Assembly: GCA_900169235.1 (NCBI GenBank)
Contig: FWCC01000201.1
Coordinates: 1-64,000 of the forward strand
DNA from: Zarea fungicola
Lineage: Eukaryota > Ascomycota > Sordariomycetes > Hypocreales > Cordycipitaceae
DNA length: 64,000 nucleotides
Direction: 5' to 3'
The translations under genes and the position numbers were made by a program. Shown here piece after piece: positions 1 through 64,000 of the stretch. Positions within the stretch are counted from its first letter, which is position 1; each line of letters starts with the position of its first letter. The notes under the pieces are model-generated. The model ran no database searches. It was not told the DNA's origin and saw nothing but the letters and a program-made list of their open reading frames with translations.

Positions 1-1659
1 GGGCAGGGGGTGGCCGACGTTAGGCGATGCCAATCCACAGTAGTGCATCTCCTCCCCGCCGATTCCTCACATGCCGCTGGAAGCGAAAAGAAAGAGAGGC
101 GTCAGGCCAGGTAGAGAGAACGCAAGAGGGCAGACCAAAATGGACATGATTTTGATCTTGTGTTGCACATTTGGTTGCAAAACCTGGGCTGTTTGAGAGA
201 GGTTTGAGCATGCCGTCTAATTGGTGGTCGTTTAACGAGGCCGGTGGCAGGGGTGTACGTGGTGTGTGCTTTGGATAACATGCATTACTTGCCTATGGCG
301 TGCAGAGTGGCGGTGGAAACTGCTTGGCGAAGCTGTCGCAGCAGTTAATGGAGTAGTTGATGGAGCAGTGGGCTCAGCTAGAACCATAGTAAGTTGATGG
401 AAGCATTGCTGCACTGCTGTTTTGCATATTACTACTTTTGTATTGCTGCAGTGAGTGTTTGGTCAATTTGATTGGATCGATTGCCCCTGGCTCCGATCTA
501 TCTCCAAGTTTGCTTACAAGAGATTTAGAAGAAGAGCACATACCAGATGACAACACATAATAGTGTTTACTCGCCGTCAAACAGTGCTGCATCCAACATG
601 TTTCCCGGATACCTGGGATGTGGGTGTGCCAGAGTGGAAAAGGCGGCCAGGACACAAATGCGGCTTCCAATTAACCAATGAACAAGACTGCCATGCCATG
701 CGACCGGCTCTTTCTTTGTCCTACACGACGACATGCGCTCGCGCTGCAGCTCTCCGTATACGGACCCTGACCACTTGTTCATTTACGCCTACCGCCTCCA
801 GCTTTTGTCGCGACAGAGGTTTCGTCAGATTATTCACATTTTTGGGAAAAAAAGATGACCATTCAAATTTCAATAAGAAACTCCAAATCTTCGATTGAAA
901 TAGACTGTAGCACAAATAACCAGTATCAATGACAATTTTTGGGCAGCATGGGTGTGGTGTGTAAGTGGGTTGGCGTGTAACCATTCAACGAAGAAATGCA
1001 GTTGTGCCACCGCCTTCACCTCGATCAACGGTAACGCAGAGGCCACGGTAATTTTTATTATTTTATTTAAATTGAATTAGACTGTGTATTTACCATTTTA
1101 CGAGATGGAGAAAGGGGCGTGGGAGTGGGCCAAGCGCTGTTCTGGGCCGGAGTGGCAAGGAGACAAACAACTAACAGCAGCAGCATTCGTTTTCTTAGAT
1201 GGAGAAGACTGACCGATGCCTGTTGCTGAGTTGAATCATTTTAATTTTTCTGGCACATGGAGATTAAGTGGATTGGAAATTACGTCTTTCAATCCCAAGG
1301 AGGATAGAAAAAGTATAAGACCCCGGGTTCCTGCAAAGCTTTCCCGTCTCATATCACCTTACCATTCTTCTTCTTTTCCGACACTAGTTCACAAAAGAAG
1401 TTTTTATTTTGAAAAGAAACGCTTGGCATCTGGAACAGACATTCAATTGGAAATCATTTATTGTTGTCTAATTCAAAGGTTTCCTGTATGCTCGATCAGA
1501 CTCCTTTCTCAATTCGTCCCACCACTTCCAGCTGTGACATCCAGTTACAGAACAAACAACTTTGAACAGCTTGCCAAGTTTCCAATAGAAGGCAAGGTAC
1601 AGCAATATCACCGACACCAATCACACGTCAACATAGCCGACAAAGGTAACGAGAACGCA
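1..1659. other. Upstream non-coding region of the C6 regulator gene
   Basis: No convincing gene is seen. The open frames here are short, lack a recognisable domain and have no plausible splice partners. The plus frame running into the next gene is open from about 1216, but its translation before 1660 looks like untranslated leader: there is no domain and composition is unlike the serine- and glycine-rich protein that follows. It probably holds the promoter and 5' leader of the downstream regulator gene. Confidence 0.5.
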
Positions 1660-3417
1660 ATGGCTAGTCACGCAGCCGTTCACACTCAGGTTCACGCCAC
1701 TCCGTCTTACGCGTATCCTCACGGCTCGTGGAGCATCCCGCCAGCTGGTTTTGCCTCATGCAACTCAATGAGCAGCCACAGCCACAGCAGCAACAGCAGC
1801 ACCACCAGCAGCAGCAGTAACAGTAGCAATGCTAGCATCACCAGCCCAACCGGGACTGGCGGCGGGTTCCTCGCACCGCCAGGCGGCAGGAAGTATACCT
1901 CCCGCACGGGCAACCCATACCAATCAGCCGTGGCAAAACGCAGGACGAATGCAATTGCTTCCGGGGTGCGGGAGCCACGAGCACCAGCGGCGCAGCCTGA
2001 GAGCGGCACAGAGCCAGAACGGACTCCGCGCAGGAGAGTGATTGTTGCTGTACGTATCCTCTAATCTAGAACTGGGTTGTCACCTAGAAAGAAACGGTTA
2101 ATTCTAATCCTCATCAATAGTGTACACGATGCCGCCGACGCAAGATTCGATGCAGTGGCGACGATGGCAACAACAGTTCTTGCACCAACTGCGTGAATGC
2201 CAACGAGCCTCATTGCCAGTTTCTGCGCGTCAATGCCGCCACGATGCGGGTAAGTACACTCCGAAGAAATAAGAAAAAAAAATGTACAAAAGAGACATGA
2301 ACTGACATGACTCTCTCATGATTAGGTTCGGGCGAGAGACGGAGAGGCGTGGGGCGGCGTCGACTTCAACTACGACCTCGACACCTGTCGCCAGTACCAG
2401 TCCCGCGGCACCGGGATGGTCATGGCCCTGCAGGGACAAGCGGTGGCATCGACATATGCCGCTCATTCCGGCACAATGGCCACTGGCCCGGTCGGCATGT
2501 ACCAGCAGAGCGGCCTCCTGTACGGCTGGAGCGGTCAGGGATCGCCCGTCGGTGGCTACCATGGCGAGGCCGGCAGCAGCGCCGCGGGCAGTATGGGATA
2601 CGGATCTTACCAGAGCTCGTACAGTGGCATGCCGAGCCCAGAGACAAATTTCATGGTTCGTTGCCCTCATCCCCCCTTTTGTCTTTGACATTGGCAGCTG
2701 GAGGAGCCATCGTCGCTAACAGTTGGACGCAAAAAACAGAACGAGCACGACTTGATTGAACGGCCCTCGACGGCATCAACCATGGCCGATGCCGGCGCTT
2801 TCGCCCTGCACAGCATGGCCCACGGCCTGCCCCTCAGCAGAAGCAACAGCGGCAACGCCAGCCCGTACGGTGGCGGCGGCAGCAACACCAGCAACACCAG
2901 CAGCGGCGGTGGCCCGGCTCTCCTCGCTACGCCGCGATCTCTCCCGGGGCCGGCGAGCGTGCTGGGCTCCTCACGTGTGCCGGCGTCGTCGTCGTCGCCG
3001 CTCTTCTCGCGGCCGTCGACGTACCCCTCGCCCCTGACGACGCCAGTTATTCACGGCGCCAGCCCGGCGTGGTCGGGCGGCGGGTACGAGGCGTCGCCGT
3101 ACACGACCATGGCGACGCCGGTGCCCTCGTCTTTGGCTGCGCAGTCACTGGAGAGGCTGCCGGATTTGTACTCGGCGACACCACCGCCAACGTCGCAGCC
3201 GCAGCCGGTTTCTGCTGCTGAGAGTGCTGGGGATGTGCTGCATCAGGCTGGGGGCATGGTTGGGGGAAGCCAGCCTCTGCCTTCGCACCAGCATCAGTAC
3301 GGGTATGGATATGTAGAGACTGCGGTAAATGGCCACTCCGACTTGAAGCGGGAGCCTGGTCAGGATGAGGCCGGTGCGGACGGCATCAACAACAGCACCG
3401 TTTCTGGCCGTTATTGA
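1660..3417 (+). CDS. Zn(II)2Cys6 fungal transcription factor
   Basis: Four exons are inferred: 1660-2049, 2121-2249, 2326-2655 and 2740-3417, all joined in phase 0, giving about 508 residues. Exon 2 opens exactly on the binuclear zinc cluster: cysteines at about 131, 134, 141, 151, 154 and 162 in the pattern CX2CX6CX9CX2CX7C, with the basic run CRRRKIRC. The protein should bind DNA in the nucleus. The N-terminus is rich in Ser, Asn and Gly; the rest is low-complexity Gly, Ser, Pro and Tyr, and I see no typical fungal-specific middle homology domain. The start at 1660 was preferred over the in-frame ATG at 1216 because the earlier stretch is not protein-like and 1660 has a purine at -3. The exact orthologue is not recognised. 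Confidence 0.85.
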
Positions 3418-4878
3418 TGCCTGAATTTATTGTAAGCGGAGAGATGCATGCTAGAGTATTGATTTTTATTTCTTTTGGTCTTTGTCGGTTTTTAGACTGC
3501 GGATACTTTTTTTCTTTGTCATTTGGGTTGGTGGAATGGCATTTTGGCATTGACTGACCAGAGTGGTCTTGGACAGGATGTTTAGTAGGGTTTGGAAGAA
3601 AAATGAGAGGAAATAGACATTTAGTATTTAGAGTTGTTTTTGAGTAAAGTTTTTATAAATTCATACGAGTTGTTCTGTGCCTTTTATGGCTGGATTGCAT
3701 GTGTAGGAAACCGGCTGGGGACATGGATGTGCGACGACAATCGTTGCCATGCGGAAGACAAATAAGTACCTGCGCCTTGAGAAACGGGCCGGCATGAGGA
3801 AGCCTTTTCTTCTTTTTAACAAGAGGCAATCTTGTGTTGCTGTAACGGCTTGGAGGGATGCTGCCATAATGCCGCAAGCGTGGGTGGATTCAATGTGGCA
3901 ACGTGGGACAGTTTGTGGATGAGATGGACGCAAGGCTTGGCCCTGCTGTGTCTTGTTACTTTCAATATTGTTATTTTAAAAAAGCAGCAATAGGAACAAC
4001 AGCAGCAGCAAACGAATCAGCAGCCACAAGGCAATTGGCGAAAACAAGCTACAGAGAAAGGCAAAGTGAATGTCCCTTGTTTTGTCAAAGAAAATAATTT
4101 GTAGCAGGCATTTTAGGCTGCACCGTACAGCCGGCAAGTAGCTTCTCGATATTCAAGACTTTTAGCAGCGTAAGTAGGCAGTTGAAGTCGGGTTCTGCTT
4201 TTGCACATTGACACCGGTTACTACTCCTTTGTGATAAAATCTGTTTTTGGCGATGCTGGAGAAGGAGGCCTCTACTATCAATAATACTTTTTCTCTAGAA
4301 TTAGCTATTGTTCTACTTCTGCCTTTATGTCTTATATTTGCTCTCGGTCACTCAACCGGTACGTGGTCCCAATGACTCCATCCGCCAAGAGGAGACTCGC
4401 CCAATTTATAATAAGGTACTAGAGAAAAGGGACATTTATTTTGCCTTTTATTGTACTTGGTAGCAATAGGCAGATTAGCAGCAATGGGCAGATTGATAGA
4501 AATAAAAAGATTAATAAAAATAAGAAGATTAATAAAAATAAAAAGATTAATAAAAATAAGAAGATTAATAAAAATAAGAAAGTTAATAAAAATAAGAAGA
4601 CTAATGGAAATAAGAAAATTAATAAAAACAAGAAAATTAATAGAAACAAGCCAATTAGCAGCAATAAACGAATCAGGACAAACTTGAAGCAATTTGGCGG
4701 GGCAAACGGACAAGTGGCGGGGTTGAAGCTCAACAGCTTCACCTCCATCCCACCTTGCATCCTCCATCTCTCCATTCTTTCCTCTCCAAGCATTGAACCT
4801 CTTCCCTGAACCTCTGAAGCTGCCAACTACAAATCAGCCAAAATATACCTTGAAAAACGCACTCAAATCATCGCCACC
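3418..4878. other. Intergenic region between the C6 regulator and phosphomannose isomerase
   Basis: Holds the 3' end of the regulator gene, an 18-bp tandem repeat (listed separately) and the promoter of the isomerase gene. No protein gene with recognisable content is seen. Frames crossing the repeat give Lys/Asn/Ile-rich artefacts. Confidence 0.5.
4474..4671. repeat. 18-bp AT-rich tandem repeat, about 11 units
   Basis: Units are variants of ATTAATAAAAATAAGAAG. The first and last units (ATTAGCAGCAAT...) are more diverged and resemble each other. The period is a multiple of three, so long Lys/Asn frames appear on one strand and Ile/Phe/Leu frames on the other. It lies about 200 bp upstream of the isomerase start codon. 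Confidence 0.9.
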
Positions 4879-6340
4879 ATGCAAGTCCCCCTCGTCCGCC
4901 TGCAGTGCGGCGTGAATTCGTACGAATGGGGCAAAATTGGCCACGATTCCGCCGCCGCCAAGTTTGCTGCTGCAACGCCTGCCGCTGATTTTTCCGTGCA
5001 ACAAGATAAACCCTATGCTGAGGTATGCTTTTATAGCTGATGAATCCCCTTCTGATGCCCCAGCTTCTCTAGATATCTAGATATCTAGATAAGCATTGCT
5101 GTTTGCTAACATTGGCCACCCTCAGCTCTGGATGGGCACTCACCCATCCAACCCATCCCGCGACGTCAAGACCGGCCGCACCCTCCTCGATCTCGTCGCC
5201 GAAAACCAAGCTCTCCTCTCCACAACCGTCGCCGCCCGCTTCGGCCAGAAGCTGCCCTTTCTCTTCAAGGTCCTCTCCGTCAACAAGGCCCTCTCCATCC
5301 AGGCTCACCCCAACAAGAAGCTCGCCGAGCAGCTCCACGCCCGCGATGCCAAAAACTACCCCGACGACAACCACAAGCCCGAGATGGCCATTGCCATTAC
5401 CCCCTTTGAGGGTCTCTGCGGCTTCCGACCTCTCTCTGAGATTGCCCATTTCTTGAGCGTCCTGCCCCCGCTGCGTCGACTTGTCGGCGAGGAAAATGCA
5501 GCCCAGTTTGAGAAGCTCACCAAGGAGGAGGCCGCCGCCGTCGCCGCCGTGTCCGACAACAAGAAGCAGGCCCTGAAGAAGGCGTTTGCAGGATTAATGG
5601 CCTCGTCGCCAGCAGACGTTGCCGCCGAGGTCAAGCAGCTGGTGCAGCTCGCCAAGACGGAACAGGACAACTTTGCCGCGGGCGGCGTCTCCTCCACGTC
5701 GGGCGCCGTCTTGTCTGAGCTGGTTCTCCGCCTCGACAGTCAGTTTGAAGACGACATTGGCCTCTTTGTCCTCTTCTTCCTCAACTTTGTCACGCTGCAG
5801 CCCGGCGAGGCCCTCTTCCTCGTCGCCGACGACATCCACGCCTACGTCTCGGGTGATATTATCGAGTGCATGGCCGCCTCGGACAATGTCGTCCGCGCCG
5901 GCTTCACCCCCAAGTTCAAGGACGTCCCCACCCTCGTCGACATGCTCACCTACAACTACGCCCCCATTGACGAGCAAAAGATGGCGCCCACCGAGTACCC
6001 CTACGCCACCCTCAACCGCGCCGGCTACAGCAGCGGCTCGACTGTTCTGCTCTACGACCCCCCGATTGACGAGTTTGCTGTTGTGCGCAGCGTCCTCCGC
6101 GGGCCCGATGCCAAGGCGACGTTTGAGCCGCTTGATGGGCCGAGCATTGTCATTTGCACGAATGGCAGCGGTACCATTTCTGTCGGCCCAACGAGCTATG
6201 AGATGAAGGAAGGCCATGTATTTTTTGTAGGAGCAACGGCTGAGCTGGTACTGGAGTCGACCACGGGTGAAGAGGTAGAATTTACTACGTTTAAAGCCTT
6301 TTGCGAAGTAGATGATGGCGCAGACAAGGAGAAGCTGTAG
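4879..6340 (+). CDS. Mannose-6-phosphate isomerase (type I)
   Basis: Interconverts mannose 6-phosphate and fructose 6-phosphate in the cytosol, feeding GDP-mannose for glycoproteins and cell-wall mannan. Two exons, 4879-5022 and 5126-6340, encode 452 residues, the normal length. The splice restores the family motif YAE-LWMGTHP. Zinc ligands expected from characterised fungal enzymes are visible as Gln107 and His109 in QAHPNKK, Glu134 in NHKPEMA and His286 in [10 protein letters not shown]. The conserved GLCGFRPL segment is also present. The start ATG sits in a near-perfect CGCCACCATG context. The 103-bp intron carries a small palindromic repeat. A mutated 97-bp copy of codons about 203-235 lies at 13604-13700. 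Confidence 0.95.
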
Positions 6341-6409
6341 AGGATATTTTTAATGACGGATACATGAATAAAGAACAAGACGAGCTACAATATATGAATG
6401 TCAACTCCA

Positions 6410-6713
6410 GTTAAATGACGAATATCTTTTTTAATCCAACTGTTTTTGCTGTTTGTGCTGTTTTTGCTGTTTCTGCTATTTCTGCTATTTCTGCTATTTC
6501 TGCTATTTCTGCTATTTCTGCTATTTCTGCTATTTCTACTATTTCTGCTCTTTCTACTATTTCTACTTGTGACAGTATCTGTACTCTTGTAGCACTGTGC
6601 TATGCACTGTGCCATGTCATCTCAAGTTAAATGGACGAATCTATTTTTTAATCCAACTGTTTCTACTGTTTCTATTTGTGACAGCAGCTGTGCTCCTTGC
6701 TGCACCGTGCTAT
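6410..6713. repeat. Duplicated segment with an expanded 9-bp tandem array
   Basis: Two direct copies lie between the convergent isomerase and glutathione transferase genes. Copy A (6410-6603) and copy B (6626-6713) share GTTAAATG(G)ACGAAT, a TTTTTTAATCCAACTGTTT block and a TGTGACAG...GTGCTAT block. In copy A the middle has grown into about a dozen 9-bp units of the type TTTCTGCTA (about 6440-6567); copy B has only a few degenerate units. This looks like duplication followed by slippage in one copy. Confidence 0.85.
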
Positions 6714-6714
6714 T

Positions 6715-7419
6715 TTAAACCGCCTTTTTGGCATTCTTCTCATTAGTCACAAACTTATTCTCCAGCGACTTGGCCGTCACAGGCCTCGCCCTGATCCTCG
6801 CCAGCCAAGCCTTCACGTTGGGAAAGTCGTCCAGCCTGACCTTGTCCGCAAACGACCCCGGCTGCGTGCGCGCATACCACGGAAAAAAGGCAATCATGAA
6901 CCACGGCAGAAACGCGAGGTCGGCGTAGCTGTACCGCCCGCCGACGAGGTACTCCTTGCCCTCGAGGGCCTTGTCCAGCACGCCCGTCACGCGGCGAATC
7001 TCGTCGACGTACCGGTCCACGGCGCTCGGCAGGTTTTCGGCATGGAGCTTGCTGAACCAGACGGCCTGGCCGAAGTACGGACCCTGGCCCGAGGCCTGAA
7101 AGTGCAGCCACTGCTTGGCGAGGAAGTAGTCTGGCGTGCCGGCGGCAAAGGACAGGCGCTTCTCGGCGGCGTCGTAGGTCTCGAGGAGGTACTCGAGGAT
7201 GGCGCCCGACTCCCAGAGGGTGAGGCCCGTGTTGGGGTCCTCGAGGGCGGGGACGCGGCCGTTGATGCACACGTTGATGTACGGTGGTTTTTTGACGTCG
7301 GCAAAGGGAATCATGCGCAGCTCGTACGGCAGCTGCAGCTCGTCGAGGGCAAAGGCGACTTTCCACGGGTTGGGGCCGTGCTCGACGGCCCAGAGGACGA
7401 GGGGCTGGAGGGAGGACAT
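6715..7419 (-). CDS. Glutathione S-transferase, fungal Ure2-like
   Basis: A single exon of 234 residues, typical of cytosolic GSTs. The N-terminal thioredoxin-fold half is visible, with the glutathione-site segments VPALEDPNTGLTLWESGAI (residues about 55-75; cis-Pro after Val, then the E-S pair). An all-helical C-terminal half follows, ending in the YADLAFLPW segment seen in Ure2/YghU-type fungal GSTs. The WAVEHGPNPWKVAFALDE start also fits that group. Expected role: glutathione conjugation or disulfide/peroxide reduction in the cytosol. It is convergent with the isomerase gene, and its stop lies just beyond the duplicated repeat segment. Confidence 0.9.
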   Translation of the reverse strand: MSSLQPLVLWAVEHGPNPWKVAFALDELQLPYELRMIPFADVKKPPYINVCINGRVPALEDPNTGLTLWESGAILEYLLETYDAAEKRLSFAAGTPDYFLAKQWLHFQASGQGPYFGQAVWFSKLHAENLPSAVDRYVDEIRRVTGVLDKALEGKEYLVGGRYSYADLAFLPWFMIAFFPWYARTQPGSFADKVRLDDFPNVKAWLARIRARPVTAKSLENKFVTNEKNAKKAV

Positions 7420-8271
7420 GGTGGATCGAGTGGTTGGGTCAGCGCTGTGAAGGGATGTTATGAGAATTCCGAAATATACATGTATATGTATATTATTCTT
7501 ATTCTTTTAATGTTTTAATTAAGATTCAAGATTGAGCCCTACATATAGCACGCCTTTTAAAGAGCAGCTAGCGACAACCGACATCGCGGCGCGTCGCCAA
7601 CAGATTACGTATCATGACAAATCAAACCAAGTTAGAGCCGCTTCTCCCCCATTGACTTTGTCGGTTCTCGGCGGAGATGATCCATTGAAAGATGTCGCTC
7701 TTTTCGTATTCTCAAGCTAACTCGTTAGTGAAAGTTGAATGACGTGGAGAAGCGAGCTTAGTTCCGAGCTTCACTTGGCTATTACCAATCAGACAACTTG
7801 CTTACAATTGATGGTGTCTAGGCGCCCCCCCATAGTTGCCAAGGCACAAGCGACTTCTGTAACTAGCAGAGTTGAGCTCAGAAAGACAATTTTGATACGA
7901 ATCCACAATGGAGCGAAAAGGTGACTATCCTAATAAACGGTAAAGGCCTTTTTCTTTCTCTTCTTTTCTCGGACTGGTTCTGTTTGGCCACTTTCGCTAG
8001 CCACAAACGCAAAAGCCAAAACTTGGTTGCGCCAAAAATCAACAAGCCGCAAACACGCTGACAACCAACTTAACATTGGCCAAAAACGTGCCGGTCGCCC
8101 GCACACATCTGCCACCGTAGCAAAAACTAATCTAACAATGAAAAGCCTTGCAATACTATAAAACGGAATAGTATTAATGAAATTACAAAGATATGAATAA
8201 TCGATAGCTAAGCCTTTGGGGTCGTCAAGTTCACTTATATTACTTGTTGGTTGGCCGGTAGTCGCCAGCAA
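7420..8271. other. AT-rich non-coding stretch downstream of a transposase remnant
   Basis: No intact gene is seen. On the minus strand the frame that follows the transposase remnant at 8272-8520 stays open to about 7930, but its translation shows no known domain and it is probably decayed DNA. The right-hand promoter of the glutathione transferase should lie close to 7420. Confidence 0.4.
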
Positions 8272-8520
8272 TTGCTCCTCGAGTTGCTCGACAAAGGTTC
8301 TGGGCCTGTAAAACTTGAATAAACTGTATTTTAGAATTTATATCAACTTTTGCGCATTTTGAGGCTTCGCCATCTCAATTTGTGCCTGAAGTTGCGATAT
8401 TTGGGCCTCTGCGAGGGCTATAGCGCTGTTTTGGGAGTCAAATTGCTGTTGTATTTTCCTATATGCAATTCGGGCATCATAGTCGTTGCTATTAGGTGTA
8501 ACAAAGTCCGCAAGAAGCAT
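8272..8520 (-). pseudogene. C-terminal remnant of a pogo/Fot1-like DDE transposase
   Basis: The minus-strand translation carries the C-terminal signature of fungal pogo-type transposases: a segment of the form R-KIQQQFDSQNSAIALAEAQ, then a coiled-coil-like ISQLQAQIEMAKP run. After a frameshift near 8338 comes PNSKIQFIQVLQAQ, which matches the usual PN-x(3)-F-x(2)-I/V-x(2)-AQ ending. Only this tail is left; no DDE catalytic core and no terminal inverted repeats were found. The frameshift and stop mean it is dead. The family assignment rests on memory of the C-terminal pattern. Confidence 0.45.
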
Positions 8521-8999
8521 TTTTAATTGCTAGCTGTTGGATGGTGTTTAATGTCAAGAAATAAGTCTTTTGCCCTTTTTTTCTTTGGTGCCGCAACTAG
8601 CAATAGCTGGCTTATCAAGCTTTGCCCGGTTAAGTGGCCATGTCGTAGAGATACTAGGTAGCAACTATGTTTTTTTTTCCTTCTTCTTTTTTTTGCAAGG
8701 CCATATAATTTAGTTACTGAATAATAGTCAAGGGATATTTACCTTCCAATCGGCGCGGAATCGTGGCCAGGAGGGCAGCTTGAAAGCTCGACGCGATAAT
8801 ACCTCTCCATGGCCCAAAGACAGCCGCATAAAGAGGCTGAGGAGATTCGAGCCATGTGCAGGCTAGAAGATGAAGATTATGTTATCAAAATAAACAGGTC
8901 AAAAAATTTAAGCGCACACTAGCTTCCACGACCATCAACAATGCAATACTTTCATAGGTAAATTTAAAACTAGAGTACTTAAAACTCTAAAACGCTATA
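8521..8999. other. Non-coding stretch
   Basis: AT-rich sequence with poly-T runs near 8668-8693. No gene, RNA or repeat is recognised. Confidence 0.4.
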
Positions 9000-9525
9000 C
9001 TAGTGGCATCCGTCGTTAATATTTCGAAGCTGGGCCAACAGGTTCAAACCAGTATCGCCATGACAGATAGCATCACCAATACTATTTTAATGTAAGCGCC
9101 GGAAATTGTAAAGAGTTTTAGTATACTCACTGTGTGCTGCATTCGCCAATGATGTATTTAATAACCCATGCAATCTCCCACATGGAGACATGAGTATTTA
9201 CGGGGCTGTAATACTCGTTTGAAATGCAGATTTTGGCCTGATTCCATGTATAGTCAAACCACCATTGTCCACTAGTACTAGCCTTCGAGGTAAGCCGGAA
9301 CTTCCTGTCACCGATTCTTTCGAGTTGTTCGATGAGGCCACGGATGTCTCCCTGAGGAATACTCTTCCAGCCGCCGTTGTTCTTGTTGGTATTTAGACAT
9401 GTTGCGCCTCGCTTGAAAATTTCACCCTGCGCTTCTGCCAGTGTGGTCGAACTAGCGACGGGGGGTGCAGCCGCCGCAATCAGAGCCGGCAGGCTAATAA
9501 GGGAGAGGGCGGAATGGACAAGCAT
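9000..9525 (-). CDS. Small secreted protein, effector-like
   Basis: Two exons are inferred: 9131-9525 and 9000-9081, split by a 49-bp GTGAGT...TAG intron, giving 158 residues. The ATG at 9525 starts a clear signal peptide (hydrophobic LVHSALSLISLPALIAAAA). A pro-region follows, ending in a Lys-Arg site (IFKR, about residue 39) that Kex2 could cut. The mature part has five cysteines. Its layout (W-x(4)-A-K-I-C, then a helix before G-E-C, then a last D-G-C near the end) resembles a broad fungal small-secreted-protein class. Exon 2 adds the last two cysteines. The upstream in-frame start is a TTG and was rejected. The function is unknown; location suggests an accessory secreted protein. Confidence 0.65.
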
Positions 9526-12300
9526 GATGAATATCGCAAGACGAAGTTTGAAAGAATAAAGCTGTACTTGTTGGTAGTTGGGCAACCTTGATGAACTACG
9601 AGAGAAATATAGGCAGATTGTGTCCTTTAGTAGTATTCGTATGTCGCGGCGTAGAAGTCGGCTGATTAAACATGACGCTGAGATGCACTGCTTACTCCAA
9701 CAAGCTTAACTGACAAGAGAGAAGTATCGTAATATCTTATATAAGAGTCTAAATAAAGCCTAATTGATGGCTAATTTTAGACTTACAAGTTCTACATGTG
9801 CAGTCTAGCTATTTAGCTACTTTTAGATAGCCCCATCTAAGCTATGAATAGCTCTGCCATAAACTCGTGAGAGATTAAAACATTTCAGAGTAGCTTTATT
9901 TAAAGGCTGGGCAGTGCAGAAAACGAGAATACAATGTATGCTTGATGTCAGTTATTCCAAATTCACATGGCGACACGCCGAGCTTAATGGTTACCCGCTT
10001 AACGGCTACCCGCTTACTGGTTACCCGCTTACTGGTTCCCGGCTTACTGGTTCCTGGCCAACTGGGTACCCGATTCACAGGTTCCATACGTTTTATTTAT
10101 TTATTGATTTATTATCATTATCATTATTAATTATACACCCTGTTGACCTAGGCAGGTCATAGGGTCCTTCAATCTATGGAATGGGGGGAAGAACTGGGCG
10201 AGGCCCATGGGAAAACCCCCCGTCTACGGGTGTAATACGGTGTATACAAAAAGGTGCAGTACGTGGGAAAAAACAGCTGCCTGCTGCAGCTCCGTCGCTC
10301 CTTTTGGGCTTCTTCAGCGCTCTTCAGCGCCTGCGCCGGGGTGAGTAGGCCCGGACAAGAGCCTGGGTACCTACGTGTTGAGCGAAGCGGTGCTCCTGCC
10401 TGTCTGGGTCAGTCGCCGAGGCGCGGGGGACTACCGGCGGACTCGGGTGTTTCTGGAGGGGGATTTATTCATTTATTAATTTATTCATTCATAGAATGTC
10501 GCCACCCGACTTCAGGTGGCTATGCTGCGTGCAAAAATATACAAAATGCGGATCAGTCGCTCTTGCGGGAAAACTGTGCTTGTCAGGCTGCTCCTACAAG
10601 AGAGATTCCTCCGTGCCAATCGACGGGACTTATGGCTGCGCTTTGCCTACAGTTATTCTATCTGTGCTTTCTCTGAACTTGTCAGGCCCTTTCCCAAACC
10701 CTCCTGAACTTCTAGATGACCAATGGCACTCATCTACGCTGGTGAATAAAGTACAGTGGACAGGATTGCTTAAAGTTGTTCTAATAATCCCGTCCCTATG
10801 ATCTTTTTGCTACATGCACTGCGGCTGATCGGCCATGGAGAATGCATTCAAGATCAACGTATGGATATTAAACTACCCACATCTTCTATTGTTCTTCTAT
10901 CCAGGCTCTGAATTCAAGTAGGATGCGCCATATAGTCCAAGGTCTACAGCCACACTAGTATTTATCTATTTTGGCTCTAGTAATGGCATAGAGGTACGCA
11001 CTTGCTCCGATCTTGCCCTAGAGCTGACAGAGCAGACAGGCGTTTGTTGCTACGGTCTCCATCTTCTCTCAATAGTGTCCCCACCAGAGTCTAGTAGCTA
11101 TGAGGATGCCTAGTTAGCGGCAAGATAGAGAGAGACTCCTGGATAGTAGGCGGAGAGCATGTGTGCTGTGACAACCAATGCAGACCTTGCCTGCCAGTTG
11201 CCGAATCTCCGGCACGCTTGGCATGGCTGTTGCGGTTATTAACTTGACTGATCAAGCAAACGTATCTATCGAAGCTCAATCGCGGCTACAGGCCTCCCTC
11301 CGTCTTTGAACACCGTGGACGCCAGCAGCCTGCCACGGATATGACAAGTCAGGAACCCAACAGCTAATACAAATAATTCCTCTTGTTGCTAATGATATGT
11401 GAATAAAAGTTTCCTCCTCCGTCAATAGCCAAGTTCTTTTCGAATATCATTAAGTCGCCAATCGCAGATTTGTTAAGAGTACCCCCCTTCAGCCCGAGCA
11501 AGGCCAGCTTGACCAGGAACGTTCTCGCGTATATACCAGCAACGGCACCGATAAAGTGCACACCGCGGTGGGTCGGAGTTCGGCTTTATTGACATAAGGT
11601 GCTGTTTAGTTCCGCCAATCAGCTGTTGTGGCTCGTTGAGCTGTTGTTTGGTGCTGTTCTCTCCATATTTGCTCTCGACGGCGTGTCCATGTACACTTTG
11701 CCACTTCGTGGTTTGCTTGTGTGACTATATGTACGGATTTTAACTTAAAATAGTGACTACAAATAAACAAAACTTACCGTCTGCTTCATGGGCATGTCGT
11801 TTATAGGCCAGAGCCGCTGTGGAATCTAAACGCTCTATAGACAGATGTCTCTAAACGAGCATTTCAAACCATGTTAACGCTCCGTGTCTGTGATGATGCG
11901 TTATACGGCGCATAGGACAAAGAAGTCCCAACAGAAGCTTACGCAAATACAATAAGATACCTCCGTATTGCCGGACAGTAAATTTCCTGCCCTTCACCAG
12001 CCACAGACTAAAGTAGTGATCAAAATTATCGATTTGTAGCATAAGCACCCAGCTGAATGATGCTAAGATGAGTTAATGAAGTTCATGACAGAGGAGGCAT
12101 CAGATTGGATCTTTGGAAGAAATAATTTTTGCCAAGGAATACTTTGGACACGAATCAAGCTTGTTGTGCAACTTCACGCTACATCGTAATGCCACTCGCT
12201 CTGTAAACAGGTCACGTGGATCACCCGCAGAACTAATACAGAAAATTGAATAGTAACGCTCGTAGTTCATAGTTACAGGACTCCCAGCGGCGAGAAGTGT
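9526..12300. other. Gene-poor AT-rich stretch with repeats
   Basis: No intact protein gene is recognised. It holds a 15-bp tandem repeat (9989-10078) and two T/A-rich simple stretches (about 10086-10135 and 10464-10495), each bordering GC-richer sequence. Minus-strand frames near 11364-11561 and 11851-12048 have no recognisable domains. The GC-rich islands with A/T tails could be truncated 3' ends of LINE-like elements, but I could not confirm this. Confidence 0.4.
9989..10078. repeat. 15-bp tandem repeat, 6 units
   Basis: Six consecutive 15-bp units based on GGTTACCCGCTTACT, the last two more diverged. On the plus strand one frame reads as a pentapeptide repeat (GYPLT-like). No start, signal or longer gene is attached to it. 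Confidence 0.85.
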
Positions 12301-12722
12301 TTACTTCCAGCAGAACGCCGTCCCCTGCCTGCCAGTCCAATCCTGGCAGCACTTGACAAAAAAGCCGGAGTCCAGACAGTTCGTGCCATGCGCCGAGCAC
12401 TTGAAAGAAGCATTAGTAAATCATTGCTTAGGGCCAGTAGCGCCCACCCACCTGATGGTTCTTGCCAGGTCCAGCGCCATTGCCCAAACCAATTTGAGGC
12501 CCGCAGGCTCCGTTGCTCCTATACGAAAAGTCACAACAGGTCTGGGTGGCATCGGCATAAAAGATTGATCCGTCTGCCGACTGGCATTTACAATTTTCTC
12601 CAGCCAGGGCCCTGACAATCAAGATGCATTAGCATTTAATAAAGTAGCTGCGGAGCCTTTTGGCAAGGAACATACGTTGCAGCCAAAGCTAGGGCAAGAA
12701 ACTGCGCAAGTCGTGAGGGCAT
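12301..12722 (-). CDS. Cysteine-rich small secreted protein
   Basis: Three exons are inferred: 12676-12722, 12452-12611 and 12301-12399, with introns GTATGT...CAG (64 bp) and GTGGGT...AAG (52 bp, containing a CTAAT branch site). All join in frame to give 101 residues. Exon 1 encodes a signal peptide (MPSRLAQFLALALAA). The mature protein of about 80 residues has ten cysteines in the order C-x-C, CC, C, C, C, CC, C, enough for five disulfides. The CC doublets and short spacing fit the fungal small cysteine-rich secreted class, which includes many effectors. No unspliced frame shows it, so a simple gene finder would miss it. The target is unknown. Confidence 0.7.
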
Positions 12723-15352
12723 TTTGGAAAGTGAGGATGCGTAATGACTTGATTGCTCTTTCGTTGAGTAATTAGATTTCTAGAGTATATATCTGGGCGA
12801 AGTAGTGCTTTATTTATACTCGGATAAGAAGCATCAAGACTAACAAGTTGGGAAAATTGCTAGCAAGAACTTGGCGGTCTACTATGAGACGTAATGCCTA
12901 GTTGCTGACATCAGTTTAGGTATTTGATGACCAGGGGCAAAATATGCCGTGGAGAACCTTCAAGTACCGAAACCGAAGCTCGGTCCGGGCCATTTGCGTA
13001 TCGTTTTTCATCTAGACTCAAGAAGCTCCGGATTAAGTTTAAAAGTAGCCTTTTTTGGTGGTTCGTAGAACGGCTTTGATAGCGCCAAGCTGCTGCACAA
13101 AGCCCTTGCTTGACCGGTACTACCATTACAGGGATGTAATAAGGGTTTAGTGCTCATTCTTTGTGATTTGTGCCCAAGTTGGGACTGAGGCATCGGGGTT
13201 TGCCAAGGCCGCTGGGAGCGTTAGCATCACATATTCGTATTACATTTGCAGGGGTACGGCCACAATTTACAAGCTCTTCGGTCACCTACGATACTGAGCA
13301 CATCGGAATAAATTCTTGTGAGGTCTCTGTAGAGCCGTCGACACCGCTTGATACTCGAAACAGTTGGGTCCATACTCTTTCCCGCGTCCGCTGCCGCACG
13401 ACAGCCCGGAGTTTGCCGGTGTATATACTTTATTATTTAATCGGCAGGTCAGCTGATTGATGAAACAGCAAAGCTATTACCTGCTCACCAGCTTAAATCT
13501 TGATTTCATGGCAAGGGCAGAGAATGGGTGGGGGCGGTTAGAACTTGGTTCCAAACTTCGATGGGATCATGGCTACGATGTTGACCAAGACTACCCACGC
13601 AGTGCAGGATTGATGGCCTCGTCGCCAGCAGACATTGCAACTGAGGTCAAGTAGCTAGTGCAGCTCGACAAGATGGAACAGGACAAGTTTTGCCACGGGC
13701 ATGAGAGACCAGTCCTTGCACTTGACGTTGGCACATTGTATTTGTATAGCTGCTTAAAACCTCAATCTTTACTATTTGCGTCTGGCAACTTTGATAGCTA
13801 AGCTCAGCTACCAACATTCTCTGCCTTGCTGATATGGCTCGATGAGGATTTGGGGCAACGAAATCAAGACAGATACAACGAGGGTGTGCCAAGCTACTGC
13901 ACCGTGATATAAGCACATACACTCTGTATACGATCATTGGCTAGATTTTGTTCGTGAAATTGATAAGCCTGACACTACGTTCGACTCAATTTACCAAGGT
14001 CGGTTCATTTCATCTAGCCATACCGATGACTGGGGATTCGTGGGATTTGGGCCTGTAGCCACCAAAGGGTTACGCTGTTGCGCACTGTACTGACACAATG
14101 TAACTCTCCTTTAACTCAACTCCGCAATTAACAGGTTTCTCTGCGGCGGAAAATTGATCGACCAAGTACTCGGGACTGCCTAGTTCGGTGTGCCGGCAGT
14201 CGAAGCGCTGAACCCTCTGCTAGTACCAAGTTTCCCATTTCTTGGGATTTTTAGAGGAGAAAGCGAGAGGGATGCCGAAACATGACAAGAGAATTGACAG
14301 CCCAGACAACGACTGCTTGACTAGTGTCGATTCCGGTGTCTCGTCTGGCATGTTGCGCAGCACCTCCCTGGAACTAGGGTCTCCATCCCGCGACACACCA
14401 AAGCATGCAAGATGACCAGTCACAGCTGCCCAGCCACCTGTCACTGAAGATTCGAGGGCTAACTAGTGCGTTGTGTCATATTTTAGGCAAAGTGTCTCTC
14501 TGCTGGGGCAACTTGTGGTGTCGCCTGGTTCCGTTCCTGACGTGTCTCAGTTCTGCAATGGTCTTCAGCAATCCATCCCATCCCTTCCGTATCCGGCGCA
14601 ACGCAGCTGCAGTTCCTGGGGCTAGACGTGGCACCTTTTGCGATTCCATTTTCTTCAATGGACATTGGGGAGGCATACTCCGAAAGACGCTTTGGCGGCC
14701 CACGGCATGGAAATCCGGAGCACAAAGTGCGTTGCTCGCGCCACTGGGGCAACTGTCTCACTCAGTGAGACAAACAACCAAGCTCACGTCGGAATGATTC
14801 TCTACGCGCGCTCGGCTCGGTCTTCTTTCGTGCTATGTTTAAGGAGTAAAAAGGTTATTTTCATGGACAAACCACTTCCTCGCCAGCCTCAGATTGAAAT
14901 GCCGATTCATTTGTTCACTTGAGACAGCCCGTGGTCGCAGCTTTTGCAACAATATGAGCAGGAATAGCTCAGAGGGGCTGACTCTTTATTGAGTCCATTT
15001 AATTAGTCGCTCAACAATGGAAATGACCTGGAAAAGGCAATTGGCATGCCATGGAAGCGTGGCGGTTCCGTAATACATTTAAATGGAGTCGTCCCCGAAG
15101 CGTCAAGTAGAGATGCATATGGAGCTGCTACTGTGGAATGCAAACAGACGAGCCGAGTGGAAATAATGTCTGGGATCAACTAGACCCAGACCAACACTGG
15201 AATGTGCGACAATTGGGGCCTCTGTAGGGATGTAGGTATATATGCCAAATACCCCTTCGTCATCACAGCCTCACTTATCAGCCCGTTCGCCCATAAGTTA
15301 CCAGATTTAAGCAACCCTACTTCCATCATCAACGCAAACCTCGGCCGTCCCA
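12723..15352. other. Gene-poor stretch holding a phosphomannose isomerase fragment
   Basis: Apart from the isomerase fragment at 13604-13700, no feature is recognised. Open frames at 13170-13460, 14220-14444 and 14405-14797 have no domain, no supporting splice partners and mixed composition. A TATA-like GTATATATG lies near 15236, about 115 bp before the next gene. Confidence 0.4.
13604..13700 (+). pseudogene. Mutated fragment of the phosphomannose isomerase gene
   Basis: About 97 bp match positions 5588-5692 of the isomerase gene in this window (GGCCTCGTCGCCAGCAGAC is identical). Differences include CAG to TAG (stop), CTGGTG to CTAGTG, GACGTT to GACATT and AAGACGG to AAGATGG. Most are C-to-T or G-to-A transitions at CpA or CpG, as expected of repeat-induced point mutation or deaminated CpG. 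The copy ends abruptly on both sides and has no promoter or intron. Confidence 0.85.
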
Positions 15353-15947
15353 ATGAAGTTTGCTATTGCCGTTGCATGCCTGGCAGGCGCTGTCGCTGCC
15401 TCTCCAGTGAGTACTGGCAACGACGGCGACTGAATATGCCTGCATGTCCCGTCGCACGCAACACCGTAAACTTGTTTACTGATGGATCTTTTTGTGCTAG
15501 ATGCAAGCGAGAGCTGAACAGGCAGAGCAGGCTCAGCAGGCTGCGCCGAGCGGGGGTTTCCTTAGCAACATCTTCGACCAAGGAGCGTGCTTTGTCGGCG
15601 GTTTCTTGGGCAGCCAAAACCCGAACTGCAAAGGTGCTACTGCCAACCCAGGGAAGCCCAACTTCATCGGCGAGATCTTCGACGCCGGGGCGTGCATTGT
15701 CAGCGGCTTCATTGGCGGCGGGAACCCCAACTGCGGCAAGGGCAAGGGCAACAGCTCTTCCGGCGCGGATTACACTTTCAACTACAACACCGACAAAAAC
15801 GGAGTCGTCAAATTGGTGATTACAATAACGAAGGGTGGTAAGCAGTGCCCGTATTCTTTCATACCCGCCGAGGGCCTGGACCTTAAGGTATTCATATCGA
15901 CGGCCGGTGAGGAATGCGTCAAGGGCACCAACTCGTTAAACGTTTAG
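15353..15947 (+). CDS. Secreted protein with a duplicated 26-residue cysteine motif
   Basis: Two exons, 15353-15406 and 15501-15947, give 166 residues. Exon 1 is a signal peptide (MKFAIAVACLAGAVAAS); the 94-bp intron begins directly after it. After a Gln/Ala-rich linker come two adjacent copies of the motif F-x(3)-IFD-x-GAC-x-V-x-GF-x-G-x(2)-NPNC (about residues 38-63 and 73-98). A Gly/Ser hinge follows, then a C-terminal domain of about 65 residues with two cysteines (KQC and EEC). It is probably extracellular. I do not recognise the family; the internal duplication and signal peptide suggest a surface-active or effector-like protein. It is the third secreted-protein gene of this island. Confidence 0.75.
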
Positions 15948-16108
15948 CGGCTGTTCCTCATTTACCGCGGAATAACTGGGTTTTCATTGAAAATTGGGGT
16001 AGAAAATAGCGGTATAATAATACATTTCATCACACCAAGGTCACAAATTACTTGCTTTTCGCTCCCCGCTTTCTTCTCCTACTCAACACCTAGTTTTCGG
16101 CTCATCTT

Positions 16109-17304
16109 TCAGGTTTTAATTGGGCCAGTTTCAGACCGTTGATGAAACTCATACAAGCGCTCTGTCCAGTCGTATACATAGTCGTGCTTAAAGCCGCGCG
16201 CGTGGCAAACGTTTCTGAACAGCCGGCGAAGATAACTGTAGTTGGGCATCTGCCCGTACCGCAGACCCTTCACATGATCCATATACTTGACAAACTCCTT
16301 TGGAAGGCCGCGGCAGAGCGACTTGCTGCTCACGGCCTTTTTCACAGCGCAAATTGCCTTGAGATCAGCAAGCGAGTAGTCGCGCTGACTGGATCGCTGC
16401 CACGGAAGTGAGCCCTTGATCAAGTGCACCAAAGAATAGCCCAAAGCCTCCAGATCGTCGGCGAATGATTGCGCTGTAGTATCCGCATGTTAGTTATTTA
16501 AAAGAGCAAGATTGGTACCAGGACGACGGGGGAGGGGGAGGACTCACGCCGAAACTCATGGGCAGCAAGTGGTGCATATGGAGGCGTGCCTACAAAATCA
16601 TCCAGTGTTTTCGAACCACCCTCTGGGTCAAACTTGCGTGTTATGCCAAAGTCGATTTGATATGCCACGTTGGCATGCTTACCGTGGCCCATGAGAAGGT
16701 TTTCCATCTTGACGTCGCCGTGTACATAGCCTTTGCGATGCATGTACGCGAGCCGCGCAATGGCCTGATCGGCAACCATGAGCACTGTCTTGAGTGAGAG
16801 AGATCTCTTGCAGTATAAAAACAGGTCCAAGAGCGAGGGGCCGAGTCTCTCGTAGACGAGGATGCTATAGTCATCTTCCTGGCCGCACCAAATCAGCTCG
16901 GGAAAGCCGCTTCTTCTTCCGCCGTGTAAGGCCCTGCAAGTGTCAGCTTCAGCTTCTACCTTTTCGTGTGTCCTACGTTGCAATTTGACAGCAACTTCCC
17001 TGTCTGAGCCAAGGATGTGTCCTAAATGGCAAAATGGAGGTTAGCAGATGATTGCGTGGTCGGAGGATGGGGATTGGTGGTGGGTTTGGATGCTTACCAG
17101 CGTAGACCGCACCATATCCGCCAGCGCCGATTAAGTAGTCTAAACAGAACTGGTCGTTGATGATGACATTTAACTTGAAAAAGGTCAGTGAGTTTCAAGC
17201 TTTAGGGAAAGGGTATTCACTACTTTTGGGTCTGTGGATTGATCTGACTGCGTCGTTGTGATGGAGTGCGTCTTTAGGTCGGTTGTACGTTGACGCAGAC
17301 GCAT
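16109..17304 (-). CDS. Casein-kinase-1-like protein kinase, module copy 1
   Basis: Four exons (17224-17304, 17098-17173, 16548-17021, 16109-16473) join in phases 0, 1, 1 and give 331 residues. Kinase landmarks: glycine loop IGAGGYGAVYAG, Lys65 in VAVK, catalytic-loop Asp155 in YVHGDVKMEN, DFG at 176-178, and the CK1-specific DDLEALGYSLVHLIKGSLPW segment followed by a C-lobe like that of CK1. The HRD arginine is replaced by Gly (HGD), so the activation-loop pocket is altered, but the Lys, Asp and DFG needed for catalysis are present. Exon 1 is 27 residues here and only 2 in copy 2; the other introns occupy equivalent sites. It is divergent from the large gene at 18002, with about 700 bp between the starts. 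Substrates are unknown. Confidence 0.85.
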
Positions 17305-18001
17305 TGTGTCTGGGATTTGATGGAGTGGAGGAATTAGTCCTGGTTTGAATGTACGTGGAGCAGTAAACGCCAATTTTGGGTAGGAGATGAGTTTAGGAAG
17401 GAGATGCTTATCGACAGAGTCATCATCAAATGGATGAGCCTTGCCTAATATAGCTTACAAGAAGAGGGCAATACTGTGCCTGGCACGTTATACTTTCACA
17501 TTGGACATGAAAATGGCAAAGAGACAGGTAAAGAAATTGAATAATTACATTGAAGAAAGGATACTCTAGCAAAGGAAATGTTAGCATCTTGGTGTGTACT
17601 GGACGACATTTGCCAAAGCCAGCAAGACGACAAAAGGCGAGCAATAGAAGGGAAACAATGTGAGGCGAACAAGAATATAAAGCAAGAAGCTGTAAATTAA
17701 AGGATTAAGGGGGCGCAAAGAAACTGAAATGTTTGGAACGTGAAAGAACAAAGCATGGATCGGACACAGTCAGTGCGTCTCGTGCCTTTTGTCTTTCTTT
17801 GTGTTTGTCTTTGGCGCGCTGCGCGGTGTGCCCAGATGGCGGTGGTTCCCATTTCTCTACATAAAGGAAGATGCTGGGTATCCCGCACCAAAAAAATGCC
17901 CGACATAGGAATCACTCCAACGCAAAGAGTTTCCGACTGTGGTCTTTGCCAGTTCCAAGTTGCCAGTTTCTCTAGCACAACCAATACACCAAAGGCCTGC
18001 C
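17305..18001. promoter_or_regulatory. Shared intergenic region of divergent module copy 1
   Basis: 697 bp separate the two divergent start codons, so both promoters must lie here and could be co-regulated. No gene is seen inside. I could not identify specific binding sites with confidence. Confidence 0.4.
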
Positions 18002-19930
18002 ATGGCTGGCCTTTCCTCGAAGCGATCCCGCCAGATTGACGGCCCAGGATCAGATTCGTCAACAGAAAAGAGGGTGAAACTTGAATCATATGGCCATCTT
18101 GAGAATGGAAATGTGCCTATGTTTACTGCCAACCCTGAGGCAACCGCCGACACTGGACCTGAGTCCGCTGCACCGAAGACTGAGCCGCACGAACTCAGCC
18201 GCGTTTTACAGCAAGGTGACATGCCATCACTGAGCAATGACCCCAAGTCAATTGACGCCCTGAAGTCCGAGCCTGTTGCAGCAAAGATGGAGAACGAGTC
18301 AAGTGGCTTATTGGAGGCAGGTGGTGTGCCACTGCTTCATCGCGCCGCCGAGTCAAATGGCGTCCTAGGATCCAAACTCCCTGCAGCAAAGGTGGAGGAA
18401 CCGGAACCAAGCAGCAGGCCGAAACGAGCAGAATTTGCTGTGATGGATGCCACTGAAGGCTTTGCGTTGATTGCACCACAGTCGGAGAATCTTGAGCGAG
18501 ATAATGAGACCAAACGAAGCACCACTCCGGTTGCAGAAAAGGCCACCCCATGGTACAGGTACATCTTGGGAGCCAAGCTTCTTGCACGACAGAGGGAGCA
18601 ACTCGAACCGGGTAACACACCGGCACTAGATGATGTCCATGAATTACGGACCGTCGCCCAGCGAGGTGATGGCCGCGGATCAAGGGCCATGCCTGAGCCA
18701 GGTCAGCCTCCCAAGCCCTCGCCAAGTCAACCTCCCGAGCCAAGTCAATCTCCCCAGCCCGAGATGCTCCCTCTTAGCGAGGAGGCCTTGGAACGATTGA
18801 AGCAGCAGCCACTGCCTCGAGCACCACGGCCAGAGGGCCCGAAACCGACAGACATTGCTCGCTTTGCAAGAAACGGGGGCCCAAACCTGAGGCTCATCAG
18901 AGCGGTAAGAAAAAAAAGAATTTGGAAGTTTTGCGTTGCATCTAGAAATCGCTAACCAGGTGTTGTTACGCAGGATGTGCAAACCCCTCCGCAACCTCTG
19001 GTACGTGGCGGGCGACGCAACTGGGCCTTTAGCGAGGAGCACATTGACCCTGTACTCTTTTGCAGCAGAATCTATCCAATTGGCTACAACTTCCCCCTCG
19101 GACCTGTGCCGGTGGGCCTTGACAAGGACAGGGAGAAGCTCCTCGACCCCACGGCGTCCTTTTCAGGCCAGGACCTCGCGACGGCTGCCGATTTCGAACA
19201 CTTCAAGCTCGAGAACACGCCCCCCGACGGCCGTCCCGTGGTGCTGGCCAATATTGCCAGGATCCTCACGGGTTACGGCAAGCCGGCGTGCCGGAGGGGC
19301 GGGGGCGTCGCCTTCACCAACATGACGCCGCTCGGGAGGACGAGCGTGCCCGCGCCGGACTACTACGACACCGTGGGCCCGATGGAGCTGGACCAGTGGG
19401 CGCTGCGGGCGCTGAGCTGGGAGATTGCGCCCACGGCGGACCAGACGATGCCCGTCGCGCCCAACTTCTTCCTCGAGGTGCGCGACGCCGATGGGAAGGG
19501 CCGGGACGGGGAGACGGCGGCGCGGACAAGGTCGTATCTGGACGGCGCGTACGGGGCGCGGGCGATGCACGCGCTGTACAACTTTGGCCGGCCCGAGCGC
19601 ATCTGCGACGAGAGGGCGAGGACGTTTACGGCGACGTTTGAGGCGGGCACGGGACTGCTCGAGATTTACTGCCACCACGTCGTCGAGCTGCCGCGGGACA
19701 GGGGGGACAAGGAAGGGGTGCTCGAGTTCCACACGACGTTCCTCTGGGGCCTGACGCTGACGGCCAGCCTGAATGCGTTTGTCATGGGCGTCGGCATTTT
19801 TCGCAATGTGCGGGAGATGGCGCGCAGGAAGAGGACTCAGCTGGTGAACGAGGCGAATGTCAGGGCCTTGCATGTGTATGCGGCGAGGAATGGTCAAGTC
19901 GGCCGGCCGGTTGGGGAGGACCGCGTATGA
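18002..19930 (+). CDS. Large PD-(D/E)XK-like fungal protein, module copy 1
   Basis: Two exons, 18002-18904 and 18974-19930, give 619 residues. The N-terminal half is disordered and contains about three imperfect 33-36-residue repeats (K-x-E...LE-x-G-x-V/M-P..., residues about 22-130), then a Pro/Ser/Gln stretch. The intron follows a conserved IARFARNGGPNLRLIR segment. The C-terminal domain carries PDYYD (about 429) and PNFFLEVR (about 462-471), then GARAMHALYNFG. That pattern (P-D, about 40 residues, E-x-K) is shared with module copy 2 and with a common uncharacterised fungal family, and resembles a PD-(D/E)XK nuclease core. Here the last catalytic residue reads Arg instead of Lys, so activity may be lost or changed. 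The nuclease assignment is inference. Confidence 0.7.
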
Positions 19931-20217
19931 TGATAGAGCTTCCTCCTAGTTGGAATTTAAAGCGATTTTTTCAGCTTTTACCTTGTTTTTTGTTCCCTTT
20001 AATTCTTTTGCTGCGTTATGGCACTGGCGTTGGGAGATCTGTAGGCTATCCTTGGCTCAACCGATTGAATGGCAAGTTGTGATGAGAAATTCCGAACAAA
20101 ATTCGAAATAAATTAAACATAAACCCGTATTGTAATTAAATAATTGGGTCGATTAATTGGTCTCAAGCAAGACAATGTTAAATCATCTCCACGTGCTCAA
20201 TCTGGCAAGTCTGTCTT

Positions 20218-21415
20218 TTAGGTACCCTTATGGTCAGTATTTGGTTTCAGAGCCGTTCTGTTTCTTTTCTCTCTTTCTTGCCCCCTCTTTACTGATTTAT
20301 TCTTCAATTCGATGGCATGTAGTTCGTGGAATCGCTTCTCAGTCCAGTCATACACATTGTCATGGGCGAAACCTCGGGCCTCAAAGAGCTTACTGAACAG
20401 CCGGCGGAGGTACGCGTAGTCTGGCTTCTCCCTAAATTTCAGTGAGCGCACGTGGTCCATGTACAGACGAAACTCCTCTGGAAGACCTTCACAGAGCTCT
20501 GCGGTGGATATGGCCATTTTCGTATTCTTGGCTAGCTCTCGCTCTTCCTTTTCCTTGGCCGAGCCAAAGGAGCGCCACGGGAGCGAGCCGCGGGCCCAAT
20601 ACAACATGACATAGCCAAGAGACTCCAGGTCGTCACTCCAAGATGGTTCTGCGCATAACATTTCTTGTTAGTTGGCAAAGTGTAAGACGAGATGATCAGA
20701 GCCATAACTGGGAGGAGAGGAGGGAAATGACGAACCTCGGCCCATGTGGCTATTGATGCTGGCATAGCGGCCCGTTCCGAGAAACCGAGTGCCTTCCCGC
20801 GGGACGGTGCGGCCTGTATCTTCGAGCTCCCTTGATATGCCAAAATCAATAATGTAGAGCACGTTTCCTTGTTTGCCCGTGCCGAGAAGAAAATTTTCTG
20901 GCTTGACGTCGGAGTGCAAAAAGCCCCTGTCGTGGATAAAGGCGAGGCGTGCGAGGGCCTGGTCGGCGAGCATGAGGATCGTCTTGAGGGAGAAGCGACC
21001 ACCACAGTACGCCAAGAGATCACATAGCGTCGGACCGAGTAGCTCGTGGGCGAGAACTGTGTATTCATGCTCCTCGCCGCACCAAAAGACGCGCGGGATG
21101 CCGGCACCGCCGGCGAGGGCCGCGTAGACGTCAGCTTCATGCTCTAGGATGCGCATCTCATCGTTGACGGACATGAGTTTGAGCGCGACTGGCCGCCCAG
21201 TTTTGAGCTCAGTACCTGCAGCGCGAGACAAGGTGTTAGATGAAGACGATTTACAGATGCAGGGGCAGCGCTGTTGGCGGCGTTTACCAGCATAGACAAG
21301 GCCGTATCCTCCTCGGCCGATCTTGTAGTCGACGGTGAACTGTTTATTGACTAGGATAGGCTAAAAAGGTAAGAATGGGCTGAAATTGAGGTAAACTGAG
21401 AGGTAATACCTTCAT
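20218..21415 (-). CDS. Casein-kinase-1-like protein kinase, module copy 2
   Basis: Four exons (21410-21415, 21288-21360, 20736-21215, 20218-20648) give 329 residues; the first exon is only ATG AAG. Landmarks: IGRGGYGLVYAG, Lys39 in VALK, Asp129 in FLHSDVKPEN, DFG at 150-152, and the CK1 segment SDDLESLGYVMLYWARGSLPW. The HRD arginine is Ser here (Gly in copy 1). The C-lobe matches copy 1 closely through YDWTE, and a Lys/Arg-rich tail (KNKSVKRGQEREKRNR) could serve nuclear localisation. All three introns sit at positions equivalent to copy 1, so the two are paralogues from a module duplication. It ends 287 bp from the end of the large gene of copy 1 (convergent) and starts about 460 bp from that of copy 2 (divergent). 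Confidence 0.85.
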
Positions 21416-21874
21416 TGTGTGGTTAATTACCAGTGAAGACGGTTTCAGGTTGGAGGAAAAGCAGGGGAAATTTGGCACTCTGCAGCATGCCGACTTTGCT
21501 TAAGAACGCAAAGATTGGATTTGTCATGCAGCATCTTATTCCGCTAACAATTCTATTTTTAAGAGCAAGACCAGGAATGAAGAGAAATATTTCTTTGTTA
21601 TGACCATTGCACTCTTAGGGGCTGATGCAGTGCCTTGTTACACTTTTGGAGAAACAAAGACGAGTGGGTAGGTGGCGCACTGGTTGACTGCCGTTGGTCT
21701 CAGATCTTTGTTGTCGGAACTGGATTTCATTTTATAAATTAGAGTTACTTGCACCTGTTGCAATGCTGTCAAGGCTGAGGCTGTTTGACTAACGAAAGAT
21801 TCATCACCTACGTAGCTCTGCAACGGGTGAGCAAACCAAGAAAATGGTATTGAATATGAAACTCACAGATTTGA
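21416..21874. promoter_or_regulatory. Shared intergenic region of divergent module copy 2
   Basis: About 460 bp between the divergent start regions. It should hold both promoters and, very likely, the missing first exon of the plus-strand gene. One possible donor is GGTGAG near 21829 with an acceptor GACAG near 21890, but no start codon fits cleanly. Confidence 0.35.
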
Positions 21875-23122
21875 GTGTCATTGTTGACAGAGGTATATAA
21901 GCACAAGAATTTTCCACCTGCGGCTTATGATGGGCTACCGCAAGTCCATCTTACACGACGTGCATTGAGAGAACTAGATCGGCGAAACAGCCAGAGACCT
22001 TGTCGGGCACCGACTACCAACGACGCACCAGACTCTGACCTGCGTAGATTTGCAAGGAACGGAGGCCCAGATTTAAGCATCATTAGAGGGGTGAGTGGCT
22101 CCTCTTCCCATCCTCTTCTTCCTTCACACTTCCTTGCCTAGCCGGCCTATGGTCTACTGCTAACGCGATGACAGTGCTCCGCCTCAACCGACATGGCCAC
22201 GACCGACCTCGCTTTCGCATTTGCGGGCGAATCCTCGAAACAGAGGAGATCCTCTCCGTATGACGACAATTTTGAAGCAATAATTGTCGATTATAACATT
22301 TTTATGGAATCACATCTGTTTTCGCAGGGCAGAATCGCTCCCCAGCCCAGCAATCTTGAAACAATTGTCGAATTTCTGTCCAAACCGCGAAGGTGCCCTT
22401 CTTTATCCGCCGTTTCCCCGTTGGACTTTGTCCATTTCCGACAAATGTGCTCGATTCAAGCGGAGGGTTCGGTCATGGCCAAAGCTGTGCCGATAGTGAC
22501 AGGCCCCAGCACAATGTGGGACGGCAACAATGTCACGTTTTCCAATCTTGAGTCCATGACGGCGAAGCAGACGGCACAGCCCAAGCCAGACCTCTTTGAC
22601 GGTGCGTGCTTTGGCGATGTAGATCTACCTGTCCGCAAAGCGCTGAATACCGTAATTATGCCAACGGAGAATGTCACGGTGCCGGTCGTGCCCAACTTCT
22701 TCCTGGAAGTCAAGAGCTGCAAGGGCTCGCCCCTTGTGGCCAACAGGCAGGCATGCTGGGATGGCGCGCACGGAGCCCGTGCCATGCACGCTCTGCACAA
22801 CTTTGGCAGCAAGGCAGGGCAAGGAGACGAGGATGGGGGTGAGTTGTTTGACGGCAATGCCTATACGTTTAGCGCCACCTTTTGCGCTGGCATACTCGAG
22901 ATGTTTGCGCACTTTGTGACGCTGGCGGCGGATGGGCGGCGGGAGTACCACATGACCATGCTGAGGGGGGTCAACATGCGCGATGGCATTGATTCGTTTG
23001 TTCAAGGTGCTTCGATGCTGAGAAATGCGAGAGACTTGGCGAAATTGTACAGGGATGCCGCTATCAAGGCTGCGAATGGACGGGCGGCGCAGGCTCGGAC
23101 ATTTTGCGAATCATGCGAATGA
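21875..23122 (+). CDS. PD-(D/E)XK-like fungal protein, module copy 2 (5' end unresolved)
   Basis: Two exons are clear: one ending at 22090 and one at 22175-23122, joined in phase 0 by an 84-bp GTGAGT...ACAG intron at the same place as in copy 1, right after DLRRFARNGGPDLSIIRG. The visible protein is about 385 residues. Exon 1 has no ATG and is preceded by a stop, so a short upstream exon is missing from the model. The C-terminal domain has KPDLFDGA and VPNFFLEVKS: P-D then E-V-K, the full PD-(D/E)XK-like pattern, unlike copy 1 where K is R. It then has GARAMHALHNFG and a segment starting YTFSATF. It lacks the long repeat-rich N-terminus of copy 1. Family function is unknown; a nuclease fold is inferred. 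Confidence 0.65.
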
Positions 23123-23943
23123 AACCCACGTTTGAATCAAATCATGTAAATAACCCAGTGATTCGATTTAAATTAAATTAAATACCACCCTATTCGAATC
23201 AAATAAATCAAATAAGCTACCATATACCTTATTACTATAAAGCGCATACCTAATGCATATATATTATATACGCAATAGACCTTATAAGTAGGGCATTTTA
23301 GGATATAGCTAATTACAGCCCTTTTACATTGACTCGATTGACTTGATCGAATACAGCTGCCTAATATGATTTGAATCAAATCGAATAGACCCCTATTCGA
23401 TTCAATATTCGCAAGACTTGGCATCAAATGAATCAATCGAACGTTCGTAAGATGTCCAACCCTAGGGCGGCGGCAGGAGCGGGAGCAGGGTAGCTAAAGG
23501 TGGGCGAGAGGTTCACCATTTGTTATTTCTACAGGTTTTCTTCTTTCTAGTCTTGTTATATTGGTCATGCTGTAAAACATCTAGCTAAGCTTCGTCTACC
23601 TCTTATACCCATCACAATGCTTACACATATATAACAGGCCCTGACCAAATTTAGTGCTGTAGCTTTATCGTCTTTACACCAGGTCTTGCAACAACAATAA
23701 CTTGATGAATTTAAATCGTAAAAGCTCCAAGTAATCATGACAAGATTAAACCATCGTCTCACTATGATTTCCGCTCCTTTTTTCTTGTTCTGGCTGTATC
23801 ATCTGCCTCTTCTGCTGACATCCTCTGAGCTCTCTGGCGGGGCCGAGTCTTCACTCTATCTGGTATTTCATCCTCGCGCCGCTGCTCCCCGTGATTCTGC
23901 CCGGAGTCAGGCTGTTGGTGACTATGGATTTGCGTCTTCTACT
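23123..23943. other. AT-rich region with ATTCGAATC-type repeats
   Basis: No gene is recognised. Short related words built on ATTCGAATCAAAT and its complement cluster at about 23125-23220 and 23365-23440 in both orientations, as expected of a small decayed inverted-repeat element. The open frames on both strands are short and featureless. Confidence 0.4.
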
Positions 23944-24890
23944 TGAATGGTATACGTAATTACCAATACTATATCCACATAATTTCTATCCATGGCGTAA
24001 GCTCGAAATAGAATTTCCAACGGAAAAAGAAGCAGCAAGTTGCAGGGTTACTGCACGAAGAAGAAGAGGTAGTTTTCCGGCCGGTGGTCAGTTTGATGTA
24101 GTTGATGGAAGAAAGGTCTCTCTGGTGGTCTTGGCGCCGCATGCGATGTTGTTTTTTCAGGCCATCTTTCCTTGGACTCTAGCTCTTTATTGGGAATCCA
24201 AACAAGTTCTGGCTCCGTGTTCGATGACAGGGCTGGAACTTCTGGCTCCTTGAGCCAGTTGGTCGAGGCTTGGGCGGCGTTTGCTCCCCTGGAGGGGAGG
24301 AAAAACGAGTAGCGCTGCATGCGGTATTGTGTCTCTCGGTATCTTTCCTTGGGTTCTAGTTCCTTGTTGGGAATCCAAACAAGTTCTGGCTCAGTGTTGG
24401 ACGTTAGGTTGATTGCCGTTGGAACTTCCGGCTCCTCGAGCCAGTCGGTCGAGGATTGGGCGGCGTTTGCTCCCCTGGAGGGGAGGAAAAACGAGTAGCG
24501 CTGCGTGAGATATTGTTTCTCAAGGTATCGTCCCTTAGATTCGAGCTCCTTGTTTGGAATCCATAGCAGTTCTGGTTTTGTGTTTGAGGTCAGGTTTGGG
24601 CCGTTCCGGCTGCTCGAGCCACTTGGTCGAGGGTTGGGCGGCGTTTGCTCCCGTAGAGGGGAGGAAAAACGAATTTAATTGCCTTTAACATATTAGGAGC
24701 TTTAGCTTAGCTATAAATTTATATTTTCTGCGTGAATAGTATACTTACTAGTACTTTATTTACATTATACTATCCATAGCGTAAGCTCGAGATGAAATTT
24801 CCAACAGATAAAGAAGCAGCCAGTTGCAGGGTTACTGCAACGAAGAGGTAGTTTTCCGGTGGTGAGTTTGGTGGTGGTTTTGATGAATTA
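23944..24890. repeat. Direct repeats of about 150 bp flanking a tandem array
   Basis: The sequence from about 23944 to 24105 recurs at about 24733-24890 with point differences and small gaps. Shared blocks include GCGTAAGCTCGA, AATTTCCAAC, AAAGAAGCAGC, GTTGCAGGGTTACTGCA and GAGGTAGTTTTCCGG. The copies lie 789 bp apart and bracket the 180-bp tandem array. The layout fits either tandem duplication of a larger unit or an element with long direct terminal repeats; no LTR-type TG...CA ends or target-site duplication were confirmed. Confidence 0.75.
24100..24690 (-). pseudogene. Decayed coding array of three 60-residue repeats
   Basis: Three tandem units of about 180 bp are seen, each with GGGAATCCAAAC-like, GAGCCAGT...GGTCGAGG and TTGCTCCCCTGGAGGGGAGG blocks. 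On the minus strand the units read as a protein repeat containing YSFFLPSRGANAAQ, STDWLEEPEVP and EPELVWIPNKELE. The first unit (highest coordinates) has a frameshift after LEQPE relative to the others, caused by a loss of about 8 bp. No start codon or upstream exon was found. The period being a multiple of three and the conserved reading frame in two units show a once-coding repeat. I do not recognise the protein. Confidence 0.6.
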
Positions 24891-25844
24891 TTCGGATTGG
24901 CGAGGTATGTGCACGCGATTGAAGAGCAGTATGGCTTGTATCGCAGATTCATCTCGCTTCTTGTACCTTTGTAAAGTAATCTGGAACCCCATCTTCCACT
25001 GGCTCAAGCAGATGACGAAACAGATCAACAAGCGTGTCCAAAAGCCTAAGCAGGCTCGTTGGATGTAATGCCAAAACTTGTATTATTTCTTTTTTTTTTC
25101 TTTTTTTTAAAAAAAAAGGCCAGTAAAAATTCAGCGTACATACCCGGCCCAGACAGCATCCGTGTTATTAAATCGGCGCAAAATTCAAGCTTTCATGTAG
25201 TGGACAACGTTTGTCTGTCGAGATGTGCCGCAGACTTCCTCTTCTATGGCTTCGGCACTGGGGTCCTGCCCTTGGGCGCAGCGGATAATGAATCTGTGCG
25301 GACAATAACAGCCGGCTGCGTGGTCATGTTGCTCACTCGCCTGTTCCTCTTGGCAAGGGCCCGTACCTGTTGGGTGCAGGTCATCAAGGTTATCGTGAGG
25401 AATTACTCTTTTTGGTTCGCTCATGCATGTTCTGATTGATTAATCTACCAGCAGCTTAGTTGTTGATCATCACCAAAAGTGGTGGTGTCGAAAACAATGA
25501 CAGTCTAGAAATAATTCATGAATTTCATCATGTACATATACGTGGGGGACCAACAAGTTCAGCAAACCGCTTTACGCCACTTGGTCAATACCTGGCCATC
25601 GGATTAGTGACCTGCCTTGAAGCTTGTCGCGAATCAAAATGCTGTATAAATTTGGAGACATTTTTGGCAATGTGAAGCTGCTTTTTGACGGCTGTCGAAC
25701 CAGGGATGGTCATGGAGTGTCATTGGGCAGTGACTGTGCTTGACCAATGCGAAATTCAGTTTTAAAAAAATAACAAAGCGGTAAGATTAATCAAGCCTTA
25801 TATAGCGTACAAATTTAAAGTTGAATAAAACTTTATCAAGCCCT
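24891..25844. other. Non-coding stretch with one weak small frame
   Basis: A poly-T/poly-A run lies near 25082-25118. A minus-strand frame at 25185-25424 (79 residues, listed separately) is the only candidate gene. Confidence 0.35.
25185..25424 (-). CDS. Possible small hypothetical protein
   Basis: A 79-residue ATG-initiated frame, polar and acidic, with five cysteines and no signal peptide or known domain. Codon choice is plausible but there is no further support; the opposite strand is also open over the same stretch. It may be chance. Confidence 0.2.
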   Translation of the reverse strand: MSEPKRVIPHDNLDDLHPTGTGPCQEEQASEQHDHAAGCYCPHRFIIRCAQGQDPSAEAIEEEVCGTSRQTNVVHYMKA

Positions 25845-26635
25845 AAATTATGGCCTCATCGCCAGCCGGGCAACATCACCGTGGCGACTAGACTGGCGAT
25901 GCACCAACTCGCGCCACGTCGGCTGGCTGTCGGCCAGTAGGCGACGGGCAGTTTGGCAGCGTCGAGACCATGCCGCCCTTCCTCCACACACACCACCCAC
26001 CACCACACACCTCCAACCACGGCAACCCGAAACAGCCACCCGACAAGTCTAGCGAAACCTTGCCGACTGCTCTCCGCCCACTGTACGAATTAAGCTCTCG
26101 AATCTTGTACCCCAAAACCGCGACTTCCCCCCCCTCCGACCGCGTCCCCCGCCGCTTTCCCTACACCTGCATACCTCCAACAATAGGCGACAGGCTCGTG
26201 CAGCAGCTTCTCTCTGGCCATTGAGAGAACCTCGCATGGACCGAGATTCGCGCCTGTCGGATCTAGGATTGGTACGTGGCCCTTGGTCGCCTGCACTTGT
26301 GTGTTGCTAGTCCAAGGCACCGCGGCAGCAGGAAGTGCAACGAGCATCGTCGACCGGTGCTGCCCGTGCTACGAATCAATTGGTCAGGAGCCTTCAATGT
26401 AAGTTGAGAGTGGTTGGATCCGAACGATGGCAATTTTTCCGAGCGTCTTTTGCTTGTTTGATTCCCAAGACAAACACGAGCATCGTCATCATCCGCATCA
26501 TCATCATTGTCTTTACAATTTGGCTTTGCTTTCGAAACTTGACACATCTTTATTTCATCAAACTACACTCGTCTTTTGCTCTTTTGCTCTTTTTTTTTGT
26601 CCATTTTTCTCTTCAGTATTCTTGAACCCATAGTA
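25845..26635. other. Promoter and leader region of the SGF29 gene
   Basis: C/T-rich sequence, with a plus frame at 25970-26224 that is rich in Pro, His and Thr and looks like leader sequence. A small CATCAT-type repeat lies at about 26485-26507 and a pyrimidine-rich stretch at 26570-26620, just before the start codon. No separate gene is recognised. Confidence 0.45.
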
Positions 26636-27808
26636 ATGGCTCCCAGGCACAAGGACCGCATCAGCAACGAAATCAACCAATTGCGAGAAAACCTAGGACC
26701 ATACTTTCAACAGCCCGCACGAGGGCGAAGCGACATGTCACAGCGAAACCGCAGCGGACGCGGGTCGGGCCGCAACAATGGCGGCGCGCACGGCGAGGAG
26801 GCGCAGATTTGGGACTCGTGCAAGAACCAGCTGGGCGAGATTGTGACGGGCATCAACCATGAAAACGACAGCCTGCAGGAGCTGGTGGACCTGGATAAGG
26901 AAGTGGGCGCCATGGAGCCGGATAAGATCCCCAACGAGTCGCTTAAGAAGATGGAGGACCTGTGCCGGTCCGGGGTTAAGTACTCGGAGGCCAACATTGC
27001 GGCGCTTAAGAACGTGGCGGAGCAGCTGAGGATCCTGCGGGCGGTGGTGGTGGCCAAGGAGCAGGCCGAGGCGGCGGCGGCAGGGCCGGGTAAGAGGGCC
27101 TCTGCTGCGGCGGCTGCTGCTGCCAGGGACAATGCTGCTGCGGCGGCGGCGGCCAGCTCGTCGCTCTACGACTTTGACGCGGGGGCGGACTCGCCGGTGC
27201 CGAGCCCGATTGGCGGCGGTGGTGGCGGATCGAGGAAGCACAGTGATAGGGGCAAGGACCGCGGCGAGCGTGGTGGTGGTGAGCGGGACACGAGAGAGCG
27301 GGACCGCGAACGGGAGCGGGAGCGTGACCGGGACAACAGCATCCCGCCGTCCAAGGCAGACAGCGTGGAGCCCCCAGGATCGGTGAACAAGTCCAAGACG
27401 GTCTTTGCCAAGGGCGACGCGGTGGCGTTTAAGCCAAAAGCCGGGAGCAGCACGGAGGGGGTGGCGGACTGGATCATGGGCGAGGTGGCGCTGGTGCTGG
27501 GCGAGGGTAAGAGTCGCCGGTACAAGGTGCTGGACATTGAGCCGGACGACCAGAGCAAGCAAAAGGAGTACCGGACGAGCGCGAGCAACATGATTTCGAT
27601 TACGCCGGAGAGCCTGGCGGGGACGCTGCGGGACTGGGAAAAGGGACAGGTGGTGCTGGCGCTGTATCCGCAGACGACGACGTTTTACAAGGCCGAGGTG
27701 CATAGCATGGATGGGGCGGGCAAGGTGAATCTCAAGTTTGAGGGGGAGAATGACTCTACGACGCTGCAGCAGGTGGAGAGGCGGTTTGTGATTGAATACC
27801 GGGCGTGA
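26636..27808 (+). CDS. sgf29: SAGA-associated factor SGF29
   Basis: A subunit of the SAGA histone acetyltransferase complex; its C-terminal tandem Tudor domain reads H3K4 methylation in known orthologues. A single exon encodes 390 residues from the ATG at 26636, chosen because upstream in-frame sequence translates to a Phe-rich leader. The N-terminal third is helical (QLRENLGPYF, then a coiled-coil-like QIWDSCKNQLGEIVTGI region). The middle is low complexity (poly-Ala, poly-Gly, and an Arg/Glu/Asp repeat). The C-terminal 145 residues hold the Tudor region, with WIMGEVALVLGEGKSRRYKVLDIEPDD and VVLALYPQTTTFYKAEV. Expected in the nucleus. Extra Ala/Gly and RE-rich inserts are common in filamentous fungi. 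Confidence 0.9.
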   Translation: MAPRHKDRISNEINQLRENLGPYFQQPARGRSDMSQRNRSGRGSGRNNGGAHGEEAQIWDSCKNQLGEIVTGINHENDSLQELVDLDKEVGAMEPDKIPNESLKKMEDLCRSGVKYSEANIAALKNVAEQLRILRAVVVAKEQAEAAAAGPGKRASAAAAAAARDNAAAAAAASSSLYDFDAGADSPVPSPIGGGGGGSRKHSDRGKDRGERGGGERDTRERDRERERERDRDNSIPPSKADSVEPPGSVNKSKTVFAKGDAVAFKPKAGSSTEGVADWIMGEVALVLGEGKSRRYKVLDIEPDDQSKQKEYRTSASNMISITPESLAGTLRDWEKGQVVLALYPQTTTFYKAEVHSMDGAGKVNLKFEGENDSTTLQQVERRFVIEYRA

Positions 27809-30321
<2,513 letters not shown>

Positions 30322-31374
30322 ACGCCCCATTCGCCATGACGATTCCGAATACATTGCTTTTGCATTTGCCGACAAGAGACTATTTTGTGCGTCTCATCGA
30401 TTCGGTAACGCTGTTTCACCTCGGACATGGACCTCGGACATGAACGTCAAAGACATGGACGTCAAAGGACATGCTGTCAGGCAAACAAGAGTCTGCCGAG
30501 CAAAAGCTGCTTTGCTTTTCAAATCAAGGAAAACAACGAGAGATACCAAATGACTTTTTTTTACATTTATTCTTATTTTTACACCACATCACACAACACC
30601 AACACACGGACGCCCACACACACAAACAAGACTCTTCTAGCCAAGGGAAATGGAGGCCATTCATGAGGCGCCCTTAAAACCAAGACGAGGGGGGGAAGCC
30701 AAGCATGCGGCAATTTTTAAAAAGGAGACTTTAAAAACAAGAGACGAGGAAAAAATTATCCAATCCGGATGCCCCCAGATATATACCATGTATACCAATT
30801 GCACCTCGACTTTTTTTCTTTCTCCTCTCCTCTTCTCCCTCCTTTTTCTCGTCCGTTGTTTTTTTCTCTTCCTTCTTCTCATCAGCAGATTGCAAGCCCA
30901 CCAAGTTTATTGTAATATAATATTGCTTTTTTTAATGGGAGTTTTGATGGAGGAAATCGGGCATGGGGCTTCTCTTTTTTTTTTTCTTCTTCTTTCGTCT
31001 TTTAATATTGGGCTATTGTGTTTTGCTGCGCACTTTTGTATCAATTTATACCTTTTAATACTTTTTACTTGACACTTGCCTGACACTTGTAATACTTGAC
31101 ACTTGTACTTTAATACGTTTGACATTAAAGTGCAAAAGTACAACAAAACTTAAACAAGGTATAGAATAGCCCCGACAAGTACTATTGGTATCATTGTGTC
31201 TAGTAATAAAAGCCCCGTTTATGAAATTAAACCTCCCCAACGCCATACTCTTTCCCATCCCAAAAAGAGATTCATACATAAACGCCCAAACCCCCATTTC
31301 TAATATTAATAAAAATTAAGACCTCCTTCTTAACTCGAGAAAGAATCCCTCCAAGTCAAAAACTCCTCGTCACC
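30322..31374. other. Convergent intergenic region (Arf6 and SSN3 3' ends)
   Basis: Holds the 3' untranslated regions of two convergent genes. It is T-rich, with poly-pyrimidine runs at about 30810-30890 and 30975-31000. No gene or RNA is recognised. Confidence 0.45.
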
Positions 31375-32967
31375 TCACTCCTTGACTCGCTTAGACGGCC
31401 GAAGCAGCGAATCATCCGCCAGCCCGCTCCGCTTGCTCCCCGGCAGGCTGCTCGTCCGGATATCATTGTCGTCCTGGCTCACCCGCCGGTGCGGATAGTC
31501 CACCTTGAGCCCCTCAAACGCATTTGCCGTCACCCGATCGCCCGTGCTAAAAAAGGGGAGCTGCAGCGCCTGCGCGGCCGTGAGCCTCTTGACCGGGTCG
31601 TACTCCAACAGGCCCGACAGTAGCCGGTACCCCTCCTGGCCCAGCGAGCTCAGCGACGGGGAAGAGCCGGATGACGTGTTTGTGCTGCTCGGGGCGCCGG
31701 AAATGGTATTGTGGTACCACTTTTCCAGGTTCGAGGCCAGCGGCGGCGGATGACCACCGCTGTGATGATTGCTGCTAGAAGAGTGGTGGCGGCCGTGGTG
31801 GGCGGCCATGCTGGTCTGCAGGGTCGTCAGCTGGCCGTACTCGGGCATGGCGGCGAGGAGCGGCCACTTGTCCTTTGTCGGGGCGCCCATGATTTCCATA
31901 ATCTTCATCATCTGGTTGCGCTGAAACGGCACCGTCTTCTTGCTGTCCATCTTGGCCTCCTCGCCCTTGAAAATGGGTCGCAGCGACAGCAGCTCGGCAA
32001 AGATGCACCCAATCGCCCACATGTCAATCGCGGGCGTGTAGTGGTACGAGCCGAGGATGAGCTCGGGCGCGCGGTACCATATCGTCACGACCACCTTATC
32101 GCCGCTAAAGAGGGAGTGCAGGGGCTTGTCGAAGCGGCGGGCGAGGCCCAGGTCGCCAATCTTGACGCCGCCAGACGAGCTCACCATAATGTTGGCCGGC
32201 TTGAGGTCGCGGTGCAGCACCCAGTTGGTGTGCAGGTAGTGGCAGCCGTTGAGCAGCTGGAACATGATGCTCTTGACGGTGGCGGGCGGTATGGGGTGGC
32301 GGGGCTGCTGGGTGTGGTGGTGGATGATCTGGAGCAGGTCGTGCTCAGCATAATCAAAGACCATGTAGATGCACTTGTCCTCGAGGATGATTTCAATCAG
32401 GCGGATGACGTTGGCGTGGTTGAGCTCGCTGCACAGGCTCATCTCGCGGATGGCGCTCTGGGAGATGCCCGTGTAGCTGACCTGCTCGCCCTCCTTGTCG
32501 GGCTTGAACTTTTTAATGGCGCATTCGTGGCCGACGGGCACAGGGGTGCCGTTTGTGCTGGTGACAATGTTGCCGCGGTTCACGGCCTTGTAGACACGGC
32601 CATAGGTTCCGCTGCTGATGAAGCCCACGATGCGGTAGCGCTCCGTGACGCGGGCTTTGGGCTGGTAGCCGCCGGATCGGCCGAGGCCTTCTGGAATGAT
32701 TCGTTTGTGAGCATACGTCTGGCTGCTGCCGCGATAACCAAAAGTTGGTGCTAGATATGAAGACGCAGATGACATGGAGGAGGAAGAGGCTGTAGAAAAG
32801 GGCATGGGAGGAGCCACAAAGGATGAGTGCCACTGGGCACTAGATCGTTGTTGTTGCTGCTGCTGCTGCGGCCGGTGCTGGTACTGGTGCTGGCTCTGTT
32901 GCGACTGGTGTGGTATTTGCTGCCCATATGATTCGTGCCCGGCAGTGGGCCGTAATCTAGACGGCAT
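31375..32967 (-). CDS. ssn3: Cyclin-dependent kinase SSN3/Cdk8 (Mediator kinase module)
   Basis: Catalytic subunit of the Mediator CDK8 module, acting in the nucleus on RNA polymerase II regulation. A single exon encodes 530 residues. The first 100 residues are low complexity with a poly-Gln run (34-40). Kinase core: ISSGTYGRVYKA loop, Lys152 in AIKKFK, the Cdk8-type SAIREMSLC helix (Glu175, in place of PSTAIRE), HRDLKPANIM (Asp254), DLGLAR (Asp272) and VVTIWYRAPE. An insertion rich in His and Ser (about residues 390-440) lies before the last helices, as is usual in filamentous fungi. The tail ends in a Lys/Arg-rich KRVKE. The next upstream features are a possible orphan exon and then ARP2. 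Confidence 0.93.
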   Translation of the reverse strand: MPSRLRPTAGHESYGQQIPHQSQQSQHQYQHRPQQQQQQQRSSAQWHSSFVAPPMPFSTASSSSMSSASSYLAPTFGYRGSSQTYAHKRIIPEGLGRSGGYQPKARVTERYRIVGFISSGTYGRVYKAVNRGNIVTSTNGTPVPVGHECAIKKFKPDKEGEQVSYTGISQSAIREMSLCSELNHANVIRLIEIILEDKCIYMVFDYAEHDLLQIIHHHTQQPRHPIPPATVKSIMFQLLNGCHYLHTNWVLHRDLKPANIMVSSSGGVKIGDLGLARRFDKPLHSLFSGDKVVVTIWYRAPELILGSYHYTPAIDMWAIGCIFAELLSLRPIFKGEEAKMDSKKTVPFQRNQMMKIMEIMGAPTKDKWPLLAAMPEYGQLTTLQTSMAAHHGRHHSSSSNHHSGGHPPPLASNLEKWYHNTISGAPSSTNTSSGSSPSLSSLGQEGYRLLSGLLEYDPVKRLTAAQALQLPFFSTGDRVTANAFEGLKVDYPHRRVSQDDNDIRTSSLPGSKRSGLADDSLLRPSKRVKE

Positions 32968-34980
32968 AAGAAACTATTTCGAGTTTCCTTTTGCTAAGCC
33001 AGGTGTGGTGATGCAGATGTTGCAGCGTAGATGCGGAGATGGGAATAGATATGGGGTCGGAAGGTTGTCGCCGCTGTATGCACGCCCCAGCGGAATGACG
33101 AAGCTCCGAGAACCGAATGCCAGAACATGTAAAAAGGGCAGAAAGAGGAGCTAGCCGTCGGGCGAAAATGTGGAATCAAGAAGATGCAAAAACTCAAAAT
33201 GACAGATGTGAAGAAGAAAAATTGTGAAGAAAATCGTCAGTGCTTAGAAGTGGTGCATGACATGACACGCAACGCACGCGACAGTCTCCTCCCGTGCTGC
33301 TGCTCACGCGGACAGTAGAGGCCAAGGCCAGAAGCAAAAACGAGGGTTGATGGTCCAAATATCGACACTCGCCGGCATGATGCGAATCAATTTTGCCAGC
33401 CTGACTCAGCTTTTGCTTTCGGATCCCCGAACCGGCAAAGGGGTGTGCATAGACGGGTATTGGAGAGAGGCGACGTAGCCGGGGGAGAAAAGGTACTAGG
33501 ATGACGGTAGCTCCTACATCCGCCGCGTGGGGTAGATATGGATGACAGATGCAACGATGAAATAAAAATAAAAGAAAAATACAAGTAGTAGGGAATAAAA
33601 CTAGTAGGGGATAAAAGTAGAAAATAACATACCGTCAAAGGCCGCCTGCACACCACGCTTAAGAGACTGGTGTGTTCGCACAGCTTGAACCGCTCCGCCG
33701 GCCGTACTCCCCGATCCCGGGCCGGATGGAGGGTTCGTCAGGCTCATGTGCGCTTCTTCAAATAAGATTTGGGCGAATGGATAAAATGAATTGTCATCCC
33801 CCTCTCCGACTCGGGGGGCGAAATGCAATACTTGTCCCGACCAAGCCGAAAGTAGCGTCCCCCTAACCAGTTACCCGAGTGGTCTTTGCTGGGGCGGAAC
33901 AAATAGGCTAAGAACTGGGGCTTGGGTATGCTTGTCCCGGTGAAAGCGCAGGCGGTAATAAAATTGCGGCGAAATAGACGATGCTTGGCTCCAGTGGAAT
34001 ATGCCGCTCCAGAAATATTTGAGCCGGGGCGGCGGAAAAAGAGAAATTGATGACAAGGCGGCTTAATCCTGACTGGGTGGTGGGAGGGTTGTCTCTCCTG
34101 CAACAAACACAACCGCGCGATGCCCCCTTGGGGTACTGGTAACTAGTCAACTCGAACTCGGGCCCGGCGTGATTCCCTTTTCGCCAAGTTGAACTGTTTG
34201 GTAAATAATCAGGGGAGATAGCTGCCTGGCGCTGCTCCTTGCTCCTTTGGTCGGGGTGTTCGCTTTTGAGATTGCTGTGGAGTCTTGTATCCTTTGCTTT
34301 TTTATTTTATTTTATTTTTCAGTCAGTGCGTGTCTGGGCTGGCGATGATACGAACCAGCGGCTTATTTTGTTGGAGACTTTCTTGGGGGTCTGTTTTGTC
34401 GCATTCGCTCTGGTTGCCCACGGCTCAGCTCATCAACCTTGCAGCGGCTTTGCGGGGTGAGAAGCAGGCGGACCCTCGAAGCGTTCAATTGGAGAGACAC
34501 AGACACCGGAGCGGCGGATGCAGACAGGGCATTATCTATGCAGCTGTTGCAAGGTTCCGATGAAATCAGACTGGCCTGTTTGCTCTTCTCTATCGCTTGC
34601 CAATGGAGGCTTGTTTGGTGGTCCATCTTGCGCTGAGGCATCAGCCAAAGTGGATGACTAATCATCGATGCCTCACTGCGTACCCTTGTACAGAACAGAG
34701 TTCATGTGCTTCAAATATTGGCTTAACCTAGAAAATACAAATGAAAAGAAATAAGTAAATCTCATGCATAATATTTTCTCGCCTACTAAAAAAGAAAAAG
34801 AAAAAAAAAAGTCAAGTTTTTACGGTTGCCTCTTGATGCACCGCTACAGTTTGTTAAATCTTGCTTTCACGGCCGTGATCCATTCTCCCATGTCTGTCTC
34901 TCCATTGCACCCAGTACATGTGTCCATTCCCCATGCCTCTCTCTCCATTGTACCGCAATATATTTGTCCATCTCCAGGAA
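32968..34980. other. 2-kb intergenic region upstream of SSN3
   Basis: Contains the SSN3 promoter and the 3' region of ARP2. A minus-strand first-exon candidate at 33633-33747 is listed separately. Otherwise no gene is recognised; short frames on both strands between 33744 and 34665 overlap each other and show no domain. Confidence 0.4.
33633..33747 (-). CDS. Possible first exon of an unidentified minus-strand gene
   Basis: An ATG at 33747 opens a frame of 38 codons ending at a consensus donor, GACG|GTATGTTA. The peptide (Pro/Gly/Ser-rich start, then RTHQSLKRGVQAAF) looks like a natural N-terminus. A downstream acceptor (GATGTAG near 33520) would continue an open frame of about 85 codons, but that stretch has no recognisable domain. 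It could also be an alternative 5' exon of SSN3. Not resolved. Confidence 0.3.
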
Positions 34981-36365
34981 TTATCGAGGGCCCAACTTCT
35001 CCAGCACCCGGGAACCTTGCTCGTCCCACTCGGCCTTGGTCACCCACATGCTCTCCTTGTCCGCCATAATGTTGGCCAGGACCGCACCGCCCAAAAACAC
35101 CATGTGCCGTCTCCTGGGCGGGTCCTCTATGCGCACCTTGAACTTGCTGAGGCGCTCCGGGTTGCCCTGCAGCGCCCGCGTGAGCCACAGCTGCTTGAGC
35201 TCCTTTTCCAGGCGCGACGGCAGGCCCGGGTACATGCTGCTGCCGCCCGACAGGACAATGGCCTTGAACAGGGACGCGCGAATGTCCACGTCGGCCGACT
35301 GGATCGTGTTGAACAAGAACTCGCCCAGGCCGGGGGACTCATTGTCCACCAGGTGCGGCTGGAACAGGCACTCGGGCGCCTCGAACCGCTCGCTGCCCAC
35401 GCGGATCACGCGGCCGTCGGGCAGTGTGTAGTTTTCCACCAGGACCGTCGTGTCCTCGCTCAGCGCCTTGTCGAGCTCCAGGTCGTATGATACGTAGCAC
35501 AGCTTCTCCTTGATCTGGCGCACCGTCTCAAAGTCGGCGGTTCGGTTCAGCGCGTAGCCGCGGCGGAGGAGCAGCTTGATGAGGTTTCGGGTCACGTCGC
35601 GGCCCGCCACGTCGAGGCGCTTTGTGAGGTGGTTGAGGACGACGGATTCGTAGACGGGGACAATGTGCGTGACGCCATCGCCCGAGTCGACGACGACACC
35701 AGAGCTAAGACCTGCGGGAAATATGTTAGCGGCAAGTACGGCTTGTCACGGGTACAACAAAGCTGCAACAAAGCTGCAACAAAGCTGCCAAAGTAGACAT
35801 TCATACCCTGAGCATAAAGGGCCAGCACGGCCTGAATCGCAACGTAGACGCCGCCGAACCCATATCTGTCAAACATGACCTCGCACATTTGCTCGCGGTT
35901 CCGGAGCGGGTTCATCGGAGGCTCCGTCAGGAGAATCTTCTGGCCGCGCGGGTCAATCTGGAGCTTCTCGAAAAAGGTATAATCCCACAGGTGCTGCATG
36001 TCATCCCACTTCCTGACGATGCCATTCTCCATGGGGTAGCTTATTTGCAGCATGGTGCGGGCCGCCGCCGCCTCGTCACCGCACATGATGTCCTTGATTA
36101 CTATGTCATTGTCCGTCTTCTCCTCGGAACGCAGGATCGGCCGGCCAACTATGGAGGGGAACTGGTGCTCCGGGAAGTTTTGCGCTGCGTAGCCGACCTT
36201 GAGGAAACCGGTGCCGCCGTCGAGGACTAGAGAAAGGAGGGGGTCGTATACGTCAGCGAGGCACGTTTACCTATGGGATTCCCAGAGGGCAGCCATTCGG
36301 ACCGGTGATGGGGCGGTTTCTGGCACAATCATCATTCACATACCAATGGGCGGGGGATTGGCCAT
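34981..36365 (-). CDS. arp2: Actin-related protein 2 (Arp2/3 complex)
   Basis: Subunit of the Arp2/3 complex that nucleates branched actin at endocytic patches and growing tips. Three exons (36344-36365, 35807-36226, 34981-35711) give 390 residues; exon 1 is only 22 bp (MANPPPI). The spliced product reads [13 protein letters not shown] (phosphate loop 1), [42 protein letters not shown] (phosphate loop 2) and [17 protein letters not shown], all hallmarks of Arp2. It ends RVLEKLG, as in other Arp2 proteins. Both introns are phase 1. Confidence 0.95.
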
Positions 36366-36737
36366 CTTTGCAGCAGCTTGCGGGTATTGCTGGGAGAGAA
36401 ATTCGGTGTCTGGTGAGGTGACGTGTGTTGGGTTATGGGAGCCTTGACAGCTTCCAGTTGGGACCTCGCCTCGCCTGTAGCTGTGCTGCGCCAGAATGGT
36501 GGGGTCGAGCGGACGTCAGAGGTGGCTGATGCGTCACGTGATACCCCGCGACTTTTGGTGACTGCGCCGGAGCTGCCCGCCGGGCCGGAGTAGGAGGTGG
36601 GTGCATCGGTAGTCGGACCTCGACATGATTATTCCCTCTAATTAATTGTTTACTATTTCACATATTTTTGCAAAATTACTTACCATTTTTGAGGGTTTAT
36701 TTTAATTTTAATCCTTTTTTTCTTTTTCATTCTTACA
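36366..36737. other. Divergent promoter region of ARP2 and the racemase-like gene
   Basis: 372 bp between divergent start codons. The half near ARP2 is GC-rich and the half near the racemase gene is T-rich. No further feature is identified. Confidence 0.4.
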
Positions 36738-37579
36738 ATGACAAACACTCGGAAAATCAAACTGCTGATTTTAAACCCCAACAGCTCCAGAGCGATGACG
36801 GAGGGCATGCAGACGGCAGTCTCCAAGGTGGCCCTTTACGAGGTATTAAAAATATCATAATTCATCAGACTGATTTTATGCAATTTTCTCATATTTTCCT
36901 TTTTCCCAATTTTTAGCACTTTGATATTTCCACCTATACCGCTCCTCCCTCCGCGCCAGCAAGCATCAATGACGATCAAGGCATCCAGGCCAGCACAGAT
37001 GCCGTATTGGCAGACATTTCTGCTGGAAATCTCAACATTAATAATTTCGACGCCATTCTAGTCGCCTGCTTCAGTGTGCATACCCTCGTATCTACGCTTT
37101 CTTCCATGACGAGCGCTGCGGTCACGGGCATCTTTGAGGCTAGCATTCTCACCTCGCTGTCTCTCATTGCGCCGCCGGGCGGAAACGAGTCGTGGGGCAT
37201 TGTCACTACCGGAGCCTTCTGGGAGAGACACCTCAATGACGGTGTCAATGTGTTTCTGGGTCAGGAGGCTGGGCAGAAGAATGAGCGGTTTGGGGGCACC
37301 TTTTCGAGTGGATTGACGGCCGGCGACTTCCATACTGTCTCGCCAGAGCAGGTCCAAGAGAAGCTCAAAGATGCAACAGTACGCCTGTTAAAATCAGCCA
37401 ACGTCCGGTGTGTTGTCATGGGGTGTGGTGGCATGGCTGGGTTAGAAGGCATCATTCGCGACGCGGCCGTCGAGGTGTACGGTGCGGATCGAGGCAGCCA
37501 TCTCTACATTATCGATGGCGTGCGGGCTGGTCTAGTGCAGCTGCATCAAATAGTAACGAGTAGACGTGAATTCGCTTAA
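36738..37579 (+). CDS. Asp/Glu/hydantoin racemase family protein (DCG1-like)
   Basis: Two exons, 36738-36842 and 36917-37579, give 255 residues, typical of the family. The start reads KIKLLILNPNSSRAMTEGM, the usual first strand and loop. The two catalytic cysteines expected in cofactor-independent racemases are present: Cys86 in VACFSVH and Cys205 in VMGCGGMAG. Members racemise amino acids or hydantoins; the yeast relative DCG1 is under nitrogen-catabolite control. Substrate here is unknown. It is convergent with the sugar transporter, 83 bp apart. Confidence 0.88.
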
Positions 37580-37662
37580 TATATCAATTACTCTCATGAT
37601 ACAACACCTAGTCTATAAAACTGGTACACTGTTGTACAAGTCAAAGAAAGTTCGCACTCCCC

Positions 37663-39323
37663 CTAGTCCAAGCGCCGGGTACGGCCCCAGACCTCATCCA
37701 CGTCCTTCTTGCCGTTGGTCTCTGGAATCTTCCATGAGACGAAAACAGACGAGACGGCAGCAACGGCGGCAAAAACAAAGTACACCCAGCCACCGTTTCC
37801 TCCAAAGGTGTGGTTCAGGGACGTGTTGAGAATGGGAAAGAACTGCGCGACGATAAAGGTCGAGACGTAGGCACCAGCCAGCGCCCAGCTCTGGGTCGCG
37901 CCGACGGCCTCCTGGCCCACAAGCTCCGAGGCCAGGATAAACGGCACAGGTCCGAGGCCGACGGCGAAAAAGGCCACAAACAAGACGACGGCGACGGCCG
38001 AGAGAATCTTGTACCCGCAGACAATGGACAGCGCCAGGGCAAACGAGCTGCAGCCCTGGCCGACCACGGAGATGAGGAGGCACGTCTTGCGGCCGATGCG
38101 GTCCGGCAGCGGCGAGCAGCCAATGGTCATGACGAGATTGACGACGGACACGAGAATGGTCAGAAGAACCGAGGAGATGGGCAGCAGGTCCGCCAGCAGC
38201 GAGACCGAGTACATGATGATGGAGTTGATGCCGCACAGCTGCTGCACAAACATGGCGCCCACGACGGCGACAATGGCGGGGCGGTAGAAGGGATCCTTGA
38301 CGACCTGGACGAAGCCGAGATGCTTTGGCGCAGTCGTCGTTGTGTCGCCCGAGGCGTCCGTCACCATGCCCAGACCCTCTTCCGACTGGGACAGCAAGCC
38401 CTGCGCTTCGTCATTGGCAGCAGCAGCCGCACCGGGGCCCCAGGCGCTCGTCTCGCCCTCAATGTCGACGTGGCGGCCGCGGATCCGCTGCAGAATGCTC
38501 TTGGCCCTGGCCACGTCCCCGTGGGCGGCGACCCAGGCCGGGCTCTCAGGGATCGCCAGCAGGCCAAAGACCTGCGCGACGCCGAGGCAGACGCCCGCGC
38601 CGATGATGACGCGCCAGGCGCCGTCGTGGCTGAAAAAGTAGCCCAGGGTCTGGGTGATGAGGATGCCGACGTTGATGGAGACCTGGGTCATGACGCCAAA
38701 GAGGCCACGCTGGTCGGGCGGCGCAATCTCGCTAATGTAGAGGGGCACGATGACGGTCGCGCCGCCGGCGCCGATGCCGGCCAGGAACCGGCCCAGGGCG
38801 AAGAGGGCGACGCCGCCGGACCCCGTCTCGACGAGGGAGCCGAGGGCAAAGAAGAGCGCGGTGAGGCGCATGGCGGGAAGGCGGCCGCGCTTGGTGGCGA
38901 GGGAGCCGGAGCTGAGGGCGCCGAGGAGGCCACCCACGGTGAAGGCGGACGAGACAAAGGCGAACGCGGCCTCGCTCATGGGGATGCACTCGGGGATCCA
39001 CGCCGAGCCGCTGCCGTCATTCTTGCCTGCGGCGGAGGAAGAGACGAGACGGGCCAGTCTCAGGAATGACGAGACGGACTTTTTCTTGCAGGTAATGGCA
39101 TCCTGCGGCGCGTTGAGTTCGGCCTTTTTGAGGTGTTAATTTGAATAAAAAAATAATAATAATAATAAATCAAGTAGTGATATGCATGGATGGAGGGACT
39201 GAGGTAGGACGAAAGAGCGGGTTTATTGGGACTTACCAAATGGAAGCCAAACTGCAGTGGCCCGAGTGTCGCAATGACGAGCAACGCGATGAGATGAAAC
39301 GTTATGTCTCGGAGGCCAGCCAT
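37663..39323 (-). CDS. MFS sugar transporter
   Basis: Two exons (39237-39323 and 37663-39123) give 515 residues with about 12 hydrophobic segments. Sugar-porter motifs: a first helix TLGPLQFGFHLAELNAPQD across the splice, the GRLP segment between helices 2 and 3, GRFLAGIGAGG, PESPAW after helix 6, QQLCGINSIIMYS in helix 7 and PETNGK at the C-terminal end. A soluble loop of about 70 residues lies between helices 6 and 7 (ETSAWGPGAAAAAND...). The closest type is the fungal group related to yeast Vps73 and other hexose transporters of internal membranes. The location, plasma membrane or vacuole, cannot be told. Confidence 0.92.
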
Positions 39324-39931
39324 GATGCGACTTTTGGGGAGGAGACTATGTTGATGAAGGGAGGATGTGTATCCGTGTCACCGTACTCTGATGACGCGAA
39401 TACAAAATGCCAGCGATGCCAACTGGGGAAGCTGACGACGGTTGCGTCGAGCGCGGGGCTGTGAGGCACGCGTGACTGGGCTACCCTAGACCGTCGCAGG
39501 AGGGGGTTTTGACACAGTTTAAACAGGCAAATTGGTGAAATAATAATTGTGAATCATTTAAATCAGTTTTGAATTTAATCTACTCAGTATTCAAGCTGTT
39601 CTGCCCTGCGGAAAGCCAGGAGTTGATCTGCTACGCTGTGCATGTACCTGACGATTTTTGAATCGTGGAAAGCTCCTTCAAAGGTCCTTAGCAGTGGTAT
39701 TGTACACCGTTATTCAGTTTACATATTTTTTATTAGAGTTGATAATTACTATATAAATATTTGCTTACAGTAATTATAAATCTTCATAAATCTTCATCAA
39801 TTTTAAAATTATTTTCCTACGCCTTTCAGCGATAGCCGCTTACCAAGACCTCGAGTGATGAAGTCTTGCGTACGAATGTCCCTACAGTCTGTCTCTTCCT
39901 GTATGTCTCACTCCTGCCTATTATTCCCTTC
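39324..39931. other. Intergenic region
   Basis: Promoter of the sugar transporter on the left; AT-rich sequence (39520-39820) with no recognised feature on the right. Confidence 0.4.
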
Positions 39932-40615
39932 CTAAAACTCCTGCAACACCTTGCGGTCACGGATACAGTCCTCTTCGTGCATCGGGTCCTTGGAGTCCTC
40001 GCTGATGCCCTCGATGATCCACTGTTGCACCGCGGGATGCGCAAACAGACGATCGACGTACTCGCCCGCCGTGCCGGGCAGCGCCAGCCCGTACGTCTTG
40101 AGGCGCGACGCAATCGGCGCATAAAACGCATCCGCCACGGAGAACCTCGGCCCCGCGAGCCACGGCCCGCCATGCTTCTGGATGCCCTCGGCAAACAGGG
40201 CCGCCAGGCGGTCCAGATCCTGCTGCAGCGCGTCGTCGACGGGGCCCAGCTCGATGCGCAGCGCGACGTTCATGGAGCACTGCTCGCGGACGGCGGGGAA
40301 GGACGAGTGCATCTCGGCGGCGGCGCAGCGGGCAAAGGCCCGGGCGGCCCTGTCGCTCGGCCACGCCTCGGGGTGCTTCTCGGCCACGTACTCGCAGATG
40401 GCGAGCGAGTCCCAGACGACGACGGACTGCTCCGCGTCGTGGAGGCAGGGGGCCTTGGCCGTGGGCGAAAAGGCCTTGAACGCGGGCTGGCGCTCCGTCG
40501 GCTGGAAGTGGTGCAGCTTCTCCTCAAACGGGATGTCGAGGGCCTTGAAGAGCACCCAGGGCCGCATGGACCAGCTGGAGTAGCGCTTGCTGCCAATGTA
40601 GAGCGAGGTGGCCAT
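39932..40615 (-). CDS. Glutathione S-transferase family protein
   Basis: A single exon; the ATG at 40615 gives 227 residues. The N-terminal domain opens LYIGSKRYSSWSMRPWVLFKA, whose SxxSWxxRP arrangement places Ser residues for glutathione binding, as in bacterial-type and zeta-like GSTs. It continues with the cis-Pro segment KAPCLHD and VVWDSLAICEYVAEKHP. The C-terminal helical domain includes FSVADAFYAPIASRL. Upstream in-frame codons to 40729 are also open but their translation looks like leader. Likely soluble and catalytic. It is unrelated in detail to the Ure2-like GST at 6715. Confidence 0.9.
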   Translation of the reverse strand: MATSLYIGSKRYSSWSMRPWVLFKALDIPFEEKLHHFQPTERQPAFKAFSPTAKAPCLHDAEQSVVVWDSLAICEYVAEKHPEAWPSDRAARAFARCAAAEMHSSFPAVREQCSMNVALRIELGPVDDALQQDLDRLAALFAEGIQKHGGPWLAGPRFSVADAFYAPIASRLKTYGLALPGTAGEYVDRLFAHPAVQQWIIEGISEDSKDPMHEEDCIRDRKVLQEF

Positions 40616-41634
40616 GATGTCCTGGTCCTTTTGATGTTGTAAACGTAAACGTAAACTCAAATTGAAGATTGAGAGTTGTTTGAGGATTGATAGATGAAGC
40701 AAAAATTCAACCAAAAATCCCCCGCTCACAAGAAACTAGCCAAGCTAAATAGTTGAAAAACAGCCGCAAAAGGACCTGCATAATAAATGCCACTTTCATA
40801 GCCATACATCAAATCGGCTCAAAAAGAAGTGGATTTTCATCGGGGTATTCGCAAACCTCAGCCGCTCGTACCCCGTATAAGAAGTTGAGTCATAGACTAT
40901 AATATACCTCTTGCTCTCTGAGCTGTTGCATTTCTAAGCAAAAAAAATCCACCGAAAACGGGTTGTGCCCCCATCTGTAATTTGACTCAATCTTGTCAAT
41001 TGAATCCCAATACAACGCAGCGTGCCGATATTGTAAACTTCTTATTCAGTGTAGGCGGGCCATTGGACAAAATAAAACGGCGTCTAGATGGTTGAGCACA
41101 ATAAACTCCGTCTCCTCCCACATCTTCCCGCCTATCTGCCTATCAGCTTCCCAATCTGCTTCTCTTGTGCAGCACCACCAACCCCTAGACTCGCCGGCTG
41201 TCGCTGCTACTCATTCATATTCTCGATGCCATGGGGAATGCGGTGTACCAGCTACCCATGGTCGTACCAACCGTAAACCTGGGACAAAGTCTTTGCACCC
41301 ACCAAGAAAAGCGTGTAACTGTGGGCTCACAGTCTAGAACTTGTAAACCCAGCCTGAATTGAAGTAAAGTGCTAAACCATAATCAAATTTTGGTTAATTT
41401 AAGTATGCTCTCTGCCGCTCTGCGCCACCGCCAAAATTCGAGTCAATTTCGCGGCGTTGTACTCGACGCCAGCAAACATGTCAATACACTTGACATGCAA
41501 AATATACTACTCCTTCATTTCATTCACTTGCTTCAAACCTCCCTGTACCGAAAAAATTCCATATAGAATTACTTACTCATTTGTCAAGTTGCCGGTGCAC
41601 AGAGGCCGACATTTCGACAAGGGCTTCAAAAATC
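40616..41634. other. Intergenic region
   Basis: 1 kb without a recognisable gene. Overlapping short plus frames at 40993-41337 and 41088-41276 show no domain. Confidence 0.4.
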
Positions 41635-41989
41635 ATGGAGCTAGACAATGGCTCGACCATGATCGGCGCAACGGCCCTCGGCGGGATTGATGAATACGTG
41701 TGGAATCACACTTTTACCGTGACGAGCCAAAAACTGGTAGTCGGGAAAGGCGTGCTAATCATGATTTTTGATCCAAAAGCCGCGCTGAAATGGTCGGGAG
41801 AGGACACAAGGCAGGGCAGCGTCGCGGGCAGACCCGTCATGCCGGGCGACAATGTGGTGGCCTATGATGCGACGGTGAGATTTCATTAACCCTTTTGGCC
41901 ACTTTTTTTTCTTCTTCTTTGGAAAGCAGGAGTTTGGGGAATTTTTTTGTAAATCTAGGATACGAGACTGGGCTTATGGATACCTCTAG
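41635..41989 (+). CDS. Small hypothetical two-exon protein
   Basis: Exons 41635-41874 and 41930-41989 join in phase 0 across a 55-bp intron with a GTGAGA donor and a strong pyrimidine tract before GCAG; the product is 99 residues. Without the splice the frame stops at 41889. The sequence has beta-strand-like stretches (FTVTSQKLVVGKGVLIMIF) and no signal peptide. It is not recognised. It could be a real small gene or a chance frame. Confidence 0.35.
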
Positions 41990-42444
41990 ATATATACCCT
42001 GAGACTGGCGCATATTTTTGATCAATTATTTATCACGGCTTCTAGAAGACGTCGCTAAATCATCTGTTTTATATACCGATCAAGTACAATATTAAATATG
42101 AGGGAATTACAGCGCATCGTTCAACGATGAAGCAAACATGAAAATTGCGCAGATTTGCTGGTTGCCCATTCACACGACACTACCCAAGAATGTCTTCAAT
42201 TTTCTTCAACTATTTCATTGACAGATGGGGATATAAAGAGTCTGAATTATAAGATTTATAGCTATCATTTCAAAAAGGGGGTTAGCAGCCATATTAGAAG
42301 TAATGAGTAGGAATATTGTCGGCAACTCCCTGCTTGCCTCATGGCACCTGTCACATCCCCGCCTCATTCCTCATTTAACATGGCACCCAAGGCATGCAGA
42401 CATGCTCCAGCTCAAAATCTAGTCTCTACTTAGTCCCATGCTAT
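41990..42444. other. Intergenic region before the amine oxidase 3' end
   Basis: AT-rich, no feature recognised. Confidence 0.4.
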
Positions 42445-44899
42445 TCAAGGTACACTAAGAGTTTCATAGAATGGGTTGTCGGGCGTGTATGGGAACTTGC
42501 GCACAACGACGTCACCCTTGTAGTCGGTCAGATCAAACTCGGTTGGAATATAGTTTGACGGACAAGTGTCGCTCTGCTGCCCAAACGTGGTCACGTTGCT
42601 CGCCTCTCCGCCCCCATACACAACCTTGACCATTTGCGTCGTCTGGATGTTCGCGCCCACGTCAAAGTAGTTTGTCGGCATAAAGTGAATGCCAGAGTGG
42701 GCCGTGGTAAAGACCGTGTTGGGCAGGTCCCCCGTGTGCGGGACGTGATGCATGCCGAGATTCAGCCACAGCACGAGGTCCTCCTGGTCGAGGCTCTCGC
42801 TGTTGAAAAAGTCGTCAAAGTTGACGGGCGGGTATGGCGTGTCCTGGCTGTTGTAGTGATGGGAGCTCCTGGGCTCCGTGTCCTTGCGGACAGTGACACT
42901 CACGTCATACTCGCTCCATTTTGCTGCATTCTTCACCACCGTCGAGTCCTTCATGGTCAGATGGGCGGTGTTGGAGGGCAGGATGCGGTACCCCCGGTAT
43001 TCATTGTGCTTGTTCTTGACGTCCTTGTTGACCACGAAGATCTGGTCGGCGCCGTTGGGACCCCAGTTGAAGCGTCCCTCATCCTCGTTCTCAATAAACG
43101 AGCGCTTGAGCGTCATCGTGTTGAATACTTTGCCCTTGCTCCAAGGAAAGCTGCGGGTCTCCGGCACTTGTGCCTGAACCTGCACGGTGTTGTTTAGGCC
43201 AAAAAGGTCAAAATCCGCTTTAAAGTTCATCACATGATCATGCATAGAGCCAGAGAGAGTGTCGGTAATCTTGAATCCGTAGTCCTCGTTCTTGGCGTAG
43301 TAGGCAGCTTGGATGTAGCCCGAGGCGCGAACTTCAACTGAGAGAGATCCGTCCAAGTAGAAAGTGTAGGAGAACATGTAGTCGTAGTTGCCGACGGTGC
43401 TCACGGATCGAGCGACAAAGTAAATATTCTTCGTGGCTGAGGCATAACTGGCAGCCGTGTGCCGTGCCATGGGGTAGTCTCCCTCGAATTCAAAGAGACA
43501 TATGCTATTTACATGGGTGCGAGTTGATTCCGTTTGGAAGAAGGAGGTGTTGAGCATAGTTGCATAGGCGGGGCAATCGTATCCGGGCAACAGCTCAAAG
43601 GCATAAGGGCCAAATCCATAATACGAGTCGAGATATGCCGTGTGGCTCTGTGTAGGGTCAGAGCCGGCGTAATGTGCCAAGGCCTCCTGGAGGCCTAGCT
43701 CATATAGGATGCGCTGGCCTTTGTACCGAATGTCATGGAGAGACATTCCAGTGTCGAAATCGAAGCCAATCATGAAGCTCCAACCCATCCACTCAACATA
43801 CTTTTCCTGCACATCAACAGAGAAGCGACCACCACTAGGCGCAACAGCCGTTGGAGGTAACTTGTCGTCGAGGGGCAGCACGGCACCTTGGCGGTCCGTT
43901 TGCACCCAGGGACCGTCAAAGTTGCCACCCAGCTTTTCTACCTTGCCACTCCAGTATGCGTCACGGAACTCGTCTGTGGTTTCGTAGAAGACGCCGTTAT
44001 AGTACCAACCCTCAACTTTCCATTTGGAAGGATCGCGGCCGGTAACGTCGGAGAAGAAGTATAGGCCCATGGGCAGCAAGGACTGAACGTCAAAAATAGA
44101 CGTGGGAATATTCTGAAAAACATCCCAGCGCTTGATACTGTCGCCGTCTTGGTACACGGGATCTGTTCCCCAAACCGTGAGAGTATCATTGTCTGCCCCA
44201 GTGAAGCTCGAGTTCCACAGATCTATTGTTATATCAGCCACGGAAGCGCCGACGGATGCTTGGAACTCCCGGCGCGGCTGAGAGTCTGCATCCAAGTTGC
44301 GTACTCGGCCGCCGGTTTTGCGCGTGAGGACGTAGTCGAGAGGCTCCCAGCATGTGGTTCCATTCTTGATTGGAAGCGGCCCGACACGGATGTCATCATA
44401 TGTTGGTGTCTCTGATGCTCTATGATCGATTACCACATGGGCGTACTTGACGGGCTCAGGGCCGCCACCATCAATATATGCCAGTGCGTCTGTTTTGTTG
44501 GGCTGCAACAGCTCAATGCGGATGCTGGGGTGCAGTGTTAGCTAATTATTCGCTGCCAAGTGCTCACATCTCATCTTACATCTTGTTGTCCCAACCAGTT
44601 GCATTTTTGCTAACAGTGAGGTTCAAATCGGGCTGATCAAAGAGCCAAGAAGTAATCGAGGCTACTTCCTCACCACTTAAATCTGCCCAAATGTTCTTAC
44701 GCGGAGCAGATATGATGTTACTCGAGTTCTTTTCGTCACAGCTGGGTGATGCATCTCGGGTTTCAGCAAAAATCTTTCGGCCAAGAAGTCGCGCATGTCC
44801 ACGAGCCCAATTATCATCTGGGCTTGCTAGAGCATGGGGGAAGATATTGCTGGTGGCAACAAGAGCCACAGCAACAATGGACGTGCCAAGGAACTTCAT
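42445..44899 (-). CDS. Secreted copper amine oxidase
   Basis: Oxidises primary amines to aldehydes with release of hydrogen peroxide and ammonia, using copper and a topaquinone made from its own tyrosine. Two exons (44580-44899 and 42445-44524) give 799 residues. A signal peptide is visible (MKFLGTSIVAVALVATSNIF). The topaquinone motif NYDY places the modified Tyr at about 487; the likely catalytic base is Asp406 in AYLDSYYG. The H-x-H copper pair is at about 535 and 537 (MHDHVMNF), and the third ligand lies in GMHHVPHTGD (about 700). Several N-x-S/T sites fit secretion. The overall organisation (two small N-terminal domains, then the large catalytic domain) is intact. A role in using external amines as nitrogen source is likely. 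Confidence 0.93.
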
Positions 44900-47409
44900 G
44901 CTGTACCACCACAGATACTATGAGCGTGAGCAAACAAGATGGCCGGGCAAGGAATGTCAAAGCGATGTTAATCAAAATTTTATTTAAAGATATCTTGCTT
45001 TTATACCTTTCCCTGGGATACTGGGCTCTCCCAATGCAAGCTCCTGTATCGTCTTTGTGACTTCAACTATCTAGCCTCGATTGTGCTGACCAATGAAGCT
45101 TGATTGGATCTATCTGGCCGATAGCTACAATTCCGAGGTCAATGTATGGAGTATTAGTGGCAGGAACTGTTCTATCACCACCCACGGGAGGTCTAAGCCT
45201 TGCGCATTACCCCATACAAGCCATTTTGAGTGAATATTGCCATCGGTTTGCGCAAAATCTCCGCAAATTCCGGAACAGATAAGATTTCATATTTCTCATC
45301 CTGTGATTGGTTAGTAACATATTTCGGGCGAGAAATTACACACCTACAAATTGATAAAGAGTCTCACAAGCTCCTCGACGTTATATCGCATCGACCTGCA
45401 GAGTAGTCCATTGCGGCGTCATCTGTGGCGTTAATCATTGTCGAACAGAATAGTGGGTACATAAATTGGTGTCTGATTTTTGGCTCAACAATTATGGCGT
45501 CAACTTTGGCGTAACTTGCGGTGACTGTCTACCTGTCGGTATGTCGTGCGGGAAATTAGTTCGGGCAATTAGGCGGCTTCCTTTGCCGCCGATGATTAGT
45601 TAGGTTTTACTATAAGCATCATTATGATCAAGAATTGAGCTAGTTTTCCATCGCTGCTTGCCAAAATGTAGACGCCTGTACCACGGCCTTGCTGTAATAT
45701 CCCTTAAATCTTAGCTCACACGACCACCTCCCGGGCAAATAGATCTCATGGCTCGGTATTACAGCCGAGAAATATGTAATCAACTAATATCGTTCACAAG
45801 TCCCCACCTGTATCAGTTCTCGACTTGAATAACTCTGCAACGCCACATTTCACCAACCGCCTCGGCCGGCTGTCGGTTCGGCCAACCTCCTAGGACAGAT
45901 ATTCTCCACAGACAAAAAAAAAGACAGGTGATTTTAAGGACCGGAGGCTTACCGGAAACTTCCCGCTGTAATCAAATATTTCAGCAAGAACGGTGCCGAC
46001 ATCGGTTGTGAATGCTAAACGCCTGTTTATCATGGAATGCTCTCAATCTGGATGCGCCGCATTGATATGAAGAACCAAATGGGATGAGGTCAGTAATTTA
46101 ATGGGTAAATTGTATGGAAACTTGCTGTTTGAACACCGCAAGTTTGATCTGCCGAAAACAGGAAAGTCTTAAAAAGCATGCATGAACTGTGCTAACGATA
46201 AGCTCAAAAACGCGAGAGCAGTTGGCCGTCGGAAGAAGAGTGGAAATGCCGAGGTATAGGCCTCGGTGAGATGCCTTGTAAAATACAAAAGAGGCATGCC
46301 ATTAACAAAAGGCCGATCTACACAAGCGAATGCTAGACAGCGAAATCGAGGAGTGGCAATTTAAAGCCGACGTTTATGTGGTTACGATACGTCTACGTAC
46401 TGAGCGGAAAGACGCCGTATGATGACTTTGGAGACTTCAGTTTAGTTGCGCACCTAAAGTGCAGCATTGAAGAAGACTTAAAATCGGTAGAGATTGAATC
46501 TCAAAAAAGTTTCTTGCATTAGACCAAATGCCAAGACCATACTAAGGCATAAGGCAGCATCTTTACCTACCGGACGAGAGCATCACAAGCATTGTTTAGC
46601 TAAATAGCAGTGACAATTAATAAGATTTTCCATAGGTCATGTATCTTTGAGCACCAATACTGGTCGTTTATCAGCGCAATGGACTGCGTCAAGTCGACAG
46701 CATAGATGAATCCCTGTCCTATGGGTTCCACACTGCGAGGCAGATGCAGATTCGTTCCGGATGAAAACGGTGGAAGCGCGAAACAGGCAGCAGTTAAAGA
46801 CAGGCACTAGTGGCAAGTCCTCTATGATACAGGGTGTTCAAAATGGAAACGCACAGATAAACAGCACTAATTGTATTGCCTGTTCCCAGCTCACCCCAAC
46901 CAGGCAGTAATCGCCGACTTCAGCATCTCCCGTAACAACACAGCCAACAGCCAAGGGCTCCTCAAATGCGGATCATCTAACACAAGAAACTAGCTGAACT
47001 GGAGGAGCCAATTACAGGTTAGGGAACTGCCAATCGCTATGAAATGTTCCCACGTTGTAATATTTGGTGAGCAAAAATGCCTCGAAGAGTGCGGAATGCG
47101 GTTCAATTTTTTACCGAGTAATGTTCTGCCGAGTCGGCTCACACAACCACACCAGCCAAGGGCGCCACTAAAGCAACCTAGTAATGGTTTTTGGCCAGTC
47201 TGGCGGGCAATGCATTTTATAAGAGGGTATGTGTAATGCTAACCTATGACATGGTTAGGCTATCTACTATTATATAAGATATAGTTTCTAGGCTACTCAA
47301 TGATTAGATGATTACAGAGGCACCGAATCACGGAATACCGACGGGATGGTACTAAAGATTAAATGTCAGCCTCGCCACTTCCCATGTGTCTGGTAATAAA
47401 ATAGAAATC
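44900..47409. other. 2.5-kb gene-empty stretch
   Basis: No open frame of note on either strand through 45300-47000; this is among the emptiest parts of the window. It includes the amine oxidase promoter at its left end. A CGG-rich patch (CGCCTCGGCCGGCTG near 45861) and a small inverted repeat (CCGAGGTATAGGCCTCGG, 46247-46264) are visible. I see no recognisable transposon, RNA gene or long repeat. Confidence 0.45.
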
Positions 47410-48474
47410 TTACTCTGCGGGATATCGGTCGCCAGGTTGCTCCGTTGCCTCTGCGTATTTTCGTAGCTCTGCAATCTCAAGGTCGCTGAGTTGAACATCA
47501 ACAGCCTTTACATTCTCATCCAAGTAGCTAACTGTTGTAGTTCCAGGAATTGGGATAAAATCTTGCCCTTGCGCAGCAACCCATGCAAGGCAGATCTGAG
47601 CTGGTGTCGCGCTGTGCCTCTCCCCAATAGCCTTAATGCGATCCACAAGTGCAATTATCTTGGGAAAGTTCTCGTTGGAGTACTTGGGAATACTTGCTGC
47701 GTAATGGCCCGCGGGAATGTCGCTGCGCGATTTGAAGGCACCTGTCAACAGACCCCGCCCTATGGGACTGTATGGGATGATGGCAATGCCTAGCTCGCGG
47801 CAGGTCCTGAGAATATCGGTCTTGGGCGACTCAATGTCGAGAAAGAGTAGACTATACTCGACTTGATATGCAGAAATAGGATGCACAGCATGAGCGCGGC
47901 GAATGGTAACAGCTGTGCACTCTGAGAGGCCGAGGTAGCGAATTTTGCCCTCTCTTCATTTTTTTAATTAGATCAGTTAGATCAGTTAAACCAAGTATAA
48001 TAGGAGCAAAAACCACACATGCATATAAAGGCACTCACGTTTTCCGCTCGACCATGGCCTGGATGGTTTGCTCAATTGGTGTTTTCTCGTCAATGCGGTG
48101 GCAGTAGTATAGATTAATAGTGCTAATTCCAAGCGTCTCTAGGCTCTTTGTACAAGCTTCTTTGACGTATGATGGTTCGTTTTGATGATCCGACCTTTGT
48201 CTGTGTTGCAAATCGCAAACTTACTCGCAAGGAATATGTCATCTCGCTTGCCAGTACGCTTCAACCACTCCCCAATACGAGCTTCACTGTTGGTGTAGAC
48301 GTCTGCTGTATCCCAGAAGCACTCCCCTAGATGATATGCACGATCGAGGAAGGTGATTGCTGTTTCAAGACTTGTATCTTGCTGCTGGTACCAGCCCGCA
48401 AAGGACATCAGACCGAGGCCGATGCTAGAAACTTGCGGACCATTGCGTCCGAGCGTTCGTGTAGGCATATGCAT
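47410..48474 (-). pseudogene. Aldo/keto reductase, frameshifted
   Basis: Two exons (48039-48474 and 47410-47953) around an 85-bp intron would encode about 326 residues of a fungal AKR of the YakC/AKR13 type. Landmarks: TRTLGRNGPQVSSIGLG, the catalytic Asp and Tyr in DTADVYTNSEARIGEWL, Lys in DIFLASKFAI, His in NLYYCHRID, then [25 protein letters not shown] and FIPIPGTT. Between KTN and SYVKEAC (near 48170) the frame is off by one: AACCATCATAC, where a further C would restore the expected Asn-Pro-Ser. No splice explains it. It is either a recent inactivation or a sequencing error; the rest is intact. Confidence 0.75.
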
Positions 48475-50595
48475 GTTGGCAATGGCTGTGAGGGGAAAGC
48501 AAGCAAGGAGTTAGCGGATGCTGTTATTCATCGAGTTACATCGCTAAAAAAAAATAAAAAAAAAAAAAAAAAGGAACCGAAATCATGTTGAAATAATTTA
48601 ACAGAATCAAACGGCGGCCAACATCCCGAGCCAGCCGTTGCTGCCAGCAGGCACTTGAAAGTGCCTCAAACAGTCACGCCAAGTCACTGCCATGACATGC
48701 TCCCCTGCACAGTCCACCCGGCAAATCGACGTCATTCACCAACAGCCTGCAAGGGCTCAACTCAGCCGCATGCAATGATGTGACGGCCTCTACCTTGTCG
48801 CACCCCTGTCTAATACATCGCATCAACTATCAATAATGAATATGAACAATGGCAATACCATGATGCCAAGACGACTTCAGAGAGACACAAAGTACAGCTA
48901 CCGAGTATTACATTACTCCCTCCGCAGCGTAATCGCCTTTTATCCGTACTCCATTACAATATTTATAATATTAGTTCTTTCTTATTCACCACCTTTTATT
49001 CTCTGTAATTAGGCCGGTCCCGTTCCGATCGCACGCGCCACAGTCTGAGCCGCCGTGCCCTGTGGCGGTTGGTCGCCACATTTACATTCCAGAACCCAGC
49101 TCTATCCAACGACGTGTTTCTTTGGCATGGAGACGGGGAATAACATATCCAATCGCCGGGAACAATGAATGGGCCTTTTTTCCTTTTTTCTTTTTCAGGG
49201 TTCAACTGTCACAGCCACTGGTTGCATATAGAGAGTGCCCCAGGTAACTCGTTTGATCCTCTGCATTGTACAAATAAATGGCTTGAGGATAACTACGAAC
49301 GGTGACACAACAGGAATACTGACAACAGAAAAGGTACAACAATAGAAATAGTTACAATAACTAGATTACATTTTAGTGGGTAGTATGCCTCATTATTTAT
49401 GCAGTCAAACCTATTAACCTTTAAGAATACTTTCCACCTCCTTTAAATATTATCAACATAGCCCATCTACCTACCCTAAAGTATAGTAAAATGCTTGTCA
49501 AAAAGGCTCTATGCGTGCGGCCACCGTTGATTTTTATTTTTATTTTTATTTTTATTTTTATTTTTCCCTGCTTTTCAGTCATCTTTTTAATTTGGCAAAG
49601 CCTCAACAGGGCCTTCTGAAGGTCTGAAGGCGGCTGAATATGTTCATGGAGTTCCTCACAGCTCGCATACATACCCCGGGCCCAGTCTTGTAAAACGACG
49701 CAAGATATGTACTATTTAGAGCATATGACAGAGCAGCTCTATTTCTTTACATCTATACTGCAAAAAGGCGAGATATCAACATGTTTAATTTGAATGTTTC
49801 TCTTCACACCCTTGACCAAGTTTACTCTACTTTTTGCAAGGCTAGCTGCCCGACGACAAAGCAGCCCACTGTAACCCGGCCGAAGCCACAAAATATGCTG
49901 AAACCAAGGCGCTGTTTGAGCCGTCTGGGCTGGTGGACAGGCCATCCTCCTTGCTTATTTCCATGACCAGCTGCTAGTTATAGCCAAAGTATAACTTTAT
50001 TTCCGGCCGCTCGGCATGCAACTCTGTATTCCGGGGCTTCTCAATCTTGTAAATTAGCGGTATTGGTTCGACGACCTTCACATGCCATACCGTGCATTAT
50101 GCACTTGGCACTGTATGCGCACGGCTGGCCACGCAAGTTGCAATGCCATATGTGACAAGACAGGTATTCTACAAAGAGATGTATTGTTTTAAACTTGGGA
50201 CGGCTGAATTTTGAAAGAAAACATATTCAACTTGTATGGTACTAATATAAAGTGAAATGCCGGGAGTATAGAAGTGCTGCATGAACAGGACAGTCCCTAC
50301 ACATCTGTTTTTGTGACGATCAAGCCACTCCACATGCAATCAAAGTTGCGACACTTCATCACCAGTCAATGTAAAAAAAAAGAAAAATACAGGAAAAATA
50401 AAGGCATTTCCTGTAAGTAAAAAATAAGGAATGAGAAAAGTGAATACAGTGCGTGGTCGACGACTTACCATGTCACTGCCAAGTAGATTTTTGGTACGCT
50501 GTAACGGTTACGAGCGATTGGCTACTGGTTATTATTATGGCTCTACATTACTCAAGACTTCGCCGTGGCTCAGGTAATCCTCATTACATACATCA
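48475..50595. other. Intergenic region with microsatellites
   Basis: Includes a poly-A tract (about 48547-48573), a 6-bp repeat (listed separately) and otherwise short featureless frames. No gene is recognised. Confidence 0.4.
49530..49565. repeat. ATTTTT hexanucleotide microsatellite
   Basis: Six consecutive ATTTTT units without interruption. Confidence 0.9.
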
Positions 50596-52101
50596 TTATT
50601 GATAGAACTCATGGTCTTGTAGGAAATCGTCCTGAAAGCACGATGGTCGAAAGTGGCCCGGCAGCCCACAGTTCATACACCGGCCTTGTTGACGCCTGAC
50701 CGCTTGACATTTTCGAACGGTTTCGATACTCGCCCAACACCTCTCCACCGTATGACTGAGATGGTCACAGCGGAAGCAGCGGCGGGAGTCGTCGAAGGAA
50801 TCGTCGTCGAAGGGGTTGTCTTCAGCAATTGAATTTCGATTGGGTATCCTCGTTTGTTGGGTATCGAGCACAATTCTCCTGTTTCAGAGATGTCAATTGA
50901 GGAAACAGGAGTTGGAAATTTGTAGAGCCACCTACTGTAGGATTTCTTTCCAGTCTTTCATTTGGGATTGCATGTTCTTGTCTGTACCAACTTTGAAATC
51001 ATTAGCCACAATTTCTCTACCATGACCTAAGCCAGCCAGGCACATCTTCTCTTGGCGACAATACGCCCTCAGCCAGCATACTAATTAACTGGTCTAGGGA
51101 CAGAGTTGCAGCTTGAAATACTCACAAGGTTCGAGGACTGCGCAAACTGTTCGCTCTGCCTCCACTTTAGTTGGTAGTATCTGAAGAAGTAGGTCTTTCG
51201 CATACGCAGCGGCGGCCATGGCTGCGAATCCTTGCCATTCCTTACTCTTATGTGAATCTGCATAGTCGCATATGCCCCGGATCACAAGACACGGGAAGTG
51301 GTCCATCAGCCCTGCCGCTTCCATCTCAAAGCAGAGAATACCTTTTTCTTTTGCATACTGATCTCGAAGTTTTGCATTCTTCATCAATTGGTTCGCGGAG
51401 GCAATTAAACCATAGTGGATAGCTGGGTCATCCTCCCCCTCACCTCGTAACGGACGCATGCCCACAGAGTTTTCGTCGATACCACAGCTACTTGGGCAAG
51501 AGGATTGGCTTGTGGGATGAACAATAAAAGATTTATATAGCCGGTCTGTCGTTGCATCAGGGCGACTAAATTCCTTTCGTAGTCTTTCATTGGCTAAGAG
51601 GCATGCCTCGATATCCCTTTGAATCGTATGGCCTTTGATTTTATGCTCTGCCTGGAGTCCACTCATCGCTGTGAGTAACATGAATGGCGGAGAGGCTAAA
51701 GAACCTGTAATTTGGAATGGCTGGCCCTGAATGTTCTTGCCAAAATCATAGTGAAGCACGCCGCTTAGTCCGTTTTGCGGTTCACTGACTACCACATCGC
51801 CAAGTCGAATATCATGCTTTTCACTCGGTGCCCCACCACCAATGCCAACCATAAGCCCAATTCGTATATTAGGGAAGGTTAGAACCATGCTATGGGCCAC
51901 TATGGCAGCCGAAGTTGTGCCATATTTTCCACGTTGAAGCACGGCAATGGCAACATTGTGCTTTCCAATGGAGCCTAATACATAGTTGTTGCCGTCCTTG
52001 TCGTGTACATAGGGCGGCGGCGCATGCCGCCTTTCGAGAAAGATTTGCGCCGCGACATATTCTGTAGGTATTGCGCAAATCCAACCGACGGTATACTCTT
52101 C
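50596..52101 (-). CDS. Nucleoside phosphorylase-like domain fused to two CCHC zinc knuckles
   Basis: Three exons are clear: 51126-52101, 50936-51080 and 50596-50878, with GTGAGT...TTAG and GTAGGT...ACAG introns (45 and 57 bp) and a consistent reading phase; at least 467 residues. The first exon is a PNP/UDP-phosphorylase (MTA/SAH-nucleosidase-like) domain: [54 protein letters not shown] and [12 protein letters not shown]. Such domains head many fungal NLR-like proteins. Instead of an NTPase and repeats, this protein continues through a polar linker to [14 protein letters not shown] and [14 protein letters not shown], two perfect CX2CX4HX4C knuckles that usually bind single-stranded nucleic acid, and stops. 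The true N-terminus is unresolved: no ATG lies in frame before 52101, and an upstream exon is needed. Confidence 0.7.
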
Positions 52102-53034
52102 CTGTGAAAGCTGGATCTGCTGAGAGCCTCTGGTACCAGCACCATCAACCGTTCAAGTCATATTGTGAGATATACAGTACTAGTGGTAGGCCAATTACAG
52201 GACAGGGAGATAATGCTCAAGCGAACACAGCATTCACTTACTACTCCACTTGAATCGCAGTCTGCCTTCAGCGGCCAGGCTGATAGAAAGTAGAGATCGA
52301 AGCGCTGGGAGCCTGACTGTAGCTGGGTAAGCTTAAGCAACTAGGGTATGCAAGGACTGCACTGTGAGTCGTAAATGCATCTTGGTAGCGACAATGAGGT
52401 GCTTTCCCCGCAGTGCTTGTGCATGAGACCCTTGTGTGTGCGGCTGAGTTGAGCCGCAGCATCCAGGCATCCATGCATAATTTCATACAGTTGGATGGGG
52501 CGACGAACTCAGGCACGATAAGGCGTTCGCGGGTCTCTTTCCGGTTAGATTTGTGAGGAAGCCGCGCAGGCATGATTTATGAAAAGGCCAGCCAGAGCAA
52601 GCGCTACAGTGGAGCTGTAAAAGCTGGGAGTGGCATAAGTAACTGGTCAGCGTCCGCTTGGTCTTTATCCAAGTCTGGTCGTGAATCAACCCCATTGTAG
52701 CAAAGAGGAGGAAACACTAGGATACATGTACACTGGTTAGAATCCGCTGCATTAAATCGTCATAGCTCGCAATCAGTCATTGATGGCGAAAGGGAACTGG
52801 CTGCTATGTGGAAATGTGTATAGGTAATAGTAGATTTCCTCCACTTGGCTTTTATAGTATCTCGTACTACTCAAAGACGGAGTGATGCGAGAAAATAATG
52901 GGTGCCGACACTTGCGTGGCAACCACTTGGCTGCATAACACGCTGTCCACCGAGCCCTGCGTGACTATTTAACAAATAAAAAAAGACATGGTCCCAATCG
53001 CTCGCGCATGGTTAGACACCTCGCATGATGGATG
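52102..53034. other. Intergenic region, probably holding the first exon of the phosphorylase/zinc-knuckle gene
   Basis: The sequence just above 52101 contains candidate acceptors (TTTCACAG, CTCAGCAG), but no clean start exon was identified. Minus frames at 52268-52573 and 52483-52695 lack domains. Confidence 0.4.
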
Positions 53035-56000
53035 TCAAGCTTTCTCTTCACCCCAAGCCCCACCACCAGGCGTGTGAATCTGCATCTGCTCGCCTCGCTT
53101 AAGTGTCACGGTTCCCCTAGGACCAACATTTACGAGCCTCTGGCCAGTCGCATCGTTGATCAGGGCAAGGTTCAGACCAGACTGGCCTGGTTCGCCGCCT
53201 TCCATGCCATATGGCCGATTGCACCGACGTTCATTGCCAACCGCAAACGTCATCGGGCACCGAGGCTCAAACACACGGATGACACCGTCACCACCGCGAT
53301 GCAGACCTTTACCCCCCGAGCCCTTGCGCAGGCTGAACTGTCTGATGAGCACTGGCAGCCGCTTCTCCAGGACCTCTGGGTCCATGGCCCGCGTGTTGGT
53401 CATGTGCGTGTGGACGCCCGACACGCCATGCCACGTCGGGCCCGCGCCGCTGCCCCCGCAGATGGACTCTCCGTACACAAACTTGTAGCCGGTGAAGCCT
53501 TCTTGCCCCGGCTGCTTGGCCGATCCTCCGCACATCTGGATGCCGTTCATGGTTCCTTGGCTGGCGGCGCACGCCTGGAACGCCTTGAGGATGACATCCG
53601 TGACGCGGTTCGCAATGGCAGAATTGCACCCATAGACTGGTGCGCTCTCTGACGGGGAAATAATGGTCCCCGGCGGCACCTTTATATCAATCGCAGAGAG
53701 GCAGCCCGCATTCAGCGGAATGTCCTCATTCACCACACACCGCATGACGTAGATGATTGCGGAGCGCAGGACGCTGGGCGGGCCGTTGTTGTAGTAGAGA
53801 CTCTCGTACATTGTACCCGTAAAGTCAAAGACTGCGTCTCCCGTGTCCGGGTTGATGTCGATCCTCAAGTGGACTTGGGTGCCATCGTCAAGACCGTCTA
53901 CGGCAATGAGAGGCTCCGGGTGGCGTTTGGCGATTGTCTTCAAGTGACTGCGGACGGCGGCTTCGGCATTCCGTTGCAGGGCGTGCATGTATGCTTGGAC
54001 AACTTCGCGGCCGCTCTGCTCGAATAGTTCTTGGATCAAGAGGCAGCCTTTATGATTCGCTGCAATCTGCGCCTTGATATCGGATATGTTCTCATGTATA
54101 CTGTTGGAGCCTGTGCAGTTGGGGTACTTTGCAGGCTCATCCACAAAGAGCCGTCTGACACCCGCCTCGTCAAACTCGCCGCCCGACACAACCTTGAACG
54201 AGTCAATAACAGCTCCCTCCTCCTGCAGGCACGTAGTGTGGGGGTGCCCTGAGATGCCGTGGAGGCCACCAATGTCACGATGGTGACCTCGGGAGGCCGT
54301 ATAAAACAGGATTTCTTTGCCGGCGGCGTCGAAGACGGGCGAGACAACAGTGAGATCCGGCAGGTGACTACCGCCGGCCTTGGGTGTGTTCGTAAGGAAG
54401 GCGTCGCCAGGACGCATCGTGTCACCATGGAGCTTTCGCTGATAGATGACGGGGTATTGCATGCTTCCCAAGTGCACTGGAACATGAGGAGCGTTGGCGA
54501 CAAGGTTGCCTTCTGGGTCGAATATGGCGCAGCTAAAGTCTAAGCGCTCTCTGATATTCAAGCTGAGACTCGTCTTCCGGAGCACCAACCCCATCTGTTC
54601 TGCGATGCTCATGAAGCGATGGCCAAATATGGAAAGCAGTATAGGATCAATCACGTCCAACGATGTAGTCTTGTCGGCGTCACCACCTACCCTGATGACA
54701 ACCATGGATTGAAGGATAAAGGCTGTCGCTTTCGGAGGGATTAAAATAGTTTGAGTTTGGTCTAGGATAATGGCTGGCCCAGCGACAAGGGTATTGACGT
54801 CTAGAGTCTCTAGCTTGTATACATTTGTTGGGACTCTACCAAAAGATTCAAAGAAAACTTTGGTCGTACCGCAGGCCAGCGACGTGTCTGCTCTTTGTCC
54901 CAGCTTGTCGGCGTCAGCCAGCTGCTTCGATATGCCGCTATTCTCTTCATTTTCCACTGGAATGTTGGCGGTAGCTCGTACGCGAATGTCGTCAACAATG
55001 ATGGGGCGCTCAGGTACAATGAAGGAAAATTCGGTCTGGTGCTTGTCTTCAAAGTCCCTTTGAAAGTTGCCGTCCTCTTGTTCCAGCACCATGAGAGCTG
55101 TACTCGTTTCCTCATAGCGCAAGTTTAAATATCTCTCATATTTGATGGAGTTTTCGCTGAATCCCTGATCCAAAAGCTTTGAACACGCTTTTCTCTGTAG
55201 TTCATCCATGCGCGATTGAAGCCCTGGAAGAGATGCCTCGCTGAGTATCTCGGAACCGGGCTCCTGGCATTCAACCACCACGTCCGCGAGAGCCATTCCA
55301 TATGCCGATAGAATGGATGAATATTTATGAATAACGACCTCCTCAATCCCAAGAATTCGAGCAACCGACACGGCATGCTGTCCGCCAGCACCACCAAAGG
55401 CCCCAAGTCTGTGACGACGTGCGTCATGGCCCTTTCCCTCGGTCAGAGTCCGGATGGGGCGACACACAGCTTCATCAGCAATGTTGAGAAATCCCAATGC
55501 AACCTCCTCTGGCGTAAACTGTTTCCCAGATTCTGCATTGATGGTGGTCGTCAGCTCCTTGAACTTGTGGGCAACAATATCGTAATCCAGCGGCATATCC
55601 TCAGTGGCACCGAAAATCTTGGGAAAGTACTCCGACTGCAGGCGCCCGAGGAAAAGATTGGCATCAGTGACTGTGAGAGGGCCTCCCTTCCTATAGCAGG
55701 CAGGCCCTGGGTGGGCACCGGCACTATCAGGGCCGACATTGAACAGACCGTTCTTCCAGGACAGGATTGAGCCTCCGCCGGCCGCAACAGTTCGAATATC
55801 CAATTGGGGGCACTGAATTGAGATGCCCGCAGTGGTTGTCTCAAAGATGTGTTCCAACTTGCCCGCGTATCGTGACACATCTGTGCTGGTGCCGCCCATA
55901 TCGAACCCAATGACCGGTTTCTCGTCCGCGGTGTCATACGTTGTCTTGGCAAAGCCGACGAGGCCGCCGGCGGGGCCAGATAAGATGGCTCGAAGACCAG

Positions 56001-57073
56001 ACAAGAGCTTAAAGTCTACTAGGCCGCCGTCTGATTGCATAAACTGGCACCTAGTCTGGCTAGTGTCTTCCAAGCGACCCGCGAATCCCTTTTGGAAATC
56101 CTTCACGTAGGCTTTCATGACTGGCGTGAGGTACGCATCGGCAGTTGCGGACATGCCTCGGTTGGTCATGCGCACCATCGAAATGAGCTGAGAGGACACT
56201 GACACGTGGGTGAAGCCAAGGCTCTTTGCGATCTCGGCAACGCGCAGCTCGTGGTCGGGATACGTGTATGAGTGCGCAAAAACCACAGCTAAAGATCGGA
56301 ATCCTTCACTGTAAAGCTGCTTGAGAGACTGTTTAACCTCCTCCTCATCTAATCAAATGTCTCAGTAAGTATAATGACAGCATATGATGACGTCAAAGAT
56401 TGGAAGAAAATATATACCGAGCGGCTTTAGAATTCGGACAGTGTCGCCACTGAGACCAGTTACGGTGGTACCGGCATCAGAGTCTTCTGCAAATGGGTGT
56501 TCGATGGTGATTCGTTCGTCAATTTCGACTGACTTTTGGTACAACACATCGGGTCGCTTGATGTGAAGATCAAAAATTGCCGGACGGGACTGGTGGCCTA
56601 TCTCAAGCGCATCTCCGAATCCTTTTGTCGTGAGCAGGGCACACTTGGTACCTTTTCTCTCAAGCAAGGCGTTTGTGGCAATGGTAGTTCCCATTCGGAT
56701 TATTTCTGATGGGTTGAGAACTTTCGTTAGTCACTGCTGCATTGGTACATTTCGCGTCGGACGGAAGAGCCTTACGTATGTTTGAAGAATCGAGCGGCTG
56801 GCCCCGAGGAAACGACTGGCCAGTAGCTTTTTCAAGAATCCGCCGAATGCCCTCCGTTGGAGCATCATCGTAGTTGGTAGGGTCAACAGATAGAAGCTTT
56901 ACGACAATATCTGGCTGGCCATCAACCATGCCAATGCAATCACAGAAGGTCCCGCCTCTGTCTGTTGCGAGTCAGCTTAAATCGCAGTAAGCAGGCATGC
57001 CTACCTCTGCTGGGGGCTTACCAATATATATGCGGACACGTGCATCCTTGGGCGTGGGCATCTTGCTAGACAT
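53035..57073 (-). CDS. oxp1: 5-oxoprolinase (ATP-hydrolysing)
   Basis: Opens 5-oxo-L-proline (pyroglutamate) to glutamate at the cost of ATP, in the cytosol. Four exons (57022-57073, 56776-56961, 56418-56705, 53035-56348), all phase 1, give 1279 residues, the family length. Domain order: HydA N-terminal part ([13 protein letters not shown] near residue 18; [18 protein letters not shown]), HydA proper with the ATPase motif [16 protein letters not shown], and a HydB half ([55 protein letters not shown], near the end). This full-length HydA-HydB fusion is typical of eukaryotic OPLAH/Oxp1. Neighbours to the right, on the same strand, are a Dal5-like transporter, a FAD oxidase and a transcription factor. 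Confidence 0.95.
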
Positions 57074-58183
57074 TGAAGCCGTTATCGTTGATGTTTTTAA
57101 TTGATTCTCCTTGGTTCTCTGAGACCTTGACGCTAAGAGTTTAGTGAGATCTCCCGATGCTTTATCGGATTTCGTCAAGATGCATTATAACTCGAGTTTA
57201 TTTATTCGGCTTGCCGTACTTTATGTATGACATTGTCATGAAAGTGGCGAGTCCATGGTCACCAGTTCTTGCGCGTGTGGTGGCTTTCTGTATCCCATTG
57301 AGCTCCGATCAGTTCCCCGCGAAAAAGCCACTCAGAGCCCTGCTCCAAGCGATCTACAGTGCCAATCACTGGGACTGTCCACAAAAGTCAAAATTGGCCG
57401 TCAAGACGCTCGCTATTCCTTTCTGGGCTAGCATACTCACTTGTTTTACTCCTCAATTTGGCGCTTTGCCTGTCGGGAAGACCTCCGCTGCGCTGGTGTT
57501 TGTCGGGATAGCGCCCGCCTCGTGAGAACCGGAGCGGCGACCTCCGCTCCGTGGAGACCATAGCGGCAATCCTCCAGCCATTGAGAGACGCTTGACTCGT
57601 TACTGAACTAAACATCCTGGAGTCGGCTATGTGGCTGGCCGGGGGGTAGGATGGCTGAACGTTGCGTTGCGGCCTGCATTCTTCGACTGAGATGCGCCTT
57701 GTCCTACATAATACAGATTTTGTGTCATTGCATAGAGCTAGCTACAGTAGAGGAAGGCAGGTCCACTCCAATTGCCGTGCGCTGCCTGTGCATTGCAACA
57801 TCCAATATCAGTAGACTATCGTTCCATCACTCAATTAAACGAGAGAGTCGTGGAGGCTTGCGCGCTGAGCGGGCTAGCGGTGATTGAGGCGAATTATATG
57901 ATTAAGGTCTAACTAAGTTTCGATGGGCTCAAAACCCGAAATAGTGCGTTGAGATTATCCCCCAAATTGGGCAAAATCAGTGCATATGGAAGTCCGTACG
58001 TGGGCTATGGCTAGACTAAATAACCGGCCACATCGTTCTGCACTTTGACTATTGCCCAATCAGGAATCCTCTTTGCAAATCTCTGAAACTGGAATTCCGA
58101 CGTCAAGTTCCTCTTCTTGCCCGAGTTGACGTTTATGAAGGAAGTCACCAATCACTGGTCGCTGCCTGTCAGTTCTTGCAAAT
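57074..58183. other. Promoter region of the 5-oxoprolinase gene
   Basis: 1.1 kb holding the 5-oxoprolinase promoter and the 3' region of the transporter gene. A GC-rich patch with imperfect palindromes (GGAGCGGCGACCTCCGCTCC, 57530-57549) is visible and could be a binding site for a Zn2Cys6 regulator such as the one at the right edge. Plus frames at 57157-57525 and 57651-57887 have no domain. Confidence 0.45.
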
Positions 58184-60303
58184 TCAGGAGGTATTGAGAG
58201 TAACGGAATCATGGGGTAGGAATGACATACAAATAAGACAAATAGTGGCCAAGGTAAATCCCAACAGACAAGGAAAGCCGCGGCTGAAGTTTGGTGCCAT
58301 GGTTTGTGGAAACAGCGCAATTGGTAGTCCTGCATCTAATTTTGTCATTTCTGTTAATAAAATGCGATATCTCGTGCATTACAATAGGTTCGTTGAGCTG
58401 TAGTTCTTACTTGCTGCGTAGAAAAGCCCAGCCATGCTCGAAATGGTCAAGGCTCTCTCTTCGGCATTGCCCTTGTTGATCTCATTTGCCCAAGTCTTGG
58501 TTTCATGTTAATAACGAGAGGGGGAAAGCATTTTGATACGAAAAACCAAGAAAGACAATCAACTTACCCACATAATGGCTGTAACAAAACCACAAGACAA
58601 AAGGAAGAACGCCGCTACTCTCAAGTCATTGTTATCTGGCCAAGCAGTCAAGATCGATGATCCCACCACAGTCGTGCACACGAGTGGAATGATCATGCAC
58701 CATACACGACTGCCAGTTGCATCAGAAATGATTCCATAACAAAGTTCACTGATCATTGTGCAGATGTTCGCACAGGCTGGAATGATGTTTCGCAGCGACA
58801 CGCTGTAGCCGTTGTACTTGAGATAAATGGCGAAGTAGTTGTACGATTGAGTCGAGCTACCATACTATAAGGATAATCAGTTTATTTCAAGTCGAGCTCT
58901 TCATATCCACTTTTTGTCTCCAATATGTGACCATAGTTCCGTTTCCCTATTCCCGACAATGGAGGTTTCGTGGTTAGCAAATGCACTTACCACGATGTAG
59001 GTCAAGCACAGCAGCCACCAACGCCAGCTACTGAACATGCGCCTCAGAAGCTTAAAATTGATAACTCCGGTTACCTGGGCCTTTTTCTGTTTTGCAGCTC
59101 TTTCTAAAGCTAGGTTTTTGTCATTTTCGGTGAGGTACCAGATTTTGGTGCTATGCGGGTAGCCAGGCAGTAGCAACCAGACTGAGAGTGCAACCGGTAG
59201 AGACATGCAGCCGCATACTGTCCAAAGCATGTCTCAGCAAACATTAAAACTTTTCTCCTTCTTCTCTTCAAGTATGGACTTACTAATATACATCCATCGC
59301 CACCCGGGTAGGCCGAGGCGTCCATTCAGGCTATGATGAATTGCGGCTTGAAGGAATCCAGACGTGGCCAGTCCAAGCGATCCGGTAATATGCCAGATTG
59401 TAATTCGCTTGGCCAGCTCGGCTTTGGTGTACCAAGAACCAATCAGGAATATGATGATGGGGGAGAAGCCAGCTTCAAAAAGGCCAATCATGAAACGAAA
59501 AGCGTACATTTGGGCGGAGGTCTGAGCAGCGGCCTGCGCGAAACTGGTACATGTTAGATACGCAATGACACACTCCTCCGTCCGGAGCTTTTGTTTGATG
59601 ACTTATGGTGCGGTTGCTGGCCAAAAGCAAAGAAGAGCCAGTTTGAACATACGTGAAAACTGTCCATCCCAGTTCACAAACAATAATACAGACCCTGGGG
59701 CTGAATTTGAGAGCGATGATGTTGGCTGGGACCTGCATAATGGCGAACGCAATGGTGTAGCATGCTGTATGCCTTGTTAGCATGTTAATCGCCACATATT
59801 CCACGCACTGCACTGGTAAATCCTACTTAGCATGTAGTTGTACTGGTTTCCAAACATCTTCAGGTCCTCTCTCATGCCCGAAACATCTAATAACAGTCCG
59901 TAGGTCAGCACTCGGGACGGATCTGGGAAAACGGTGCTCCAGGCTTACAGGCATTGGTAACATTGCTTTGGTCAATATATTTCATCCACTGACGTTCTGT
60001 TAGCAATAAAAACGTTTACTCACTGCTCTTGATTAATGCAGTCATAGGAACCTACCCATCCCAATGTGGAGCAAAAGAGTATCCCAAAATCGAGCTTGCG
60101 AACAAGAGCTTTCTCCTGTCGGATCCACAAAGCATTAGCAGGCAGCACTCTTGCTACTCCTGTGGCTCCTGGGATTATACATATTCACTTACTTCTGGTG
60201 TCTGGCCAGCATCCCAAATATATTCTTTAATCCTCGTCCCGACCGACTTTGTTTCCGGCACGGTCGCATCAGGGACAACTTCCATCTGAACAACTGTGCT
60301 CAT
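58184..60303 (-). CDS. MFS transporter, Dal5/allantoate-permease family
   Basis: Ten exons are inferred: 60193-60303, 60056-60115, 59949-59988, 59827-59886, 59653-59764, 59284-59543, 58991-59217, 58568-58864, 58411-58495 and 58184-58329. All phases agree, giving 465 residues. It matches anion:cation symporters of the Dal5 group: EKALVRKLDFGILF at helix 1, WMKYIDQSNVTNAYVSGMRED, RFMIGLFEAGFSPIIIFLIGSWYTKAELAKR, a central loop with TENDKNLALERAAK, and TWANEINKGNAEERALTISS. Members carry allantoate, pantothenate, biotin, nicotinate or small peptides across the plasma membrane. The last exon is uncertain: it ends early, and another frame stays open to 58060, so the C-terminal 20 residues may be wrong or lost. 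Position suggests import of an amino-acid-like substrate for the neighbours. Confidence 0.85.
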
Positions 60304-61199
60304 GTTGCTGGTAGTAAAACAATCGCGTAAATGTAAAAATGGTACTATACTCCAACGAAGAGCATAAAGTAAATGAAGGAGAGAGAGTGATGAACAACTC
60401 CAATGGATGGCATGTGCACCTAGTCTCCCGATCTTATAAGTGATACAAAACGTAGACCAAAAACGGTAAGCCTTTATTAAGCTCTGGTTTTGCTACCCCG
60501 CAAATCCGGGGTACACCAGGACGCTGCCAAGATGTAGAGATGGGATAGTTTTCAACGTAGACGCCAGGATTGGAGGCTGAGCGAACTTGATGCTGGTAGA
60601 TTTCCACACGCCTCGTCTGTGGCGACTAGCCCAACAACTTCGAGCGTCGTCCAAGCCTTCAAAATTTGATACGAGTCAATCGGATTTTGGCTACTGTGTC
60701 TGGACAACAGGCTTTGCCGGCCTGTGGGAGGCATGCCGTCGGCAGGAGGTCCGACACTGGTGCATAGTTCATTTAATTCGATTTGTTAAGACGCATGGCG
60801 GGGCGTCTCCCGCTTTGTCGGAGCCGCCGTCCGCCTCCCCCACATTTCAACTGGAGTTGACCAACGCCGCCTCCAACTTGGGCTGTTTTAACGATCTAGT
60901 ACGTAGTCTTGCCATATTTGCAGTTATGAGTAGATTTGTAGTGTATTGCGCAGGTGGAACTCTCAATACATCGGTGGCAGCTTTGCAAAGGGCGTTTGTT
61001 GCCCAACCGAACGCGGTAATGAAGTGTTGAACCATTCTTCTGGTGAGATTGTAATAAATCATGCAAACTAGAATAAACCCAACAGCGCAGCATAAGCTGG
61101 AGTTAATTTTCATACTGAATCGAATGGAAGTAATAGTTTTATCTTATAAAGAATAGAAAACCAGCGACAACCACTTGAGTTTTCTTCTTTGAAGCAATT
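60304..61199. other. Intergenic region between transporter and FAD oxidase
   Basis: Transporter promoter on the left. A CGG/CCG-rich patch (GTCGGAGCCGCCGTCCGCC near 60820) could be a site for a Zn2Cys6 factor. The 147-codon plus frame at 60587-61030 shows no domain and is considered chance. Confidence 0.4.
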
Positions 61200-62715
61200 C
61201 TACCGATGTACTTGACTACGGACCACATTGCGTAACTCCTGCAGCGGATAATGCACATCGTTTTGCGCCTCTCCGTCAGTGTATTGAAATGCCCATTTCT
61301 TCTTCATATCATCTGGGAGGTTTCCCTCCACTGAATCCAAAATAAGGTCTCCAAGAATGGGAAGGAATTTCCAGGCATGCCCCGATCCACCAGTAGCAAC
61401 ATGAATGCCGTTAATTTGAGGGTGTCTTGCAATTAAAAAATCTTTCGTTGGTGTGCGGCTTCTCCTGTTGACAGAAATTTAGGTCAATGATGGGCATTTA
61501 CACATGTATTTGCATGTTTGAAACGGCCACGGGTTTCGGTTTGAATGGATGGGATGAATAAAACGTACCAGCATAGCCTTGTTCGATGAAACGGTCTATC
61601 CGCAATCATGGGCATAATCTCACGCAGATTATCGCGTATTTGAGTCTCGGCTTCGGCGGGAATCAAGTCAGACGGGTGTGTAACAAGTGTTCGAGGCTCA
61701 GAGATTCGAATCTGGCGCGACTCATCCTCTGGGTGAGGAACCATGACAGTATTCTTGTATGCGCCGATTCGCCTTAGAACCTTCATTTCACCATTATACG
61801 GGGGGAAGAGGTTAATGCCGGTGCTGAGATTTGTAGTAATGGCCATGTCCTTCCATCTGGTCTCCTCTTCCGCGGAGACCTTCACCCAGGCCACGGCAAT
61901 GGCCATCGCGCTAGCCGCGCTGTCAAGGCACACCAGGCTATTGGACCACGCTCCTGCTGCCACTATAACAAGACATGCGTCGAGAGATTTTCCATCATCG
62001 AATATAACACCAGTGGCCTTGCCATCAACCACGTTAATTTTCTTGACGGGCACTCCGCACCGAAACTGGAGAGCGGGAACCGTCAGGCAGCGTTGGTAAT
62101 AGACTCCAATGGCCTCTTTGGCATCAATAAAGGCACTGTTGCGATTTCCGTACGCCGTGTTCCAGTATGGCTCTCTTCCGAGCTCTGTGGCTGCCGGTGG
62201 CTGGGCATTTATACCGTGGATCGTTTGATAAACCTGCTTACGAGATGGCGACACTGATATATCCGATTCTTTATTCAATGAAGCAGCCAGATCAAACTGT
62301 GTATTCCATTTCTCTGTGCAGCTACCAGGACTCCCATCGACGACCCAGGTCATGCCTTGTTTGAACAGATATGGCTGCAGCTCCGGGTCGTTTTCGATCT
62401 GATGCTGCGCCGTTTTTGCTAGTCGAGCGTAAATGGGGTCGTCATAATCTGTGATAATGGTCCAAGATTAGAAACCTTACGTAATGAGGCTTGTTATAAT
62501 CGGAGGCTGTTAGGCAAGGTCATGTTCGTCTTACCGGCGCGAATACACCGGGTCGTATCAACGCTCTCTCCGTCAGCAACTGGCGGTACAGCTCTGTCCA
62601 CGACTGTCAACCTGACGGACGGATGCCGCTTAGCCACTGCCAAGGCAGTGGACAAGCCAAAAACGCCTGCACCAATGATGATGATGTGTTCTGGGAATGT
62701 TGCCTGAGGGTCCAT
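61200..62715 (-). CDS. FAD-dependent amine/amino-acid oxidase (DAO family)
   Basis: Three exons (62535-62715, 61569-62448, 61200-61464) join in frame to give 441 residues. The N-terminal Rossmann motif IIIIGAGVFGLSTALAVAKR binds the FAD ADP moiety, followed by VDTTRCIRADYDDPIYARLA, the FAD-isoalloxazine region typical of fructosyl-amino-acid, sarcosine and saccharopine oxidases. Later come LVIVAAGAWSNSL and, in the last exon, HPQINGIHVATGGSGHAWKFLPILGDLILD, where GGSGHAWKF is the hallmark of this group. No signal peptide and no clear PTS1 (the end is VHR). It oxidises a secondary amine or N-modified amino acid; the exact substrate is unknown. The context with 5-oxoprolinase suggests a glutamate-derived compound. 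Confidence 0.88.
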
Positions 62716-63373
62716 TTCAGCCAACTTCTTCAGGGTAGGTACGCTTATTCGATACTATGTTCAGGCGCCTAGAAGTTAATGTCTCTTCATCAATACTTGC
62801 AATTACAATTTCATCAGAGGTAGACGCCATGTGTCGCATGAGAAAATACTTTACACAATACATATATCCATTAATCAGGCAGTCGGAGCTTTCGGAGCGC
62901 GTTGCCCACTCCCTACCTGGCAGATTGTGTCTCTTAGAATTATGGGGGAAAGGATCAACGAACCTCACTTATGTGGTGTACCCCCTACACTTTCGGGGCG
63001 GTGAACGCCGCGCGCGCACAGCATGTCCGCTCTGTTTCGGGGCAATCGGAAATAATTGATCATCATTCACCTGCACCGCTGTATTAGGGGGGTGTGGTTG
63101 AAGTATTACAAGTAGGCGGGCGGTTCTTGTTGCCTGTCGGAGGGGTGGCCGCAAGCTGTCTGAGGAGCCGCATGCTTAGCGTAATTGAGCCCAAGCCGAT
63201 AATCTTCTGTGCCAAATTGGCCCCTGATGTAATGGTATAGTAATTTTATGTATCACTTGTATCAGTCTGTGCGAAAAAAATAGAACAAGGGTTATTTATT
63301 ATCTGTCGACTTGAGCGCACTGCCGCGAGAACCAAGACAAGGTTCGACTGTCGAGTTGTCAACCAAGGCTAGA
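62716..63373. other. Intergenic region between FAD oxidase and transcription factor
   Basis: Promoter of the FAD oxidase lies at its left end. No gene is recognised. Confidence 0.4.
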
Positions 63374-64000
63374 TTAAAGCGTACATAACGGTGCAAAAAG
63401 TCCATGTGGCTCAGAAGGAATATCCCAGTTCATAGGTGTATCATAGAACCCTTGATCTGTAAAAGGCACAGTAGAGTCATTGCCACTCGGGTCGTTTATG
63501 TTGGCAAAGGCCGGAAATCGAAGTTGCGGATCTTGGAGCACATCTTCCACTGACGCGGAAGGCGGCGGCAGCATTTCTGCCGATTGATGCCCCTCCTGTA
63601 GGAGATGACTCGCTCGTTGTATTCCGTCTGTCTCAAATTGCACATCCCATGGATTAGGAGGTTCAGCTGCCAGACCCAAGTCCTGGAGCACTTTCGATGC
63701 CGCCTTGTCAAACGCATCGCGTTTCCCCAGGTAAGGAGGGAAACGTTCAGCCATTCCCCATAGAACGGAGGAGCAAGAGTGAACTAGCGATGAGAAGGAA
63801 AGTGATGGAAGCTGCTCACGCACTTCAGCCGAGTGTACAAAGGCAAACATCAGACAAGTGCCTGCAGAGTACAAGTTCTCCATGGCCTGCCAATATATTG
63901 ATAATTGGCGACTGCAGAAGAATTTGCGGTACAGCTGTATCATTTTTATGGCCGCATGTGTCATCGTTACCAATTGTGATCCAGACGGCGACGGTATGTT
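63374..64000 (-). CDS. C-terminal part of a fungal transcription factor (cut by the window edge)
   Basis: The frame is open from the right edge to the stop at 63374, about 208 residues. The helices with YWQAMENLYSAGTCLMFAF and LVHSCSSVLWGMAERFP resemble the end of the fungal-specific transcription factor domain (Fungal_trans) that follows a Zn2Cys6 cluster. The last 90 residues are acidic and Pro/Ser-rich, suited to activation. The DNA-binding part lies beyond the window. As the last gene of the oxoprolinase cluster it is a likely pathway regulator. Confidence 0.65.
   Translation of the reverse strand, partial: NIPSPSGSQLVTMTHAAIKMIQLYRKFFCSRQLSIYWQAMENLYSAGTCLMFAFVHSAEVREQLPSLSFSSLVHSCSSVLWGMAERFPPYLGKRDAFDKAASKVLQDLGLAAEPPNPWDVQFETDGIQRASHLLQEGHQSAEMLPPPSASVEDVLQDPQLRFPAFANINDPSGNDSTVPFTDQGFYDTPMNWDIPSEPHGLFAPLCTL

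Follow-up and report, generated by a model that had tools for sequence, protein, structure and literature searches.

A CK1-like protein kinase gene (K) and a DUF7924-related gene for a nuclease-like protein (L) are arranged as a divergent pair, and this pair occurs twice in the window, which is the whole stretch of 64,000 nucleotides that was analysed (contig C307 of a 43-Mb genome in 456 contigs; C followed by a number denotes a contig of the same genome). The pairing, the introns common to the copies, the agreeing trees of the two families, their conserved motifs and the nuclease-like predicted fold of L are the observations from which a conflict element is proposed. By analogy with known systems, the module may consist of a killer and a resistance gene of the toxin-antidote type, with a probability of roughly 0.4. 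The placement of K back to back with L, twice in the window and again elsewhere, suggests that the kinase controls or neutralizes its partner.

Organization of the two units

The gene models place two divergent units between positions 16109 and 23122, K1(-)/L1(+) and then K2(-)/L2(+), as the sequence-only reading had described (Table 1). L1 and K2 are convergent, with approximately 290 bp between them. The first exon and the start codon of K1 are a modelling choice, and the first open exon of L2 contains no in-frame ATG. The Pkinase model matches one exon of K1 with an E value of 2.7e-12 and one exon of K2 with an E value of 1.3e-18.

Table 1. Features of the two kinase/nuclease-like units in the window.
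Feature	Position	Strand	Exons and remarks
K1, CK1-like kinase, 331 aa	16109..17304	-	exons 17304-17224, 17173-17098, 17021-16548, 16473-16109
K1-L1 gap between divergent starts, 697 bp	17305..18001
L1, DUF7924-related nuclease-like protein, 619 aa, long repeat-bearing N-terminus	18002..19930	+	exons 18002-18904, 18974-19930; E-x-R replaces E-x-K
K2, CK1-like kinase, 329 aa	20218..21415	-	exons 21415-21410, 21360-21288, 21215-20736, 20648-20218
K2-L2 gap	21416..21874		candidate tiny first exon of L2 inside, ATG 21844-21846
L2 exon	21875..22090	+	gene model; end of exon RRFARNGGPDLSIIRG
L2 main exon, nuclease-like domain	22175..23122	+	P-D...E-x-K complete

The copies of both genes carry their introns at matching positions, as had been claimed. 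The internal introns of K1 and K2 coincide in position and phase, one after ...VYA-G (phase 1) and the other near SH-x-GR (phase 1), and the kinases related to them at C456, C255 and C161 have the same intron pair. The intron of L1 and L2 coincides after NGGP(N/D)L..IR(A/G) in phase 0. The intron that follows RFAR-x-GGPDL..(L/I)R(G/A) is common to L1, L2 and the copies at C456 and C255, and its donor side is kept at C161.

Over 297 aa, the identity between K1 and K2 is 48% (E 4e-97); between L1 and L2 it is 35%, over 236 aa (E 6e-33). Judged by these alignments, the two kinases and the two nuclease-like proteins are true paralogues within the window, and not products of unrelated events, but they are old. 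The proposal that the pair was duplicated as a unit agrees with the common introns and with the trees of both families. A simple local tandem duplication, on the other hand, is not established, because in the tree of 127 kinases K1 joins the kinase of C161 (support 0.75) and not K2. This weak joining, together with the identities of 48% (K) and 35% (L), rules out a recent tandem duplication of the pair. A common promoter had also been suggested. The gaps between the divergent starts are present, one of 697 bp and one of about 430 bp, but the five K-L gaps compared contain no common k-mer above chance, and a common regulatory motif was rejected.

Several other features are found in the window. 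The N-terminal extension of L1 contains, at 18243-18397, a 105-bp (35-residue) repeat with copies 70% alike, which is absent from L2. A small protein with a signal-like start is encoded at 15353-15947 (+), adjoining K1; it has an internal 105-bp repeat (15558-15629 / 15663-15734, 74% alike) and matches no Pfam family above the cut-off. Another small, secreted-looking protein, at 9127-9705 (-), has no Pfam match. At 23986-24839 a unit of approximately 180 bp is present three times in tandem with a 70-bp repeat on both sides (23986, 24770), and pieces recur on C243 and C315. The other scanned genes of the window are ordinary housekeeping or metabolic genes. The gene content marks the genome as that of an ascomycete, and the nearest protein relatives among the matches listed come from Hypocreales associated with insects, for example Zarea and Beauveria.

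The kinase

The minus-strand kinases had been considered CK1-like, and the comparisons bear this out. K2 matches the solved CK1 delta with 309 bits over residues 6-313 (E 3.2e-91) and HRR25 with 292 bits. The tree of 127 kinases groups the specialised ones in a separate clade of 103 rows (support 1.0), and the canonical CK1 copies of this genome, C299 (HRR25-like) and C164, stand outside it. The Lys, Glu, Asp, Asn and DFG-Asp residues are retained in 101-102 of 102 specialised rows (the 103 without P0220), including K1 and K2. The HRD arginine is retained in 83 of the 102 and is replaced in K1, K2 and the kinase of C255. On this evidence K is a CK1 delta/HRR25-type paralogue that has retained the main catalytic residues. 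It is similar to the canonical CK1 kinases (CK1 delta, HRR25, YCK) in that K2 matches over the whole kinase domain. It differs from them by forming a separate, fast-evolving clade and by its introns, which are missing from the HRR25-like kinase of C299, a single open frame through the region concerned. A survey of the Fusarium kinome describes CK1 as a constant group with two conserved members per ascomycete genome (PMC6001611).

The nuclease-like protein

L2 matches the Pfam family DUF7924 (PF25545) with an E value of 3.2e-4 and 20.8 bits, under the curated cut-off of 27, and L1 gives no match to this family at E <= 0.1. Both are clearly related to proteins with a match to it, and 65 of 70 sampled L relatives match at E <= 0.001. 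Sequence relationships of this kind place L as a subfamily at the margin of DUF7924. By the precomputed Pfam annotation, a kinase domain is present in none of the best 120 of 671 and the best 120 of 148 L relatives.

The P-D...E-x-K motif had been attributed to both large proteins; it is complete in L2, but L1 reads E-x-R. The alignment comprises 126 rows, namely the best 120 of 671 and six of this genome, and includes the window fragment P0069 and the C456 copy P0006. Among these rows the motif is conserved at 95-100% per position (P 125/125, D 120/125, E 122/126, K 120/126), and the copy at C201 has Y for D. As read from the alignment, L1 has lost the catalytic lysine despite sitting in a paired locus. 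A motif peculiar to the kinase-linked L proteins was considered and rejected, since P-D...E-x-K is also present in three of the six unlinked DUF7924 loci of the genome; the remaining ones read QVK (C335) and HIK (C91) or are broken up (C150). L shares the motif with part of the unlinked family members and differs from them, within the 10-kb stretches examined, by the linked kinase.

The structures predicted for L2 and L1 have pLDDT values of 89.7 and 80.2, respectively. Both models align to the restriction-type nucleases DrdV and Uma2/DUF820, which together with BpuSI (L1 only) and HsdR of EcoR124I (L2 only) are their best nuclease matches. For both models a mitoribosomal chain, and not a nuclease, ranks first among the structural matches, and Foldseek searches with the models gave no match at E <= 0.001. 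The mitoribosome chains are those labelled '5' and 's', which are presumably mL37 and mL65. No work connecting mL37, mL65 and a nuclease was found in the literature searched, and comparison of L with the sequences of solved structures gave no relative of note. The alignments, but not the best match, point to the expected nuclease-like fold: the predicted structures resemble PD-(D/E)XK nucleases, and L may have a restriction-endonuclease-like fold. Clusters of the form KR...PxK occur near the N-terminus in the A2 consensus and suggest a nuclear rather than a mitochondrial protein.

Pairing within the genome

Protein searches of the genome recovered L relatives, besides L1 and L2, at C201, C456, C206, C255, C301 and C32, and close K relatives at C456, C255, C161, C299 and C164. 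The adjacency of the two families is general among the specialised kinases of this genome. All five divergently adjoin an L gene (K1, K2, C456 and C255) or its remnant (C161), compared with neither of the two canonical CK1 kinases (C299 and C164). The C456 and C255 pairs have the same divergent K-/L+ layout as the window; they align with each other in K (74% over 1016 bp) and in L (69% over 1204 bp), but their gaps and flanks do not align. At C161 the kinase is accompanied by a divergent first exon of L (L035:2526-2804; RFARQGGPDLQHIRG and a donor site) and then by a quinone-oxidoreductase-like gene. The core of L was not found at C161 by protein searches, and the locus is a possible kinase-only relic. 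The contigs C201, C206, C301 and C32 gave no K match, and no such kinase was found within the 10-kb stretches examined around the six further DUF7924 loci.

The two genes decay unequally. Catalytic residues are intact in all five specialised kinases, and an open frame and the whole motif occur together in only three of the nine L loci (L2, C456 and C206). Such one-sided decay is compatible with L being costly and K useful, but the numbers are small and there are two exceptions: L1, which is altered although paired, and C206, where a solo L has the whole motif and no adjoining kinase.

Pairing in other fungi

K and L records with an identical exact contig size were taken as lying on the same contig, which on megabase contigs does not imply adjacency. 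By this measure 19 of 96 specialised kinase rows elsewhere share a contig with an L row (20 of 97 with the window's own), for an expectation of approximately 0.15; control sizes shifted by 1-200 bases gave a mean of 0.15 matches and a maximum of 2. Among the 19, the one on 9337 bp duplicates C456 almost exactly, and 18 are from other named fungi. The other 77 of the 97 rows have no same-size L row among the matches listed (best 120 of 671 and 120 of 148 L). The L matches are 90% cluster representatives, and the pairing rate outside this genome is a lower bound. None of 21 canonical kinase rows shares a contig size with an L row, a weak control that consists mostly of short algal and protist records.

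Adjacency of K and L is likely by size on the contigs of 7973, 15721, 17234 and 88759 bp. Consecutive locus tags are found in all four comparable pairs (NLG97_g355/g356, LLEC1_07338/07337, H634G_08915/08914 and Uu.00g136940/136930). The orientation of the pair was read in this genome alone. A prediction fixed before the search, namely that the contigs with the five nearest relatives of K2 also carry the nearest relatives of L2, held for one of the five (Hirsutella).

The distances among K and among L proteins correlate over 22 pairs (Spearman 0.75, or 0.67 without K1/L1), with a permutation p of 0.0005, which is the floor of 1999 permutations. Where two L rows shared the contig of a kinase, one of them entered this comparison, which left out P0092 (M. 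acridum) and P0101 (Anthostomella). Species descent contributes to the correlation. That effect does not apply among the four pairs within this genome, of which K1-K2 and C456-C255 are the close ones in both matrices. At the level of these sequence distances, the K and L trees agree.

Possible function of the pair

In the preferred explanation, K and L would be the two genes of one module, passed on and duplicated together in their divergent arrangement. L would be a nuclear protein with a domain of the PD-(D/E)XK nuclease type at its base, and K would be a catalytically competent CK1-type kinase whose action, on L itself or on the target of L, restrains L. Nuclei without the matching K would suffer DNA damage by L, and K would give resistance through phosphorylation. 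For the Spok proteins, killing is described as depending on the nuclease domain and resistance as depending on the kinase domain, with DNA damage as the likely effect (PMC6660238, PMC9972908, PMC12693581). Spok is reported to have copies that act only as antidotes, and such copies are predicted for wtf (PMC12693581). As described in Podospora and Fusarium, Spok resembles K-L in the combination of a PD-(D/E)XK-type domain with a kinase and in copies that multiply, disperse and decay. The published descriptions also set the two apart: the Spok kinase is more like the eukaryotic-like kinases and shares its protein with a cysteine cluster upstream of it (PMC6660238), whereas K-L consists of two divergent genes with a CK1-type kinase. 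The likeness to Spok was put forward as an analogy and keeps that standing here. K-L may be filed, on this analogy, with the nuclease and kinase conflict modules, and its pairing is apparently undescribed, as no description of the K-L pair was found in the literature searched. A more specific version is possible but on the doubtful side: a Spok-independent killer-resistance system of filamentous ascomycetes, encoded by two divergent genes, in which the CK1-derived K would neutralize the DUF7924-type L in a pair-specific manner and the solo kinases would be resistance-only relics.

Several observations count against a conflict element. These are the E-x-R of L1, the intact solo L of C206, the prediction that held in one of five cases, the motif in unlinked DUF7924 proteins, the replaced HRD arginine, the mitoribosomal best structural match and the 77 of 97 kinase rows without an L partner among the matches listed. 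The pair may instead serve the host. L would then be a nuclease or a factor that binds nucleic acids, with a part in recombination, genome defence or the repair of DNA, and K would turn it on or off by phosphorylation, with no selfish component. This alternative is tentative but quite conceivable, and a host-regulated nuclease accounts for the pairing nearly as well as a toxin and its antidote. The occurrence in many genera and the K and L trees agreeing over 22 pairs are as in a long-kept regulatory pair, the canonical CK1/HRR25 kinases are described as general regulators (PMC6001611), and the other scanned genes of the window are of the housekeeping or metabolic kind. However, several of the nine L loci show breaks or alterations, the pairs are scattered, evolve fast and are present in more than one copy, and DUF7924 is reported to vary strongly within N. 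crassa, where it ranks among the gene families that differ most across the pangenome (PMC13412767). A killer and resistance role is slightly favoured over a regulated host nuclease.

The retention of the motif residues in at least 95% of the aligned rows would be left unexplained by a purely structural role, in which L would be a structural or RNA-binding protein whose nuclease-type fold has ceased to be catalytic, as in the mitoribosomal proteins that it matches best, and K and L would be merely co-regulated neighbours. The N-terminal clusters, which would favour a nuclear location, also argue against this role, and it is regarded as improbable. Even less is expected of a mobile element, with L derived from a transposon nuclease, K carried along and dispersal by transposition. 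The dispersed copies at C456 and C255 are alike in the two genes only, as such cargo might be, but old copies under coding conservation alone would look identical, neither terminal repeats nor target-site duplications were seen around the copies of the window, and 2.9 million viral contigs contain no relative. A viral origin was rejected on that last result and on the absence of a confident match to viral models.

The CK1-derived kinase family and the nuclease-like family travel together in fungi. If K is the antidote of a conflict element, the pair would represent a new class of such elements in fungi, with separate toxin and resistance genes. The puzzle posed by Spok, in which one protein kills and protects, would then become testable gene by gene. 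If the pair serves the host, DUF7924, which is described as strongly variable between Neurospora strains (PMC13412767), would gain its first partner and a hypothesis for its biochemistry.
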